DNA from: Natroniella sulfidigena
Lineage (GTDB): Bacteria > Bacillota > Halanaerobiia > Halobacteroidales > Halobacteroidaceae
Direction: 5' to 3'
Assembly (NCBI RefSeq): GCF_023223645.1
Contig: NZ_JALKBY010000001.1
Coordinates: forward strand, 124,001 to 188,000
Length of the DNA stretch: 64,000 bases
In this document: in pieces, positions 1 to 64,000 of the stretch
Numbering within the stretch: the first letter of the stretch is position 1
Layout: each line of letters opens with the position of its first letter
The notes under the pieces: generated by a model
Seen by the model: only the letters and a program-made list of their open reading frames with translations
Told to the model about the DNA's origin: nothing
The model's database searches: none
Translations under genes and position numbers: made by a program

Positions 1-142
1 ATTTATAACAGTTATTATACGTGTCTTTGGAAATTATCCTGAAGGAGTATTATTCTCTATTTTATTAATGAATATGTGTGTGCCATTGATTGACCAGTAT
101 ACGCTACCACAGATTTATGGCGAGGTGAAAGCAAATGGCTAA
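1..142 (+). CDS. rnfD: RnfD, electron transport complex membrane subunit (C-terminal fragment)
   Basis: The frame is open from the window edge (first full codon at base 2) to a TAA at 140-142. It encodes a hydrophobic tail ending in [11 protein letters not shown]. The motif FGNYPEG, a last membrane segment with [10 protein letters not shown], and the position directly before rnfG all fit the end of RnfD, the membrane subunit that carries covalent FMN in the Rnf ferredoxin:NAD oxidoreductase. The rnfG start overlaps its last codons by 8 bp, which indicates translational coupling. Only about 46 residues are visible, so the identity rests mainly on context. Confidence 0.85.
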
Positions 143-794
143 CGATAAAATACAACCACGGTTGATTTTGGTTTTGACATTAATTACTATTGCATCTGCA
201 ATTGTATTGACTTTTATTGATGATTTGACTGCTCCTTTAATTGCTGAGCAAGCTGAGAAGAGAGTGCAAGAGGCTGTTTTATCTGTTGTACCAGAGGCAG
301 TAGATTTCGAAGAAGTTGAAAGTGAGAATTTTGAATTGTTTCAGGGTTTAGATGAGTCAGAAGAAGTTGTCGGAATAGCTGTTCAACATCAAACCCAAGG
401 TTATACAGGGCCTATTGATGTAATGGTTGGATTAGATGTGGATACTAGGCAGGTAACTGCTGTAGAGGTCTTATCTCATACAGAGACACCAGGTCTAGGA
501 GCTAGAATAGTGGAAGAGCAGTTTAGAGGTCAATTTGAAGGAAGAAAATCTATTGAGGAAGAAATCGAGATAATAGCTGGAGCAACGATTTCTAGTGAGG
601 CTGTTGAGGAAATAGTAGATGATGTTATTAAAGGAGCACAAGATTTTGAAGACGAGATGCCAGGGTTAGAAACTATAATAGCTGATGAAGATGATCTTGG
701 AGCAAGAGATTTTTCTGAGCAAGAAGTTGTTGACGCGGAGCAAGGGATTCAAAGTTTAGCTAAAATAGTAACAGATTATAGTGGAGGTGAGTAA
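135..794 (+). CDS. rnfG: RnfG, FMN-carrying subunit of the Rnf complex
   Basis: This 219-residue protein has one N-terminal membrane anchor (about residues 9-28) and an FMN-binding domain. The conserved HTETPGLG stretch lies at 115-122. The flavinylation site is IAGATIS, with the acceptor Thr at about 151. In most RnfG and NqrC proteins the residue before GAT is Ser or Thr; here it is Ala, a small departure. The protein has a strongly acidic C-terminal extension of about 50 residues after the FMN domain. In known Rnf complexes RnfG passes electrons between RnfB/D and RnfE/A. It overlaps rnfD by 8 bp and sits 1 bp before rnfE. Confidence 0.95.
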
Positions 795-795
795 T

Positions 796-1461
796 GTGGC
801 TGAAAAAAATCGAGATTTTGTAAAGGGTCTGTGGGAAGAAAATCCTGTCTTTGTCATGTTATTGGGTATGTGTCCTGTATTAGCTGTTACTAGTACGGCA
901 ACGAACGGTTTATTTATGGGACTTGCAACAAGTTTTGTTCTGTTTGGAGCAGGAATTGTAAACTCTTTATTGCAAAATATAATTCCTGATGAGGTTCGGA
1001 TTCCAAGTTTTATCGTTGTAATTGCTACTTTTGTAACGATAGTTGATTTAGTTTCAAGAGCCTATTTTCCTGGAATCGCTGAACAGTTAGCATTATTTAT
1101 TCCTTTGATTATTGTTAACTGTTTAATTTTGAACCGTTCAGAGGCTTTCGCTTCTAATGTAAATGTTCTACGAGCTATAATAGATGCTTTAGGTAGAGGA
1201 TTAGGTTTTACCTGGGCTTTGACATTTTTAGGTGGTATTAGAGAAATTCTTGGCTTTGGAACTTTATTTAGAGGAACTGAGAGTGTCATTCAAGTTTTAG
1301 GTGAGTGGTACCAACCAATGTTGATTGCTATCTTACCAGCAGGAGCGTTTATTACTTTAGGAATAGTTGTTGCTTTATTTAATGTGATTATGGATGAATC
1401 ATTCAGTATTAAAGATTTATTTGGCGGAACTGCTGCTGTTGAAAAAGAACAGACAGCTTAA
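796..1461 (+). CDS. rnfE: RnfE, Rnf complex integral membrane subunit
   Basis: The protein is 221 residues with about six membrane segments, typical of the RnfE/NqrD family. I chose the GTG at 796 because a strong GGAGGTGA site lies at 783-790; the in-frame GTG at 781 would overlap that site. The family feature LGMCPVLAVT is near the N terminus, and INCLILNRSEAFAS and GGIREILGFG follow, as expected. Together with RnfA it forms the membrane pair that holds an iron-sulfur centre and takes part in ion translocation. It follows rnfG by 1 bp and precedes rnfA by 25 bp. Confidence 0.94.
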   Translation: MAEKNRDFVKGLWEENPVFVMLLGMCPVLAVTSTATNGLFMGLATSFVLFGAGIVNSLLQNIIPDEVRIPSFIVVIATFVTIVDLVSRAYFPGIAEQLALFIPLIIVNCLILNRSEAFASNVNVLRAIIDALGRGLGFTWALTFLGGIREILGFGTLFRGTESVIQVLGEWYQPMLIAILPAGAFITLGIVVALFNVIMDESFSIKDLFGGTAAVEKEQTA

Positions 1462-1486
1462 TATTGAGAAATAAGGAGGGGAAGTT

Positions 1487-2056
1487 ATGCAAGAATTATT
1501 CTTATTATTTATGGCTGCATCTATAACAAACAACTTTGTTTTGATGCAATTTTTAGGGATTTGTCCTTTTTTAGGAGTTTCTAAAGAGGTTCCAACAGCT
1601 TTTAGTATGGGGTTAGCGACTACTTTTGTAATGGTTACATCAGCAGTGGTAACTTGGCTTGTTGAAACTGTTATTTTAGTCCCGCTAGGAATTGAATATT
1701 TACAATACATTGCTTTTATTTTGGTAATTTCTTCATTCGTACAACTAACTGAATTATTTGTTAAAAAAGTTAGTCCGCCTTTATATAAAGCATTAGGTAT
1801 CTTTTTACCATTAATTACAACTAACTGTGCTATTTTAGGATTGGCCCTTTTGATTTCAATGGAAGGTTATGGTTTTATTCAGAGTGCTGTCTTTGGTTTA
1901 GGAGCAGGAGTCGGTTTTACGATAGCAATTGTATTGATGGCTGGAATAAGAGAACGGTTAGAATTTGCTGATGTTCCTAAGCCTTTAAAAGGAGCACCAA
2001 TTACTTTATTAGTGGCTGGAATTATGGCATTAGCATTTACAGGACTTGCAATGTAA
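1487..2056 (+). CDS. rnfA: RnfA, Rnf complex integral membrane subunit
   Basis: The protein is 189 residues with six predicted membrane helices and is homologous to RnfE and NqrE. Visible family signatures are NNFVLMQFLGICPFLG near the N terminus, TNCAILG in the middle and MAGIRERLE near the C terminus. The Cys residues in LGICPF and TNCAI correspond to those that bind the membrane-embedded 2Fe-2S centre in Rnf/Nqr. The gene has a good AAGGAGGGG site just upstream. It lies between rnfE and rnfB, giving the order D-G-E-A-B. Confidence 0.95.
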   Translation: MQELFLLFMAASITNNFVLMQFLGICPFLGVSKEVPTAFSMGLATTFVMVTSAVVTWLVETVILVPLGIEYLQYIAFILVISSFVQLTELFVKKVSPPLYKALGIFLPLITTNCAILGLALLISMEGYGFIQSAVFGLGAGVGFTIAIVLMAGIRERLEFADVPKPLKGAPITLLVAGIMALAFTGLAM

Positions 2057-2074
2057 ATTAGGAGGTGGGGTATA

Positions 2075-2878
2075 ATGGAAATTATTTCTTTTGCATCTGC
2101 AGTTGCCGGATTAGGAATTTTAGGAATAATTTTTGGAACCGGTCTAGCTTATGCATCAGTAAAATTTGCAGTAGAAGAAGATCCAAAAAAAATAGAGATT
2201 GATGAGGCTTTACCTGGAGCCAACTGTGGAGCTTGTGGTTTTGCAGGTTGTTCTAGTTATGCGGAAGCAGTGGCTAAGGGAGAAGAAGGAATTGATTCTT
2301 GTCCAGTTGGTGGAGAAGAACTAATAGAAAAGATAGCTGATATTATGGGTGTTGCTGCTTCTTCTTCGGATGAGAAAAAGACTGCTAAGGTGTTATGTCA
2401 GGGTGGTAATCAAGAAACATTTAATAAAGCAGAGTATCAAGGAGTACCAAGTTGTCAAGCAGCTAGTATGGTAGATAACTTTAAATCCTGTCAATATGGT
2501 TGCTTAGGATTTGGTGATTGTGCTGCTGTTTGTGACTTTGATGCAATTGTAATGAATGATAATGGCTTACCAGAGATTGATCCTGATAAATGTGCTGAAT
2601 GTGGAGTCTGTGTTACAGAATGTCCTCGGAGTCTGATTGAAATAGTAAGTAGTAATGAAGATGTTATTACTAATTGTAAGTCAGCTTTAAAAGGAAAAGA
2701 AGTCAAGGTTGTTTGTGAGAAAGGATGCTTTGGTTGTACAATTTGTGCCAAGAAATGTCCTGTAGATGCTATTGAGATGGAAGATAATCTACCAGTAGTT
2801 GATACTGAAGGATGTATTGGTTGTGGAGTCTGTGTTAAAAATTGTCCAACTGATGCCTTTGTAGAAGTTGATTTTTAA
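2075..2878 (+). CDS. rnfB: RnfB, iron-sulfur subunit of the Rnf complex
   Basis: The protein is 267 residues. A membrane anchor (about 5-28) is followed by the RnfB 4Fe-4S motif with Cys 51, 54, 59 and 76 (C-x2-C-x4-C-x16-C). Further ferredoxin-like Cys groups lie at 139/143/149/153, 173/176/179/183, 218/221/224/228 and 247/250/253/257, each followed by a Pro or an acidic-hydrophobic stretch typical of bacterial ferredoxins. RnfB accepts electrons from reduced ferredoxin. This is the last gene of the operon and a strong terminator follows about 50 bp later. Confidence 0.96.
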   Translation: MEIISFASAVAGLGILGIIFGTGLAYASVKFAVEEDPKKIEIDEALPGANCGACGFAGCSSYAEAVAKGEEGIDSCPVGGEELIEKIADIMGVAASSSDEKKTAKVLCQGGNQETFNKAEYQGVPSCQAASMVDNFKSCQYGCLGFGDCAAVCDFDAIVMNDNGLPEIDPDKCAECGVCVTECPRSLIEIVSSNEDVITNCKSALKGKEVKVVCEKGCFGCTICAKKCPVDAIEMEDNLPVVDTEGCIGCGVCVKNCPTDAFVEVDF

Positions 2879-2927
2879 GTATTAAGTCTTTATAATAAAG
2901 CTTACAATTGAAAAATAAGTTAGCAAT

Positions 2928-2963
2928 AAAAGAAACCAGTCCCACTGGTTTCTTTTATTTTTT
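2928..2963 (+). terminator. Rho-independent terminator after rnfB
   Basis: A perfect 13-bp stem (2928-2940 with 2944-2956) with a CCC loop is followed by a T-rich tail. It closes the rnf operon. Confidence 0.93.
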
Positions 2964-2997
2964 AATTGCTCATAATATGGAGCTGAGCTTAAGAGAT

Positions 2998-3026
2998 TAG
3001 ACACTTATAGTTTTTTTTGATATAAT
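2998..3026 (+). promoter_or_regulatory. Candidate sigma-A promoter for the hemA operon
   Basis: The -35 box TAGACA (2998-3003) and the -10 box TATAAT (3021-3026) are separated by exactly 17 bp. They lie between the rnfB terminator and hemA and leave a leader of roughly 125 nt. I saw no clear riboswitch in that leader. Confidence 0.65.
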
Positions 3027-3159
3027 ATGAAGATGATTAATATAGAGGTTAAAAATTTTATTTCAATAATGCTAAAATTTTGTCTTTGATAATTAGTCTA
3101 GTTATAGATAATATTGGAATTATAGTAAAGTGTTATAAATTATGAGGAGAGGATCAATT

Positions 3160-4416
3160 GTGGAACTAGTAGTTATTGGCTTGAACCATAAAACAGCTTC
3201 TGTAGAGGTTAGAGAAGAGCTATCTTTAAGTAACCGTCAACAAGAGGATGTTTTAGAACAAATTTCTATCTCATCTGATGTAAAAGAGGGTGTTATTTTA
3301 TCTACTTGCAATCGAACTGAGATTTATCTGGTAGCAGAGAGTGATTATTTGGCTAAAAAATTCACCCTGAAATTATTCAAAAGAATTTCTGATTTAAAGA
3401 TTAGAAATTTAAAAGGATACTTATATCATTATCAGAATTTAGAAGCAGTTGAACATTTATTTAGAGTTGTTAGTGGCTTAGATTCCTTAGTGATTGGTGA
3501 AGCTCAGATTTTGGGTCAAGTTAAGAAGGCATTTAAGGAAGCAAAGAGAATGGAAGCAATTGATACACAATTACATAGATTATTTAATGAAAGTTTTAAA
3601 GTTGGTAAGCGGGCTCGAAGTGAAACAAAGATTGATAAAAATGCTGCTTCGATCAGTTATGTGGCTGTAGAGTTGGCCCGGCAGGTATTTGGTTCTTTAT
3701 CTGGAGAGAAAGTGATGATTTTAGGTGCAGGAGAGATGAGTGAATTGACTTTAAAAAATTTAGTTGCTCATGGTGTTGAAGGAGTAATGGTCTCTAATAG
3801 AACTTATGAAAATGGAAAAAGATTAGCTGAACAATTTTCAGGAGAAGTCATTCCTTGGGAAAAATTAGAGAATTGGGTTGAAGATGTTGATATTATTATC
3901 AGCTCAACTGCTGCTCCTCACTATGTGCTTCATCATGAACAGATTGAAGAAGTTATGGTTAATAGGAAACGTCCTCTCTTTTTGATTGATATTGCTGTTC
4001 CTAGAGATATAGAACCAGAAATTGCTGAGTTACCTGAAGTATACCTGTATGATATTGATGATTTAGAGGCTGTAGTCAATCAAAATTTAGAAGAAAGAAG
4101 AGGAGAAATAGAGCAGGTTGAGGAGATTATAGCTGAAGAAAGAGAAGAATTTGAAAAATGGCTGAATTATCGTCAAGTTGTACCAGTGATTAAAGGGATG
4201 AGAGAAAGGGCCAACCAGATTAAAGAGCAAGAATTAAATCGGGCATTACAAAGGTTGGCTAATTCTAAGCAGAATCAAGAAGATGTAGTTGAAGAGTTGA
4301 GTAGTCGATTAGTTAATAAACTACTACATCCTCCTACATTAGGGGTCAAGCAGTTAGCCAATAGTGAAGGAAGTCTACAAAAGCTAGAAGTAATTAAAGA
4401 GGTATTTGAATGTTGA
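3160..4416 (+). CDS. hemA: Glutamyl-tRNA reductase
   Basis: HemA reduces glutamyl-tRNA(Glu) to glutamate-1-semialdehyde with NADPH, the first step of the C5 tetrapyrrole route. The start is the GTG at 3160: an AGGAGAGG site at 3144-3151 overlaps the earlier in-frame ATG at 3142. The protein is 418 residues, normal for the family. The catalytic Cys is about residue 50 in LSTCNRTE. The GluTR signature GLDSLVIGEAQILGQVK follows, then a Rossmann segment with LGAGEMSELT, and a C-terminal helical dimerisation domain. It opens the tetrapyrrole cluster; hemL, which uses its product, is about 5.7 kb downstream. Confidence 0.97.
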   Translation: MELVVIGLNHKTASVEVREELSLSNRQQEDVLEQISISSDVKEGVILSTCNRTEIYLVAESDYLAKKFTLKLFKRISDLKIRNLKGYLYHYQNLEAVEHLFRVVSGLDSLVIGEAQILGQVKKAFKEAKRMEAIDTQLHRLFNESFKVGKRARSETKIDKNAASISYVAVELARQVFGSLSGEKVMILGAGEMSELTLKNLVAHGVEGVMVSNRTYENGKRLAEQFSGEVIPWEKLENWVEDVDIIISSTAAPHYVLHHEQIEEVMVNRKRPLFLIDIAVPRDIEPEIAELPEVYLYDIDDLEAVVNQNLEERRGEIEQVEEIIAEEREEFEKWLNYRQVVPVIKGMRERANQIKEQELNRALQRLANSKQNQEDVVEELSSRLVNKLLHPPTLGVKQLANSEGSLQKLEVIKEVFEC

Positions 4417-4427
4417 TCCAGGTCTTG

Positions 4428-4490
4428 ATATCATAAAATTTTGAAGTGAATTTTAATTGTCAATTTTGTACATTGTAAATTGTTATAAAG
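4428..4490 (+). repeat. Partial heptamer hairpin element (right-arm type, AATTGTA variant)
   Basis: The hemA/met8 gap holds a run of degenerate 7-mers related to TAAATTG (about 4453-4490). The same heptamer type is seen in the elements at 5455, 8000 and 8731. No full left arm is obvious. Confidence 0.45.
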
Positions 4491-4571
4491 TGACACCTTA
4501 TAATGATAATAAAAATAGGCTGATTAGAAAATTACGTATTAAGTAGATATATATGTTTAAGGAGAGGTTTG

Positions 4572-5225
4572 ATGGAGTTATATCCGGTTAATTTAAGGTT
4601 GAAGAATCAGAAGGTATTGATAGTTGGTGGGGGTAAGGTTGCTTATCGTAAATTAAAGAGGTTAGTAACTACTGAAGCTAAGATTGAATTGGTTAGTCCC
4701 AAAGTAATTGATCCTGTAAAGGAATTAATCAAACAAGAAGAGATAAACTATAAACAACGAGAATTTTTAGAGCTTGATCTTGAAAGCTCTTTTTTAGTAA
4801 TTGCTGCTACAGATCAAAGCGGCTTAAATCAAAGAATTGCTCAACTAGCTGAACAGGAGGGGATTTTGGCCAATGTGATTGATAACTTGGAGTTGTCAAC
4901 TTGTACCTTACCTGCTGTAGTTGAGCGAGGAGATCTATTAATCACGATTGCTACAAATGGAAGTTTACCAGCATTATCTAGACAGCTTAGATTGAAGTTA
5001 GAAGAGGAATTTGGGCCAGAGTTTGCTTTCTTTTTGGAGTTGCTAGCTGAAATTAGACCACTAGTGATTGATAAGATAGATCAAGAAGAGCAGCGGCGTG
5101 AAATCTTTAGAAGATTAGCTGATCTAGAGTTGATCGAGCAACTAGGGGTTGATCGTTCAGTAGGGATTGAAGAGATCAAACAGATATTGCCTGAGCAAGT
5201 AATAAATGAGTTAGAGTTGATTTAA
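4572..5225 (+). CDS. Precorrin-2 dehydrogenase / Met8-like siroheme synthase N domain
   Basis: The protein is 217 residues. The N-terminal NAD-binding motif is VLIVGGGKVAYRK (about 14-27), followed by the Met8/SirC/CysG-N segment with ANVIDNLELSTCTLPAVV, the region that carries the catalytic Asp in the family. A central piece TNGSLPALSRQLR matches the family, and a C-terminal helical part follows. It should oxidise precorrin-2 to sirohydrochlorin with NAD+; whether it also inserts iron or cobalt cannot be read from sequence. The start is the ATG at 4572 with GGAGAGG just upstream. It sits between hemA and hemC, as in clostridial siroheme/B12 clusters. Confidence 0.9.
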   Translation: MELYPVNLRLKNQKVLIVGGGKVAYRKLKRLVTTEAKIELVSPKVIDPVKELIKQEEINYKQREFLELDLESSFLVIAATDQSGLNQRIAQLAEQEGILANVIDNLELSTCTLPAVVERGDLLITIATNGSLPALSRQLRLKLEEEFGPEFAFFLELLAEIRPLVIDKIDQEEQRREIFRRLADLELIEQLGVDRSVGIEEIKQILPEQVINELELI

Positions 5226-5246
5226 TAGTGAACTTTTATTACAATT

Positions 5247-5348
5247 CAGTTTAAGTTTGAGTCTAAGTCTAAGTAAGAGCTAAGCCCTTATGTTTCTAGT
5301 GGTTGACTTAAACTTAAACTCAGCCTTAAACTTAAGCTATATATCAAT
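5247..5348 (+). repeat. Heptamer hairpin element (TTAAGTC/TAAACTT variant)
   Basis: The left arm is a run of AAGTCTA-like repeats. A core with GAGCTAAG and a GGTT stretch follows, and the right arm of TTAAACT-like repeats is largely complementary to the left. It ends at ATATATCAAT, close to the TGATATA-type end of other copies read on the opposite strand. The element at 38153 uses the same heptamer type. Confidence 0.7.
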
Positions 5349-5454
5349 AATGTTACATAAATCATTTTTTATAACACTAATAAATGTTATGATAGAAGTG
5401 GAGCTTAATAATTAATTTAGCTAGTTGCTTTTAGAAGTTTTGATTTTTAGAATT

Positions 5455-5505
5455 TTCAAAGGTTTTTTAATTGTTAATTGTACATTATAAATTGTAAATT
5501 AATGA
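5455..5505 (+). repeat. Partial heptamer element before hemC (AATTGTA variant)
   Basis: A GGTTTTTTAA core remnant is followed by degenerate AATTGTA repeats that end just before the hemC ribosome binding site. It looks like a right half only. Confidence 0.5.
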
Positions 5506-5521
5506 GTGCAGGGAGGTAATT

Positions 5522-6469
5522 ATGAAAGAAATTATTATTGGAACTAGAAAAAGTCAACTTGCAGTAGCTCAATCGCAGCTAATGGCTGATCAATTACAGG
5601 AGAAGTTTCCTGATTATCAGTTTAAGCTAAAGAAGATCAGTACTAAAGGAGATCGAATTTTAGATAAGCCTTTAGCCGAAATTGGTGGTAAGGGTTTATT
5701 TATTAAGGAGATAGAGATAGCGTTGTTGAATGGGGAGATTGATTTGGCAATTCATAGTCTCAAGGATATGCCAGCAGAGTTGCCTACTGAGCTTGAAATT
5801 TTATCAATTCCAAAACGGGCCAACCCTTTAGATGCGTTAATAAGTAAGGGTGATCTGGATATAGACCAGCTTCCTGAAGGGGCTAAGATAGGAACAGGGA
5901 GCTTGCGTAGAAGGGCTCAGTTATTAAATTATCGTTCTGATTTAGAGATTGTACCAATTAGGGGTAATATAGATACTCGACTTAGAAAATTAGAGAGTCA
6001 AGATTTAGATGGGATTATCTTAGCTGCAGCTGGCTTGGAGAGGATTGGCTGGGAGGATAAGATCAGCTCTTGTTTGAGTGATGAGATTTCGATTCCAGCA
6101 GTAGGACAAGGTGCTTTGGCGATTGAAGTTAGGGCCAATGACCAACAGATTAAGGATATAGTCAAGGCAATTAATCATCAAGCGACTGTAGATGCTGTTA
6201 AAGCTGAACGGAGCTTTTTGGAGTATTTAGAGGGGGATTGTAAGGTGCCAATTGGGGCTTATGCTCAGGTTGAAGATGAGCAATTGGTTGTTGAAGGAGT
6301 AGTAGCAAAGTTAGATGGTAGCCAAGTATTTAAAGAAGAAGTGGTTGGTTTGCGAGAGGAAGCAGTTGAATTAGGAATTAAGCTTGCTAAGCAGTTATTA
6401 GAACAAGGAGCAGGAGAGGTTTTAGAAGAGATTAAGAAGCAGGAAGGGGCAGATAATAATGGCAGGTAA
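5522..6469 (+). CDS. hemC: Hydroxymethylbilane synthase (porphobilinogen deaminase)
   Basis: HemC condenses four porphobilinogens into hydroxymethylbilane. The protein is 315 residues. Asp82 lies in HSLKDMP and matches the catalytic Asp. Arg-rich substrate binding is seen in GTGSLRRRAQL (about 124-134). The dipyrromethane cofactor Cys is at about 240 in LEGDCKVPIGAY; the usual motif has GGC, here GDC, a mild change. The start ATG has a GGGAGG site. Its 3' end overlaps cobA-hemD by 11 bp, so the two are translationally coupled and act in sequence. Confidence 0.97.
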   Translation: MKEIIIGTRKSQLAVAQSQLMADQLQEKFPDYQFKLKKISTKGDRILDKPLAEIGGKGLFIKEIEIALLNGEIDLAIHSLKDMPAELPTELEILSIPKRANPLDALISKGDLDIDQLPEGAKIGTGSLRRRAQLLNYRSDLEIVPIRGNIDTRLRKLESQDLDGIILAAAGLERIGWEDKISSCLSDEISIPAVGQGALAIEVRANDQQIKDIVKAINHQATVDAVKAERSFLEYLEGDCKVPIGAYAQVEDEQLVVEGVVAKLDGSQVFKEEVVGLREEAVELGIKLAKQLLEQGAGEVLEEIKKQEGADNNGR

Positions 6470-7970
6470 AGTTTATTTAATTGGGGCTGGCCCAGGAGAT
6501 GAAGGATTAATTACAGTTAAGGGTTTAAATATTATCAAAGAAGCTGACGTAATTTTATATGATAGATTAGCTAATCCTAGGTTATTAGATTATGCTCGAG
6601 AAGATGTAGAGTTATTTTATGTAGGAAAGAAGGCGAGCAATCATTATCGAACCCAAGATGAGATTAATCAATTATTGGTTGATCAAGCTCAAGCAGGTAA
6701 TGTAGTGGCTAGATTAAAAGGGGGCGATCCTTTTATCTTTGGTCGTGGTGGAGAAGAAGCAGAAGTGTTGTTAGGTGAAGGAATCGAGTTTGAGATTGTA
6801 CCAGGAATCACTTCTCCTATTTCAGTAGCTGCTTATGCAGGAATTCCTTTGACCCATCGTGATTTTAACTCTTCTGTTGGATTTGTAACTGGTCATGAAG
6901 ATCCGACTAAAGATGAGTCCAATCTTAATTGGGATCAGCTAGCTAATGCAATGGGAACATTAGTCTTTTTGATGGGGGTTGGCAATTTAGCTAAGATTAC
7001 TAAAAGGCTAATGGAGGCTGGTCGTAATCCTGAAACTCCTGTTGCATTAATTAGATGGGGGACTAGACCGGAGCAAGAGACATTAGTTGGTACTTTAGAG
7101 ACTATAGTAACTAAGGTTGAAGAGAATAATTTCAAGCCACCAGCTATTATAATTGTTGGAGAGGTCATCAATTTAAGAGAGAAGTTAGATTGGTTTGAAA
7201 CGAAAGCTTTATTCTCTAAACGGATTGTAGTTACTAGACCTAAAAAGCAGGCGACCAGCTTTTCTAAAGCTTTAGCTCGAGATGGGGCCAAAGTGATTGA
7301 GGCACCAGCGATTAAGATTGCTCCACCAGAAAGTTATCAAGAGTTGGATCAGAAGTTAGAGCAGATAGGTGATTATGATTGGATTATTTTTACCAGTATC
7401 AATGGAGTTAAGTACTTCATTAATCGACTATTCGAGCTAGGATTAGATGTTAGAGCTTTGGCTGGGGTTAAGCTCTGTGCCATTGGCCCTAAGACTGCTG
7501 CTAAGTTGAATGATTATGGCTTACAGGTCGATTATATTCCAGATGATTATGTAATCGAATCTATCCTAGAAGGATTTGTTGAAGAGGATTTGACAGGACA
7601 GAAGTTCTTACTACCACGAGCTGATATTGCACGAGAGTTGTTGGCAGAGGAGTTAGAGAATAATGGAGCTAAGGTCGATGATGTAACGACTTATCAGACG
7701 ATTAAAGGGGTAGGAAACCAAGATTTAATCGCTGAGCTAGAAGAGGACAGAGTAGATATGGTGACCTTTACAAGCTCTTCAACAGTACATAATTTTGTTG
7801 AGCAATTAGGTGATGATTATCAAGATTTATTGGCAGAGGTAGAGATTGCGTGTATTGGCCCGATTACTGCTCAAACAGTACGGGATTATGAGTTAGAGGT
7901 AGCAGTAGTAGCTGATGAATATACGGTTGAGGGGTTATTAGCAGCGGTTAAAGGGTATTATAGTAATTAG
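6459..7970 (+). CDS. cobA-hemD: Fused uroporphyrinogen-III C-methyltransferase / uroporphyrinogen-III synthase
   Basis: This is a 503-residue two-domain protein. Residues 1 to about 245 are the SUMT domain: VYLIGAGPGDEGLIT at the N terminus, then ARLKGGDPFIFGRGGEE and VPGITSPISVAAYAGIPLTHR. It adds two methyl groups from SAM to uroporphyrinogen III to give precorrin-2. Residues about 250-503 are HemD, starting at KRIVVTRPKKQA and containing DWIIFTSINGV and VTFTSSSTVHNF. The fusion closes the ring and methylates it in one polypeptide and is common in clostridia. The last codons run into a 7-bp repeat array (see 7969). Confidence 0.96.
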   Translation: MAGKVYLIGAGPGDEGLITVKGLNIIKEADVILYDRLANPRLLDYAREDVELFYVGKKASNHYRTQDEINQLLVDQAQAGNVVARLKGGDPFIFGRGGEEAEVLLGEGIEFEIVPGITSPISVAAYAGIPLTHRDFNSSVGFVTGHEDPTKDESNLNWDQLANAMGTLVFLMGVGNLAKITKRLMEAGRNPETPVALIRWGTRPEQETLVGTLETIVTKVEENNFKPPAIIIVGEVINLREKLDWFETKALFSKRIVVTRPKKQATSFSKALARDGAKVIEAPAIKIAPPESYQELDQKLEQIGDYDWIIFTSINGVKYFINRLFELGLDVRALAGVKLCAIGPKTAAKLNDYGLQVDYIPDDYVIESILEGFVEEDLTGQKFLLPRADIARELLAEELENNGAKVDDVTTYQTIKGVGNQDLIAELEEDRVDMVTFTSSSTVHNFVEQLGDDYQDLLAEVEIACIGPITAQTVRDYELEVAVVADEYTVEGLLAAVKGYYSN

Positions 7971-8072
7971 TGACTAGTGATTAGTAACTAGTAAAAACTG
8001 GACAATTAAAGAGCTTTAAATGGCTTTTTATTTAAAGGATTTAGTTTGTAATTGTAAATTGTACATTATAAG
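7969..8072 (+). repeat. Heptamer hairpin element (mixed ACTAGTA / AATTGTA arms)
   Basis: The left part is a clear array of AGTGACT / AGTGATT / AGTAACT repeats that begins in the stop region of cobA-hemD. The core has AAAGAGCTTT and a GGATTTA-like part. The right part is AATTGTA-type repeats ending just before the SD of the next gene. The two arms carry different heptamers, so this may be a chimera of two elements. Confidence 0.6.
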
Positions 8073-8083
8073 GGAGTGTCATT

Positions 8084-8731
8084 GTGTCTGCTCAAGTGAA
8101 AGGTATTGTCATTGAAGGGGTACCAGCTACGGGAAAAACAACAATAATTGAACATCTTTTGCGGAATGGACAGGTTTTAGAGCGTGATTTTATGCCCTTG
8201 TTGGTTTATGGTGAAGATTTAACGCAGCGAGTATTAGAAGCTAAACATAATCAAGGACAAATTACTAAAGAGGATAATTTAAATCTATTGAATGATATTT
8301 TAACCCCTCTAGAGCGTTATCAAGAATATTACCACCAGCGAGGATGGCAGGGAGCAGAACAAGAGCACTGTTATGCCTTTTTATTGGAGAGGTTCCATTT
8401 AACCCATGCTACTTATTTTGATCACCTAAGCTGGGGAGAACTAATAGAGATAGATAATCGCTTAGCAGATTTAAAGGCAAAGTTAGTCTTATTGACAATG
8501 AACAAGGAAGTGATGGCTGAGCGAATTGTTGCTAGTCGAGGAAGTAGATGGAGAAGTTATATCTCTCGGTTTGGTTCGACAGTAGAGGAGATTGTTGAGC
8601 ATTATTATCAACGACAACAGCGGAAGTTAAAATTAGCTCAGCAGAGTAAGTTAGTTAGCTTGGTGTTGAATACCAGTGCTAAGGATTGGGGAGCGTTGGC
8701 CCAGCAAGTGCTTCAATTTTGGGGGGTATAA
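8084..8731 (+). CDS. P-loop NTPase, nucleotide kinase-like, function unknown
   Basis: The protein is 215 residues and starts at GTG 8084 with an AAGGGAGTG site. A Walker A motif GVPATGKTT (about 12-20) is preceded by a beta-strand IVIE. A later ERFHLTHATY segment and an Arg-rich RGSRWRSYISR stretch near 150-162 resemble the LID/DRX layout of deoxynucleoside or thymidylate kinases. I do not recognise a specific gene. It lies between cobA-hemD and hemB and is flanked on both sides by heptamer elements, so its link to tetrapyrrole synthesis may be only positional. It could be a kinase acting on a nucleotide or cofactor. Confidence 0.75.
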   Translation: MSAQVKGIVIEGVPATGKTTIIEHLLRNGQVLERDFMPLLVYGEDLTQRVLEAKHNQGQITKEDNLNLLNDILTPLERYQEYYHQRGWQGAEQEHCYAFLLERFHLTHATYFDHLSWGELIEIDNRLADLKAKLVLLTMNKEVMAERIVASRGSRWRSYISRFGSTVEEIVEHYYQRQQRKLKLAQQSKLVSLVLNTSAKDWGALAQQVLQFWGV

Positions 8732-8842
8732 AATTGACAATTGACAGAATGTACAATGGACAATTAAAAATCTTTAAGTATTTTTAGCTTTAAAGGTTTG
8801 CTCTTTAATTGTAAATTGTGAACTGTAAATTGTAAATTATAG
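8731..8842 (+). repeat. Heptamer hairpin element (AAATTGT variant)
   Basis: The left arm is ATTGACA-like repeats (8731-8766), the core has CTTTAA and GGTTTG (8767-8803), and the right arm is AAATTGT repeats (8804-8842). The arms are approximate reverse complements and share the same heptamer. The right end lies about 10 bp before the hemB SD. Confidence 0.75.
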
Positions 8843-8860
8843 TTTTAAAGGAGGGATAGG

Positions 8861-9832
8861 ATGGATTTAACTAGACGGCCACGCCGTTTAAGACGGACAG
8901 CAGCGATTAGAGATTTAGTCAGAGAAACAAAATTGAGCGCTGATGATCTGATTCAACCATTATTTGTGGTCAATGGTGAAAATGTCAAGGAAGAGATTCC
9001 TTCTTTGCCGGGTAATTATCATCTATCACTGGACATGCTAATGGATGAGGTTGAAGAGTTGGTTCAAGCTCAAGTTGCAGGAGTTATTTTATTTGGAATT
9101 CCAAAGAGCAAGGATGAAGAGGGTTCTAGTGCTTGGGCAGAAGAGGGGATTGTACAGCGGGCTTGTCGGGCAATTAAAGAAGAATATCCTGAACTATTAG
9201 TAATTACCGATGTCTGTTTATGCCAGTATACTAGCCATGGACATTGTGGTATTCTAGAGGATGGAACTGTAAATAATGATCCAACATTAGATAATTTGGC
9301 TAGGGTTGCTTTATCCCATGTTCAAGCAGGGGCTGATATGGTAGCTCCTTCTGATATGATGGATGGACGGGTACGAGCAATTAGAGAGAAGTTGGATCAA
9401 GAAGGCTATCAAGAAGTAGCAATTATGTCTTATGCTGCTAAGTATTCTTCAGCCTTTTATGGGCCATTTCGTGATGCAGCCCATTCTGCTCCTGGTGAGG
9501 GAGATAGAAGTTCTTATCAGATGGATCCAGCTAATAGTGATGAGGCACTGACAGAGATTGAACTTGATTTAGAAGAAGGGGCAGATATTATCATGGTCAA
9601 GCCTGCCTTATCTTATCTTGATATTATTAGACGGGCCAAGGATAATTTCAACGCTCCACTTGCTGCTTATAATGTCAGTGGGGAGTTTGCAATGATTAAA
9701 GCAGCAGCAGAAAAAGGTTGGATTGATGAAGAAGAAGTTGCTTTGGAGATGTTGACAAGTATCAAACGGGCAGGGGCTGAGATTATTATTACATATTACG
9801 CGAAAGACGTAGCTAAGATATTGAATAATTAA
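8861..9832 (+). CDS. hemB: Delta-aminolevulinic acid dehydratase (porphobilinogen synthase)
   Basis: HemB joins two 5-aminolevulinates into porphobilinogen. The protein is 323 residues. Cys119, Cys121 and Cys129 in [14 protein letters not shown] form the active-site zinc triad, so this is a Zn-type enzyme. The two Schiff-base lysines are about Lys194 ([18 protein letters not shown]) and Lys247 ([10 protein letters not shown]). An AAAGGAGGG site precedes the ATG. It lies in the tetrapyrrole cluster between heptamer elements. Confidence 0.98.
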
Positions 9833-10092
9833 TAGAGAATAGTGAATAGTTGAAGATCAAGAGCTTAATTATAATTAAGTGTCAGTTATGTGTGGGAGTG
9901 TGAGTGAGGTTAAGATCATAAGGGCTAAGGTTTTGCTTTTACTCACACACACTACTCACACTGACACTAAATATCAATTAAATTGTTTTCAAAGGTTTTA
10001 ACTGTCAACCGTCAACTGTTCACTGTCAACTTGTGTTAATTAGTGATTTTTAAGGTTATTAACTATTAGTTATTAACTATTAACTGTTCTTA
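9832..10092 (+). repeat. Composite heptamer element (TAACTAT outer arms) with other elements inside
   Basis: An outer left arm of AATAGTG-like repeats and AAGATCAAGAGCTTAA core (9832-9868) is separated from its matching TAACTAT right arm (about 10048-10086) by two other pieces: a complete TGTGAGT-type element (9879-9967) and an AACTGTC-type right half (about 9988-10032). This reads as nested insertions. Confidence 0.65.
9879..9967 (+). repeat. 89-bp heptamer hairpin (GTGTGAG/CTCACAC variant), copy 1
   Basis: The terminal inverted repeat is GTGTCAG / CTGACAC. The arms of GTGTGAG-like and CTCACAC-like repeats pair around the core AAGATCATAAGGGCT followed by AAGGTTTTG. It has the same length as the copy at 11416 and differs at 5 of 89 positions. 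Confidence 0.9.
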
Positions 10093-10107
10093 ACCGGAGG
10101 TGTTAGT

Positions 10108-11400
10108 ATGAAAAAATCAGAAAAGTATTTTAAAGAAGCTCAGGAGGTTATTCCTGGGGGGGTAAATAGTCCAGCACGAGCTTTTAGTGCTGTTGATAGT
10201 GATCCATTATTTATTGAGAAAGGTGAAGGTTCAAAGATCTATGATGCCGATGGGAATGAATATATCGATTATGTTGGTTCTTGGGGGCCAATGATCTTAG
10301 GATATAACCATCCTCAAGTTGTTGAAGCTTTACAATCACAGATCCAAAAGGGGACTAGCTTTGGAGCACCGACTGAGGTTGAAACTGAATTGGCCAGCTT
10401 AATTGTTGATAATATCGCTTCAATTGATAAAGTACGAATGGTTAATTCAGGTACAGAAGCAACGATGAGTGCTATTAGATTGGCTCGAGGTTATACTGGT
10501 CGAGATAAGATTCTTAAGCTAGAAGGTTGTTATCATGGACATGGCGATAGCTTATTGATTGATGCTGGTTCGGGATTGACTACCTTAGGGATTCCTAGTA
10601 CCCCAGGAGTGCCAGCTAATGTTGCTCAAGAGACGATTATTGCTCCGTATAATGATTTGGAGGCAGTTGAAACTATCTTTGCGGAGTATGGTTCTGAAAT
10701 TGCAGGGATTATTTTAGAGCCTGTAACTGGAAATATGGGAGTTATTGCTCCACAAGATGGTTACTTAGAAGGTTTAAGAGAGCTGACTGATGATTATGAA
10801 GCGGTCTTAATCTTTGATGAGGTAATGACCGGGTTTAGGTTAGCTTATGGTGGAGCTCAAGAGTTATATGATGTTGAACCTGATTTGACGACTTTTGGTA
10901 AGGTGATTGGAGGAGGTCTGCCTGTTGGTGCTTATGGTGGTAAAGCAGAGATTATGAGCCATGTAGCTCCTGAAGGGCCAGTCTATCAAGCAGGAACCTT
11001 ATCAGGTAATCCTTTAGCAATGACTGCTGGGGCTGAGACGTTGAGATTATTATTGCAAGGTGAGGTTTATGAACAATTAGAAGAGAAAGCAAGTAAGTTA
11101 GCAGCTGGTTTTAAAGCTAACATTGATAAATTGGATATTCCTGCTACTGTATCACGGGTCGGTTCAATGGTCTGTCTCTTCTTTAGTCCAACTGAAGTGA
11201 CCAACTATCAGGATGTTCAGCAGTGTGATACCGATGCTTTCGCTCTTTATTTCCAAAAGATGTTGGAGCAAGGTATTTATTTACCTCCTTCTCAGTTTGA
11301 AGCTAACTTTATTTCGTTGGCCCATAGTGATGAAGAACTGGAGTTTACAATTGAAGCTAATTATAAGGCGTTGCAAGAAGTAAAGGAAGACTACTTTTAA
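10108..11400 (+). CDS. hemL: Glutamate-1-semialdehyde 2,1-aminomutase
   Basis: HemL turns glutamate-1-semialdehyde into 5-aminolevulinate with a PLP/PMP cofactor. The protein is 430 residues, normal length. The cofactor lysine is about Lys265 in [18 protein letters not shown]. Other family marks are [12 protein letters not shown] at the N terminus, [25 protein letters not shown] and FDEVMTGFR. The SD is CCGGAGG. Two nearly identical 89-bp hairpin elements flank it (9879 and 11416). It completes the 5-aminolevulinate branch begun by hemA. Confidence 0.98.
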
Positions 11401-11415
11401 CTTTAGTACAATAAT

Positions 11416-11504
11416 GTGTCAGTTATGTGTGGGAGTGTGAGTGAGGTCAAGACCACAAGAGCTAAGGTTTTGCTTTCACTCACACACACTACTCACACTG
11501 ACAC
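11416..11504 (+). repeat. 89-bp heptamer hairpin (GTGTGAG/CTCACAC variant), copy 2
   Basis: This is 84/89 identical to the copy at 9879-9967, with the same GTGTCAG / CTGACAC ends. Four of the five differences lie in the central core and none disturbs the arms strongly. Confidence 0.9.
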
Positions 11505-11807
11505 TGTTGTGTTATGTTAATAATAACAATTTAATTAGAAGGATATCTATCAAGTTGATGTAAATGACTTTTAAACAAAAGGTAAGTTCCTTGAGAGCTT
11601 GCCTTTTATTTCTTTGAAATGAAAAATTAAAAGGGTTGTCTTTGTTCTTTAAAAATGATAAACTAAGTAATGTAGGTTTTGCTCTTAAGTACTACTAGGT
11701 GGCTATTATCAATTATTGGAGTAATTGACCTAAAAATATAAATTAAAGTTAAATTTAGTGTTTATAAAATAAGTAAGTTTGTTATAATAATGAAAGAGAG
11801 GTTGGGT
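11505..11807 (+). other. Intergenic region after the hemL element
   Basis: It contains the hairpin terminator at 11577 and an A+T-rich leader with a TATAAT at 11783-11788 close to the next gene. No -35 box is convincing and I see no gene. Confidence 0.5.
11577..11611 (+). terminator. Terminator-like hairpin downstream of hemL
   Basis: AAAAGGTAAG (11577-11586) pairs with CTTGCCTTTT (11598-11607), with one G-U pair, and is followed by ATTTCTTT. It probably ends the tetrapyrrole transcript before the next operon. Confidence 0.65.
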
Positions 11808-12338
11808 ATGAAATTAAAAAAGCGGTTAACTTTGTCATTATTAGTAGCAGGAGCGATTGTTTTACATATTGTAGAGGCGATGTTGCCTACTTTTTTGGTT
11901 ATTCCTGGAGCTAAGCTTGGTTTAGCAAATATAATTACATTATTTGTTTTACTCTATTTTGGATTTAAAAGTGCATTTCTAGTTATAACTTTAAGAATAT
12001 TTCTATCATCATTATTAATTGGTACTTTTTTCAGTATCAGTTTTTTTTTAAGTCTGACTGGAGGGCTGCTTAGTCTTTTAGTTATGGGTTTTGCTTATTA
12101 TTTTTACTCACATAAATTCAGTATAATAGGAATTAGTGTCTTAGGAGCAGCATTTCATAATTTTGGTCAAGTATCAATGGCCAGTGTTATAATTGATAAT
12201 TGGCGTTTGATACTTTATTTGCCTTATCTACTATTGTTATCTTTACCAACAGGAGTTTTTGTAGGACTAGTTGTAATTAAATTAAGTAATTATCTAGAAT
12301 TTGACTTGGTTAAAAAGCAGAAGCTTGAAGGTAACTAA
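11808..12338 (+). CDS. Gx transporter / heptaprenyl diphosphate synthase component I family membrane protein
   Basis: This is a 176-residue hydrophobic protein with about five membrane segments. The early motif PGAKLGLANI and the later AAFHNFGQ are hallmarks of the family named after heptaprenyl diphosphate synthase component I (Gx transporter family). Its real role is uncertain; the name comes from old annotation, and membrane topology suggests a transporter-like S component. The start ATG 11808 has an AGAGAGG site; the in-frame ATG at 11790 lies upstream of that site. It heads the maf-radC-mre gene block, as in many clostridia. Confidence 0.82.
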   Translation: MKLKKRLTLSLLVAGAIVLHIVEAMLPTFLVIPGAKLGLANIITLFVLLYFGFKSAFLVITLRIFLSSLLIGTFFSISFFLSLTGGLLSLLVMGFAYYFYSHKFSIIGISVLGAAFHNFGQVSMASVIIDNWRLILYLPYLLLLSLPTGVFVGLVVIKLSNYLEFDLVKKQKLEGN

Positions 12339-12384
12339 TAGCGGTAGTAGTTTTTATTATAAACTGGATTGGAGGAATCATTCT

Positions 12385-12960
12385 ATGGAGAAAATTATTT
12401 TGGCTTCCTCTTCTCCGCGGCGACGAGAGTTATTAGCTAGACTAGGGGTTAAATTTGAGGTTAGACCTAGTAAGATAGATGAAAATAAGGTTAAAGAAGA
12501 TAGACCAGATAGATTAGTACAAAAGTTATCTTTTTTAAAAGCAGAAGATGTAATTAATACTCAGGATGAAATAGTTATTGCTGCTGATACAGTAGTTAGT
12601 CTAGATAATAAGATTTTGGGTAAACCTAAAGACTCTGAAGAAGCTTTTCGGATGTTGACTAAACTCAGTGGGCAAAAACATCAAGTTTTGACTGGAACTA
12701 CAGTGCTGACTGCTCAAAGAAGGTTGACAGATTATCAAGCAACAAGTGTAAGTTTTAAAGAGTTAACTGCTCAAGAAATAGAAGAATATATAGCTACAGG
12801 GGAGCCTTTGGATAAAGCAGGAAGTTATGGGATTCAAGGAATGGGAGCAGTATTTGTCAAGGAGATTAATGGTTGTTTTTATAATGTAGTAGGGTTATCA
12901 TTGTATAATTTAAGAAAGATGCTAACAGAGTTAGGAGTGAAGTTCAGTTTAAATGGATAA
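12385..12960 (+). CDS. maf: Maf family nucleotide pyrophosphatase
   Basis: The protein is 191 residues. The N-terminal signature ILASSSPRRRELLARLG is diagnostic for Maf/YhdE. AADTVVSLDNKILGKP and GSYGIQG also match. These enzymes hydrolyse dTTP/UTP or modified nucleotides to monophosphates and are linked to septum control in Bacillus. The ATG at 12385 has a TGGAGG site; an upstream in-frame ATG at 12301 lies inside the preceding gene. The stop overlaps radC by 8 bp. Confidence 0.95.
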   Translation: MEKIILASSSPRRRELLARLGVKFEVRPSKIDENKVKEDRPDRLVQKLSFLKAEDVINTQDEIVIAADTVVSLDNKILGKPKDSEEAFRMLTKLSGQKHQVLTGTTVLTAQRRLTDYQATSVSFKELTAQEIEEYIATGEPLDKAGSYGIQGMGAVFVKEINGCFYNVVGLSLYNLRKMLTELGVKFSLNG

Positions 12961-13636
12961 TTATGTAACGATTAAAGATATGCCTAGTGAAGAGCGGCCA
13001 CGAGAAAAGATGGTTAAATATGGAGCAAGTACATTATCTACTGCTGAATTGTTGGCCCTGATCTTAAGAACAGGTTCTAAAAAGAGAACTGCATTAGATT
13101 TAGCTAATAAATTGCTGACTGCTTGTGGAGGGATTAAGTGCTTAATAGATTTAAGCATTGAAGAGTTACAGCAAATAAAAGGGGTTGGTTTGGCTAAATC
13201 TAGTCAGTTGAAGGCTGTAGCAGAATTGAGTAAAAGATTGCTCAGTGCTCATTCTGATTTGAATAAGATCAGTTCACCTGAAGATATTGCTCAGTTTATG
13301 ATACCTAAATTAAAAGATCTTCATCAAGAAAGCTTTCAGATTGTTTTATTAAATACTAAAAATGAGATTATTGGAGTTAGAGAAGTTTTTAGAGGGAGTT
13401 TGAATAATTCAATTGTACATCCAAGGGAAGTTTTTCGTCCAGCGATTAAAAAAAGTAGTGCAGCAATTATATTGGCTCATAACCATCCTAGTGGAGATGT
13501 AACACCTAGTCAAGAAGATATAGAAGTTACTAAAAGGTTATCTCAAGTAGGGGAACTGGTTGGAATTGAAGTACTAGATCATTTAGTTATTGGAGTTAAT
13601 GATTATTTTAGTTTAAAAGCTAAAAATTTATTTTAA
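12953..13636 (+). CDS. radC: RadC family JAB/MPN domain protein
   Basis: The protein is 227 residues. An N-terminal helix-hairpin-helix region (LSIEELQQIKGVGLAKSSQL) is followed by a JAB/MPN metalloprotease-like domain with LAHNHPSGDVTPSQED (metal-binding His/His/Asp). The biochemical role of RadC is unresolved; the DNA-repair name is historical. It overlaps maf by 8 bp and precedes mreB by 29 bp, the common Firmicutes order. Confidence 0.95.
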   Translation: MDNYVTIKDMPSEERPREKMVKYGASTLSTAELLALILRTGSKKRTALDLANKLLTACGGIKCLIDLSIEELQQIKGVGLAKSSQLKAVAELSKRLLSAHSDLNKISSPEDIAQFMIPKLKDLHQESFQIVLLNTKNEIIGVREVFRGSLNNSIVHPREVFRPAIKKSSAAIILAHNHPSGDVTPSQEDIEVTKRLSQVGELVGIEVLDHLVIGVNDYFSLKAKNLF

Positions 13637-13665
13637 AATTGTTATTGAAAGGGGTATAGATTATT

Positions 13666-14730
13666 ATGGTATTGAATTTTTTGACTGCACCATTTTCCAG
13701 AGATATGGGAATAGATTTGGGAACTGCTAATACATTGGTTTATATTAGAGGAAAAGGGGTTTTAATTCGTGAACCATCAGTGGTCGCGATTCAAAATAAT
13801 GCTGATTCTAAAGAAGGTGTTTTGGCTGTAGGAAATGATGCTAAGAATATGATAGGAAGAACTCCAGGTAATATTATGGCTGTTCGACCAATGAAAGATG
13901 GGGTTATTGCTGATTTTGAAGTGACAGAGAAGATGTTAAAGTATTTTATAACTAAAGCACATAAGAGAAAAAGGTTGGTTAGACCTAGAATTGTAGTTTG
14001 TGTTCCTTCTGGAGTTACAGAAGTAGAGAAAAGAGCAGTTATTGATGCGGCTTTACATGCTGGAGCTAGAGAGGCTTATTTGATTGAGGAGCCAATGGCT
14101 GCTGCAATAGGGGCCAACTTACCTGTCCATGAGCCAACAGGAAATATGGTTGTTGATATTGGTGGTGGAACAACAGAGGTAGCAGTAATTTCCTTAGGTG
14201 GAATTGTGACTAAAGATTCGATTAGAGTTGGTGGAGATGACATGGATGGAGCAATAGTTCATTATATCAAAAATAATTATAACTTAATGGTAGGAGAAAG
14301 AACTGCAGAAGAGATCAAGACAGAGATAGGTTCGGCTTATTTTGCTAGTGAGGTTGATCAAAAAGCAAAAGAATCAATTGATATTAGGGGGCGTGATTTA
14401 GTTAATGGGTTACCTAAGACAGTTGAAGTTAGTGCTGGAGAAATTCAAAGTGCATTGAAGGAGCCGGTTAGTGATATTGTACGTTCAGTAAAGAGTACAT
14501 TAGAGAATACTCCTCCTGAATTATCTGCTGATATTATGGATAGAGGAATTGTAATGGCTGGTGGAGGTTCTTTATTAAGCGGGTTAGATCAATTGATTTC
14601 TGAAGAGACAGGCATGCCTGTTTATTTGGCTGATGATCCATTAGATTGTGTGGTTTATGGAACAGGAAAGGTATTAGAAGAGTTGAATAATTTAAAAGAT
14701 GTTTTAATTACTCCCAAACGTTTATCATAA
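13666..14730 (+). CDS. mreB: Rod shape-determining protein MreB
   Basis: This is an actin-like ATPase that organises elongasome enzymes beneath the membrane. The protein is 354 residues. Actin-fold phosphate loops are visible: [13 protein letters not shown] near residue 15 and [18 protein letters not shown] near 160. [10 protein letters not shown] and [13 protein letters not shown] also fit. An AAAGGGG site precedes the ATG. It is followed by mreC and mreD. Confidence 0.98.
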
Positions 14731-14771
14731 AATAGGTGTAAGGGAAGTAACTTATAAATTGGGTGGTAGCA

Positions 14772-15668
14772 TTGTTAAATTTTTCAAAGAAACATCAGAA
14801 GATATTTGTAACACTTATTCTTTTATTAATTTTGATTAGAGTTATTAATTTAGCTAGCTTAGATAAAGATTATAATTTAGTTGAAGGAGCAATAGTTGAT
14901 TTAATAAATCCTGGTTTTGGGCTAATTAACTCTGTTCAGAATTGGCTTAAAGAGTCAACAAGAGTAGTGCTCAATTATCAACAAGTAAAAGAAGAGAATA
15001 AGCAGTTGAAAGAAAAAATTAATGAGTTAAATTATTATCAAAATAAATTAAATAAGGTAATGGTTCAAAATCAAAATTTCAGAGAACTTTTGAATTTTAA
15101 AGAATATGTACCTTATGATTTATCAGGAGCAAGTGTTATTAGTTATGGAAGTGATAACTGGTCAAAGACATTGATGATTGATCAAGGACAAAAAGATGGT
15201 ATTGAACGTAATATGCCAGTAGTAGCTGAGAATGGCTACTTAGTAGGACGGATTAATAGAGTTACTAATCGTACTGCTCAGGTTTTGTTGTTAAATGATC
15301 CTACCTTTGTAATTGGTGGTTTAGTGCAAAGAGAGGAGTCAAGAGATTTAGGGGTTGTTAAAGGTCAACTTGAAGATGAAGAATTGATAATGGAAGAATT
15401 AGCTTGGGATGCAGATATTAAAAAAGGTGATATAATCGTTACCTCAGGTTTATCTGAACATTATCCACGAGGAGTCCCAATTGGAGAAGTTATGTCAGTT
15501 AGTCCTGATAATTATGGCTTAACTCAAAAAGCAGAAATCGACTCTTTTGCTATGTTATCTAAATTAGAAAAAGTACTAGTGATTACCGATTTTAGCACTA
15601 AAACAGACTTATCAATATCCTCCTTTGATGAAAAACATCCTGAACTTAATGAGGAGGTAGATAGATGA
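14772..15668 (+). CDS. mreC: Rod shape-determining protein MreC
   Basis: The protein is about 298 residues: a short cytoplasmic N terminus, one membrane helix, a coiled coil (about 65-105, VKEENKQLKEKINELN) and the beta-rich MreC domain with ASVISYGSDNWSKTLMIDQG and GYLVGRI. It bridges MreB, PBP2 and RodA. The start is uncertain: TTG 14772 has GGGTGG at good spacing, while GTG 14763 overlaps that site. Its stop overlaps mreD (ATGA). Confidence 0.94.
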   Translation: MLNFSKKHQKIFVTLILLLILIRVINLASLDKDYNLVEGAIVDLINPGFGLINSVQNWLKESTRVVLNYQQVKEENKQLKEKINELNYYQNKLNKVMVQNQNFRELLNFKEYVPYDLSGASVISYGSDNWSKTLMIDQGQKDGIERNMPVVAENGYLVGRINRVTNRTAQVLLLNDPTFVIGGLVQREESRDLGVVKGQLEDEELIMEELAWDADIKKGDIIVTSGLSEHYPRGVPIGEVMSVSPDNYGLTQKAEIDSFAMLSKLEKVLVITDFSTKTDLSISSFDEKHPELNEEVDR

Positions 15669-16162
15669 TCTATCTCTTTTATGTGGTCCTTGGAATTGTT
15701 TTCTTTATTTGTCAGTCTTTGATCTTTTCAGGAGGGGTATTAGATCAAATCATTCCTGATTTTTTATTGATTTTAGTGATGATTATATCTATTAATCACG
15801 GGAAAACTGCTGGAGGAGTAGCTGGATTTATAGGTGGATTTTTTCAAGACTTATTTGCAGGAGGATTATTTGGAATCAATATTATTACTAAAGCTATAGT
15901 TGGATTTTTAGTTGGTTTTTTTAAGAAAAAAGTTTATCAAGATAGTTTATTATTACCTCCTTTAGTATTATTTTGCGCTACTATTCTTAATCAGTTACTT
16001 GTTATTTTATTTACTGATTATTTATTAAGGTTTCTTACTTTAGAACAAGCAGTTGAAGGAGTAATTCTTCCTTTAGCTACCTTAAATGCCGGAATAACCT
16101 TAATTGTTTATCCATTTATTTATAAAATTGATTCTTATTTAACTGAAATTAATCATAATTAG
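15665..16162 (+). CDS. mreD: Rod shape-determining protein MreD
   Basis: This is a 165-residue membrane protein with five to six hydrophobic segments. The conserved GGFFQDLFAGGLFGINIITK region marks MreD. It starts in the ATGA overlap with mreC. The protein is part of the elongasome membrane complex; its fold is related to S-component transporters. Confidence 0.92.
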   Translation: MIYLFYVVLGIVFFICQSLIFSGGVLDQIIPDFLLILVMIISINHGKTAGGVAGFIGGFFQDLFAGGLFGINIITKAIVGFLVGFFKKKVYQDSLLLPPLVLFCATILNQLLVILFTDYLLRFLTLEQAVEGVILPLATLNAGITLIVYPFIYKIDSYLTEINHN

Positions 16163-16222
16163 AAAGTTATCTTTAAAATATAGGATTATATTCTAGGATT
16201 AGTATAACAGGAGGAAAATTAA

Positions 16223-18058
16223 GTGAAAAATGATAGTGAAAGAAGGTTATTTCACTTTACAATAATAGTAGTTTTGATTTTTGGGGTTTTATTTGCTCAA
16301 CTATATTACCTTCAAATTTATAATGGAGAGCTATATAAAAGGTTATCAGAAGGAAATAGAACCTCTATTCTTCCTATCAGTGCTCCTCGAGGGAAGATTT
16401 ATGATCGCTCTGGAGAAGTTTTAGTTTCAAATAAAATGACTTATACTGCTTCTTTAATCCCTGATGAGATTGATGATTTGGATTATGTTTTAGAGGTTTT
16501 AGAACAGATTTTAGAAATAGATCAATTGGAGTTAGAAGATAAAATTATTGCTAATAAAAAAGATAAATTAGTAAGACTGAAAAGGAATATAAGTCAAGAA
16601 GAGTTAATTATGCTAGAAGAGAATAAAGAGCAGATTCCAGGATTAATTATAGAAAATATTCCAATAAGAAGCTATGTAAAAGATAATTTAGCTAGCCATA
16701 TTTTAGGATATGTTGGTGAGATATCTGCTAATGAATTGAGTGATTTAAATGAGCAAGGATATAGAGCAGGAGATATACTTGGCAAAACAGGTTTAGAGTT
16801 AATTTATGAAGATTATTTAAGAGGTGAAAGAGGAAGGCAACAAGTAGAAGTTAATAATCTAGGTCAACAATTGAGGGTTTTAGGAGTCGAAGATCCAGAA
16901 CCAGGACATAATTTAGTTTTAAATATTGATCATCAATTACAGCAGACAACGGAAGAGTTATTAGCTGATAAAGTGAAAGTAATTAAAAAAGAACTTGAAG
17001 ATGAAGAGCATCCGCCAATTGGTGGAGCAGCTATTGTGTCTAACCCTAAAAATGGCGATGTTTTAGCAATGGCTAGCTTTCCTGATTATAATCCTAATCT
17101 GTTTTCAACAGGAATTTCAAGAACAGATTGGGAGGAGCTTAACAGCGACCTTACTAGGCCACTCTTAAATAGAGCAGTTAATACCAGTGCTCCTTCAGGT
17201 TCTGTCTTTAAAGTAGTAACTTCAGCAGCTGCATTAGAAGAGTTAGAAATTAGTGGGGATGATGAATTTTATGATCCTGGTTTTTATGAATTAGCAGGGA
17301 CTAGATTTGGCAATTGGTATTCAGGAGGACAAGGAGAAATAGATTTCATAGATAGTTTGGCTTGGTCGAATAATACAGTATTTTATAAACTAGGACATAA
17401 ACTTTATAAAGAAGATCAGACTATTTTGCAGCATTATGCTCGCCAATTTGGCTTGGGAGATAAGACAGGGATTGATTTAAAGAATGAAGCAGAAGGATTA
17501 GTTCCAGATCCAGATTGGCGTAGAAATTACTTTCAAGGTATAGAGGATAGAATTTGGTATCCAGGTTATACGATTAATATGTCGATTGGACAAGGTAATC
17601 TAAGGGTATCTCCAATTCAGTTAACTAATACAATGAATGCTATAGCAAATGAGGGTAAAATTTATCAACCGTTATTAGCGGATAAGGTTGTTGATCAAGA
17701 CGGAAATGTAGTTCAAGAAATAGAATCTGAGTTAATAAATAATCTATCTTTATCTGAAGAAACAATGACTGTAATTCAAGAAGGCCTAGAGGGGGTTGTA
17801 ACCTATGGGACTGCGAGGGATAATTTTTCTGAAGTCGAAATTTCTTTAGCAGGTAAAACAGGAACAGCTCAAACTGGTAGAAATAACCCTAACCATGGTT
17901 GGTTTGGTGGTTATGCACCAGCTGATGATCCAGAGATTTCAATAGTTGTCTTTCTTGAGTATGGAATTTCTAGTGGAAATACTCTTCCTATAGTTGAAGG
18001 GATAATGCAGGAGTATTTTGATTTAGAAGATCTAGATGATGATCAGAAAGAAGGTTAA
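16223..18058 (+). CDS. mrdA: Penicillin-binding protein 2 (elongation transpeptidase)
   Basis: The protein is 611 residues and starts at GTG 16223 with AGGAGG. One N-terminal membrane helix (about 10-30) is followed by the pedestal domain beginning at APRGKIYDRSGEVL. The transpeptidase domain holds the three catalytic motifs: SVFK (Ser327, Lys330), SNN (382-384) and KTG (544-546). It cross-links peptidoglycan during side-wall growth together with RodA, which is encoded about 1.8 kb downstream. Confidence 0.97.
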   Translation: MKNDSERRLFHFTIIVVLIFGVLFAQLYYLQIYNGELYKRLSEGNRTSILPISAPRGKIYDRSGEVLVSNKMTYTASLIPDEIDDLDYVLEVLEQILEIDQLELEDKIIANKKDKLVRLKRNISQEELIMLEENKEQIPGLIIENIPIRSYVKDNLASHILGYVGEISANELSDLNEQGYRAGDILGKTGLELIYEDYLRGERGRQQVEVNNLGQQLRVLGVEDPEPGHNLVLNIDHQLQQTTEELLADKVKVIKKELEDEEHPPIGGAAIVSNPKNGDVLAMASFPDYNPNLFSTGISRTDWEELNSDLTRPLLNRAVNTSAPSGSVFKVVTSAAALEELEISGDDEFYDPGFYELAGTRFGNWYSGGQGEIDFIDSLAWSNNTVFYKLGHKLYKEDQTILQHYARQFGLGDKTGIDLKNEAEGLVPDPDWRRNYFQGIEDRIWYPGYTINMSIGQGNLRVSPIQLTNTMNAIANEGKIYQPLLADKVVDQDGNVVQEIESELINNLSLSEETMTVIQEGLEGVVTYGTARDNFSEVEISLAGKTGTAQTGRNNPNHGWFGGYAPADDPEISIVVFLEYGISSGNTLPIVEGIMQEYFDLEDLDDDQKEG

Positions 18059-18077
18059 TCTTGTAGGAGGAAAGAAG

Positions 18078-18686
18078 ATGGGAAGTAATGGAGTTGTCTT
18101 CAAAGGTGATTTAGAAGGGTTGATCATTATTTTAGATGATCAACTTGATTTTTCGGAGTTAATAACTGAATTGGAACAAAAATTTGAACAAGCTGGCAAA
18201 TTTTTTAATGATGATCTGATTGCTAGGATTAAATTAGGGGCTAGATCATTATCTATTACTGAAAAGAAAAGGTTAGTTGAGGTATTTAAAAAACAGCTTG
18301 ATCTATCTGTAATTGAATTTATCAATGATGAAACTGATTTTGAAGCTACTCAACAAGAAGATACATTATTAATTAAACGAACGATTAGATCTGGTCAATC
18401 GGTCTCTTTTGCAGGCAATATTGTGATTCAAGGAGATGTTAATCCAAGTGCTGAAGTTATAGCTGGAGGAGATATAGTTGTAATGGGGGTTATTCGTGGG
18501 ATAGCACATTGTGGGGCCAATGGAAAGCGAGATGCTACTATTTCTGCTTTTCGATTAGAACCAACTCAACTAAGAATTGCTAACCAAATTAGTAGAGCTC
18601 CAGATGGTTTTGTTAGTTCTCCGGATACTCCAGAAATTGCTTATATAAAAGATGGACAGATTGAGATTGATTATTTGAGGAAATAG
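18078..18686 (+). CDS. minC: Septum site-determining protein MinC
   Basis: The protein is 202 residues. The N-terminal FtsZ-inhibiting domain begins VVFKGDLEGLIIIL. The C-terminal beta-helix has VIAGGDIVVMGVIRGIAHCG and ATISAFRLEPTQLRIA, both typical. The ATG at 18078 has an AGGAGG site at 18065-18070. It blocks FtsZ rings near the poles together with MinD. Confidence 0.95.
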   Translation: MGSNGVVFKGDLEGLIIILDDQLDFSELITELEQKFEQAGKFFNDDLIARIKLGARSLSITEKKRLVEVFKKQLDLSVIEFINDETDFEATQQEDTLLIKRTIRSGQSVSFAGNIVIQGDVNPSAEVIAGGDIVVMGVIRGIAHCGANGKRDATISAFRLEPTQLRIANQISRAPDGFVSSPDTPEIAYIKDGQIEIDYLRK

Positions 18687-18700
18687 AGGGGGGAAGTTTA

Positions 18701-19492
18701 GTGGATGGCAAGGTATATGTAGTTACATCAGGCAAAGGTGGAGTAGGAAAGACTACAACTGTTGCTAATTTAGGAACAGGTTTGGCTAAATTAGGAAAAA
18801 AAGTGGCTTTGATAGATGCTGATATTGGTTTGCGTAATTTGGATGTAGTTTTGGGATTGGAAAATAGGATTGTTTATGATATTGTAGATGTAGTAGAAAA
18901 AAAATGTAGGCAGGAACAGGCTTTAATCAAAGATAAAAGATATAGTAGTTTATGTTTGTTACCAGCTGCTCAAACTCGAGATAAAACTGCTGTCAGTCCG
19001 AAGCAGATGGGGGAATTGATTACTCAGTTAAAAAAAGATTTTGACTATGTAATTATAGATTCTCCAGCAGGAATAGAACAAGGTTTTAAAAATGCAATTG
19101 AAGGAGCAGATGAAGCAATTGTAGTGACTACTCCTGAAGTGGCAGCGGTAAGAGATGCAGATAGAATTATTGGTATGTTAGAGGCTGAAGGGTTGTCTAA
19201 CCCTGAATTGATTATTAATCGAGTTAGAGTTGATATGATGAGACGAGGAGATATGATGAATATTGAGGATATGGTTGAAATTTTAGCTATTCAACTATTA
19301 GGAATTGTCCCAGAAGATGAAAATATTGTAGTTTCTACTAATACTGGAGAACCAATTGTTTTAACTGAGGATGCTCAAGCAGGAGAAGCTTTTTGGAATA
19401 TTACTAGACGATTAGAAGGAGAAGATATTCCACTAATTTCTTTAGAAGAAGGGGTTGTTGACCGTTTGAAGCGATTTGTTGGTTTAAAATAG
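18701..19492 (+). CDS. minD: Septum site-determining ATPase MinD
   Basis: This is a 263-residue ParA-type ATPase. The deviant Walker A is SGKGGVGKTTT at 10-20. IDADIGLRNLDVVLGLENR and DSPAGIEQGF are typical of MinD. The C terminus ends in a short amphipathic membrane-targeting helix (VVDRLKRFVGLK). It starts at GTG 18701 after an AGAGGGGGG site. It recruits MinC to the membrane. Confidence 0.97.
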   Translation: MDGKVYVVTSGKGGVGKTTTVANLGTGLAKLGKKVALIDADIGLRNLDVVLGLENRIVYDIVDVVEKKCRQEQALIKDKRYSSLCLLPAAQTRDKTAVSPKQMGELITQLKKDFDYVIIDSPAGIEQGFKNAIEGADEAIVVTTPEVAAVRDADRIIGMLEAEGLSNPELIINRVRVDMMRRGDMMNIEDMVEILAIQLLGIVPEDENIVVSTNTGEPIVLTEDAQAGEAFWNITRRLEGEDIPLISLEEGVVDRLKRFVGLK

Positions 19493-19511
19493 AATGGGGG
19501 AGGATTAAAGT

Positions 19512-19775
19512 GTGATAGATTTAATGAAAGGGATGTTCAATAAAGATGAGCTACAGAGTAAAGATTTGGCAAAAGAACGACTGAGACTAGTCTTAGTTCA
19601 TGATCGAATGGGTGTTTCACCAGAAGTGATTGAAGATATGAAAGAAGAGTTGATCCAAGTAATTTCTAAATATTTAGAAATTGATAAGGATGGTTTGGAG
19701 ATGGAATTAGATAGACAGGAAAATTCTGTGGCATTAGTAGCCAATATTCCTGTTAAGCAATTAAAAAAGAGATAA
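19512..19775 (+). CDS. minE: Cell division topological specificity factor MinE
   Basis: This is an 87-residue protein starting at GTG 19512. The anti-MinCD region is KERLRLVLVHDR, and the C-terminal dimer domain has ISKYLEIDKDGLEMELDR. It stimulates MinD ATPase and gives oscillation or polar exclusion. The presence of MinE rather than only DivIVA is typical of clostridial and halanaerobial genomes. Confidence 0.95.
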   Translation: MIDLMKGMFNKDELQSKDLAKERLRLVLVHDRMGVSPEVIEDMKEELIQVISKYLEIDKDGLEMELDRQENSVALVANIPVKQLKKR

Positions 19776-19830
19776 AATTAATAAATTAAAATTGACTACT
19801 CCATTAATTCAAGAAGGAGTGAAAGGTTTT

Positions 19831-20958
19831 GTGAATAAATTAATAAAACAGATTGACTATTTAATTCCCTTAACTGTTGTAGTATTAGTTATTATTGGAG
19901 TTACTTTGATTAGAAGTGCTACTTTTATCAATGGCACTGCTTTTTTGGAAAATCCTTTCTTACAAAGGCATGGTGCTTCAATTTTAATTGGGTCTGTAGG
20001 TTTAATAATCAGTCTATTTTTTGATTATAGAGTTTTACGGAATTATTCTACAGTAATTTATGTTGGTAATATTTTGATGTTATTATCTGTTTTAGTGTTG
20101 GGCCAAAGTATTAGTGGGGGCCAACGCTGGATTAGACTTGGACCACTCAGTTTTCAACCCTCGGAACTAGCTAAGTTGGCTGTAATCATCACTTTAGCTG
20201 ATCTGTTAGCCAAAGAAGATTATGATGTCAGTCAAATTAAGGGTTTAATTGTTCCGATTATCCATGTGGCTATTCCGATTTTATTGATCTTAGCCCAAAA
20301 TGACTTAGGAACTTCTTTAGTTGTAGTGGCTACTTTTGTGGGAATGATCTATATTGCTGGAGTTAATTCTAAATTATTAGTGGGGGTTGGTGCAAGTATT
20401 TTAACCACTAGTATTGGCTGGATAACTGCTCATCTTCATTGGGATGTTCCTATTCCCTTGCAAACTTATCAATTAAATAGATTGCTTGTCTTTGTTGATC
20501 CTCATTTTGATCCATTGGGTTCAGGTTATAATCTGATTCAATCTCAAATTGCAATTGGTTCAGGGCAGTTATGGGGGACAGGATTATTTGGGGGGAGTCA
20601 AAATCAACTTAGATTCTTACCAGAACGGCATACTGATTTTATATTTTCTGTCTTAGGTGAAGAATTAGGTTTTGTAGGAGCAGGAGCTGTCTTGTTCTGT
20701 TATTTTATTCTTTTATGGCGGGGAATTAAGGTTGCTGAAGAAGCTAAGGATGAGTTCGGTAGATTGGTTGTAGTAGGGATTTTAGCGATGTTTGCCTTCC
20801 ATATTTTAGAGAATGTAGGAATGACAATTGGGATTATGCCTGTGACAGGAATTCCTTTACCTTTTTTAAGTTATGGAGGAAGTTCAATGATTACTAGTTT
20901 ATTAGCAGTAGGTTTAATTATCAATATTAATATGAGAAGAAAGAAGATATTATTTTAG
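19831..20958 (+). CDS. rodA: RodA, SEDS peptidoglycan glycosyltransferase
   Basis: The protein is about 375 residues with ten membrane helices. SEDS-family marks are GGQRWIRLGPLSFQPSE, AQNDLGTSL, LPERHTDFIFSVLGEELGF and PVTGIPLPFLSYGGSS. The position after minCDE and the neighbouring mre/mrdA genes favour RodA over FtsW. The GTG at 19831 is the likely start, with GAAGGAG some 12 bp upstream; an in-frame TTG at 19792 lies before that site and is unlikely. Confidence 0.92.
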   Translation: MNKLIKQIDYLIPLTVVVLVIIGVTLIRSATFINGTAFLENPFLQRHGASILIGSVGLIISLFFDYRVLRNYSTVIYVGNILMLLSVLVLGQSISGGQRWIRLGPLSFQPSELAKLAVIITLADLLAKEDYDVSQIKGLIVPIIHVAIPILLILAQNDLGTSLVVVATFVGMIYIAGVNSKLLVGVGASILTTSIGWITAHLHWDVPIPLQTYQLNRLLVFVDPHFDPLGSGYNLIQSQIAIGSGQLWGTGLFGGSQNQLRFLPERHTDFIFSVLGEELGFVGAGAVLFCYFILLWRGIKVAEEAKDEFGRLVVVGILAMFAFHILENVGMTIGIMPVTGIPLPFLSYGGSSMITSLLAVGLIININMRRKKILF

Positions 20959-21040
20959 TTTAAATGACCAACTTGGCAAAATAGCATATTAATTTATTGT
21001 CACTAATAGTTATTATATAATGAAAGAAGGTGGCAATAAG

Positions 21041-21916
21041 TTGTTCAAAATAAAAGGGGTAAAATTTAAATTAAATTTATTGTTTTTGGTAGTTTTATTC
21101 TTGTTTTCTATTTCGGGATTATTTACTGAAGCATCCTTGACCTTTTTAATTGTTTTATTGCATGAGTTGGCCCATTCAGTAGTTGCAGTTAGTGAAGGAG
21201 TTAAGGTTAATGAGGTTGAGTTGTTGCCTTTTGGTGGTGTCGTTAAATTTGCTAATTTAATTCAATTAAAGCCAGCAAGTGAAATCAAAATAGCATTAGC
21301 AGGGCCAGTATTTAATTTATTGTTGGTTTTAGTAATCTTATTGCTAATTAGATATGAAATTATTTTATTAAAGTGGGGGCTTTTTTTAATTAGATTAAAC
21401 CTGACAATTGGATTATTTAATTTGATACCTGCTTTACCTTTGGATGGTGGGCGAGTCTTACGGGCCAAATTGACAACCCAAATTGGATTTAAAAAAGCAA
21501 CCTATCAGGTATTATATTTAAGTAAAATTATAGCTATCGGTGTTGCAATTATAGCAATTATAGGAATTTATTTAGGTAAGGTTAATATTATGTTATTAAT
21601 AATTTCTTTTTTTATTTATTTTATTGCCTTAAAAGAAAAAGAGTATACCCCTTATTTATTAATGGAATATATTGCCAAGAAGAAAGAGAAGTTTTTAACT
21701 GAAAAAGTAGTAGCTGTTGAACAATTGGTCACTGAACAGCATACGCCTCTTAAAGATATCATTGAACGATTAGTACCTAATCGTTTTAATGTTATTTTGG
21801 TAGTTGATTCTGATTTAAACATTTTAGGATCGGTTACAGAAGATAAATTGATCAATGCATTGATTGAGGAAGGGTTAGATTTATCGATTAAAAGCTTATT
21901 GAATGAAGAAGATTAA
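21041..21916 (+). CDS. Site-2 protease family M50 metalloprotease (SpoIVFB-like)
   Basis: The protein is about 291 residues with several membrane helices. The zinc motif HELAH is near residue 46, and the second motif NLIPALPLDGGR is near 135. The C-terminal ~70 residues look like a CBS-type regulatory segment. The likely start is TTG 21041, with AGAAGGTGG at 21024-21032. In Bacillus the equivalent SpoIVFB cleaves pro-sigma-K and sits before rplU; here it also lies just before rng-rplU. The usual partner gene spoIVFA is not seen upstream. Confidence 0.87.
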   Translation: MFKIKGVKFKLNLLFLVVLFLFSISGLFTEASLTFLIVLLHELAHSVVAVSEGVKVNEVELLPFGGVVKFANLIQLKPASEIKIALAGPVFNLLLVLVILLLIRYEIILLKWGLFLIRLNLTIGLFNLIPALPLDGGRVLRAKLTTQIGFKKATYQVLYLSKIIAIGVAIIAIIGIYLGKVNIMLLIISFFIYFIALKEKEYTPYLLMEYIAKKKEKFLTEKVVAVEQLVTEQHTPLKDIIERLVPNRFNVILVVDSDLNILGSVTEDKLINALIEEGLDLSIKSLLNEED

Positions 21917-22058
21917 TATGTTTTTATTGGATGAGCATAGTTTAGAAAAGTTATGGTAAAATAATTATAACTATGATTTCAAATTGGCTACCTTAAGAGG
22001 TTAGAATAATTTATTGCAAATTATTAAATAATTTATAGTGCAAGAAAGGAAGGATACC

Positions 22059-23726
22059 GTGGGAAAGGAGATAGTAGTTAACGCTCAGGGTTTAGAGACC
22101 CGTGTCGCTATTTTAGAAAACAGGAAATTAGTAGAGATTTTATTTGAAAGGGATTTTTCCCAACAAATAGTAGGAAATATTTATTTAGGTCAAGTTGAAA
22201 ATGTCCTTCCCGGGATGCAATCGGCTTTTGTAGATGTAGGTTTAGAAAAGAATGTCTTTGTACATGTTAAGGATATATATCCCTCATCAAATAAAAAAAG
22301 AATTGAAGAATTATTAGAGCCTGGTCAAGAGATCTTAATTCAAATTGCCAAAGAGTCACTAGGTTCTAAAGGGCCGCGTGGCACTTGTAAGTTAAATATT
22401 CCAGGTCGGTATGTAGTTTTATTAAATTATGTAAACCACGTTGGGGTTTCTAGAAGAATTGATGATGAAGAAGAAAGAAAGAGATTACGTCAATTAGCTC
22501 AAGATATTGTACCTAATGATAGAGGGATTATTGTTAGGACTGTAGCAGCTTACAAATCTGATCAAGAAATTAAACGAGATCTTAATTTTTTGCTTAAAAT
22601 TTGGGATGATATACATAAGAAAGCTAAAAAATCTAGTGCACCACAGTTGATACATCAGGATTTGAATTTAATCAAGCAGGTAGTTAGAGATAAGTTTAGT
22701 GATCGGATTGATAAATTTATTTTAGATACGAAGGAAGATTATTATCAAGTAGAGGGATTAATTGACTATACTTCCCCTCAATTAAAATCAAAAATCTATT
22801 ACTATAATCACCCTAAACCTATTTTTGATCATTATGATATTGAAGAAGAGATAGAGAGTTTATTAGAACGGAAGGTTTGGTTAAATTGTGGTGGATATAT
22901 TACGATTGATACTACTGAAGCCTTAACTGCTGTTGATGTCAATACAGGAAAATATGTAGGAAAAGATAATTTACAACAGACAATCTTAAAGACAAATATT
23001 GAAGCAGCGCGGGAGATTAGTAAGCAACTGCGGTTAAGAGATATTGGTGGAATCATTATTATTGATTTTATAGATATGAAAAGTAGTCAAGATCAAGATA
23101 AAGTCTTACAGGTTTTAAAAAATAAGTTGGCCCATGATAAAACTAAGACCAATATTTTAGGGTTGACAAAATTAGGATTAGTAGAGATGACACGCAAAAA
23201 GGAAAAGGAAAGAATTGGTCAGTTTTTACAGCAAGATTGCTCCTATTGCCAAGGAACTGGAAAGATATTATCAGAAGATACAATTGTCTTACAAGCAATT
23301 CGTAAAATTAGAGAAGTATTGTGGAAGAAGAAAAAGGAAGCTATCTTACTAGAAGTACATCCTAATATTGCTGCTAAGTTGATCGGTTTAGGTGGTAAGA
23401 ATTTAGAAAAGTTAGAAAAAAGATTAAAGAAAAACATCTATATTAAAGGTAATCCAGAACTGCATTTAGAAACGATAGATATTTTAAAAATGGGTTCAAG
23501 AGAAGAGATTGAAAAATTAGCTTTACCAGTTGAAGTTGGAGATGAGTTAGTTTTAGAGATTGAAGAACGACATTTATTTCGCTCTCAAGATGGTATTGCT
23601 CGATTAAAAGGGTACATTATTGATATTAAAAATGGAGGAAGTAATGTAGGTAAGAGAGTTCGAGTTGAGATCACAAAGGTCACTAAAACTTATGCTCAAG
23701 CAAAGATTATAGAAGTTAATAATTAA
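22059..23726 (+). CDS. rng: Ribonuclease E/G family endoribonuclease
   Basis: The protein is 555 residues. An S1-type RNA-binding domain lies near the N terminus (YLGQVENVLPGMQSAFVDVGLEKNVFVHVKDI). The catalytic core has ALTAVDVNTGKYVG and GGIIIIDFIDM, holding the metal-binding Asp residues. The Zn-link CSYCQGTGK is near residue 390. It is the short RNase G type without a long degradosome scaffold. The start GTG 22059 has AAGGAAGG upstream. Confidence 0.95.
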   Translation: MGKEIVVNAQGLETRVAILENRKLVEILFERDFSQQIVGNIYLGQVENVLPGMQSAFVDVGLEKNVFVHVKDIYPSSNKKRIEELLEPGQEILIQIAKESLGSKGPRGTCKLNIPGRYVVLLNYVNHVGVSRRIDDEEERKRLRQLAQDIVPNDRGIIVRTVAAYKSDQEIKRDLNFLLKIWDDIHKKAKKSSAPQLIHQDLNLIKQVVRDKFSDRIDKFILDTKEDYYQVEGLIDYTSPQLKSKIYYYNHPKPIFDHYDIEEEIESLLERKVWLNCGGYITIDTTEALTAVDVNTGKYVGKDNLQQTILKTNIEAAREISKQLRLRDIGGIIIIDFIDMKSSQDQDKVLQVLKNKLAHDKTKTNILGLTKLGLVEMTRKKEKERIGQFLQQDCSYCQGTGKILSEDTIVLQAIRKIREVLWKKKKEAILLEVHPNIAAKLIGLGGKNLEKLEKRLKKNIYIKGNPELHLETIDILKMGSREEIEKLALPVEVGDELVLEIEERHLFRSQDGIARLKGYIIDIKNGGSNVGKRVRVEITKVTKTYAQAKIIEVNN

Positions 23727-23751
23727 TTATTGCTCTTAAATTGAACTCTGC

Positions 23752-23780
23752 TTGACAGATTTAAGTTTTTATGTTAGAAT
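23752..23780 (+). promoter_or_regulatory. Sigma-A promoter of the rplU operon
   Basis: TTGACA (23752-23757), a 17-bp spacer and TAGAAT (23775-23780) form a near-consensus promoter that starts the L21 leader around 23787. Confidence 0.85.
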
Positions 23781-23786
23781 TCATAC

Positions 23787-23895
23787 TCGTAAGTGGTTTG
23801 TTTTAGCCACTACCAAAACCGCACGGTGCGGGTCTAAAATCTCCAGTAAAGAGATTACCTAGTTACCGGCGAGTCTGAGGTAGAGGAGGTGTTAA
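23787..23895 (+). ncRNA. L21 ribosomal protein leader RNA
   Basis: This structured 5' leader lies between the rplU promoter and the rplU start. It has the GC hairpin CCGCACGGTGCGG, then CTCCAGTAAAGAGATTACC and TAGTTACCGG-type segments, matching the Firmicutes L21 leader as I know it from Rfam. It probably mediates autogenous control of rplU-prp-rpmA by L21. Confidence 0.82.
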
Positions 23896-23899
23896 TGAT

Positions 23900-24211
23900 A
23901 TGTACGCAATTATTGAAACAGGCGGAAAGCAATATAAAGTTGAAGAAGGTCAAGAAGTGTATATTGAAAAATTAGATTTAGAACCAGGCGAAACAGTAGA
24001 ATTTGATCAAATCAAAGCTGTATCAACTGCTGATGGTTTAACAGTTGGTCAACCAACTGTAGAAGATGCTACTGTAACTGCTAAGGTTGTTGCTCAAACT
24101 AAAGGTGATAAAATAATCGTTTTTAAGTATAAGCCTAAGAATAATTATCGGAAAAAGACTGGTCACCGACAGCCATATACTAAAATAAAGATTGATAGCA
24201 TTAAAGCATAA
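23900..24211 (+). CDS. rplU: 50S ribosomal protein L21
   Basis: The protein is 103 residues: [18 protein letters not shown] at the N terminus and [19 protein letters not shown] near the end, classic L21. The SD is AGAGGAGG. The last base of its TAA stop is the A of the prp start codon. Confidence 0.98.
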
Positions 24212-24546
24212 TGATTGTCATCAATATTGAACGCAATCAAGCTGGAAATATTGTTGAGTTCTTCGTTGAAGGACATGCTGATTATGCTCCCTCAGGAGAG
24301 GATATTATCTGTGCAGCCGTTTCAGCAATTTTACAGACTGCTGTCTTCGGATTGACTAACTATTTAGAGTTAACTCCTGAGGTTGAAGTAAAAGATGGTT
24401 GGTTAAGTTGCAAGATTGATTCTAAGATGGCTCAAGATGTTGAAGTCAAGGCTATTTTGGAAACAATGGTGGCAGGATTAGAAGAGACAGAAAAGAGCTA
24501 TTCGGAATATATCGAAATAAGATCAGTGAACATGAAAAATCAGTGA
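24211..24546 (+). CDS. prp: Ribosomal-processing cysteine protease Prp
   Basis: The protein is 111 residues. The catalytic pair is His in EGHADYA (about 22) and Cys in DIICAAVSA (about 34). Prp removes the N-terminal extension of L27 in Firmicutes. Its substrate gene rpmA is next and carries the matching cleavage motif. It overlaps rplU by one base. Confidence 0.95.
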   Translation: MIVINIERNQAGNIVEFFVEGHADYAPSGEDIICAAVSAILQTAVFGLTNYLELTPEVEVKDGWLSCKIDSKMAQDVEVKAILETMVAGLEETEKSYSEYIEIRSVNMKNQ

Positions 24547-24610
24547 ATAGATAAAACTTAAAGGTCTTGAACTTTAACTATTCACTTTTCATTATTAACT
24601 ATTAACTGAA
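24541..24610 (+). repeat. Heptamer hairpin element (TAACTAT variant)
   Basis: A short left arm GTGAATAG, a core with CTTAAAGGTC, and a right arm of TAACTAT repeats ending just before the rpmA SD. It uses the same heptamer as the outer element at 9832. Confidence 0.6.
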
Positions 24611-24631
24611 CTATAGAAGGGGGTGGAAGAA

Positions 24632-24931
24632 ATGATTAAAATGAACTTACAATTGTTTGCTAATAAAAAGGGAGTTGGTAGCTCTAAAAATGGTCGTGAC
24701 AGTATTTCTAAGCGACTGGGAGTAAAGAGCCACGATGGACAATATATTAGTGCAGGTAGTATTATTGTTCGACAACGTGGTACTAAATTCCATCCTGGAT
24801 TGAATGTAGGTCGGGGTGGAGATGACACTCTATTTACTAAAGTAGATGGTTATGTATCATTTGATCGAAAGGGACGAAACAAGCGAGAGGTTAATGTTTA
24901 TACTGAAGATCAAATTCAAGCAATGGCTTAA
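24632..24931 (+). CDS. rpmA: 50S ribosomal protein L27
   Basis: The protein is 99 residues. The N terminus [20 protein letters not shown] contains the Prp motif NLQLFA followed by NKKGVGS, so cleavage should expose the mature N terminus near the peptidyl transferase centre. The ATG at 24632 is preceded by AAGGGGG. A strong terminator follows. Confidence 0.97.
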
Positions 24932-24937
24932 TAGCCC

Positions 24938-24971
24938 AAAAAACTCCCAGTATTTACTGGGAGTTTTTATA
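24938..24971 (+). terminator. Rho-independent terminator after rpmA
   Basis: AAAACTCCCAGTA pairs with TACTGGGAGTTTT across a very short loop, followed by T-rich sequence. Confidence 0.92.
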
Positions 24972-24984
24972 TTTTCTTATATAG

Positions 24985-25121
24985 TTTATAGTGAACAGCT
25001 ATCAGTAATCAGTTGTCAGTAAAACCATAAGGTCAAGTTCCTTAAGAGTTCTTGAATTAAATGGTTTTGAAATTGCTGCTTACTGCTTACTGATTTCTGA
25101 TTCCTGATTACTATTGATATA
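24985..25121 (+). repeat. Heptamer hairpin element (TCAGTAA/TTACTGA variant), long copy
   Basis: The left arm is ATCAGTA-like repeats, the core has CCATAAGGTCAAG and TTAAATGGTTTTGA, and the right arm is TTACTGA-like repeats ending in TTGATATA. The core is nearly identical to that of the copy at 43295, and the right arm is one heptamer longer. Confidence 0.88.
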
Positions 25122-25305
25122 AAGCTAGCTAGTTTGGTTAGTAGTGAACAAGTAATGATTTTTATCTAAATTTATGTTATAATAATTTAATAAAATTGTT
25201 TTTTTAGGAAAAGATATATATGATAGTGATAAGTACTTAGTGGTTAGAAAATCAAGGTCATAAAAATTTTAGTTGATGATTTGATATTTATAGGGGTTGG
25301 TAATA
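25122..25305 (+). promoter_or_regulatory. obgE upstream region with an extended -10 promoter
   Basis: A TGTTATAAT extended -10 sits at 25175-25183 without a strong -35. The remaining leader of about 120 nt is A+T-rich and shows no clear structure. Confidence 0.45.
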
Positions 25306-26595
25306 ATGTTTGTTGATGAAGTCAAGATTGAAGTTAAAGGTGGCGATGGTGGGGATGGGATGACCAGTTTCCGTCGAGAAAAATTTGTCTCAGCTGGAGG
25401 ACCAGATGGTGGAGATGGTGGCCATGGTGGAGACGTTATTTTTAAAGTTGATGAAGGGCTTAATACCTTATTAGATTTTAGAGAGCGAAATAAGTATGAA
25501 GCTGAGAGTGGTGAAAGAGGAGGAAGCAAGAAGCAACATGGTAAAGATGGAGATGATTTAGTAGTTTTTGTACCTCCTGGAACTACAGTAATCGATGTTG
25601 AAACTGGAGAGACAATTGCTGATTTAATAGATGATGGACAAAAGGTTGTTGTTGCAAAAGGTGGACGTGGTGGACGCGGAAATACACGATTTAAGTCATC
25701 TACTAAACAGGCGCCTAGATTTTCTGAAAATGGAGAGCCTGGTGAGAGTAAAGAGTTAAAGTTGGAGCTTAAGTTATTGGCAGATGTAGGATTAGTGGGT
25801 TATCCTAGTGTTGGTAAGTCTACTTTGATCTCTAGAGTATCAGCAGCTAAACCAGAGATTGGAGCTTACCATTTTACGACGTTAAAGCCTAACTTAGGAG
25901 TAGTTAAAGTCGGTGATTATGATACCTTTGTGATGGCTGATATTCCTGGATTGATTGAAGGAGCTCACCAAGGGGTTGGATTAGGAGATGACTTTTTACG
26001 TCATATTGAACGGACAAAAGTAATAGTTCATATTTTAGATATTTCTGGGATAGAAGGACGGGACCCATTAGAAGATTTTGAAAAGATAAATCATGAATTG
26101 AAAGAATTTAATCCTGATTTATTGGATAGAGAGCAGTTGGTAGTAGCTAATAAGATGGATTTACCTCAAGCTGAAAAGAATCTGGCTGAAATCAAGCCCA
26201 AACTAGAAGAGATGGGCTATCAAGTGATTCCAATCTCAGCAGTTACTGGGACAGGAGTTGATGAGTTGGTTGCTGAAATAAATAAATTAGTCAAGGAAGC
26301 ACCTGACTTCTTTGCAGTTGAGGAGGTTGAGGAAGAAGTTATTATTCGTGGCCCTCAACCAGGTGAAATTGAGCAAGATTTTGAAGTGGAAAGGGTTAAC
26401 GATACCTTTAAAGTAACTGGTGATGAGATTGAACGTAAAATAGCGATGGCAGATTTGAGTACAGAAGAAGGTCTGCGTTATCTAATTAAGACATTTGAGA
26501 AGATGGGAGTAGAAGATGCTTTACAGGAAGCCGGAATAAAAGAAGGAATGACTGTAGATATAGATGGTTTACAATTTGAGTATCGCGAGGGATAA
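25306..26595 (+). CDS. obgE: GTPase ObgE/CgtA
   Basis: The protein is 429 residues. The Gly-rich Obg domain (GGDGGDGMTSFRREKFV, DGGDGGHGGDV) spans about 1-158. The G domain has G1 GYPSVGKST, G3 DIPGLIEGAH and G4 NKMDLP. The C-terminal OCT domain begins near 350. It is a 50S assembly and growth-control GTPase. Start ATG 25306; the in-frame TTG at 25297 is closer to the SD than needed. Confidence 0.97.
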   Translation: MFVDEVKIEVKGGDGGDGMTSFRREKFVSAGGPDGGDGGHGGDVIFKVDEGLNTLLDFRERNKYEAESGERGGSKKQHGKDGDDLVVFVPPGTTVIDVETGETIADLIDDGQKVVVAKGGRGGRGNTRFKSSTKQAPRFSENGEPGESKELKLELKLLADVGLVGYPSVGKSTLISRVSAAKPEIGAYHFTTLKPNLGVVKVGDYDTFVMADIPGLIEGAHQGVGLGDDFLRHIERTKVIVHILDISGIEGRDPLEDFEKINHELKEFNPDLLDREQLVVANKMDLPQAEKNLAEIKPKLEEMGYQVIPISAVTGTGVDELVAEINKLVKEAPDFFAVEEVEEEVIIRGPQPGEIEQDFEVERVNDTFKVTGDEIERKIAMADLSTEEGLRYLIKTFEKMGVEDALQEAGIKEGMTVDIDGLQFEYREG

Positions 26596-26642
26596 TTTCA
26601 ATAAAAAATTTACAATTAAACTTAGTATAGGGAGCTGAAAAA

Positions 26643-26933
26643 ATGTTAACAGGAAAAGAGCGAAGTTATTTACGAGGAGAGGCAAATGAAATGAATCCAT
26701 TATTCCAAGTTGGGAAAGATGGTATTTCTGAAAATTTAGTTAAACAGGTTGAAGATGCTTTAAAAGCAAGAGAATTAATCAAATTAAGAACCTTGAATAA
26801 TTCTATGTATACTTCACAGGAAGCAGCTTATGAATTAGCTGAACAAGTTAATGCTGATGTTGTACAGATTATAGGTAATGTATTTGTTTTGTATCGTAAG
26901 AATCAAGAAGAAAATAAGTATAATTTACATTAA
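26643..26933 (+). CDS. yhbY: YhbY family CRM-domain RNA-binding protein
   Basis: The protein is 96 residues. LTGKERSYLRGEANEMNPLF and VGKDGISENLVKQVEDAL match the CRM domain of YhbY, which associates with pre-50S particles. The position after obgE fits a ribosome assembly role. Confidence 0.93.
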   Translation: MLTGKERSYLRGEANEMNPLFQVGKDGISENLVKQVEDALKARELIKLRTLNNSMYTSQEAAYELAEQVNADVVQIIGNVFVLYRKNQEENKYNLH

Positions 26934-26971
26934 TAGTATGATTTAACTTAACTGAAGGTTAGGTGAAGAAG

Positions 26972-28087
26972 ATGAGAAAAGAGATTGTGGATAGTGAGCG
27001 AATTGTGGTTAAGATAGGTAGTAGTACCTTAACTTATCAGAATTCCAAATTAAATTTGAATCGAATTGAAAAGTTAATTAGAGATGTTGTTGACCTTAAA
27101 CATCAAGGAAAAGAAGTTATATTAGTTAGTTCAGGGGCGATTGCTGCTGGAGTAGGGGGATTAAATCTTGAACATTCTCCTGAAACAATTCCCCAGAAGC
27201 AGGCTCTAGCAGCGATTGGTCAAGGATTATTAATGAAGACTTATCAGAAGTTATTCAGTGAATATGATCAACAAGTGGCTCAAGTTTTATTGACTCAAAA
27301 GGATCTTACAGATAGAAAAAGATATTTAAATTCACGTAATACGCTAAATCAATTACTAGAATATGATGTAATTCCAATTGTCAATGAAAATGATACAATA
27401 GCTGTTAATGAGATTAAGTTTGGTGATAATGATACTTTATCAGCATTAGTAAGTGGCTTGGTTGATGCAGATTTGTTGGTTGTTTTATCTGATATTGATG
27501 GTTTATATACTGCTGATCCGCGTTCTAATCCTGAAGCTGAGATGATCAGTCAGGTTGAAAAGATTTCAAAGCAGATTGAGGATCTAGCAGGAACAGCCGG
27601 TACCGAACGAGGGACTGGGGGGATGGTAACAAAGATTAGAGCAGCCAAAATTGCAACTAAAGCAGGTATTTCTTTGGTGATAGCTAATGGTAGTGAGGAT
27701 CAAATCTTATCTCAGATTAGTAGTGGTCAAGAGAAAGGTACTTTATTTTCACCCCAACAAGGCCTGGCCAGTCGAGAAAAGTGGATTGCTTTTAACTTAG
27801 ATGTTCAAGGAGATATTATTATCGATTCTGGAGCGGCCAAGGCTATTGATGAGCAAGGGAGTAGTTTATTACCTTGTGGGGTAGTTAGGGCGACAGGTAG
27901 ATTCAAGGCTGGAGATGTAGTCGATCTAGTTGATGAGGCTGGAAATCGGTTGGCCCGAGGATTGGTAAATTATTCTCAAAGTGAGGTTGAAAAGATCAAA
28001 GGCTTACACTCTAGTGAGATAAAAGAGAAGTTGGGTTATCAAGATTATGATGAGATAATTCATCGTAATAACCTAGTTCGCTTATAA
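26972..28087 (+). CDS. proB: Glutamate 5-kinase
   Basis: The protein is 371 residues: an amino acid kinase domain (IVVKIGSSTLT, LVSSGAIAAGVGGL, NENDTIAVNEIKFGDND) followed by a C-terminal PUA domain (about 275-371, IIIDSGAAKAI, PCGVVRATGRF). It phosphorylates glutamate in the first step of proline synthesis. The ATG at 26972 has an AGGTGA site. proA follows after a repeat-containing gap. Confidence 0.96.
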   Translation: MRKEIVDSERIVVKIGSSTLTYQNSKLNLNRIEKLIRDVVDLKHQGKEVILVSSGAIAAGVGGLNLEHSPETIPQKQALAAIGQGLLMKTYQKLFSEYDQQVAQVLLTQKDLTDRKRYLNSRNTLNQLLEYDVIPIVNENDTIAVNEIKFGDNDTLSALVSGLVDADLLVVLSDIDGLYTADPRSNPEAEMISQVEKISKQIEDLAGTAGTERGTGGMVTKIRAAKIATKAGISLVIANGSEDQILSQISSGQEKGTLFSPQQGLASREKWIAFNLDVQGDIIIDSGAAKAIDEQGSSLLPCGVVRATGRFKAGDVVDLVDEAGNRLARGLVNYSQSEVEKIKGLHSSEIKEKLGYQDYDEIIHRNNLVRL

Positions 28088-28090
28088 AGG

Positions 28091-28240
28091 CAATTTACAG
28101 TTGATAATTGATAATTGACAGTTAAAAATCAAGGGCCAAATTTTAACATAGCGTTGTGAGTTGAAGAGTAATATAATATTGTTTAGCACTAAATGATTTT
28201 GAACTTAACTATTTACTATTAGTTATTCGTTATTAACTGA
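28091..28240 (+). repeat. Two half heptamer elements in the proB-proA gap
   Basis: The first half (28091-28135) is TTGATAA/TTGACAG-type repeats running into a core AATCAAGGGCC. The second (about 28195-28240) is TAACTAT-type repeats ending before the proA SD. The arms do not match each other, so this looks like parts of two elements. Confidence 0.6.
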
Positions 28241-28263
28241 ATTTTAAGGAGGGGGATTATAAG

Positions 28264-29520
28264 ATGAGTATTAAAGAGAATGTGACTCAAAAGGCTAAGC
28301 AAGCTAAAAAGGCAGCAAAAGAGTTGGCTAATTTAAGTTCTGTTTATAAAAATCAAGCTTTGTTACAGATGGCTGATGCGTTAGAGAATAAGCAAGAGAT
28401 GATTTTGGCTGCAAATAAAAAGGACATGCAAGTAGGAAGAGAAAATGGACTATCAGAGTCTTTACTAGATCGATTGTTATTGACTGAAGATCGAATCTTA
28501 GGAATGGCACAAGGGTTGCGTGAGGTTGCTCAATTTGATGATCCAATTGGTGAAATGCTCGAGATGAAGCAACGACCAAATGGCTTAAAGGTTGGTAAGA
28601 TTCAAGTACCATTAGGTGTGATTGGGATCATTTATGAGGCACGACCTAATGTGACTGTTGATGCAGCAGGTTTATGCTTGAAGGCAGGAAATACAGTTTT
28701 ATTACGTGGTGGTTCAAATGCAATCAACTCCAATCAAGCTTTGGTTGATATTATTTCTGATGCAGCTTGTCAGGCAGGGTTACCAGAAGGTTCAATTCAG
28801 TTAGTTGAAACGACTGATCGAGAAGCAGTTCAGGTAATGTTTAAATTAAATGATTATCTTGATGTCTTGATCCCACGTGGTGGAGCAGGGCTGATTCAAG
28901 CAGTTGTTAATAATTCAACTGTACCGGTAATTGAGACTGGGGTAGGTAATTGCCATACATATATTGATGCTGAAGCTGATTTAGAAATGGCAGAGGAGAT
29001 TGTAATTAATGCTAAAACACAGCGGACAGGTGTCTGTAATGCTATGGAGACTTTACTAGTTCATCAAGATGTAGCTGGGGAGTTTCTGCCAACTATGATT
29101 GAAGAGTTGAGAGAGCGAGATACTTTGGTTAAGGGATGTCAGCAGGTACAAGATGTTGTAGCAGATGTTGAGGCTGCTAATGAAGAAGATTGGGCAACAG
29201 AGTTTTTAGATTATACCTTGGCGATTAAGGTTGTGGCTGATTTTGAGGAGGCAGTTGCTCATATTGATCAATATAGTACTAATCACTCGGAAGCAATTGT
29301 TACTGAAAATTATACTAAAGCTCATCAATTCTTAGATGTAGTTGATTCAGCTGCTGTTTATGTCAATGCTTCAACCCGCTTTACCGATGGAGGACAGTTT
29401 GGCTTAGGAGCTGAGATAGGAATCAGTACTCAAAAACTTCATGCTCGCGGGCCAATGGGAGTCAATCAATTGACCACGACTAAGTTTGTGATCTTTGGAG
29501 ATGGACAAATTAGAGAGTAA
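28264..29520 (+). CDS. proA: Gamma-glutamyl phosphate reductase
   Basis: The protein is 418 residues of the aldehyde dehydrogenase superfamily. IGIIYEARPNVTVDAAGLCLKAGN and VIETGVGNCHTYID are characteristic, with the catalytic Cys in TGVCNAMETLLVH. With ProB it makes glutamate-5-semialdehyde for proline. An AAGGAGGGGG site precedes the ATG. Confidence 0.97.
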   Translation: MSIKENVTQKAKQAKKAAKELANLSSVYKNQALLQMADALENKQEMILAANKKDMQVGRENGLSESLLDRLLLTEDRILGMAQGLREVAQFDDPIGEMLEMKQRPNGLKVGKIQVPLGVIGIIYEARPNVTVDAAGLCLKAGNTVLLRGGSNAINSNQALVDIISDAACQAGLPEGSIQLVETTDREAVQVMFKLNDYLDVLIPRGGAGLIQAVVNNSTVPVIETGVGNCHTYIDAEADLEMAEEIVINAKTQRTGVCNAMETLLVHQDVAGEFLPTMIEELRERDTLVKGCQQVQDVVADVEAANEEDWATEFLDYTLAIKVVADFEEAVAHIDQYSTNHSEAIVTENYTKAHQFLDVVDSAAVYVNASTRFTDGGQFGLGAEIGISTQKLHARGPMGVNQLTTTKFVIFGDGQIRE

Positions 29521-29523
29521 ATT

Positions 29524-29548
29524 AGGGGGCGTTGGCCCTCTTTTTTTA
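29524..29548 (+). terminator. Probable terminator after proA
   Basis: The GC-rich AGGGGGCGTTGGCCCT can pair with a bulge and is followed by CTTTTTTTATT. Confidence 0.55.
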
Positions 29549-29561
29549 TTGGGGGAGTAGT

Positions 29562-29780
29562 ACAATATTGTGGCACTAAAAGTGCGACAATATTGAGTTA
29601 ACAGTTTACGTTTTACAGTTTACAGTTAAGATCAAAATCTTAAAATCCTAAGAGCTATGAAAAGTTTTAGAATTATAGGTTTAGATTGGTTTTGGGTTTA
29701 AGTTTTAAATGGTTTTAACTATCAACCGTCAACTGTTCACTGTCAACTGATATAAAGTGGCAAAGTGCCACTTTATATCA
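29562..29780 (+). repeat. Heptamer hairpin element (AACTGTC variant) with end hairpins
   Basis: A left-end hairpin (29563-29577 with 29581-29595, containing GGCACT) is followed by GTTTACA-type repeats, a long core with AAGATCAAAATC and AGAGCT, then TTAAATGGTTTT and AACTGTC-type right repeats. A perfect 15-bp stem hairpin at 29748-29780 begins with TGATATA and again has GGCA. Confidence 0.88.
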
Positions 29781-30013
29781 ATTCAGTTGCAGGAAAAGTT
29801 TTATTTAAGGCAGAATTATAATATTTGAATCGAGAGATGAGTATAGATAGTCTTAGAAGAAAAATTTTAAGAGCATGAGGTTTACATAGATATCCAAGGC
29901 TAAAGTGTAATTAATAGTGGTTGTTTTTTTCTAGTTTCCGTCATTCAATTTGGCTGTAATATACTTTAATTTAAAGTTGGATGATTATAACCTTTAGGAA
30001 GGAGTAGAATTAA

Positions 30014-30817
30014 ATGGTAGATGAGAAAGGGTATCCTTCATTATTACAGGCTATGGGCTTAATTCTACTTTACTTTATATTTCAACTTATAATCGGGATC
30101 AGTGGTGGGATTATTGGAGGATTGACAGGATTATGGCAGGCAGAATTATTTCGTTATACACTTGAATATTATCTAGCACCAGGTTTAGGTGGATTGCTAA
30201 GTTTTCTGTATGTTAAAAAGAAGTATCAAATCGCTTGGGAAGAGGTTAGAGGAGAGAATATAATCGATCTTAAGCTCTATTCAGTTATTTTTATGACTAT
30301 AGTTGGAATTATTCTTGTCAATTCATTAGTGATTAATCTTGTTGAATCTGTCTTTCCGTTGCAGCAGGACTTTGTTGAACATTTAAATCGAGTTTATGCA
30401 AATAATCTTATCTTAGTCTTCTTTTCATTAGTTATTATCTATCCTGTAGTTGAAGAAGTGATCTTTCGGGGGATTATACTGCGGGGCTTTTTAACTAGGT
30501 ATAAGCCTTGGCTAGCAATTACTGGTTCAACTTTCTTATTTGCTGTACTTCATCTCAATCCTTGGCAAGGAGCTGCAACTTTTGTATTAGGTCTATTTTT
30601 AGGCTGGATCTATTTTAAGACTAATTCATTATTATTAGCAATTATTGGGCATAGTATTAATAATTTAATCGTTGTTTTATCTACTAAATTATCTGAGCAA
30701 CCTGTCAGTACTGAGGTAGAGTTGCTACCAATCTGGTTGATAGTACTTGGCTTTGGCTTGCTACTAGGTGGGATTGTACTTATAAATAAGGCTAAGTTTG
30801 AGTCTAAGTCTGAGTAA
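30014..30817 (+). CDS. CPBP family intramembrane glutamic endopeptidase
   Basis: The protein is 267 residues with about seven or eight membrane segments. The ABI/CPBP motifs are visible: EEVIFRG (motif 1, catalytic Glu pair and Arg), HLNPWQ (motif 2) and GHSINNL (motif 3). Such proteases resemble Rce1; the bacterial substrates are mostly unknown. The last residues (KAKFESKSE) are encoded by a 7-bp repeat array of the AAGTCTA type that continues past the stop, so the C terminus seems to have been shaped by a repeat element. Confidence 0.9.
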   Translation: MVDEKGYPSLLQAMGLILLYFIFQLIIGISGGIIGGLTGLWQAELFRYTLEYYLAPGLGGLLSFLYVKKKYQIAWEEVRGENIIDLKLYSVIFMTIVGIILVNSLVINLVESVFPLQQDFVEHLNRVYANNLILVFFSLVIIYPVVEEVIFRGIILRGFLTRYKPWLAITGSTFLFAVLHLNPWQGAATFVLGLFLGWIYFKTNSLLLAIIGHSINNLIVVLSTKLSEQPVSTEVELLPIWLIVLGFGLLLGGIVLINKAKFESKSE

Positions 30818-30880
30818 GAATTTAACCTTTTGTCTTTTTTGCTCTTTCTAGTCACCAATCACTAATTACTAGTAACTAAT
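30791..30880 (+). repeat. Mixed heptamer element across the CPBP 3' end
   Basis: The left repeats (AAGTTTG, AGTCTAA, GTCTGAG) are coding. The right repeats (ACTAATT, ACTAGTA) form another heptamer type and end before the dsdA SD. The arms do not match. Confidence 0.5.
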
Positions 30881-30906
30881 TACCAAACCAAGGAGTGAAT
30901 TCAATA

Positions 30907-32274
30907 ATGAATCAAAGATTAATTGCAGGTAAAAGTATAACAGAGTGGAAAGCAGACCATCCATTATTAGAGCAGATAATTGAGACTGAAGAGGTATGGT
31001 GGGCCAATCCTAATTACACAGATTTTTCTGAAGTAATAGATAAGCTTTCTTTAGAGCTTAAAGATGTTGAGGAAGCTGAAGCAAGGTTGAAACGCTTTGG
31101 CCCATATTTGAGTCATGTCTTTCCCGAAACACGTCCCAGTAAGGGGATTATTGAGTCGCCAGTAGTTAATATTTCTGATTTCAAAAAGAAGCTGGAGAGA
31201 ATAAGTGGGCAAGAGCTGCTTGGTGAATTGTTATTAAAGTGTGATAATCAATTACCGATTGCAGGTTCAATTAAGGCTCGAGGTGGAATTTATGAAGTTT
31301 TAAAGCATGCAGAAGAGTTGGCTATTGAAGAGGGATTATTGAGTTTAGACGATGATTATTCAATCTTAGCGACAGATAAATTTAAGGAGTTTTTCTCTAA
31401 ATATTCGATTGTAGTCGGTTCTACAGGTAATTTAGGGCTCAGTATTGGGATTATGAGTGCTAAAATTGGTTTTAAGGTAACGGTACATATGTCAATAGAT
31501 GCTAAAGAGTGGAAGAAGAAGTTATTACGTGAGCAGGGAGTTGAAGTTGTTGAACATACTGCTGATTATAATCAAGCTGTAGAGGAAGGTAGAAAGCAAG
31601 CGGAAGCTGATGCTAAGAGTTATTTTGTTGATGATGAGCAATCTGTTGATCTCTTTTTAGGGTATGCTGTAGCAGCATTACGTTTAAAGGAGCAGTTAGC
31701 AGCAATGGATTTAGAAGTTAGTTCAGAGCAACCTTTATTTGTTTATCTACCTTGTGGTGTTGGAGGTGGGCCAGGAGGGATAGCTTTCGGTTTGAAGTTA
31801 TTATTTCAAGATAATGTTCATTGCTTTTTTGTGGAACCGACTCATTCTCCTTGTATGTTATTAGGTCTGTTGACGGGCCAACATAATCGAGTCTCTGTTC
31901 AAGATTTTGGCTTGGATAATCGTACAGCAGCTGATGGGCTTGCTGTCGGTAGAGCATCAGCATTTGTAGGTCAGATGATTGAGGAGTTATTGAGTGGGAT
32001 TTATACGATTGAGGATCAAAAGTTGTATATTCTGTTAAGTTATCTCTTTGAGTTAGAGGGAATTGGCTTAGAACCATCTGCTGCAGCAGGATTGGTTGGC
32101 CCGGTTCGATTGCTTAATGAAAAGGCAGGTCGAGAATACCTTAAAGATAATAATCTCTTAGCTAAGCTGGAGGATGCGATTCATATTCCTTGGGCGACAG
32201 GAGGAAGTATGCTTCCTTCACAGGTGATGGAGGATTATTATCAACACGGGTGTCAATTAAGAAGAGAGCTTTAA
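30907..32274 (+). CDS. dsdA: D-serine ammonia-lyase (D-serine dehydratase)
   Basis: The protein is 455 residues. The PLP lysine lies in [16 protein letters not shown], and the glycine-rich phosphate site is [27 protein letters not shown] and [13 protein letters not shown] also fit DsdA. It converts D-serine to pyruvate and ammonia. The ATG at 30907 has AAGGAGTG; the earlier GTG 30895 overlaps that site. No dsdC regulator or transporter gene is adjacent. Confidence 0.94.
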
Positions 32275-32301
32275 GCATATAAGAGGTATAGGAGAGATGA
32301 A

Positions 32302-33069
32302 ATGGAATTAGCTAGAATTATAATTTTGGGGATTGTGCAGGGGTTGACTGAGTTTATCCCTGTCAGTAGCTCAGGACATTTGGTCTTATTTCAGCATCTG
32401 TTTGGAGTGCAAGAGCGGTTGACCTTGAGTGTCTTTTTGCACTTGGGAACATTGATTTCAGTTGTAGTTGTCTTCTGGTCTGATATTATAGAAATAGTTC
32501 AACTGAAGCCTAAGTATCGCAAGTTGACCTTTTATCTTCTGCTTGGGACAATACCAGCAGGGGTGATTGGGGTCTTATTTGAAGATTTTTTTGAACAGCT
32601 CTTTTCCTCAGTTACTTTTGTGGGGTTTATGTTATTGATTACTGGGTTGTTATTATGGTTATCTGATCGAGTTGATCTTAAGCGGCGTGATTTAGATGAG
32701 ATGAAGCTCAGTGATGCACTGGTAGTAGGATTTGCTCAAGCTGTAGCTATTTTACCTGGCATTTCTCGTTCTGGAGCCACGATTGTAACTGGATTATTTA
32801 AAGGGCTAGATCGGAAGTTAGCAGCTAGATATTCATTCTTATTATCGATTTCTGTAATTGCAGGGGCTAGTTTGATTCAGGCGGTTGATCTAGTAAGGGT
32901 TGGAATGGGGGAGATCGGTCTGTTAGAATTGACCTTAGGGACTGTTACTTCTGCAGTTTCTGGTTACTTTGCGATTAGATTATTACTTAAGTTGATCAAT
33001 CAAGAGCGATTGAGTATCTTTGCTTATTATTGTTGGACTTTAGCAATATTAATAATTCTATTAACTTAA
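32302..33069 (+). CDS. uppP: Undecaprenyl-diphosphatase (bacitracin resistance protein BacA type)
   Basis: This is a 255-residue membrane protein. Motif 1 is QGLTEFIPVSSSGHL (catalytic Glu region, Ser) and motif 2 is LPGISRSGATI. It recycles the lipid carrier undecaprenyl-PP to undecaprenyl-P for wall synthesis. The SD is AGGAGAG. Confidence 0.97.
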   Translation: MELARIIILGIVQGLTEFIPVSSSGHLVLFQHLFGVQERLTLSVFLHLGTLISVVVVFWSDIIEIVQLKPKYRKLTFYLLLGTIPAGVIGVLFEDFFEQLFSSVTFVGFMLLITGLLLWLSDRVDLKRRDLDEMKLSDALVVGFAQAVAILPGISRSGATIVTGLFKGLDRKLAARYSFLLSISVIAGASLIQAVDLVRVGMGEIGLLELTLGTVTSAVSGYFAIRLLLKLINQERLSIFAYYCWTLAILIILLT

Positions 33070-33110
33070 TCCCAATCTAAATTTAATACTTAAATTATGA
33101 GGTGATAAAG

Positions 33111-34013
33111 ATGAAAGATGATTATTTAATTAGAGCAATGACGACAAATAAGGAAATTAGAGTTTTAGTAGCTAGAAGCACGCAGGTGGTTAAAGAAGCT
33201 CAACAGGCTCACCAAACTACACCAGTAGCCACTGCAGCTTTAGGTAGGACATTGACTGCTGGTGCATTGATGGGTTCGATGCTTAAGTCTGGTAAAGAGA
33301 TCAGTTTGACGATCAAAGGTGATGGGCCATTGCGGAAGGTAGTGGCTCATGCCAATCAATACGGAGCGGTTAGAGGTTATGTAGCTAATTCCCAAATTGA
33401 ATTTTTGGAAAATGAGTTAGGTAAACTAGATGTAGCTAAGGCAATTGGACAAGGTAGCTTGACTATTAAGAAGGATTTAGGTTTGAAAGATCCTTATCAG
33501 GGGAGCGTACCATTGGTTTCAGGAGAGATTGGAGATGATTTGACCTATTACTTTACTAAATCAGAACAGACACCATCAGCAGTAGGATTAGGGGTTTTGG
33601 TTAATCCTGATTGTTCAGTTAAAGCTGCAGGTGGATTTATCATTCAGTTGATGCCTGAAGCTGCTGAGGAGACGATCGGTCAATTGGAAGAGAATTTGGC
33701 CGAGGTTGAATCGGTCAGTAGATTAATCGAACAGGGGTTGAGTCCAGAGGAGTTATTGGACAAATTATTAACAGGATTCGAGTTTAAGATTTTGACAGAA
33801 CGAGAGATTGAATTTAAATGTGTTTGTGGTCAAGAAAGAATGAAGAGGTTAGTAAGTAGCTTGAGTGAAGATGATTTAAGAGAGATTATAAAAGAGGATG
33901 AGCAAGTAGAGGTTAAGTGCCATTTTTGTAATCAAAATTATCAATTTAGCAAAGAGGAGATTGAAGATATCTTAGCTAGTAATCAAAAAGAGGAGAATTG
34001 GAATTTATCGTGA
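33111..34013 (+). CDS. hslO: Redox-regulated chaperone Hsp33
   Basis: The protein is 300 residues. The N-terminal core has TNKEIRVLVARST and IKGDGPLRKVVAHAN. The C-terminal zinc switch has the Cys pairs CVC and CHFC, so the four Zn ligands are intact and oxidation-triggered activation is expected. The ATG at 33111 follows GAGGTGA. Confidence 0.97.
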   Translation: MKDDYLIRAMTTNKEIRVLVARSTQVVKEAQQAHQTTPVATAALGRTLTAGALMGSMLKSGKEISLTIKGDGPLRKVVAHANQYGAVRGYVANSQIEFLENELGKLDVAKAIGQGSLTIKKDLGLKDPYQGSVPLVSGEIGDDLTYYFTKSEQTPSAVGLGVLVNPDCSVKAAGGFIIQLMPEAAEETIGQLEENLAEVESVSRLIEQGLSPEELLDKLLTGFEFKILTEREIEFKCVCGQERMKRLVSSLSEDDLREIIKEDEQVEVKCHFCNQNYQFSKEEIEDILASNQKEENWNLS

Positions 34014-34051
34014 AATCTTAAATAGAAATCTATCTCTAAGGAGTGATTACA

Positions 34052-34243
34052 ATGGCTGGATGTTTAGAGGACAATAAAGAAGAGTGTAGTTGTACCTACG
34101 AACCTTGTCCCCGAAAAGGAAACTGTTGTGCTTGTGTGAAGTATCATAACCAAAAGGATGAACTACCAGGCTGTTTCTTCTCAAAAGAGGCAGAAAAGAC
34201 TTATGATCGTTCTGTTGAGTTCTTTATTAAATCAAGAAGTTAA
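34052..34243 (+). CDS. Small Cys-rich DUF6485-type protein
   Basis: This is a 63-residue protein with nine or so Cys residues, arranged in CSCTYEPCPRKGNCCACVKYH and a later PGCFF. It resembles the small DUF6485 family found in anaerobes. The Cys pattern suggests a metal or Fe-S site, but the function is unknown. The start ATG 34052 follows TAAGGAGTG. It lies between hslO and the Trk locus and is followed by a terminator hairpin. Confidence 0.8.
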   Translation: MAGCLEDNKEECSCTYEPCPRKGNCCACVKYHNQKDELPGCFFSKEAEKTYDRSVEFFIKSRS

Positions 34244-34245
34244 GT

Positions 34246-34270
34246 AAGTGGCCTTAGTGGCCACTTTATT
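34246..34270 (+). terminator. Terminator-like hairpin after the Cys-rich gene
   Basis: AAGTGGCC pairs with GGCCACTT (8 bp, TTAGT loop), then TTATT. Confidence 0.7.
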
Positions 34271-34281
34271 GCTATATTATA

Positions 34282-34452
34282 ATATTGTGGCACTTTTGTG
34301 CCACAATATAGTTTACAGTTGACAGTGTACAGTGTACAGTTATAAGATCAAGAGCTTTTAAGAACTTAAGCACCATAAAAGTTTTATATTTAGAGCTTTA
34401 GAGTGATTTTGTTAACTGTCAACTGTAAACCGTAAACTGTACACTGATATAA
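34282..34452 (+). repeat. Heptamer hairpin element (AACTGTA variant), best-preserved copy
   Basis: The left-end hairpin is ATATTGTGGCAC / GTGCCACAATAT (12-bp perfect stem). The left arm has five in-phase heptamers (GTTTACA, GTTGACA, GTGTACA twice, GTTATAA). The core has AAGATCAAGAGCTTTTAAG and CCATAAAAGTTTTA. The right arm has five AACTGTA-like heptamers. It ends with TGATATA fused to the trkH SD AAGGAGGGG. Confidence 0.92.
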
Positions 34453-34467
34453 GGAGGGGAGAGTCTT

Positions 34468-35949
34468 GTGACCAGTTTTAAACAAAAGATTAGAACTATC
34501 AGGTACATACTTGGCTCTCTGCTAATCTTATTGAGTGGGATATTACTTATCCCAGTAAGCATTAATCTATTCTATCAAGAGGGTTTGACAGATGCTTTTT
34601 TAATTCCAGCACTTATCTCTCTTGGGATTGGTTTGGTCAGTAAGTGGGGAGTTGTTGAAGGGAGATTGTCATTGACTACAGGGATGTTGATCTGTAGCTT
34701 GAGCTGGATTGTAATTTCTATCTTAGGAGCTCTTCCTTTTTATTTGGCCCTAGATTACTCTTATGTAAATAGTTTATTTGAAGCAGTTAGCGGTTTTACA
34801 GCAGCTGGTTTGACTGTATTTACTGGTTTGGAGGAGTTGCCGAGATCAATTCTTTTTTGGCGGGGATTGATGCAGTGGTTAGGTGGGCTTGGTTTTTTAA
34901 CCTTCTTTTTAGTAATTACTTTTAAGGGCCAAGCTGGCTTATTTCAGTTATTTACAGCTGAAGCTCATAAAATTGAATTATCTCGCCCTGTACCTAATAT
35001 CTTTAAGACGATTAAGATCTTATGGGGAATTTATATCTTCTTTACTTTGTTATTGATTATTTCACTTTATTTATTAGGCGTTTCTTTTTTTGATTCAGTG
35101 GTTCATGGATTTACTACTGTTGCCACTGGAGGCTTTTCTAATTATGATAATAGTATTGCTTATTTTCAAGAAGCAGGATATTCTAATTATAAAGCAATTG
35201 AATATGTAATTATCCTCTTTATGCTCTTAGGAGGAATGAACTTTGTAGTTCACTATAAATTATTGACGGGCCAAGTCAGGGAATTATGGGCAGGAATAGA
35301 GATGAAGCTCTTTTGGGGGTTTATCTTAGGAGGAACAGCTTTGGTTTTAGTTAGCCACTATTCGTACTTTCCATTTGTCTGGGAGCAACTAGAGGAGGTA
35401 GTTAGAAAGAGTTTATTTCAAGTTGTTGCTTTATTGACAACAACAGGATATGCTACTGAAAGTATTGGCTCTTCTTTCTTTCCAGCGTTGGCCCAGCAGT
35501 TCTTTTTAATCTTGATGTTAATTGGAGGTTGCGTAGGGTCTACTGCGGGAGGGTTTAAGATAATGCGAGTAGCAATTTTGGGAAGATTATTTCAGCGGGA
35601 AGTTAAGAAGATTTCTTATCCTCAAGGTGCTGTTATACCAGTGGTAGTTGATGGAGGAAGGTTAGCAAATTCAGAGGTTTTTAGAGTTGTTGCTCTCTTT
35701 ATTAGTGGAATGTTCTTATTGATGGTCGGTGGCTTGATAACAGCTTTATTTTCGGACTTGCCTGCTTGGAATGCGTTTTCAGGTATTTTTTCAGCATTAG
35801 GGACTATTGGTCCTTCCTATATTGAAGTGGAGCAGTTAAAGAATTTATCTGATATAATCAAAATTAATTATATTATAGCTATGTTAGCAGGAAGACTAGA
35901 GATTTTACCGCTATTTATTTTATTTAATAAGCAGGCGTGGAGTAGATAA
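34468..35949 (+). CDS. trkH: TrkH/KtrB-type potassium uptake channel subunit, copy 1
   Basis: The protein is 493 residues with four M1-P-M2 repeats. The selectivity loops are SGFTAAGLTVFTG, VATGGFSNYD, LTTTGYATESIG and CVGSTAGGFK, all with the filter glycine. It starts at GTG 34468 after the SD AAGGAGGGG that abuts the heptamer element. A second, similar subunit follows directly. Potassium uptake fits a salt-in halophile. Filter 1 has TAAG where the next copy has TTTG, so ion preference or rate could differ. Confidence 0.95.
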   Translation: MTSFKQKIRTIRYILGSLLILLSGILLIPVSINLFYQEGLTDAFLIPALISLGIGLVSKWGVVEGRLSLTTGMLICSLSWIVISILGALPFYLALDYSYVNSLFEAVSGFTAAGLTVFTGLEELPRSILFWRGLMQWLGGLGFLTFFLVITFKGQAGLFQLFTAEAHKIELSRPVPNIFKTIKILWGIYIFFTLLLIISLYLLGVSFFDSVVHGFTTVATGGFSNYDNSIAYFQEAGYSNYKAIEYVIILFMLLGGMNFVVHYKLLTGQVRELWAGIEMKLFWGFILGGTALVLVSHYSYFPFVWEQLEEVVRKSLFQVVALLTTTGYATESIGSSFFPALAQQFFLILMLIGGCVGSTAGGFKIMRVAILGRLFQREVKKISYPQGAVIPVVVDGGRLANSEVFRVVALFISGMFLLMVGGLITALFSDLPAWNAFSGIFSALGTIGPSYIEVEQLKNLSDIIKINYIIAMLAGRLEILPLFILFNKQAWSR

Positions 35950-35987
35950 AACAGGTGACCTTAGCTTGAGGGGAGGAAGAAGAAGTT

Positions 35988-37466
35988 GTGCAAATAATCA
36001 ATAAACTGAAAATTGTAATTAATTTATTGGGCTCTTTATTATTAGTGCTAGCTTGTGTGCTTTTAATACCAATTGTAGTTAGTGTTATTTATCAAGAACA
36101 GTTAGAGAGTGTATTTCTTATTTCGGCTTTATTGTCCTGTGTTATAGGATTAATTGGTAAATTGACTACTAAGAAACAAAGAGTATCGCTGACTACGGGA
36201 ATGATAGTTTGTGCACTAGGTTGGATTATAGTTTCTTTACTAGGGGCACTTCCTTTTTATTTAGCGTTAGATTATTCTTTTATAGATACATTTTTTGAAT
36301 CGGTAAGTGGTTTTACTACTACAGGGATTACTGTCTTTACTGGCTTAGAAAATTTACCAAGATCCATTTTATTTTGGCGTAGTTTGATTCAATGGTTAGG
36401 TGGTTTAGGGATTTTGACTTTCTTCTTATTTGTTACATTTAAAGGGCAAGGAGGTTTATTTAAGTTATTTACGGCAGAGAGTCATAAGATTAATCAATCT
36501 CGTCCTACCCCTAATATCTTAAAAACAATCAGAATTTTATGGTTGATTTATGGTGGGTTTACGATTGTAGAAATTCTTATTCTTTATTTGCTAGGGGTTT
36601 CTTTTTTTGATGCTCTAGCTCATAGTCTAACTACAGTATCTACAGGAGGATTTTCTCCATATGATAGTAGTATTGGCTATTTTAAGGAGGCAGGCTATCA
36701 AAATTATAAAGCAATTGAATATGTAATTATCTTTTTTATGACTTTAGGTGGGATCAATTTTTTAGTCCATTATAAGGTTTTAACAGGTGATTTAAGGGAG
36801 TTATGGGATGGCATAGAGATGAAGTATTTTTGGGGAATTATTGTTGGGGCAGTATCTCTGATCTTGATTAATCACTATTCTTATTTTCCTTTTGATTGGA
36901 CTACCTTAGAAGAAGCAATTAGAAAAACCCTTTTTCAAGTGATTGCTCTGTTAACGACGACCGGTTTTGGTACTCAAGATATTGGTTCTTCTTTTTTTCC
37001 GGCAGTAGCTAGACAGATATTTTTGATTTTGATGTTGACTGGAGCGTGTGTTGGTTCTACATCAGGTGGTTTTAAATTAATCAGAATAGTGATCTTAAAT
37101 AAGCTATTTAAACGAGAGATCAAAAAGATTTATTATCCAAAAGGAGCTGTCTTGCCTGTAGTAGTAGATGATAGTATAATTGCTGACAAAGAGGTCTTTA
37201 GAGTTGTTGCTCTATTTTTTGGTTGGTTACTTTTATTATTTATTGGAGGAGGGATAACGGCCTTCTTTTCTGACTTGCCTGCTTGGAATGCATTTTCGGG
37301 TATTTTTTCAGCATTAGGGAATATTGGCCCTTTTTATTTTAGTGTAGAACAGATGCAGGAGTTATCTGATATAATAAAAGTTACATATATTATTGCTATG
37401 TTAGCAGGAAGATTAGAAATTTTACCATTATTTATTTTATTTAATCAACAGGCATGGAGGAGATAG
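35988..37466 (+). CDS. trkH: TrkH/KtrB-type potassium uptake channel subunit, copy 2
   Basis: The protein is 492 residues and clearly homologous to the preceding protein over its whole length. Its filters are SGFTTTGITVFTG, VSTGGFSPYD, LTTTGFGTQDIG and CVGSTSGGFK. It starts at GTG 35988 after GGGGAGG. The duplication is old, since many substitutions separate the two at DNA level. It ends 3 bp before trkA, whose SD GGAGG lies in the last codons here. Confidence 0.95.
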   Translation: MQIINKLKIVINLLGSLLLVLACVLLIPIVVSVIYQEQLESVFLISALLSCVIGLIGKLTTKKQRVSLTTGMIVCALGWIIVSLLGALPFYLALDYSFIDTFFESVSGFTTTGITVFTGLENLPRSILFWRSLIQWLGGLGILTFFLFVTFKGQGGLFKLFTAESHKINQSRPTPNILKTIRILWLIYGGFTIVEILILYLLGVSFFDALAHSLTTVSTGGFSPYDSSIGYFKEAGYQNYKAIEYVIIFFMTLGGINFLVHYKVLTGDLRELWDGIEMKYFWGIIVGAVSLILINHYSYFPFDWTTLEEAIRKTLFQVIALLTTTGFGTQDIGSSFFPAVARQIFLILMLTGACVGSTSGGFKLIRIVILNKLFKREIKKIYYPKGAVLPVVVDDSIIADKEVFRVVALFFGWLLLLFIGGGITAFFSDLPAWNAFSGIFSALGNIGPFYFSVEQMQELSDIIKVTYIIAMLAGRLEILPLFILFNQQAWRR

Positions 37467-37468
37467 TT

Positions 37469-38143
37469 ATGTATGTAATTATTGCTGGTGGTGGTGTAGT
37501 TGGACGTAATTTAGCTAAACAATTAGTAGAAAAGCATGATGTGGTAGTAATTGATCTGGATGAAGGAGTCTGCGAACGGATCTATTCAGAGTATGGTGCA
37601 GTCAGCATTCTTGGTAATGCAACCAATATAAATGTTTTAAAGGAAGCAGGGATTGAAAGATGTGATGTAGCTGTCAGTGTGATGAGAAGTGATGCTGATA
37701 ATTTAGCTTTCTGTTTATTGGCTAAAAATTTTGATGTAGAACAGATTATGGTTAGGATGAGAGAACCTGACTATGAAAGTGCCTATAGATTAGCTGGTGC
37801 AACGACTGTTTCAGGAGTAATTGATTTAATGGTTGAAGAGTTTGTGCTTGATATTGAGCAACCAGATGTAAGAAAGTTGGTTTCCTTAAGTGGGGGAAAA
37901 GCAGAGATTTCGATCTTAACGATTCCCGAAGGGGCCAAGCATGCTGGAGAGACTATCTCTGAGATTGTTCAGGGAAGTGATTTTCCAGATCGCTGTTTAA
38001 TTGCTGGAGTCTTTGATATAAAGGAGGATAAATTAATTATTCCGCATGGTTATACAGTAGTTGATGAGATGAACCAGGTATTTTTGGTTGGAACTGCTGA
38101 TAGAATTACGGAAGCTGCGAAAGCATTGACTAAAATGAAATAA
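37469..38143 (+). CDS. trkA: TrkA/KtrA-type potassium channel regulatory subunit
   Basis: The protein is 224 residues. The RCK-N domain has IIAGGGVVGRNLAKQL and VIDLDEG (NAD(H)/ATP site). An RCK-C domain (TrkA-C) follows from about 140, with AGVFDIKEDKLIIPHG. Two copies dimerise into the gating ring. A single TrkA-type gene next to two channel genes suggests both channels share it. Start ATG 37469; the in-frame ATG at 37454 lies before the SD. Confidence 0.95.
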   Translation: MYVIIAGGGVVGRNLAKQLVEKHDVVVIDLDEGVCERIYSEYGAVSILGNATNINVLKEAGIERCDVAVSVMRSDADNLAFCLLAKNFDVEQIMVRMREPDYESAYRLAGATTVSGVIDLMVEEFVLDIEQPDVRKLVSLSGGKAEISILTIPEGAKHAGETISEIVQGSDFPDRCLIAGVFDIKEDKLIIPHGYTVVDEMNQVFLVGTADRITEAAKALTKMK

Positions 38144-38152
38144 ATTAGCTGT

Positions 38153-38298
38153 GTTAGCTTAAGTCTAAGGTTGAGGAAATGGTTTTTATTACGAAGGGTT
38201 TTTATAAACCCGAAGGTAAGGCTAAGCCAATCGTTAAAATCATAAGGGCTTAGGTTTTACTTAAACTTAGACTTAGTCTTAAACTTAGGCCATATATC
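38153..38298 (+). repeat. Heptamer hairpin element (TTAAGTC/ACTTAAA variant)
   Basis: Left repeats TTAAGTCTAAGG and GGTAAGGCTAAG surround an inserted stretch with a small AGGGTTTTTATAAACCC hairpin. The core is AAAATCATAAGGGCT then TAGGTTTTAC. Right repeats ACTTAAACTTAGACTTAG follow. It ends ATATATCAATA, as at 5348. Confidence 0.75.
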
Positions 38299-38345
38299 AA
38301 TAAATTAGATCATAGGAAAATCCTATGATCTAATTTATTTTAAAG
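38299..38345 (+). terminator. Long hairpin terminator after the trk locus
   Basis: A perfect 19-bp stem (38299-38317 with 38321-38339), AAA loop, followed by TTTAAAGG. It separates the trk operon from the lipoprotein gene. Confidence 0.75.
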
Positions 38346-38424
38346 GAGAGTCGAGTAATTTGCAGAATTAGTTATTTAGAGACAATAATGATTTCTGGAT
38401 TCAGTCATCTAGGAGGAGATGAAA

Positions 38425-40107
38425 TTGAGAAAATATATTGGATTGCTAGTTTTGCTGTTGCTATTAACAGGGTGCAGAACAGAAGAAGCCGATTTAAATG
38501 AAACTCGAAGTTATGAGGAAGATATTAATCTAATAACTGAATTTGAGGAATTTAAGGCTGAACTCAAGACGGTTGAGAGTAAAGAAGAGGAAGAGTTAAT
38601 TGATGAGTTAGTAGCTGAGGTAGAGTTTCCTTTAATTAAAGAAGATAAGGTGGTCTTTATTTATCAAGGGGACAGTGACGATCAGGTCTATTTTGTCAGT
38701 GATTTGACTGCATGGGAGAAAGAAAAGATGGAACAAGTAGCTGATACGTCTTTGTTTTATCATCAAATCAAGGTAGATACTGAAGCTAGATTTGATTATC
38801 AGTTTGTAGTTAATGATCAATTTAAAGTTGACCCCTTACAAACAGAGCAGGTACCTAGCCTTGAGTTTGGGTTGAATAGCCAACTGAGAATGCCTGCCTA
38901 TCAAGCTAAGGGTTATTGGCAAGAGAGTGAAAATGTTGAAGCGGGAGAGCTGATAGCTAAAGAGGTTGCAGGTAGAGAATTAACAATTTATTTACCACCT
39001 AATTATGAAGAAGAAAAAGAATATCCTGTTTTGTATTTTATAGATGGAGATCACTATTTAGAGTTAGGGCAAGTTCAAGATACTTTAAATAACTTAATTG
39101 CTCACAATGAAATTGAAGAGGCTATCGCTGTCTTTATTGACTCTTCTAATCCTTATTTTGAGTATTTAGGAGAAGATCAAAATAACTTTTTAGAGCTAAT
39201 TAGTGGAGAGGTTATCCCTTATGTCGATCATAATTATTCAACACTAGCTCAACCAACAGCGAGAACTGTTGTAGCCTATGATCAAGGTGCTACGCCGGCT
39301 GCGTTATTAGTTTTAGATCAGGGGGTAGCTCAGAATTTGATTACTCAATCAGGATATTATACACCACATGTTTTCGCAGCTTTAGAAGGAGAGCTAGCAG
39401 AAGATTTACAGGTATATCTTGATTGGGGTAAGTTGGATCTAATTGACAATCAAGCGTTAGGTTTAAAATTTGTTCATGAGTTAAAGCAGCAGGAGCTTGA
39501 TTATCAAGTTCAAATTCATGCTGATGGTCATCAATGGGCCAACTGGCGAGAAAACTTAAGTTCTGCTTTGCAGTATATTTTAGGGGGTAGAAGTTTTAAC
39601 GGAATGGAGAGTCTAGTGCTTGCTGATGACTTTAGTGGTAAGTACCCTAATTATTTCTCAGTAGGTGAGAATAATCAGCTAGTTGCCAAAAGAAAGGAAG
39701 AAAGATATCAATTAGAATTTAGAGAGGATAGTTTTGTTAAGTTAACAGACTATCAATTTAAGGACTTTGCTATTCAACTCGAAATTGAGGATAGCAATCA
39801 AGTTGGTTTTGGATTATTGATGGGCCAACAAAGTGGTTATACTTTATTTTTTGATCTTGAAGCTGATAAGATCTATTTAGTGAGGGATTATGAAATTTTA
39901 TATCAGGAGAGTCTATCAGATAGCGAAGAGATTAAGAAGGTTAAAGTAGTAGCTGAAGCTGATAAGTTATTGGTTTATCTTAATCAAAAATTAGTAGCTG
40001 AGGTTCCAGTCAGTTTAGAAAATAGTAAGCAGCTTGCTATTTTAGGTAAGCAAGGAAGTGAGTTAATGATTGATCAGATCTTAATTGAAGAAAAGCTACG
40101 TAATTAG
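38425..40107 (+). CDS. Esterase-like lipoprotein with altered nucleophile position
   Basis: The protein is about 560 residues with a lipoprotein signal (LLLLTGC, lipid Cys about 17). A region at about 70-145 resembles an E-set/glycogen-binding domain (VVFIYQGDSDDQVYFVSDLTAW). An alpha/beta-hydrolase of the enterochelin-esterase type follows (PVLYFIDGDHYLE, late HADGHQWANWREN with the expected His). A concanavalin-like C-terminal domain begins near 400 (DDFSGKYPNYFSV). At the nucleophile elbow, where the family has G-x-S-x-G, this protein reads VAYDQGA, with Asp instead of Ser. It may be inactive or use Asp. TTG 38425 suits the AGGAGG site better than ATG 38419. Confidence 0.8.
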   Translation: MRKYIGLLVLLLLLTGCRTEEADLNETRSYEEDINLITEFEEFKAELKTVESKEEEELIDELVAEVEFPLIKEDKVVFIYQGDSDDQVYFVSDLTAWEKEKMEQVADTSLFYHQIKVDTEARFDYQFVVNDQFKVDPLQTEQVPSLEFGLNSQLRMPAYQAKGYWQESENVEAGELIAKEVAGRELTIYLPPNYEEEKEYPVLYFIDGDHYLELGQVQDTLNNLIAHNEIEEAIAVFIDSSNPYFEYLGEDQNNFLELISGEVIPYVDHNYSTLAQPTARTVVAYDQGATPAALLVLDQGVAQNLITQSGYYTPHVFAALEGELAEDLQVYLDWGKLDLIDNQALGLKFVHELKQQELDYQVQIHADGHQWANWRENLSSALQYILGGRSFNGMESLVLADDFSGKYPNYFSVGENNQLVAKRKEERYQLEFREDSFVKLTDYQFKDFAIQLEIEDSNQVGFGLLMGQQSGYTLFFDLEADKIYLVRDYEILYQESLSDSEEIKKVKVVAEADKLLVYLNQKLVAEVPVSLENSKQLAILGKQGSELMIDQILIEEKLRN

Positions 40108-40619
40108 GTTGGTTGATTGATTGTTAATAATTTTGCTGAAATGTCGGCTGTATAAATAAATTCTGCTCTAAATTGACCTTGATACTCTGTAAATGGAATT
40201 GTATAGGCGATCTCTTTCAGCTTGGCCCAAAATTCTTGGTTGACAATATATTCTTCATTGATTTTTAAGATAGTGTCAGCAATTAAATGAGGGAAAGCAT
40301 ACAACTTAGTCAGATCTAAGCAGTTAACCTTGACTGTAATATAGACTTCTTCGAGAATGGGTTGGCCCCAAAAATAAATACCGACTGGGCGCTGTATTTT
40401 TTGATCGATAAAGTTGGTTGTATTACGTGGTTTGGCAACTTTGAGCCCTTCTTGCTTGATTGCATTTAGAGCTTCAGTAATTAGTTCTGGTTTATCTTCT
40501 TTAATAAAATGATACAGTTTAGTAGGAACTAACTCTGAGTTGGGTTGTTGATGATATAGACTTTCTAATTCTAATAATTTCTGTTCTTGCTCAATTAATG
40601 ATAATTCTTTTTTTTTCAA
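40104..40619 (-). CDS. Hypothetical protein, reverse strand
   Basis: This protein of about 171 residues is not recognised. It starts with a charged coiled-coil-like stretch (KKKELSLIEQEQKLLELE) followed by a mixed alpha/beta region with VGIYFWGQPILEEVYITVKVN. An AAAGGAGG site precedes TTG 40619; the GTG at 40628 overlaps that site. It is convergent with the lipoprotein gene, sharing a TTAG at the stops, and divergent from nadD. No signal peptide or membrane segment is visible. Confidence 0.7.
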   Translation of the reverse strand: MKKKELSLIEQEQKLLELESLYHQQPNSELVPTKLYHFIKEDKPELITEALNAIKQEGLKVAKPRNTTNFIDQKIQRPVGIYFWGQPILEEVYITVKVNCLDLTKLYAFPHLIADTILKINEEYIVNQEFWAKLKEIAYTIPFTEYQGQFRAEFIYTADISAKLLTINQPT

Positions 40620-40769
40620 TTTCTGCACCTCCTTTAACTAAATTTTATCCAAATTAATAAAAAATATTAGTTTTTAAAATTAAATTAGTTGATTTTACTT
40701 GAGAGAAGAGAGTTCATATTATAACATAGTAATTGAGTTCTAAAATAAAAGTAGGAGTTGAATTTATTA

Positions 40770-41381
40770 ATGAGTGAAACTAGGCGAGCTATTGGGATTA
40801 TGGGAGGAACTTTTGATCCTATTCATTATGGACATCTGTTGACTGCTGAATGTGCAGCTTATCAATATAATCTAGATGAAGTAATCTTTGTTCCCTCAGG
40901 GAGTCCGCCTCATAAGACTGATCAAAAAATTACTGCTGCTCAAAAGAGATATGCTATGGCTTTGCTGGCTACTATCGGGAATCCTAAATTTAATGTATCT
41001 AGAATTGAAATTGACCGAGAAGGATTATCTTATACAATAGATACTATTAGAGCTTTTAAGGAATTATCTCCTCAGACGAAGATCTATTTTATCACAGGAG
41101 CTGATGCTATTTTGGAGATATTCACTTGGAAGAATCCAGAGGGATTATTAAAAGAAGCGAATTTTATTGCAGCTAGTCGTCCAGGTTATTCCTTAGATAA
41201 ACTAGACAGGGAGCTGTATGATGATTATCGTAATAGGATACACATTTTAAAGATACCAGGGTTAGCTATTTCCTCAACAGGTATTAGGAGGAGAATCAAA
41301 GAGGGTCGTCCAATTAAATATCAATTACCAGAAGAAGTAGAAAGTTATATTAGGAAGTATAATCTATATAAATACCTTTAA
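40770..41381 (+). CDS. nadD: Nicotinate-nucleotide adenylyltransferase
   Basis: The protein is 203 residues. IGIMGGTFDPIHYGHLLTAE carries the nucleotidyltransferase HxGH motif (HYGH), and ISSTGIRRRIKEGRPI carries the ISST motif. It makes nicotinic acid adenine dinucleotide. Start ATG 40770, about 12 bp after TAGGAG. In Firmicutes nadD-yqeK-LCP-rsfS usually form a cluster; here the DEAD-box gene is inserted between nadD and yqeK. Confidence 0.95.
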   Translation: MSETRRAIGIMGGTFDPIHYGHLLTAECAAYQYNLDEVIFVPSGSPPHKTDQKITAAQKRYAMALLATIGNPKFNVSRIEIDREGLSYTIDTIRAFKELSPQTKIYFITGADAILEIFTWKNPEGLLKEANFIAASRPGYSLDKLDRELYDDYRNRIHILKIPGLAISSTGIRRRIKEGRPIKYQLPEEVESYIRKYNLYKYL

Positions 41382-41621
41382 AAACTTGCAAATTGAGTTA
41401 TTATCTGGTACCATAAAGGTTAGTGGGCATTTTTAGCATCTTTTTGGTGTGGATTTGCGTTGTTGTTTGATTCCACCAAAGTGTTAAGGATGTCTTATTA
41501 TTTTAGTAATGTAATAAATTAGATTGTAATCTGCTTGCAGAATAATAAGTATTTATTATCTGAATTATATACATACTATATAGTAAAGGAATTAATTTAT
41601 TTAGGGAGAGTGAAAATTAGA
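41382..41621 (+). promoter_or_regulatory. Long leader of the DEAD-box helicase gene
   Basis: A possible promoter is TTGCAA (41386-41391), 17 bp, TACCAT (41409-41414). The roughly 200-nt leader has an inverted repeat TTTGGTGTGGA ... TCCACCAAA around 41444-41481. Long structured leaders are common for cold-induced helicases, but this is inference. Confidence 0.4.
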
Positions 41622-43208
41622 ATGAAAACAAAGAAATTTGAAGAATTGAATTTGTCAACTGAAATTAAGAAAGCAGTTGAAGCTATGGGTTTTGAAGAAG
41701 CTACACCAATTCAAACTCAATCGATTCCTTATATCTTGCAAGGAAGAGATGTGATCGGACAAGCTCAGACTGGTACAGGTAAGACGGCTGCATTTGGAAT
41801 TCCAACTTTAGAAATGGTAAATCCTAAGGATAAAGATGTGCAATCATTAGTTGTATGTCCAACAAGGGAGTTAGCTATTCAAGTAGCTGAAGAACTAAAA
41901 CGACTTTCAAAATATAAAAATCGGATTAATATCTTACCTATCTATGGAGGTCAATCTATTAAGCGACAAATTAAAGCTTTAAATAAAGGGGTTCAAGTTA
42001 TCATTGGTACTCCAGGAAGATTGATGGATCATATGCGACGTGGAACTTTAAGGTTAGATAATTTGAAGATGGTTATTTTGGATGAAGCTGATGAAATGTT
42101 AAATATGGGTTTTAGAGATGATATAGAGAAGATTTTACAGGGAGTCAAGGGAAAAAGACAGACAATTTTATTTTCTGCGACCATGCCTAAATCTATCTTG
42201 AATTTGAGTAAGAAATACCAAAAAAATGCTGAGATAATTAAGGTAGTACGTCAAAAATTAACAGTGCCTAATATTGAACAAGCTTATTTTGAGGTTAAAA
42301 GAAGAAATAAGTTAGAGGTTTTATCGAGACTGGTTGATATGTATAACCCAAAGTTATCTTTAGTCTTTTGTAATACAAGAAGGCAAGTAGATGAATTAGT
42401 AATTCAACTTCAAGCTAGAGGTTACTTTGTAGATGGTTTACATGGAGGAATGAAACAACCGCAAAGAGATCGAGTGATGAATAAGTTTAAAAATGGGACT
42501 GTAGAAATTTTAGTAGCTACAGATGTAGCAGCTCGAGGGATTGATATTGATGATATTGAGATGGTATTTAATTATGATGTTCCTCAAGATATAGAGTATT
42601 ATGTCCATAGAATTGGCCGAACAGGACGTGCAGGTAGAAAAGGGCGTGCTTTTACCTTAGTAGTAGGTAAAGAAATTTATAAAGTGAAGGATATTGAGAA
42701 GTATACGAAGACAAAAATTAAAAGAAAGAAAGTTCCTTCAGCTAGTGATGTAGAAGAGATTAAAATGAATCTAATGCTAGAGGATGTAATAGATACTTTA
42801 GATCAGGAGAATCTAACAAAGTATGTTAAAGCTATTGAAAAGATAAATGAAGAAGACTATACATCTTTAGATATAGCAGCAGCTTTATTAAAAATGATGT
42901 CAGAAGATGATTTGGCCCAACAAGATACAAAGTTAGAAAATCAGTTTGGGAATACAGGAGCAGAACCAGGGATGGTCAGATTATTTATAAATGTAGGTAA
43001 GAAACAAAATATTAGCCCTGGAGATATAGTAGGAGCGATTGCTGGAGAAACAGGTCTTTCTGGAAATTTAATTGGACTGATTGATATTTATGACAGATAT
43101 ACTTTTGTAGAGGTACCTCGTGATAATGCTCAAGAGGTGCTGCAGATTATGAAGAATAATACGATTAAAGGGAAAAATATAAGTATGGAACCAGCTAATC
43201 CTAAGTAA
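41622..43208 (+). CDS. DEAD-box RNA helicase (CshA/DeaD type) with DbpA-like RNA-binding domain
   Basis: The protein is 528 residues. Q motif FEELNLSTEIKKAVEAMGF, motif I AQTGTGKT, motif II DEAD (VILDEADEMLNMGF), motif III SAT, motif VI HRIGRTGRAGRKG. The C-terminal ~75 residues (MVRLFINVGKKQNISPGDIVG to VEVPRD) form a DbpA/CsdA-type RRM. It is likely a ribosome assembly or RNA decay helicase. Start ATG 41622 follows GGGAGAGTG; upstream in-frame starts lack an SD. Confidence 0.93.
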   Translation: MKTKKFEELNLSTEIKKAVEAMGFEEATPIQTQSIPYILQGRDVIGQAQTGTGKTAAFGIPTLEMVNPKDKDVQSLVVCPTRELAIQVAEELKRLSKYKNRINILPIYGGQSIKRQIKALNKGVQVIIGTPGRLMDHMRRGTLRLDNLKMVILDEADEMLNMGFRDDIEKILQGVKGKRQTILFSATMPKSILNLSKKYQKNAEIIKVVRQKLTVPNIEQAYFEVKRRNKLEVLSRLVDMYNPKLSLVFCNTRRQVDELVIQLQARGYFVDGLHGGMKQPQRDRVMNKFKNGTVEILVATDVAARGIDIDDIEMVFNYDVPQDIEYYVHRIGRTGRAGRKGRAFTLVVGKEIYKVKDIEKYTKTKIKRKKVPSASDVEEIKMNLMLEDVIDTLDQENLTKYVKAIEKINEEDYTSLDIAAALLKMMSEDDLAQQDTKLENQFGNTGAEPGMVRLFINVGKKQNISPGDIVGAIAGETGLSGNLIGLIDIYDRYTFVEVPRDNAQEVLQIMKNNTIKGKNISMEPANPK

Positions 43209-43237
43209 GGTGCTGAAACATTAGTAATTAGTTGATA

Positions 43238-43268
43238 ATTAAAGTGGGCATATGTCCACTTTTTAATT
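43238..43268 (+). terminator. Terminator-like hairpin after the helicase gene
   Basis: AAAGTGG pairs with CCACTTT around GCATATGT, then TTAATT. Confidence 0.65.
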
Positions 43269-43292
43269 ATATAATTAAGCTTTATTACAAAT

Positions 43293-43438
43293 TATGTGGC
43301 ACTTTCGTGCCACAGTAATAAGTTATCAGTAATCAGTCGTCAGTAAAACCATAAGGTTAAGTTCTTTAAGAGTTCTTGAATTAAATGGTTTTGAACTTGC
43401 TGATTACTGGTTACTGATTTCTGATAACTATTGATATA
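43293..43438 (+). repeat. Heptamer hairpin element (TCAGTAA/TTACTGA variant), second copy
   Basis: The left-end hairpin is TGTGGCAC / GTGCCACA (43295-43314). The left arm is ATCAGTA-like repeats, the core has CCATAAGGTTAAG and TTAAATGGTTTTGA, the right arm is TTACTGA-like repeats, and the end is TTGATATA fused to the SD AGGAGG of yqeK. It is very similar to 24985-25121. Confidence 0.92.
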
Positions 43439-43450
43439 GGAGGCGTCCAA

Positions 43451-44011
43451 GTGCTAACAGAAGAAGAGGCAATAGATAAGTTAGCTACGCTGGTTGATCA
43501 AGATCGATTACAACATAGCTTAGGGGTTCGAGATACAGCTATCAAACTAGCTAAAAAGTATAATTGTGATCCTGAACAAGCAAAGTGGGCCGGTCTGATT
43601 CATGATTGCGCTAAAGGATTATCCAGTAATAACCTATTGAAAAAGGCAGAGCAATTTGGTATAGTGATAGATGATGTTTCTAGGCAGATACCGGAGCTAT
43701 TGCATGCTCCTGTAGGAGCAGAGTTGGCTAGAAGGGAGTTTGGAATTGAAGACGAAGCTATTTTAAATGCAATTTCTATTCATACCTTAGGAAGCGAAGA
43801 TATGAGTCAGTTGGCCAAGATTATATTCTTAGCTGACTATATCGAACCTAATCGAACTTGTCAAGCAATAAGAAAATTAAGAAAGCTAGTAGAAGATAAA
43901 AATTTGGATCAACTAGTGAGGATAGCTTGTGAAAATACAATCAGATATAACTTAGAGACTGGGAAAATAGTCCATCCTCAAACTATTAAGACCAGAAACT
44001 CTTTACTCTAG
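43451..44011 (+). CDS. yqeK: HD-domain YqeK, Ap4A-type diadenosine hydrolase
   Basis: The protein is 186 residues starting at GTG 43451. HD metal site: QHSLGVRDTA (His) and GLIHDCAKG (His-Asp), later LLHAPVGAELA and ISIHTLG. YqeK proteins hydrolyse symmetrical dinucleoside tetraphosphates. The SD AGGAGG is directly after a heptamer element, so that element is in the 5' leader. Confidence 0.93.
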   Translation: MLTEEEAIDKLATLVDQDRLQHSLGVRDTAIKLAKKYNCDPEQAKWAGLIHDCAKGLSSNNLLKKAEQFGIVIDDVSRQIPELLHAPVGAELARREFGIEDEAILNAISIHTLGSEDMSQLAKIIFLADYIEPNRTCQAIRKLRKLVEDKNLDQLVRIACENTIRYNLETGKIVHPQTIKTRNSLL

Positions 44012-44025
44012 AGAGGAGTGGAATT

Positions 44026-45213
44026 ATGCCCCGCAAGAATAGGTGGACAAGTTACTTTCTTGTAGTAGTTGCAATTTTATTAATTGGTGGGGTTAATTTA
44101 GTTACTTTTCATTATCTTGACTGGGAGCGTGGCTTAAATAATATAGAAGATGAAGATAAAACAGAAGTTGGAATTGATGCTGAAGAATTAGAAGAACGAA
44201 TTAATATTTTGGTATTAGGGATTGATGCTGAAGCAGATGAGAATAAGCGTTCTGATACACTATTATTGGTTAGTCTTGATCTAACAACTAATGAGGTTGG
44301 AGTAATCTCGATTCCTAGAGATACCAGAGTGAAATTGGCCGATCGGGATAGTTATCATAAGATTAATGCAGCATATGCTTATGGTGGGGTTGACTTAACT
44401 AGGCAGACTGTTGAGGAATTCTTGGATATTTCAATTGATCATTATTTGAAGGCTGATTATCAAGGTTTCATTGATGTAGTGGATGCTTTAGGTGGAGTAG
44501 AGTTAGATATTGAAGAAGATCTTTATTATGTAGACCGAGCGGATGATCTATATATTGATCTAAAAGCTGGAACTAGAAAATTAGATGGAGAAGATGCTTT
44601 AAAGTATGTTAGATTTCGCGATAGTCAGCTAGGAGATATAGGTCGTGTACAACGTCAGCAAGAATTTTTGCGAGCAACAGTTGATCAATTGCTGAATCCA
44701 CAGACTATTTTTAGATTGCCAGGATTGATCAGAGAGGTAAATGATGCTGTAATGACCGATTTGAAGTTAACTGATAAGATGCAATTAACTGGTATTGCTA
44801 ACCAGTTCAGCTTAGAACAGGTTCAGATGGAATTATTGCCTGGGATTCCTGATTATATTTCAGGGATCAGTTATTGGGTTCCGTTAGAACGAGAAATTGA
44901 ATTATTGGTTGATGCTATGTTTAATAAAAGAAATTATTTCAATAACCAGGAGTTAGATTTAGTTATTATGAATGGTAATGGAGAGGTTGGTCGAGCTCAA
45001 AAGGTAGCAGAATTGTTATCAGTTCAAGGTTATAATATTCAAGGTGTTAGGAATGCTGATCGGTTTGATTATTCTCAAACTGCAATTCTTTCACCTAACA
45101 AGGAAGTAGAAGAGATAGAAGAATTAGCTAATTATTTAGATGGAGAATTATTAGTTGAAGATGAAATTTCTACTGTAAAAGTGATTGTTGGGAAAAGTAC
45201 AAATTTTCACTAA
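44026..45213 (+). CDS. LytR-CpsA-Psr (LCP) family glycopolymer ligase with LytR_C domain
   Basis: The protein is 395 residues. N-terminal membrane anchor (about 9-30), LCP domain with NILVLGIDAEADENKRSDT, SIPRDTRVKL, HKINAAYAYGG and KYVRFRDSQLGDIGRVQRQQ (the Arg and Asp residues that bind pyrophosphate), and a C-terminal LytR_C domain from about 300 (LDLVIMNGNGEVGRAQKVA). It attaches undecaprenyl-linked polymers to the wall. It lies 14 bp after yqeK. Confidence 0.93.
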   Translation: MPRKNRWTSYFLVVVAILLIGGVNLVTFHYLDWERGLNNIEDEDKTEVGIDAEELEERINILVLGIDAEADENKRSDTLLLVSLDLTTNEVGVISIPRDTRVKLADRDSYHKINAAYAYGGVDLTRQTVEEFLDISIDHYLKADYQGFIDVVDALGGVELDIEEDLYYVDRADDLYIDLKAGTRKLDGEDALKYVRFRDSQLGDIGRVQRQQEFLRATVDQLLNPQTIFRLPGLIREVNDAVMTDLKLTDKMQLTGIANQFSLEQVQMELLPGIPDYISGISYWVPLEREIELLVDAMFNKRNYFNNQELDLVIMNGNGEVGRAQKVAELLSVQGYNIQGVRNADRFDYSQTAILSPNKEVEEIEELANYLDGELLVEDEISTVKVIVGKSTNFH

Positions 45214-45297
45214 AAAAAGGTTTTTTTAGCTTCGATCTAGAATAATTATAAGTAAGGTTCAAGATAATATAGTTAAGAGTAGGGGGTTATAAGGTTA

Positions 45298-45648
45298 ATG
45301 GAAAGAGATGTTGAGAAGGTTGCCAAAGAGATTGCTAAAGCTGCTGATGATAAAAAAGCTGAAGATATAAGAATTTTGAATGTAAAAGGTATCTCTATTT
45401 TGGCCGATTATTTTATAATCTGTAGCGGTACTTCAGATACTCAAGTACAAGCAATTGCTAATTCAATTGAGCATATTTTAGAAGAACAAGAGATTTATGT
45501 TAAAAATAAAGAAGGTATTGATATTGGAAATTGGGTTGTATTAGATTATGCAGATGTAATTGTACACGTATTTCATCAAGAACAGAGAGAATATTATAAG
45601 TTAGAGAAATTATGGGGTGACGCTAAAGAATTAGAATGGCAAGCATGA
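45298..45648 (+). CDS. rsfS: Ribosome silencing factor RsfS
   Basis: The protein is 116 residues. DIRILNVKGISILADYFIIC, GTSDTQVQAIA and VVLDYADVIVHVFHQEQREYY are typical of RsfS/Iojap. It binds L14 and blocks subunit joining during starvation. An AGGGGG site precedes ATG 45298. Confidence 0.95.
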   Translation: MERDVEKVAKEIAKAADDKKAEDIRILNVKGISILADYFIICSGTSDTQVQAIANSIEHILEEQEIYVKNKEGIDIGNWVVLDYADVIVHVFHQEQREYYKLEKLWGDAKELEWQA

Positions 45649-45682
45649 TCTGCCTTCTTTTATAATATTTATCATTTTAATC

Positions 45683-45711
45683 TTGACAAAAATTAATTCT
45701 TAATTTATAAT
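45683..45711 (+). promoter_or_regulatory. Consensus sigma-A promoter of the leuS leader
   Basis: Perfect TTGACA (45683-45688), 17-bp spacer, perfect TATAAT (45706-45711). Transcription should start near 45718, at the edge of an octamer repeat. Confidence 0.92.
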
Positions 45712-45714
45712 GTT

Positions 45715-45746
45715 GATAGTTGAATAGTTGAATAGTTGAATAGTTG
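45715..45746 (+). repeat. Octamer tandem repeat at the transcription start
   Basis: About four copies of GTTGAATA-type 8-mers in a row, lying just downstream of the leuS promoter. Confidence 0.85.
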
Positions 45747-45868
45747 TATAATGGCTATGATAAGGAGTAGTAAGCAGCAGCTGAACTCGCCTTGGAGCTA
45801 TATGAGTGAATTTATAGTAGCTTATACGGTTGACAGCCGTTATCTTGTTTTAGAGATGATATGAAACT

Positions 45869-45944
45869 GGGGATATAGCTCAGCTGGGAGAGCGCTTGTC
45901 TGGCAGACAAGAGGTCAGCGGTTCGAACCCGCTTATCTCCACCA
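45869..45944 (+). tRNA. tRNA-Ala (GGC anticodon)
   Basis: A complete 76-nt cloverleaf with encoded CCA. The acceptor stem GGGGATA/TATCTCC contains the G3-U70 pair that marks alanine tRNAs. D arm GCTC/GAGC, anticodon arm CTTGT/ACAAG with loop CTGGCAG (GGC), T arm AGCGG/CCGCT with TTCGAAC. All stems pair fully. It is on the leuS leader transcript. Its 3' ACCA can also pair with TTTTTGGTG near 45974. Confidence 0.97.
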
Positions 45945-46130
45945 AAAACTTTTATTAAAAGAACGCATTGAAGTTTTTGGTGTTAGGTCATCGAGACCGT
46001 CACACCAAAAACTACAATTAATAAAACGTAATGAGGTTTTTGGTACTAGGGCATCGAGCCCGTCGCATTAAATCTTTGCAGAATAAAACTTTGCTTATAA
46101 ATACAAAGTTAGGTTCTTGTGATCATCGTG
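45940..46130 (+). repeat. 63-nt tandem repeat, two good copies and one degenerate
   Basis: Each unit (45940-46002 and 46003-46065) has a hairpin ACCAAAAACT...TTTTTGGT followed by a small hairpin with an ATCGA loop: GGTC-ATCGA-GACC in unit 1 and GGGC-ATCGA-GCCC in unit 2. The stems differ by compensating changes. A third, weaker unit with GATCATCGTGCC follows to about 46130. Confidence 0.85.
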
Positions 46131-46168
46131 CCAGTCTTCATATCAACTTAGGGTGGTACCGCGAGAAA

Positions 46169-46216
46169 CTCTCGCCCCTATTAAAGATTTTTCTTTATTG
46201 GGGGTGAGGGTTTTTT
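46169..46216 (+). terminator. T-box regulated terminator
   Basis: CTCGCCCCTATTAAAG pairs with CTTTATTGGGGGTGAGG around TTTTT and is followed by six T residues. The left arm overlaps the antiterminator. Confidence 0.88.
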
Positions 46217-46331
46217 ATAATTTATAAATAATTAAATTTTCTCTTGCTTTAGGAAGTAAAAGGATATAAGTTATTTTTTGGGAGTAACTAATTAAATGTT
46301 GTAAATTAATTGAGATCAAAGGAGGATGGAG

Positions 46332-48803
46332 ATGAAAGAGGAGTATAATTTTAAAGAAGTAGAAGCACAATGGCAGCAGTATTGGGAAGAAGAGCAGGTC
46401 TATAAAAGTGAGATACAAGACAAAGATGAATATTATGTATTGGAGATGTTTCCTTATCCATCAGGTAATCTACATATGGGACATGTTAGAAATTATTCAT
46501 TAGGTGATGTATTTGCTCGTTTTAGAAGGATGGAAGGATATAATGTTTTACATCCGATGGGTTGGGATGCTTTTGGACTTCCAGCTGAAAATGCAGCAAT
46601 TGAGCGGGATATTCATCCTAATGACTGGACTTGGGACAATATTGAAAATATGAAAGAACAATTTAAGATGTTAGGACTCAGTTATGATTGGGAGCGGGAG
46701 GTAGCTACTTGCCATCCTGATTATTATCGTTGGACACAGTGGTTATTCTTACAACTTTATAAGGAAGGGTTGGCCTATAAGGAAAAATCAGTTGTTAATT
46801 GGTGTCCAAGCTGTCAGACAGTATTGGCCAATGAGCAGGTAATTGATGAAGAGTGTGAGCGTTGTGATAGTCAAGTTATTGATAAGGAATTAGAACAATG
46901 GTTCTTTAAGATTACTGACTATGCTGAACAATTATTAGATGATCATCATTTATTAGAAGACTGGCCACAGCGGGTTAAGACGATGCAGAAAAATTGGATT
47001 GGACGTAGTGAAGGAGCAGTAATTGAGTTTGCTATAGAAGGTAGCGATGAAGCTTTAGAAGTTTTTACTACTCGTCCAGATACAATTTATGGTGCGACTT
47101 ATATGGTGTTGGCCCCTGAACATCCTTTAGTTGAAGAGTTAGTGACAGGAACTGATCAGGAAGAAGAGGTTAAGGAATTCATTGCTCAGATCAAAGAGCA
47201 AGATGAGGAAGAAAGAACCGGTTCTGATAGTGAAAAGGTTGGAATTGATACAGGAATTAAAGCAATTAATCCTGTAACTGAAGAGGAAGTTCCAGTAATG
47301 ATTGCTAATTATGTCTTGATGGATTATGGAACTGGTGCTATTATGGCAGTACCTGCTCATGATGAGCGTGATTTTGATTTTGCTAAGAAGTATGACTTGC
47401 CAATTAGGGTTGTTATTCAGCCAGAAGATGAAGAGTTGACAGCTGAACAGTTAGAAGAAGCATATACAGAAGATGGAGTAGTTGTTAATTCAGAGATTTT
47501 AAATGGTCTGTCAGTAGATGAAGCTTTCGATAAGATTATTGCTTACCTTGAGGAAGAAGGCTTAGGCCAAAAGGAAGTCAACTATAAATTACGAGATTGG
47601 TTAATCTCTAGACAGAGATATTGGGGGACACCAATTCCGATTATTTATTGTGATGATTGTGGTATTGTAGAGGTACCTGAATCAGATTTACCTGTTGAAT
47701 TGCCAACTGATGTTGAATTTACAGGGACGGGCCAATCACCGTTAGCTAAAGCAGAAGATTTTATAAAGACAACCTGTCCTGAATGTGGACAAGAAGCAGA
47801 GCGGGAAGTAGATACGATGGATACATTCGTTGATTCATCGTGGTACTATCTAAGATATACCAGTCCAGATTTTACAGAGTCAGCCTTTGATAGTAAGCGA
47901 GCAAATTACTGGATGAATGTCGATCAGTATATCGGTGGAATAGAGCATGCGATTTTACACCTGCTCTATTCTCGATTCTTTATGAAATTCTTACATGATC
48001 AAGGATATGTTGATTATAAAGAGCCTTTTGGAGATCTTTTAACCCAAGGAATGGTGTTATTAGATGGTGCTAAGATGTCTAAATCAAAAGGAAATATCGT
48101 TGATCCTTTAGAAATTTTAGATAATTATGGTGCTGATGTAGCTCGCTTATTTATTCTGTTTGCTGCTCCACCAGAAAGAGATCTAGATTGGAGTGATGAA
48201 GGAGTAGAGGGAGCAGAAAGGTTCTTAAATCGTGTCTGGAGATTGGTTGCTCAAAATATTGACCAGCTTAAAGATGTAACTGGAGATTTTGAAATAACAA
48301 CAGATGCTGATAAGAAATTACATCGTCAGTTACATGTTACGATTAAAGATGTAACGGTTGATGTTGGGGAGAGAAAGCAGTTAAATACAGCAATCAGTGC
48401 AATTATGGAGTTAGTAAATAGTGCTTATAAATATTTAAATGATGTTCAAGAGCTTAATTATCAATTATTAAGAGCTGTTGTAGAGAAAATTATTTTAGTT
48501 TTGGCCCCATTTGCTCCTCATATGACAGAGGAGTTGTGGTCTCAATTAGGGTTTGAGGATAGCGTTCATCAACAGAGTTGGCCCGAGTATGATGAAGAAG
48601 CAATTAAGAAGGATGAGATTACAATTGTAATACAAGTTAATGGTAAGGTCAGAGATAAGGTAGAAGTAGCTGCTGATATTAGTGAAGATAAATTAAAAGA
48701 GCTTGTCAAGAAACAAGATAATGTACAACGTTATTTAGAAGGAAAAGAGGTAGTTAAGGAGATTGTTGTACCACAGAAATTGGTTAACTTAGTAGTAAAG
48801 TAA
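46332..48803 (+). CDS. leuS: Leucyl-tRNA synthetase
   Basis: The protein is 823 residues, usual length. HIGH-type motif [15 protein letters not shown] near 40-54, CP1 editing domain with [20 protein letters not shown] and [17 protein letters not shown], then KMSKSKGN. A zinc-like [14 protein letters not shown] ... CERCDS insertion is present. The chosen ATG 46332 is 6 bp after AAAGGAGG; the ATG at 46326 touches that site. Expression should be governed by the upstream T-box. Confidence 0.97.
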
Positions 48804-48817
48804 ATACTGATTTTGTT

Positions 48818-48853
48818 GACCATGTGCTTGTTTGGAGGTGCATGGTCTTTTTT
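48818..48853 (+). terminator. Rho-independent terminator after leuS
   Basis: GACCATG pairs with CATGGTC (48818-48824, 48841-48847), followed by six T. Confidence 0.85.
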
Positions 48854-48941
48854 CCTTAATCATACTATTTTTAAAGTTGGGGAATAATTTTAATGGTTGC
48901 TAGCTTAATCATAGGGATAATAAATTTAAGAGGTGAGAAGT

Positions 48942-49670
48942 ATGGTAGATGAAGAATCTAAAAAGAAGAAAGAAGTTGCTCATGTTCATTCTGTTTTTGA
49001 AAGTATATCCAAGAATTATGATTGGATGAATTCGATTATGAGTTTAGGCTTACACAAGAAATGGAGAAAGAAGGCTATAGAAGAGTTGGGTATTCAACCA
49101 GGAGATAGGGTTCTTGATCTTTGTTGTGGAACATGTGATTGGACAATAAGTTTGGCTCAAACTGTAGGTAGTAAAGGACAGGCAGTTGGGTTGGATTTTA
49201 GTAAAGAGATGCTTAAGGTTGGTCAAGAAAAGATAGAAGAGCGAGGATTGACTGAGCAAGTAGAGTTAGTAGAAGGTGATGCTTTAGATCTTCCGTTTGG
49301 TGAAGATGAATTTGATTATGTTACGATTGGTTTTGGACTGCGTAATGTTAGAGATATTTGGGGTGCTTTTTCTGAAATGAAACGGGTTGTAAAAGATGAT
49401 GGGGCAATTGCTTCATTAGAGCTTTCTAAACCACCTAATCAATTATATCGTAAATTATATTTCTTTTATCTGTATAAGATCATTCCTTCATTTGCTAAAA
49501 TATTCATGAACAAATCTAATCAATATCTATGGTTGGCCCAATCATTAGAAGATTTTCCTGAAATTCAGGAGTTAGAAGATATGTTATATCAAGCTGGTTT
49601 TGAACAAGTCAGTATTGATCTCTTTCTTGGAGGAGCAATTGCTTTACATATAGCTGAAGGAACTGTATAA
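48942..49670 (+). CDS. UbiE/MenG-type methyltransferase
   Basis: The protein is 242 residues. FESISKNYDWMNSIMSLGLHKKWR and the SAM motif VLDLCCGTCDWTISLA are typical of demethylmenaquinone/ubiquinone methyltransferases. IGFGLRNVRD and GGAIALHIAEG also fit. No other quinone genes are in the window, so quinone methylation is an inference from family. The start ATG 48942 follows AAGAGGTGAG. Confidence 0.85.
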   Translation: MVDEESKKKKEVAHVHSVFESISKNYDWMNSIMSLGLHKKWRKKAIEELGIQPGDRVLDLCCGTCDWTISLAQTVGSKGQAVGLDFSKEMLKVGQEKIEERGLTEQVELVEGDALDLPFGEDEFDYVTIGFGLRNVRDIWGAFSEMKRVVKDDGAIASLELSKPPNQLYRKLYFFYLYKIIPSFAKIFMNKSNQYLWLAQSLEDFPEIQELEDMLYQAGFEQVSIDLFLGGAIALHIAEGTV

Positions 49671-49710
49671 ATAGACCTCATTAGGAAAAAATAGTAATGA
49701 GGTGAGGTTA

Positions 49711-50313
49711 ATGCGTTGGACAAAAGATGATTTTATTTTAGCTGGATTAGCCGTTGCTGTTGTGGTGGTTTCTGTTATGTTGGTTGCTAGGAATAATCAA
49801 TTTAGTGCCCAGGAATCTATTGAGATTGATTCTAATATAGAAGAGACTGAGGTTAAAACAGGGCAAGAGTTAGCAGAGCCACAAGAAAAAGATGATAAGA
49901 TGTTTATTCATTTAGGAGGAGCAGTTGTTGAACCAGGAGTTTATGAAATTGAAGAGGGGACAAGGTTATATCAAGTTATTGAACAAGCAGGCGGGCCAAC
50001 AGATGATGCTGACTTGGATGCAATCAATCTTGTAGATCAGCTAAGAGATGGAACCAGGGTTATGATTCCAACTCAAGGTAGTACAGCTATGGGTAACGAA
50101 GAAAATGTTAATACTGCTAGTAATAAAGTTAATATCAATACTGCTGCTCAGAATGAACTAGAAGAATTAGAGGGTGTTGGCCCTGCTTTAGCAGAAAGGA
50201 TTATAGAGTATCGACGCCAAAATGGGAACTTTAGTGAATTGACTGAGTTAAAGCAGGTATCTGGCATTGGGAGTAGGACTTTTGATAATCTAGAGAGTCA
50301 GATTACCTATTAA
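49711..50313 (+). CDS. comEA: Competence protein ComEA (DNA-binding, helix-hairpin-helix)
   Basis: The protein is 200 residues: membrane anchor (about 8-28), acidic linker, SLBB domain (about 68-125, IHLGGAVVEPGVYEI), and C-terminal HhH repeats (VNINTAAQNELEELEGVG, QVSGIGSRTF). It binds incoming DNA outside the membrane. It is followed directly by comEC. Start ATG 49711 after GAGGTGAGG. Confidence 0.94.
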   Translation: MRWTKDDFILAGLAVAVVVVSVMLVARNNQFSAQESIEIDSNIEETEVKTGQELAEPQEKDDKMFIHLGGAVVEPGVYEIEEGTRLYQVIEQAGGPTDDADLDAINLVDQLRDGTRVMIPTQGSTAMGNEENVNTASNKVNINTAAQNELEELEGVGPALAERIIEYRRQNGNFSELTELKQVSGIGSRTFDNLESQITY

Positions 50314-50365
50314 GCTTAAGGTAAAGCGACCATTAGTTATAATCTGTAGTGCCTTTGTTAGTGGG

Positions 50366-52642
50366 TTGGTCTTTGCTTATTATTTTGGAGTTAGTGCTGA
50401 ACTATTATTAGTAAGTCAAATTTTAGCTGCTTTGTTATTTGCTTTTTTTATCAGGTTCTTTTATCAACAGTCTGATAAATTAATGATTATTAGTTGGCTA
50501 TTGATCTTTTTAGTAGGGTTGATTTATTTAGGAAATGTTGAATTAGCTTGGCAGGATGAACCTTTAGGAGAGGTAGTAGGAGAAAGAGTAGAGATTGAAG
50601 GACGAATTATAGAAGTAGAAGAGACCTCTCAAGGGCTGAGGTATCTCTTGAGTGATTTAGAGGTGGCTGAGTTTGATTTAACCAGCCAGCAAAAGGTTTT
50701 ACTCTTTGATTGGACTGATGATCAACAGCAGTTGAATTATGGTGATCTAGTTAAGGTCAATACTGAATTGGAGTTGGCTCCGCGTAAAAGAAATCCAGGT
50801 GGTTTTTCCTATCGAGATTATCTAAAAAGAAATGGAATTTATGCTTTAGGGCATATTAATTCTAGTTCTCAAATAAATCAGGTTGGAGTCAGTTCAAATT
50901 TAATCTTAGATCAGATCTTTAATCTAAGGTTAAAAATTATTGAATCACTTGATAGTTACTTTTCTACACCAAATAATTATATTTTACAAGCATTATTACT
51001 GGGAAATCAGTCTTTATTGCCACCAGAGGTTGAGGATGGCTTTAGAGAGGTAGGATTAAGTCATTTGTTAGTTATATCTGGATTTCATATCGGATTACTT
51101 AGTTATATAATCTATTTTATCTGCCAAAAACTGAAATTATCAGAAAAGGTAACTTTAATCTTAAACTTTATAATCTTAAGCAGTTATTTATTACTTACTG
51201 GGTGGCAATTACCAGCTTTACGTGCTGTTATCTTGATCAGTTTAGTGTTATGGGGGAGATATCAAAATCGTAAGGTAGATATCTATAACTTACTAGCAGG
51301 AGTAGCATTGGTTATTTTAGCAATTAATCCTTGGAGCATTTTTACAGTCAGTTTTCAACTATCTTTTGGAGCAGTAATAGCTATCAGTTCTTTAACTCCC
51401 TTAATCAGTGTTAAGTTTCCCTTCATACCACAGGTTAATAACTTATTAGCAGCATCAATAGCAGCTCAAGTTGGATTATTACCTGTTTTAGCTTATTATT
51501 TCAATCAGGTTTCGGTAATAAGTATATTGGCTAATTTATTGCTAACACCGTTAATTACAGTTGTATTGTGGCTAAGTATTCTATTTTTAGCTGTAGTTGC
51601 TGTTTGGAGTAGTGGGGGAATTATAGTAGCTAATATTATTGAAGGTTTGTTAAATTTGAGTCAACTTTTAGTCGGATTATTAGTTGATAATTTCTGGACA
51701 ACAGTTTCAATCGGCAGACCTGATCTAATTACAATTGTTATTTATTATCTCCTACTTTATTATTTAGTTAAGTTTTTAAAATCAAGTTCATTATCTATCA
51801 GTCAATTTGGGAATAAAAGAAAATTAATTGTTACTTTGAGCTTAATGTTAGTTTTAATATTTCAATTTGGTTTTGATAATCATCAAGATCTTAAAATCAT
51901 CTTTTTTGATGTCGGACAAGGGGATGCTATTTATTTAAGATTACCAACAGGTCAGAAAGTATTAGTCGATGCAGGGGAAGAAGGAACAGAAATCAAGAGG
52001 TATTTAAAAAGTAGAGGTATTAGAAGCTTGGATTTGATTTTGATCTCTCATTTTCATTGGGATCATGCTGGTGGAGTAAAACCATTAATCCAAAACTTTT
52101 CTATCGGTCAAGTATTTTATCCTCCTAATACAAAAAAGAAAGAATTAGAAATTAAAGTTAGAGAGAAGTTGGAGCGGAAAAAAATTGAACATGCTCAACT
52201 AGTTGCAGGTAATGAAATTAGCCTCTTGCCTTTAGAAATTGAGGTTTTAGGGCCAACATTTCCTCTGCTAGAAGAGAGTGCAGCCAATAATAACTCCTTA
52301 GTTTTAAAGGCTATTTATGATCAATTTAATCTTTTATTGACTGGGGATATAGAAAAAGAAGCTGAAAGAAGGTTAGTCAAGCGAGGAATTGATCTGGAAA
52401 GCATTGTATTGAAGGTAGCTCATCATGGCAGTATTAGCTCTAGTATTGAAGAATTTATTGAACAGGTTAATCCTGAATTAGCAGTTATTCAGGTTGGAGA
52501 TAATAACTATGGCCATCCAGATCCAACAGTAATTGATCGTTTTGAAGAAAGAGGGATTAAAGTATTAAGAAATGATCGGGATGGAGCGGTTATTGTTAAG
52601 GCAGATGGAGAACAGTATAGTTATCAAACTTTTTTAGATTGA
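50366..52642 (+). CDS. comEC: Competence DNA channel ComEC/Rec2
   Basis: The protein is 758 residues from TTG 50366, with many membrane helices, a DUF4131/OB-like domain, the competence core (SHLLVISGFHIGLLSY), and a C-terminal metallo-beta-lactamase domain (FFDVGQGDAIYLRL, SHFHWDHAGG, TGDIEKEAE). It transports single-stranded DNA. The reading frame is open upstream to 50294 and encodes a further hydrophobic stretch (VKRPLVIICSAFVSG) with no ATG, GTG or TTG; the real start may be a rare codon such as ATT 50309. Confidence 0.92.
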   Translation: MVFAYYFGVSAELLLVSQILAALLFAFFIRFFYQQSDKLMIISWLLIFLVGLIYLGNVELAWQDEPLGEVVGERVEIEGRIIEVEETSQGLRYLLSDLEVAEFDLTSQQKVLLFDWTDDQQQLNYGDLVKVNTELELAPRKRNPGGFSYRDYLKRNGIYALGHINSSSQINQVGVSSNLILDQIFNLRLKIIESLDSYFSTPNNYILQALLLGNQSLLPPEVEDGFREVGLSHLLVISGFHIGLLSYIIYFICQKLKLSEKVTLILNFIILSSYLLLTGWQLPALRAVILISLVLWGRYQNRKVDIYNLLAGVALVILAINPWSIFTVSFQLSFGAVIAISSLTPLISVKFPFIPQVNNLLAASIAAQVGLLPVLAYYFNQVSVISILANLLLTPLITVVLWLSILFLAVVAVWSSGGIIVANIIEGLLNLSQLLVGLLVDNFWTTVSIGRPDLITIVIYYLLLYYLVKFLKSSSLSISQFGNKRKLIVTLSLMLVLIFQFGFDNHQDLKIIFFDVGQGDAIYLRLPTGQKVLVDAGEEGTEIKRYLKSRGIRSLDLILISHFHWDHAGGVKPLIQNFSIGQVFYPPNTKKKELEIKVREKLERKKIEHAQLVAGNEISLLPLEIEVLGPTFPLLEESAANNNSLVLKAIYDQFNLLLTGDIEKEAERRLVKRGIDLESIVLKVAHHGSISSSIEEFIEQVNPELAVIQVGDNNYGHPDPTVIDRFEERGIKVLRNDRDGAVIVKADGEQYSYQTFLD

Positions 52643-52645
52643 ATT

Positions 52646-52680
52646 AATTAATCCCTGCTTGCAAGCAGGGATTAATTCTT
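52646..52680. terminator. Bidirectional terminator between comEC and the CAP gene
   Basis: AATTAATCCCTGCTT pairs with AAGCAGGGATTAATT almost without loop, with T-rich flank on the right and A/T on the left. Confidence 0.8.
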
Positions 52681-52681
52681 T

Positions 52682-52730
52682 TAAGTTTTTACTTAAACTT
52701 ATCCTTAGACTTAAGCTTAATCTATGGCCT
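52682..52730 (+). repeat. Partial heptamer element (ACTTAAA variant)
   Basis: Repeats such as ACTTAAACTTATCC and TTAGACTTAAGC resemble the right halves at 5300 and 38260. They run into the 3' end of the CAP-domain gene. Confidence 0.55.
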
Positions 52731-53459
52731 AATAAACATCTGTGTCCAATAAGTCTCTCCATCTCCATTTTGAGCATAACCAACACCGAGTTCAGTAAAT
52801 TCTTGACTTAAGATATTTCTTCTATGACCTGGTGAATCCATCCAACTTCTAACAACTTCGGCAGGGCTTCTTTGGCCCTTAGCAATATTCTCTCCTGCTG
52901 CTCTAAACTCAACATTATATTGTTCTAACATATCAAAAGGAGAACCATAAGTTGGAGATTGATGACTAAAATAATCATTATCTCTCATATCTTCAGACTT
53001 TCTACGGGCTACTTGTGATACTTGTTGATTATGCTGATAAGGCTCTAATCCCTCTCTCTCTCTTTCAACATTAACCAACTCTACCACTTCTGCTTCATAA
53101 GCAGCAATATTATCATCTTCTATTGGTTCCTCTCTTTCAGTTGGTTCTTCTTCGACTTCTTCTTCAGGTGGTAAGACTTCTTCTTCAGTTACTGGTTCAT
53201 CCTCTGTATCCTCAGCATCTGGTGGAAGATAGACTCTATTTCCAGGATGAACTAAATCCGGATCTTCGAAATGATCATTTTCTTCTAAAACATTATTAAA
53301 ATCAGTTTGATGCCTTCTTGAAATCTGCCATAAGCTATCTCCTTGTTGAACGATACATAATTTTTGTCCTTCATGTTCTGATCTTGCAGTTGCAAGTTCT
53401 AAGTTAAAAGAAAGTAAGCCAAATAAAACTAGACTGAAAACTATCAATTTTTTCTTCAT
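52722..53459 (-). CDS. Secreted LysM-CAP (SCP/PR1) domain protein
   Basis: The protein is 245 residues with a signal peptide (about 1-25), one LysM domain (KLCIVQQGDSLWQISRRH to VYLPPD, about 33-77), a very acidic Pro/Glu linker (about 78-118), and a C-terminal CAP domain (LVNVEREREGLEPYQHNQQVS, SHQSPTYGSPFDML, GENIAKGQRSP, WMDSPGHRRNIL). Its layout resembles SafA/YkwD-type spore coat or wall proteins. Being next to SASP genes supports a spore role, but that is inference. Confidence 0.9.
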   Translation of the reverse strand: MKKKLIVFSLVLFGLLSFNLELATARSEHEGQKLCIVQQGDSLWQISRRHQTDFNNVLEENDHFEDPDLVHPGNRVYLPPDAEDTEDEPVTEEEVLPPEEEVEEEPTEREEPIEDDNIAAYEAEVVELVNVEREREGLEPYQHNQQVSQVARRKSEDMRDNDYFSHQSPTYGSPFDMLEQYNVEFRAAGENIAKGQRSPAEVVRSWMDSPGHRRNILSQEFTELGVGYAQNGDGETYWTQMFIRP

Positions 53460-53477
53460 TTATTCTCCTCCTAAATT

Positions 53478-53511
53478 ATAATAAGCGGTGCTTTAAAGCA
53501 CCGCTTATTAT
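53478..53511. terminator. 34-bp perfect palindrome between the SASP array and the CAP gene
   Basis: ATAATAAGCGGTGCTTT and its exact reverse complement adjoin. It may terminate the SASP transcripts, though a T-run is weak on the minus strand. Confidence 0.65.
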
Positions 53512-53531
53512 ATTGTTTTTTTAGTTGTGAA

Positions 53532-53891
53532 TTATCCTTGTGGTTCGAATTTACCAGCTTTTTGACTTAGATTGTAGTTGTTACCATTTTGATTTTGTCC
53601 ATTAGTAGCTTGAGCACCGTTAGTTGCAGTAGCTCCATTTTGATTAGTAGTAGCTTGTGCTTGAGGAGCACTTCCATTACCATTAGCCAATTGATTTTCA
53701 TATTGTTCAACCATCTGCTTAACCATCTGTCCTCCAACAGATCCACACTCACGAGAAGTGATATTGCCCCAGTAACCAGATTTATATTCATCAGAAACAT
53801 TTAACTCTTGTGCAGCCTCTAATTTAAATTTATCAAGAGCTTGCTTAGCCATTGGATTAACTAAACTATTATTATTGTTACGAATACTCAT
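53532..53891 (-). CDS. Alpha/beta-type small acid-soluble spore protein with extended tail (copy 1)
   Basis: The protein is 119 residues. The common 70-residue SASP body has ALDKFKLEAAQEL (GPR-site region) and GYWGNITSRECGSVGGQMVK. The C-terminal tail is long and rich in Gln, Asn, Thr and Gly (QATTNQNGATATNGAQ, KAGKFEPQG). This tail is absent from the other three copies. These proteins coat spore DNA. AAAAGGAGATGA is the SD. Cys49 in SREC is unusual for this family. Confidence 0.95.
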   Translation of the reverse strand: MSIRNNNNSLVNPMAKQALDKFKLEAAQELNVSDEYKSGYWGNITSRECGSVGGQMVKQMVEQYENQLANGNGSAPQAQATTNQNGATATNGAQATNGQNQNGNNYNLSQKAGKFEPQG

Positions 53892-53947
53892 TTATCTCAT
53901 CTCCTTTTATAATTATTATTTTGATTATTGTTTAGTCTTAGGTTTAA

Positions 53948-54217
53948 TTATTGATTTTGTTGGTTTTGTGCATTAGTAGCTTGTGCTTGAGGAGCACTTC
54001 CATTACCATTAGCCAATTGATTTTCATATTGTTCAACCATCTGCTTAACCATCTGTCCTCCAACAGATCCACACTCACGAGAAGTGATATTGCCCCAGTA
54101 ACCAGACTTATACTCATCAGAAACATTTAACTCTTGTGCAGCCTCTAACTTAAATTTATCAAGAGCTTGCTTAGCCATTGGATTAACTAAGCTATTATTA
54201 TTGTTACGAATACTCAT
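53948..54217 (-). CDS. Alpha/beta-type small acid-soluble spore protein (copy 2)
   Basis: This is 89 residues and nearly identical to copies 3 and 4. SASP motifs are as in copy 1, including SRECGSVGG. The tail is APQAQATNAQNQQNQ. It lies in the 326-bp repeat; its spacer with SD is also repeated, so each gene probably has its own ribosome binding site. Confidence 0.96.
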   Translation of the reverse strand: MSIRNNNNSLVNPMAKQALDKFKLEAAQELNVSDEYKSGYWGNITSRECGSVGGQMVKQMVEQYENQLANGNGSAPQAQATNAQNQQNQ

Positions 54218-54273
54218 TTATCTCATCTCCTTTTATAATTATTAGTTTGATTATTGTTTAGTCTTAGGTTTGA

Positions 54274-54543
54274 TTATTGATTTTGTTGGTTTTGTGCATT
54301 AGTAGCTTGTGCTTGAGGAGCACTTCCATTACCATTAGCCAATTGATTTTCATATTGTTCAACCATCTGCTTAACCATCTGTCCTCCAACAGATCCACAC
54401 TCACGAGAAGTGATATTGCCCCAGTAACCAGACTTATACTCATCAGAAACATTTAACTCTTGTGCAGCCTCTAACTTAAATTTATCAAGAGCTTGTCTAG
54501 CCATTGGATTAACTAAGCTATTATTATTGTTACGAATACTCAT
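54274..54543 (-). CDS. Alpha/beta-type small acid-soluble spore protein (copy 3)
   Basis: This is 89 residues and differs from copy 2 by Lys16 to Arg. The body and the NAQNQQNQ tail are otherwise the same, and the neighbouring spacer matches the array unit. Confidence 0.96.
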   Translation of the reverse strand: MSIRNNNNSLVNPMARQALDKFKLEAAQELNVSDEYKSGYWGNITSRECGSVGGQMVKQMVEQYENQLANGNGSAPQAQATNAQNQQNQ

Positions 54544-54599
54544 TTATCTCATCTCCTTTTATAATTATTAGTTTGATTATTGTTTAGTCTTAGGTTTAA

Positions 54600-54869
54600 T
54601 TATTGATTTTGTTGGTTTTGTGCATTAGTAGCTTGTGCTTGAGGAGCACTTCCATTACCATTAGCCAATTGATTTTCATATTGTTCAACCATCTGCTTAA
54701 CCATCTGTCCTCCAACAGATCCACACTCACGAGAAGTGATATTGCCCCAGTAACCAGACTTATACTCATCAGAAACATTTAACTCTTGTGCAGCCTCTAA
54801 TTTAAATTTATCAAGGGCTTGTCTAGCCATTGGATTAACTAAGCTATTATTATTGTTGCGAATGCTCAT
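54600..54869 (-). CDS. Alpha/beta-type small acid-soluble spore protein (copy 4, promoter-proximal)
   Basis: This is 89 residues with Arg16 as in copy 3. It has a different upstream region with a strong AAGGAGGTGA site; the start is ATG 54869 (the GTG at 54878 overlaps the SD). A sporulation-type promoter lies just upstream (54901-54930), so this copy may lead the array. Confidence 0.96.
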   Translation of the reverse strand: MSIRNNNNSLVNPMARQALDKFKLEAAQELNVSDEYKSGYWGNITSRECGSVGGQMVKQMVEQYENQLANGNGSAPQAQATNAQNQQNQ

Positions 54870-54900
54870 CTCTTTCACCTCCTTGTTTATCTTGTACTTC

Positions 54901-54930
54901 TAGTTTGTTACGTCAAGCTTTAATTAATAC
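54901..54930 (-). promoter_or_regulatory. Candidate sigma-G/sigma-F promoter of the SASP array
   Basis: On the minus strand, GTATT (54926-54930), an 18-bp spacer, then CAAACTA (54901-54907), close to the sigma-G consensus GHATR-18-CATNNTA. It is 32 bp before the start codon. Confidence 0.55.
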
Positions 54931-55069
54931 TAGAAACTTTTAGGATGATTATTAAAGTTTGAGATTAATGAAATTAAAGCTAATTAAATTAAAATTTTAG
55001 AAAAAATTTTGATTTAATCTTAATTTGATTGTTTGATTGCAAAGTTTTACTACCCGCTCATAATATAAT

Positions 55070-55095
55070 GGTTTAGTTTTACTTAAACTTGACTT
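55070..55095 (+). repeat. Short heptamer remnant (ACTTAAA variant)
   Basis: TAGTTTTACTTAAACTTGAC resembles the core/right-arm junction of the element at 38240. It lies downstream of rpsT. Confidence 0.4.
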
Positions 55096-55099
55096 TAAA

Positions 55100-55141
55100 A
55101 TAAGAAAAGAGGTGTTATCTGATATCAGATAACACCTCTTT
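55100..55141 (-). terminator. Terminator of rpsT
   Basis: A 36-bp perfect palindrome (55106-55141) centred on GATATC, with a T-rich run on the minus strand after it. Confidence 0.85.
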
Positions 55142-55152
55142 ATTAATGTAAC

Positions 55153-55419
55153 TTAAGCAGTTAATTCATTAAATTTTCTATCTAACTTAGACTTTTTGCG
55201 TGCAGCAGTGTTCTTATGAAACAAACCTTTACTAGTAGATTTATCAATAGTCTTTTTAGCTTCTTTTAGCTTTTCTTCAGCCAATTCTACATTATCAGCT
55301 GCTACAGCTTCTTCAAATTCTTTAATAGCAATTTTGACTGCTTCTTTTCGCTGGCGATTAAGCTCAGTCTTCTTTTTAGTAACTCTAACTCTCTTCTTTG
55401 CAGATTCAGAAGTTGGCAT
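55153..55419 (-). CDS. rpsT: 30S ribosomal protein S20
   Basis: The protein is 88 residues: MPTSESAKKRVRVTKKKTEL at the N terminus and STSKGLFHKNTAARKKSKL near the end, typical S20. The start ATG 55419 follows AAGGAGGTGA; upstream in-frame codons lack an SD. Confidence 0.96.
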   Translation of the reverse strand: MPTSESAKKRVRVTKKKTELNRQRKEAVKIAIKEFEEAVAADNVELAEEKLKEAKKTIDKSTSKGLFHKNTAARKKSKLDRKFNELTA

Positions 55420-55483
55420 TTCGGTCACCTCCTTATTACTATGTATATTGATTGAATTATCATCTTCTTTGCTAAGCATATAA

Positions 55484-55512
55484 ATTGTATCATACAATTA
55501 TTTAAAACGCAA
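55484..55512 (-). promoter_or_regulatory. Candidate promoter of rpsT
   Basis: On the minus strand, TTGCGT (55507-55512), 17-bp spacer, and an extended -10 TGATACAAT whose hexamer is at 55484-55489. Confidence 0.6.
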
Positions 55513-55570
55513 GATCAAGATTAGAATTTAAGAATTTAATTTGAATAATTAAGTATCAATCTCTGTTAAT

Positions 55571-55599
55571 GAATAGAGAAACTAGAAATGGTTATGATA
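55571..55599 (+). promoter_or_regulatory. Candidate sporulation promoter for the holin-gpr operon
   Basis: GAATA (55571-55575), 17 bp, TATGATA (55593-55599), similar to sigma-F/G promoters. gpr of Bacillus is transcribed by these factors. Confidence 0.45.
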
Positions 55600-55627
55600 A
55601 CTATAACTGAAAAGGAGGAGATAAAAT

Positions 55628-55963
55628 ATGACAGGTTGGGTAGGAGCAATAGTAAGATTAATAGTATCTGCTTTTGTATTATTGGGAATAGGATTTTTAT
55701 TACCTGGTGTAGAGGTGATTGGGTTTACTAATGCTTTAATTGCTGCTGTTGTAATTGCACTTATAGGATATTTATTAGAAAGTGTGTTGGGGGAAGATAT
55801 CTCGCCTCAAGGTCGAGGGATAGTTGGATTTATTACAGCTGCTATTGTGATTTATGTGACTCAATATTTTGTAGTAGGTATGGCAGTGACTGTGATTGGA
55901 TCACTTTTAGCAGCATTAGTAATTGGAATTGTCGATGCTTTCGTCCCAACTCAATTACGATAA
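55628..55963 (+). CDS. Phage holin 4 family (YvlD-like) membrane protein
   Basis: This is a 111-residue protein with four hydrophobic segments. GWVGAIVRLIVSAFVLLGIGFLLPG and the later IVGFITAAIVIYVTQYFV match the holin-4/YvlD family, which is not proven to be a holin in these hosts. It sits 21 bp before gpr and has an AAAGGAGGAG site, so the two genes are probably one operon. Confidence 0.85.
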   Translation: MTGWVGAIVRLIVSAFVLLGIGFLLPGVEVIGFTNALIAAVVIALIGYLLESVLGEDISPQGRGIVGFITAAIVIYVTQYFVVGMAVTVIGSLLAALVIGIVDAFVPTQLR

Positions 55964-55984
55964 AAATTAAAGGAGGAATTAATA

Positions 55985-56965
55985 ATGGACAATTTAGCAA
56001 CATTAACAGATTTGGCAGTTGAATCTAGAAATATAGCTATAGAAAGAACAGGAGGAGAAATATCTGGAGTTACTCTCGATGAGACTGAAATTGATCATGC
56101 TAAAATTACAAGAGTTGAAGTTCTAAATGAACAAGCAGGTCAAGAAATAGGCAAGACTCCTGGTAATTATGTTACGATAGAATCTGAACATTTTCGCTCT
56201 GGTGATCGCCAAATCCATGAATATCTTAGTGGAGTAATGGCTGATGAGCTCAATAATATTATGAACTCTTTATCACTTGGTCAAAATAATGGTGGAGAAA
56301 CAATTTTGGTAATTGGTTTAGGGAATTGGAATACAACTCCAGATGCATTAGGGCCAAAGGTTTCTCATCATTTATTAGTTACTCGTCATTTATATGATGA
56401 TGCACCTCAAGATTCAAAGGAAGGGATGAGATCTGTCTGTTCATTATCTCCAGGTGTTTTAGGGTTAACAGGAATCGAAACAGCTGAAATTATTCGTGGA
56501 GTAGTTGATCGCGTTCAACCACAATTGATAATTGCAATTGATTCCTTAGCAGCTCAAGAAAGCTCTAGATTGGCATCTACAATACAAATCAGTGATACAG
56601 GAATTTATCCAGGTTCTGGATTAGGTAAACAAAGAATTGGAATTACTGAGCAAGATATGGGGGTTCCTGTAATAGCAATGGGGATGCCTACAGTGATTAA
56701 TTCGGTTAATATAGTTAATGATACTATTAATCATCTAGCAAATAATCAGAATGTTTCTGGTGAAGTACAACAGATGATCCAACAAACAGATGTTTCTGAA
56801 CAGTTGATTGGGGAGATTTTACAGCCATTTTTAGGAGATTTAATAGTTACGCCGAAAGGGATTGATAAGTTGATCGGTGATATGAGTAGAGTGATAGCAG
56901 GAGGAATTAATGTAGCTTTACATCCAGATATTAAAGCAGAAGATGTATCATTATATTTACAATAA
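55985..56965 (+). CDS. gpr: Germination protease GPR
   Basis: The protein is 326 residues. LATLTDLAVESRNIA at the start contains the propeptide region, GLGNWNTTPDALGPKVSHHLLVTRH and SLSPGVLGLTGIETAEI are family signatures, and IAIDSLAAQ and DTGIYPGSGLG follow. It is an atypical aspartic-type protease that degrades SASPs on germination. Its substrate genes are about 1.1 kb upstream on the other strand. Confidence 0.97.
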   Translation: MDNLATLTDLAVESRNIAIERTGGEISGVTLDETEIDHAKITRVEVLNEQAGQEIGKTPGNYVTIESEHFRSGDRQIHEYLSGVMADELNNIMNSLSLGQNNGGETILVIGLGNWNTTPDALGPKVSHHLLVTRHLYDDAPQDSKEGMRSVCSLSPGVLGLTGIETAEIIRGVVDRVQPQLIIAIDSLAAQESSRLASTIQISDTGIYPGSGLGKQRIGITEQDMGVPVIAMGMPTVINSVNIVNDTINHLANNQNVSGEVQQMIQQTDVSEQLIGEILQPFLGDLIVTPKGIDKLIGDMSRVIAGGINVALHPDIKAEDVSLYLQ

Positions 56966-56978
56966 AATTTCTATTTGG

Positions 56979-57018
56979 AAATAACTCTAATCTCAGCTGA
57001 GATTAGAGTTATTTTTTT
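56979..57018 (+). terminator. Rho-independent terminator after gpr
   Basis: A perfect 16-bp stem AAATAACTCTAATCTC with AGCT loop and a T-run. Confidence 0.93.
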
Positions 57019-57174
57019 GTAATAAGCTTTTTAAACCTTCACTAGTAATTATTCAATACTAAATGCTTTATTTGAGGTTATAAATTTGTCCTGTAGTACA
57101 TAAATTTTTATAGATGTCCAATTATCAAGTTGGATGCTTATTTAGTGTTGACTTAAAAATAGGAAGTGGTACTT

Positions 57175-58350
57175 ATGTTCAGGAATCGTTCTAATTTTCT
57201 AATCAGTTTGCTGGTTATCTATGCGATTTTATTATTAATATTTGCTACATTAATAGTTAATAAGTATAATTTTTCAATTAAGAGACTACCATTAGGAGAA
57301 TTTTTAAAAGAGAGTACCTTGGTATCTTATCTGATTGAGTTAGTATATTTAGATGATCTTGATTCAAAACTTGTTTTAAAGAAAGGTTTTCCAGTTGTTA
57401 GGGTTAGTTCAGATTTGGCTTTAGAAGAAGAGGTAACATCTAATCTAGATCTTGCTTTTAATTTTGTGGTTGGCTTGCCAGCATCTTTTTTTAGTAGCCA
57501 AGAGGGCCAAGAAGAAATAAGAAGGGCTAGTTCATCCAATTTAGAAGGAAAAGTTGAGGAAGAAGAGAAGTTAGAGGCAGAAAGCAGTCATCAAGATGAG
57601 CGAGTTGAAATAAAGCTCTCTCAACGAGATTCAACAGTTGAAGATGATGAGCTAGAAGCACAAAATTTGTTAGAATATTTAAAGGAGCTAGAAGATGAAA
57701 GAGAAGAAGATATTACTTTTGACCAAGAGCAAGAATTTACTACTCCAGCTGTAGGAATTTATCATACTCATACAGCAGAAAATTATGAAGATCCCGCCAA
57801 TGATTTTCGAGCTCAACCAGGTGAAAAGGGAGATGTAGTAGCAGTAGGGAAGAGTTTAACTGAAAGATTAGAGAATAAATATGGTATTCCAGTTGTTCAT
57901 TCGACCGAAGTTCATGATCGAACTTATGCTAGATCATATATCAGAGCCTTAGAAACAGGAGAGGAGATGGTAGAGAATAATTCTGAATTAAAGATGTTAT
58001 TTGATATTCATCGTGATGCTATTCCTAATGCTAGTAAAGATTTAACAACAACTACAATTGATGGAGAGGAAGTAGCTAAGATTATGATTGTTGTCACCAA
58101 TGATAATTATGGTCTTTCTCATCCTGAGTGGCAAAAAAATTTCGATTTTGCTAAACGGTTGGCCCAGCAGATGGAAAAGAAGTACCCTGGTTTATTGCGG
58201 GAAGTTAAATTGATTGATAATCGTAGATATAATCAACATCTCCATCCACATGCTTTATTATTGGAGGTAGGGGGAACCGAAAATACCCTTGAGGAAGCGA
58301 AAAGGTCAATGGATCTATTTGCAGATGTAATTGCTAGCATGATTGAATAA
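57175..58350 (+). CDS. spoIIP: Stage II sporulation protein P
   Basis: The protein is 391 residues. N-terminal membrane anchor (about 8-30), low-complexity acidic linker (about 110-185), then the SpoIIP amidase/endopeptidase domain: VGIYHTHTAENY (His metal ligands), FDIHRDAIPN and LLLEVGGTENTLEEAKRS. It degrades septal peptidoglycan for engulfment. In many Firmicutes gpr-spoIIP-lepA-hemW-hrcA are contiguous, as here. Start ATG 57175 after AGGAAG. Confidence 0.96.
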   Translation: MFRNRSNFLISLLVIYAILLLIFATLIVNKYNFSIKRLPLGEFLKESTLVSYLIELVYLDDLDSKLVLKKGFPVVRVSSDLALEEEVTSNLDLAFNFVVGLPASFFSSQEGQEEIRRASSSNLEGKVEEEEKLEAESSHQDERVEIKLSQRDSTVEDDELEAQNLLEYLKELEDEREEDITFDQEQEFTTPAVGIYHTHTAENYEDPANDFRAQPGEKGDVVAVGKSLTERLENKYGIPVVHSTEVHDRTYARSYIRALETGEEMVENNSELKMLFDIHRDAIPNASKDLTTTTIDGEEVAKIMIVVTNDNYGLSHPEWQKNFDFAKRLAQQMEKKYPGLLREVKLIDNRRYNQHLHPHALLLEVGGTENTLEEAKRSMDLFADVIASMIE

Positions 58351-58375
58351 GGGATTTAGAACAAAATTTACTATC

Positions 58376-58404
58376 TTGATTAATAATAAGTGGAGTGTTA
58401 TAAT
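58376..58404 (+). promoter_or_regulatory. Promoter upstream of lepA
   Basis: TTGATT (58376-58381), 17 bp, and an extended -10 TGTTATAAT ending at 58404. Confidence 0.65.
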
Positions 58405-58469
58405 TATATAATGAATTATATAAATTGAATTAATGATTTTTCAATATAATAAACCTAAATTCTTTTATA

Positions 58470-58522
58470 TTTGAAAGGGTTAGGTGAAAAAGTTAAATTC
58501 AACTTATATAGATAATAAGGAG
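58470..58522 (+). repeat. lepA leader segment shared with the dnaK leader
   Basis: TTTGAAAGGGTTAGGTGA, then AAGTTAAATTCAACTT, then ATATAGATAATAAGGAGG. Nearly the same sequence is at 63447-63519. Confidence 0.8.
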
Positions 58523-58529
58523 GGGCAGG

Positions 58530-60332
58530 ATGGGTAAAGTTAACCAAGAAAATATCAGAAATTTTTCGATTATTGCACATATTGATCATGGAAAATCTAC
58601 TTTAGCAGATAGATTGTTGGAGTTTACAGGAACTATATCGGAACGGGAGATGGAAGAGCAATTATTGGATACGATGGACTTAGAAAGGGAACGAGGAATT
58701 ACTATCAAGGCACAAGCTGTGAGGATGGCTTATCAAGCTGATGATGGGGAGGATTACATCTTAAATTTGATAGATACTCCTGGACATGTTGACTTTTCTT
58801 ATGAAGTATCTAGAAGTTTAGCTGCTTGTGAAGGAGCTTTATTGGTCATAGATGCTGCTCAAGGAATTGAGGCACAGACTTTAGCTAATATTTATATGGC
58901 ATTAGAGAATGATTTGGAATTAATTCCTGTCATTAATAAAATTGATCTGCCTAATGCTAATCCAGATAAGGTTAAAGAAGAGTTGATTGATATTGGGATC
59001 GATCCTGATGAAGCAATTTTGACCAGTGCTATTGAGGGCATCGGGATTAAGGATGTGTTAGAAGCAGTTGTTGAGCGGATACCTCTACCTTCTGGAGAAG
59101 AGGACAAGCCATTAAAAGCATTGATCTTTGATTCTTTATATGATCCTTACCGAGGAGTGATCTCTTATTATAGAGTAGTTGATGGAGCAATTAAGCCGGG
59201 GATGGAGATTAAGATGATGGCTACTGATACAGTCTTTGAGGTTGGTGAGGTAGGTACTTTTAGTCCTAAAATGAAGAAGGCAGAGCAATTATCAGCAGGA
59301 GAGGTAGGATATGTAGCAGCTAGTATTAAAGATGTCAAGAATGCTCAAGTTGGAGATACTATTACTGATGCTAATAACCCTACTGCAGAGCCTTTACCAG
59401 GTTATCAGCCTGCTAAGCCGATGGTCTTTTGTGGTTTGTACCCAGTAGATGGTAAAGATTATGATCTGCTACGGGATGCTTTAGAAAAATTACAACTTAA
59501 TGACGCCTCTTTGACTTTTGAAGCAGAGACTTCTGAGGCTTTAGGGTTTGGTTATCGAACTGGATTTTTAGGGTTATTACATATGGAGATTATCCAAGAA
59601 CGATTAGAACGGGAATATGATCTAGATTTAGTGACTACTGCTCCTAGTGTAATTTATAAGGTGCATCACGAGAATGGAGAAGTTTTAATGGTTGAGAATC
59701 CAGCTAATATGCCTGACAAGCATCAAATTGAAAAGATTGAGGAACCGATTGTGGAAGCTCAAATCTTATTGCCAGAAGAATATGTTGGATCAGCAATGGA
59801 GTTGGCTCAGGATAAGAGAGGCCAATTTAAGAATATGGAATATTTAGATCAGGTTAGAGTAAAATTAACTTATGATCTGCCGTTAAGTGAAATTGTGCTT
59901 GATTTCTTTGATAAATTAAAGTCTAATACTCGAGGTTATGCTACCTTTGACTATGAATTCAAGGGTTATCAAGAAGCAGACTTAGTTAAATTAAATATCT
60001 TAGTCAATAAAGAGTCCGTTGATGCTCTATCTTGTATAGTTCATCGGGAATTTGCTTATGAAATTGGGCGTGAGTTGACTAAGAAGTTGAAGGAGAATAT
60101 TCCTGAACAGATGTTTAAGGTTCCAGTTCAGGCTGCTATTGGAAATGATATTATTGCTCGCCAGACAATCAGGGCCAAGCGTAAGGACGTACTCCAAAAA
60201 TGTTATGGAGGAGATGTTTCTCGAAAGAAGAAGTTACTTAAAAAGCAAAAAGAGGGTAAAAAGAGGATGAAACAGGTTGGTAGTGTTGATATTCCACAAG
60301 AGGCATTTATGTCAGTACTTGAGATAGATTAA
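58530..60332 (+). CDS. lepA: Elongation factor 4 (LepA)
   Basis: The protein is 600 residues. G domain: [18 protein letters not shown] (G1), [14 protein letters not shown] (G2), DTPGHVDF (G3), NKIDLP (G4). The LepA-specific C-terminal domain ends [19 protein letters not shown]. It is a ribosomal GTPase that may act in back-translocation or assembly. AAGGAGGGG precedes the ATG. Confidence 0.98.
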
Positions 60333-60344
60333 GGGGTTTATGTA

Positions 60345-61481
60345 ATGAATAAATTTGGTCTGTATATTCATATACCTTTTTGTAGTTCTAAATGTTATTA
60401 TTGTGACTTTAATTCAGTTGAATTTAAAGAGAGTTTATTGGCAAGCTTCTTACAAGCTTTAGAGCAAGAAATAAAATTAATAGCTGCTAAATATACTCCT
60501 GTCATCAGGAGTATATTTATTGGTGGTGGGACGCCTAGTATGTTATCTGGGCAGCAGTTAGTTACACTCTTAAAGCAATGTCAAGAAGAATTTGACTGTC
60601 AGGCTGGAATTGAGATTACCGTTGAGGCCAATCCTGAAACTGTAACTGCTCAAAAACTAAAATTATTGAAAGAAGCAGGTGTCAATAGGTTGAGCTTTGG
60701 GGTGCAGTCTTTTGATGACCAGTTATTGCAAAAATTAGGTAGAAGGCATACGTCTCAAGAAGCAATTAGAGCCTTTAAGTTAGCAAGGGAGTTAGGATTT
60801 TCTAATCTTAATTTTGACTTAATGTTTGCTCTGCCTGGTCAATCCTTAAGAGATTGGGAAAAGACTTTAATTCAAGCTTGCCAGCTTGGCCCTGATCATT
60901 TAGCTACTTATAATTTGAAGATTGAAGAAGGGACAATTTTTGCTCAACAATTACAGCAAGGGAAGATAGATTATTGTGAGGAAGAATTGGATTTAGCGAT
61001 GTATCAAAAGACAGTACAATTATTAGCTAACGAAGGATACCAACAGTATGAGATCTCTAATTTTGCCCGGCCAGGAGCAGAATCTATTCATAATCAGATT
61101 TATTGGAAGAATGAACCTTATTTAGCATTAGGGCCAGGAGCACATTTTTGTGATGCACAGGGGCGTGGTTATAATCTAGCAGATATTGATCAATATTGCC
61201 AACAGCTTGCTCAGGGTCAATTGTCGTGGGCTGATTATCAAAGGTTAAGTCAAGCAGAAAAGATAGAAGAGAGTATGATTTTAGGATTGAGGTTAAAAGA
61301 AGGAATATTATTAGATCAGTTTGAAAAGAAATATCAAACTTCTATCTTTGATTTATATCAAGATGAACTTGATGATTTATTGGGCCAACAGCTAATTGAA
61401 ATTAAAGCGGATAGAATGAAATTGACCGAGCAAGGATTCTTGCTAGCTAATCAGGTACTAGCCAATTTTATCTTGACATAA
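60345..61481 (+). CDS. hemW: HemW-type radical SAM protein (heme chaperone family)
   Basis: The protein is 378 residues. YIHIPFCSSKCYYCDFNSV is the CxxxCxxC radical SAM motif with the extra Cys-x-Phe. FIGGGTPSML and RLSFGVQSFDDQLLQKLGRRH follow. HemW inserts heme in respiratory hosts; no heme genes (hemE/G/H) are seen here, so its function in this organism is open. It is 12 bp after lepA. Confidence 0.93.
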   Translation: MNKFGLYIHIPFCSSKCYYCDFNSVEFKESLLASFLQALEQEIKLIAAKYTPVIRSIFIGGGTPSMLSGQQLVTLLKQCQEEFDCQAGIEITVEANPETVTAQKLKLLKEAGVNRLSFGVQSFDDQLLQKLGRRHTSQEAIRAFKLARELGFSNLNFDLMFALPGQSLRDWEKTLIQACQLGPDHLATYNLKIEEGTIFAQQLQQGKIDYCEEELDLAMYQKTVQLLANEGYQQYEISNFARPGAESIHNQIYWKNEPYLALGPGAHFCDAQGRGYNLADIDQYCQQLAQGQLSWADYQRLSQAEKIEESMILGLRLKEGILLDQFEKKYQTSIFDLYQDELDDLLGQQLIEIKADRMKLTEQGFLLANQVLANFILT

Positions 61482-61563
61482 TTATAGGGTTTATCTATAG
61501 GAGTATACTACTGTTTTTAAGAGCAAAAGCTAGCTAATTTAAAATAATTAAAAATTACTCTGT

Positions 61564-61592
61564 TTGACAAATGATCAAGCAAATGATATTTT
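61564..61592 (+). promoter_or_regulatory. Sigma-A promoter of the hrcA operon
   Basis: TTGACA (61564-61569), 17 bp, TATTTT (61587-61592). Confidence 0.7.
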
Positions 61593-61607
61593 AATTATAA
61601 CATACTA

Positions 61608-61634
61608 TTAGCACTCGAAGCTAACGAGTGCTAA
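61608..61634 (+). promoter_or_regulatory. CIRCE operator
   Basis: Perfect TTAGCACTC - 9 bp - GAGTGCTAA. HrcA should bind here and repress the hrcA-grpE-dnaK transcript until heat shock. Confidence 0.98.
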
Positions 61635-61653
61635 CACAAAAGGGGTGATGGTT

Positions 61654-62691
61654 GTGCTGGAGATGACAGAGAGGAAAAAGAAGATTTTGAAGGTCATCAT
61701 TGATGAATATGTGACTACAGCTGAGCCAGTAGGTTCTCGAACGTTGGCCCGGAAGTATGACTTTGGAGTCAGTTCGGCAACAATCAGAAATGAAATGGCT
61801 GATTTAGAAGAAGCAGGTTATTTAGAACAGCCCCATCGCTCTGCTGGGAGAGTACCATCTGATAAAGGGTATAGATTTTATGTTGATAGTTTAATGAATT
61901 TGAAGAAGATTTCTAAGCAGAAAATGAAATTAATTGAGAAGAAATACTCATCTAAAAAAGATGGGATCCAAGAATTGATTCAGCATACATCACAGATGTT
62001 GTCTGATTTAACAGAGTATACTTCATTAGTGTTAAGTCCTCAGATTAAAAAGAGTATCTTTCGTCATTTACAATTAATTCCGATTGCAAGTAAGAAAATT
62101 TTAATAGTATTGGTTACAGATACAGGATTGATTAGAAATAAGGTGATAGATATTCCTGTAGCTATTGCTCCAGAAGAGTTAGAGAAGATATCACGTTTTT
62201 TAAATGAAAGGCTGTATGGTTTAGCACTACATCAAATTAATGATCAACTGTTAGAGGAAATTAATAAACAGCTTGTCAGTAGATTTGATTTGGCTGAAAG
62301 ATTGAAATTACTGAATAAGGAGATCTTTGAGAATAATTTTTCTACATCTGGGAAAATATATTTAGGAGGAACTGCTTATATATTAGATCAGCCCGAATTT
62401 AGTGATATTAAAAAGTTAAGGACTGTATTAGAAATTTTGGAGCAGAAAAAGTTATTACGTGATGTATTAGCGAACTATGAAGAAAATTCAGAGCTTAAAA
62501 TACTGATAGGAAGTGAAAATAATTTTGAGGAGATCAAAGATTGTAGTATGGTGATAGCTACCTATCATTTAAATAATAGGCCAATTGGAAAGATAGGAGT
62601 ATTAGGGCCAACAAGGATGGAATATCCTAAAGTAGTAGGTTCTGTTAAGTATGTGGCTGAAATTTTGAGTAATATCTTAACAAATCAATAA
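61654..62691 (+). CDS. hrcA: Heat-inducible transcription repressor HrcA
   Basis: The protein is 345 residues. N-terminal winged helix: TERKKKILKVIIDEYVTT, EPVGSRTLARKYDFGVSSATIRNEMADLEEAGYLEQPH. RVPSDKGYRFYVD follows, and IGVLGPTRMEYPKVV near the C terminus. It controls its own operon through the CIRCE just upstream. GTG 61654 is chosen from AAAGGGGTGA; ATG 61663 is possible. Confidence 0.96.
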   Translation: MLEMTERKKKILKVIIDEYVTTAEPVGSRTLARKYDFGVSSATIRNEMADLEEAGYLEQPHRSAGRVPSDKGYRFYVDSLMNLKKISKQKMKLIEKKYSSKKDGIQELIQHTSQMLSDLTEYTSLVLSPQIKKSIFRHLQLIPIASKKILIVLVTDTGLIRNKVIDIPVAIAPEELEKISRFLNERLYGLALHQINDQLLEEINKQLVSRFDLAERLKLLNKEIFENNFSTSGKIYLGGTAYILDQPEFSDIKKLRTVLEILEQKKLLRDVLANYEENSELKILIGSENNFEEIKDCSMVIATYHLNNRPIGKIGVLGPTRMEYPKVVGSVKYVAEILSNILTNQ

Positions 62692-62711
62692 TGAGGAAGT
62701 AGGTGATAGTG

Positions 62712-63311
62712 ATGGAGGAGAAAGAAAAGAAAGAAGAGCTTCAACAAGAGCAGGTTGAAGAAGTTGAAGAGGATGAAGTAGAAGCTGAGGATACAACTGA
62801 TGAAAATGAAGTAGATTCTGAAGAGGGGATCAAGAAGTTAGAAGGAGAAATTAAAGGGTTAGAAGAAGAGCTGGCCTCTGCAAAAGAGGAAAAAGAGAAA
62901 TATTTACAACGAGTAAAGAGGTTAAAAGCTGATTTTTCTAATTATAAAAAGAGGATGACTAAGGAAAAAGAGAAGATAGTCAGCAATGCTAACCAAGAGC
63001 TTCTCTTAGATTTATTACCTGTAATTGATAATTTTGAGCGTGCTTTAGCAAGCTCTAAGAATAGTGATGATTCTTCTGATGTCTTGCAGGGAGTAGAGAT
63101 GATCTATAAGCAACTGTTCAAAGTATTAACTACTAATGGGGTTGAAGAGATTGAAGCTGTGGGAGAAGAATTTGATCCTAATTATCATGAAGCAGTAGGT
63201 AAGGTAGAGAGTGAAGAATATGATTCAGGAATAGTTGCAGAAGAGATGCAGAAAGGGTATTTATTTAATGGTGTGTTACTTAGACCAGCAATGGTTAGAG
63301 TAGCACAATAA
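62712..63311 (+). CDS. grpE: Nucleotide exchange factor GrpE
   Basis: The protein is 199 residues. A very acidic N-terminal tail (about 1-50) and a long coiled coil (about 45-95) are followed by the GrpE core with LLPVIDNFERAL, GVEMIYKQL, FDPNYHEAV and KGYLFNGVLLRPAMVRVAQ. It releases ADP from DnaK. The 3' end (63293-63321) is repeated about 110 bp further on. Confidence 0.97.
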   Translation: MEEKEKKEELQQEQVEEVEEDEVEAEDTTDENEVDSEEGIKKLEGEIKGLEEELASAKEEKEKYLQRVKRLKADFSNYKKRMTKEKEKIVSNANQELLLDLLPVIDNFERALASSKNSDDSSDVLQGVEMIYKQLFKVLTTNGVEEIEAVGEEFDPNYHEAVGKVESEEYDSGIVAEEMQKGYLFNGVLLRPAMVRVAQ

Positions 63312-63402
63312 AGAGAAAGTAATGCAATTGCTTGGTCTAGGAATATTAATAATAGCAATCAAATTACAACCAATACAACTAGGGTGTTTTTTATCCTAGG
63401 TG

Positions 63403-63430
63403 GGTTAGAGTAGCAGAATAAAGAGAAGTA
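63403..63430 (+). repeat. Duplicate of the grpE 3' end
   Basis: GGTTAGAGTAGCAGAATAA then AGAGAAGTA, almost identical to 63293-63321, which encodes the last residues and stop of GrpE. Confidence 0.85.
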
Positions 63431-63446
63431 CATAAATCATTTTAAA

Positions 63447-63519
63447 TCTGAAAGTGTTAGGTGAGAAAGTTAAAATTAACTTATATAGATATAATATATA
63501 AATGTTAGTAATAAGGAGG
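63447..63519 (+). repeat. dnaK leader segment shared with the lepA leader
   Basis: TCTGAAAGTGTTAGGTGA, AAGTTAAAATTAACTT, ATATAGATATAATATATA and AATAAGGAGG; about 20 nt longer than the lepA copy near its end. Both keep an AAGTT...AACTT palindrome. Confidence 0.8.
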
Positions 63520-63523
63520 ATGA

Positions 63524-64000
<477 letters not shown>

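Follow-up and report, generated by a model that had tools for sequence, protein, structure and literature searches.

The window, by which we mean the whole stretch of 64,000 nucleotides that was analyzed, carries a T-box leader upstream of leuS and, inside that leader, an intact tRNA-Ala(GGC) gene. The features of the locus are as follows.

45298..45648, + strand: rsfS (ybeB), a conserved upstream neighbor (ORF; a homologue lies 5' of the nested T-box in many relatives)
45683..45711, + strand: promoter TTGACA-17-TATAAT ahead of the T-box, the tRNA, and leuS (12/12 consensus match)
45748..46182, + strand: T-box leader of leuS (RF00230; cmscan, 77.1 bits, E 6.6e-17)
45762..45793, + strand: ultrashort Stem I, AAGG...CCTT, with an AGTA motif (T-box alignment; conserved in the window's family, f1)
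45786..45788, + strand: specifier CUC (Leu) (sequence; GAACTC also in most relatives)
45795..45842, + strand: Stem II with S-turn and Stem IIA/B (CGGTTGACAGCCGTTA, 45827-45842) (T-box alignment)
45854..45865, + strand: 5' arm of Stem III (complementary to 46137-46148; covaries in relatives)
45869..45944, + strand: tRNA-Ala(GGC) with encoded CCA and G3-U70 (ARAGORN; Rfam RF00005, 66.2 bits)
45940..46065, + strand: two 63-nt repeats beginning at the CACCA end of the tRNA (a decayed third copy runs to ~46135)
46137..46148, + strand: 3' arm of Stem III, with the AA of the RRRxG-Stem III-AA motif (alignment, arm complementarity, sequence)
46150..46163, + strand: T-box sequence AGGGTGGTACCGCG, antiterminator, with the UGGU bulge at 46154-46157 (alignment, sequence)
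46166..46217, + strand: intrinsic terminator hairpin and T-run (inverted arms 46166-46213 plus TTTTTT)
46326..48803, + strand: leuS, the regulated gene, whose start is possibly the ATG at 46332 (ORF)

RF00230 aligned to the window leader over the full model (positions 1 to 219) with a single 271-nt insertion, which falls in the loop of Stem III, and the intact tRNA-Ala(GGC) sits within this insertion. A preliminary description of this DNA had placed the tRNA between two parts of a T-box. The two RF00230 halves do flank the tRNA, but "between" is imprecise, and the position is exactly the Stem III loop. The leader's 77.1 bits are below the RF00230 gathering score of 93, which we attribute to the 271-nt insertion and the very short Stem I. 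Besides the full-model match, the leader contains the other elements that define a T-box, i.e., a specifier, the Stem III flanks, a UGGN bulge, and a mutually exclusive terminator. The specifier context is GAA-CTC-G at 45783 to 45789 in the RF00230 alignment, which bears out the Leu CTC specifier proposed earlier for the 5' region, and the codon fits the leuS gene downstream. The reading of the 5' part as Stem I stands insofar as this part aligns in RF00230; the stem is, however, ultrashort, and the distal AG-bulge/terminal-loop module, which is typical but not universal, is absent from the window's T-box alignment. The possibility that the 5' part is not a T-box at all was rejected, RF00230 aligning from model position 1. 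Complementarity between the two arms of Stem III (45854-45865 and 46137-46148) reaches 92% over 12 nt; of the flanking motifs, the window retains the AA and has an imperfect RRRxG with one deviation (GAGAT). At the very start of the leader (45716-45747) there is a tandem 8-bp repeat, ATAGTTGA, of which the sister species G001 has fewer copies.

Both a separate promoter for the tRNA and a complete T-box downstream of it, which the preliminary description had named as evidence that would count against it, were sought. The sole 12/12 promoter match is at 45683-45711, 5' of the entire T-box, and promoter matching detected no second consensus promoter for the tRNA at the window locus; a weak 9/12 match (45991-46018) is located 3' of the tRNA start. 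RF00230 found no complete T-box 3' of the tRNA in the window. At the genome's other T-box hits above the Rfam cut-off, there is no tRNA within 1.5 kb.

The sequence of the nested gene has the cloverleaf, GGC anticodon, G3-U70 pair, and CCA of a tRNA-Ala, and ARAGORN and RF00005 agree on an intact tRNA-Ala(GGC) with encoded CCA, as first described. No other tRNA-Ala(GGC) gene was found in the window's genome, which answers the question of whether this is the only copy. Processing of the nested tRNA by RNases P and Z had been proposed; the CCA-encoding tRNAs of Bacillus subtilis do not need RNase Z, and because CCA is encoded here, RNase Z need not act. The CCA end and A73 are present in all 69 nested tRNA copies analyzed, and U is found at position -1 in 66 of these 69 compared with 41 of 93 other tRNAs (controls from ten of these genomes). 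This pattern is consistent with what is expected for genuine RNase P substrates. A phage search returned nothing beyond similarity to tRNA-Ala.

The leuS leaders of relatives, which the preliminary description had proposed to search, were examined for RF00230 and tRNA, with LeuS searches in 61 genomes and inspection of the DNA upstream of leuS. The same nest is present in 6 of the 8 genomes of the window's family (G000, G001, G003, G005, G006, and G007), and all six preserve Stem II, Stem IIA/B, Stem III, the T-box sequence, and a competing terminator. The Stem III loop of G006 and G007 consists of little besides the tRNA, which lies 19 nt ahead of the T-box core; unconstrained folding of this compact type of leader stacks the tRNA stems on Stem III, and the G006 leader scores 94.1 bits with RF00230, above the gathering score. 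Of the other two genomes, G002 has a T-box of the short-Stem-I type whose Stem III is plain and holds no tRNA, and G004 has lost the T-box; in both, the nest is gone and tRNA-Ala(GGC) is located in an ordinary tRNA array. Each of the 13 genomes of the window's order yielded exactly one tRNA-Ala(GGC). The specifier of G001 (L015) reads GAA-TTT-G, not GAA-CTC-G, and its leuS T-box may either be read in a shifted frame (UUG, Leu, +1) or be losing specificity. In four genomes of the sister family f2, the order is promoter, tRNA-Ala(GGC), a terminator resembling a T-box terminator, and leuS. The fifth f2 genome, G010, differs in that two long ORFs of 910 and 1103 aa (L160:1034-7094) separate tRNA-Ala(GGC) from the terminator of leuS; they resemble type III restriction-modification genes. 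In remoter families of the class, leuS is preceded either by a T-box that has a full Stem I but lacks a tRNA or by no T-box at all.

For the phylum as a whole, we used a pattern that is blind to tRNA identity, namely, the 3' end of any CCA-encoding tRNA located 15 to 45 nt ahead of GGGTGGTACC. A gap this short to the T-box core means that the tRNA must be inside the T-box. The pattern matched 67 of 398 genomes (41 of 267 genera, 18 families), while a control with the reversed pattern gave zero matches in the 398 genomes. All 63 callable nested tRNAs are tRNA-Ala(GGC), and at least 59 of the 63 precede leuS. Widening the gap to 46 to 76 nt added one match, again an Ala-type tRNA, before a leuS-like start. 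A nested tRNA of any other identity was therefore rejected. Most of the nested leaders elsewhere in the phylum set have a GAACTC specifier and an AGAGAG motif, and the same type of promoter lies ~175 to 270 nt upstream of most nested tRNAs. When 12 nested loci from other families were tested, 9 gave an RF00230 hit above the gathering score across the tRNA with RF00005 inside it, and nested loci of other families reach up to 142 bits. Altogether, at least 19 families of Firmicutes-type bacteria have the nest, and named organisms that carry it include Peptococcaceae BRH_c4a and BRH_c4b and Thermosyntropha. Since it recurs in dozens of genomes, it is neither chance nor an assembly error. Among the matches listed, the nested gene is the sole tRNA-Ala(GGC) in most of the genomes judged (about half of the 67), and three f88 genomes have a second copy. 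In leaders of family f32 (L206 to L213), only 41 to 42 nt separate the specifier from the tRNA, which is insufficient for Stem II and Stem IIA/B.

The helix that holds the tRNA is supported by covariation. With the register fixed by the RRRxG motif on one side and AA on the other, the 35 distinct pairs of Stem III arms have 190 of 210 standard pairs, compared with 160 ± 3.3 (maximum, 172) in a null of permuted partners (2000 shuffles). Two-sided changes are seen at the third position (C-G versus T-A) and at the second (G-C versus A-T). The RRRxG and AA flanks, which are kept in relatives, define the discriminator domain, which senses aminoacylation, and are required there (PMC7583486). Stem III was also assessed by duplex energy, with 17 of 69 at p<=0.05; this test is weak because the conserved arms also pair across species.

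On a tree of LeuS fragments, the nested state occurs on scattered deep branches but is strongly clustered (17 changes versus 54 in shuffles), and the starred branches force at least 6 changes of state; rsfS is upstream of the nested locus in many cases. The window's class forms a clade on this tree that takes in a Halanaerobium record and is thus probably Halanaerobiia. Recurrence in at least 19 families argues that the nest is old and has been kept, and an old origin followed by many losses is the simplest account of this distribution; some transfer or repeated independent insertion is possible. Loci L066, L099, and L091 consist of promoter, tRNA-Ala(GGC), terminator-like sequence, and leuS with no recognizable T-box, as if the T-box had decayed around a retained tRNA in separate lineages, and in the decayed cases (f2, L066, and L099), the tRNA remained between promoter and terminator. 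L188 retains Stem III, the tRNA, and the antiterminator and has lost Stem I. We suggest that entrenchment is the main reason why the nest persisted, the nested gene being in most cases the sole tRNA-Ala(GGC), and that the Stem III loop tolerates insertion.

The order in the sequence is one promoter, the 5' half of the T-box, the tRNA inside Stem III, the antiterminator/terminator, and leuS. Based on this order, the reading that we favor and regard as likely is that the leuS leader is a two-function RNA, i.e., a class I transcriptional T-box with a tRNA-Ala(GGC) gene in the loop of its Stem III. The single promoter would start a transcript of T-box, tRNA, and leuS, and because the tRNA precedes the terminator, it would be complete before RNA polymerase arrives there, so that tRNA-Ala would be made at every initiation. 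Under plentiful leucine, the T-box terminator would also serve as the tRNA terminator, while binding of uncharged tRNA-Leu to the specifier and the T-box bulge would stabilize the antiterminator and allow polymerase to proceed into leuS. Cutting by RNase P would release the tRNA and separate the products, and with the tRNA looped out from Stem III, the T-box halves could remain joined by Stem III pairing after the cut. The antitermination decision is probably taken cotranscriptionally, before processing. A bolder form of this reading, possible although in our judgment doubtful, is a split riboswitch in which RNase P removes the central tRNA and the halves, with the Stem III helix as their sole link, continue to sense tRNA-Leu; the timing of the RNase P cut would possibly be tuned by a G(-2)U(-1) leader. 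If true, this would represent a novel architecture, a split riboswitch built around a functional RNA gene and conserved in at least 19 bacterial families.

Some features speak against the two-function reading. In the window, 206 nt lie between the tRNA and the T-box core, versus 15 to 41 nt in most other cases, which would allow more time for an early RNase P cut, and RRRxG is imperfect there. The absence of the distal Stem I module, which binds the tRNA elbow, and the UUU specifier of G001 suggest that T-box function may be weakening in the window's lineage. Carried further, the T-box there would be a decaying relic, and the locus would now be essentially a tRNA-Ala gene, a terminator, and leuS, leaky terminators perhaps being enough for leuS expression. 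Losses of the T-box in f2, which kept the tRNA, and in G004 are in line with decay of this kind. We nevertheless consider it unlikely, given that Stem II, IIA/B, Stem III, the T-box sequence, and the terminator are intact in the six nested genomes and that G002 retains a short-Stem-I T-box even without the tRNA. Moreover, a truncated Stem I is functional in actinobacterial T-boxes, where the Stem II domain is then essential (PMC7583486).

A different possibility is that processing is part of the switch, with an RNase P cut before the terminator disabling or resetting the T-box, so that a race between tRNA-Ala maturation and tRNA-Leu sensing gates leuS and the nest is kept for regulation. The spacing from tRNA to T-box core is mostly tight (15 to 41 nt), and 46 of 69 nested tRNAs have a G(-2)U(-1) leader compared with 18 of 93 control tRNAs, an enrichment that is inflated because the nested copies are related by descent. 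In Escherichia coli, leaders with G(-2)U(-1), a dinucleotide able to pair with A73-C74, are among those that RNase P cuts most slowly, which is attributed to pairing with the 3' RCCA (PMC9433436). The excess thus hints at slowed RNase P cutting. In the window's family, however, positions -2 and -1 are AU, UU, or CU instead of GU, and 4 of the 6 nested genomes have a long trailer. With Stem III pairing also able to keep the halves together after cutting, we find this explanation decidedly improbable.

It is quite implausible that the cis tRNA-Ala is a structural element or ligand of the T-box, for example, through competition of its ACCA for the UGGU bulge. These two sequences are complementary, and A73 and CCA occur in all nested tRNAs, but from what is generally known of T-boxes, one would not expect an antiterminator to be stabilized by a 3' end that is internal and extended. 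No specific conserved contact was found, and the anticodon stem of the tRNA varies among copies. The earlier proposal that leucine supply governs tRNA-Ala(GGC) output fared worst and can scarcely be credited: a shared transcript, as the single promoter implies, would suit it, but the tRNA lies 5' of the terminator and would be complete in terminated and read-through transcripts alike, so that termination does not remove it.

The two-function reading can be set against known systems. The nested leader shares with the class I transcriptional leuS T-box (RF00230) the specifier, the Stem II S-turn, IIA/B, Stem III, the UGGU bulge, the terminator, and leuS, and differs in having a complete tRNA gene of another amino acid in Stem III; the window leader differs further in that its Stem I is without the distal module. 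In this respect it resembles short-Stem-I T-boxes, e.g., that of actinobacterial ileS, in which Stem I is truncated and without the tRNA-elbow-binding motif. Those actinobacterial T-boxes are translational, however, whereas in the window an intrinsic terminator is present and a tRNA is nested in the leader. Ordinary tRNA-mRNA operons likewise have one primary transcript for tRNA and mRNA that is cut by RNase P, as would be the case here; in contrast to these, the window tRNA is inside the regulatory RNA that controls the mRNA. A search of the open-access literature on T-boxes, leuS, and Stem III found no description of a T-box with a tRNA gene in Stem III, and the parts of the TBDB paper that we consulted do not mention a nested tRNA. 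This agrees with the preliminary statement that no such T-box is described and falls short of proof, the comparative T-box papers of 2008-2009 being outside this scope; we put the chance of an earlier mention, for example in those papers, at about one in four.

A housekeeping RNA gene is nested here in a riboswitch, within the very domain that senses aminoacylation, and Stem III can thus bear ~76 nt or more of independent structure with its covarying helix retained. "Curious insertions" have been noted in T-boxes (PMC7583486), and such insertions can evidently be genes, so T-box annotation tools may split or miss nested leaders. In many of these bacteria, the tRNA that decodes GCC/GCU would depend on the leuS promoter. 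That the nest is restricted to tRNA-Ala(GGC) and leuS, even in deeply separated lineages, indicates that the arrangement is old and was retained by entrenchment, and the order of the RNase P cut and the antitermination decision becomes a testable question.

The repeats behind the tRNA in the window were considered as a key element of the arrangement and rejected, for they also occur behind other tRNAs and before acpP and are absent from compact relatives; indeed, trailer repeats of the window type are absent in most nested cases. Tandem repeats that start with the tRNA 3' end and lie behind the gene are known from E. coli tyrT. The window's repeats are like these in their tandem order from the tRNA 3' end and differ in that their units are shorter, hairpin-forming, and dispersed behind several tRNAs. 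Each of the 63-nt repeats (45940-46135) could form alternative hairpins, either TTTTTGGTGT...ACACCAAAAA or GGTC-ATCGA-GACC. The element is found behind other tRNAs in the window's order, e.g., tRNA-Lys and tRNA-Val, and in G006 (L177) two tandem copies are located before acpP.
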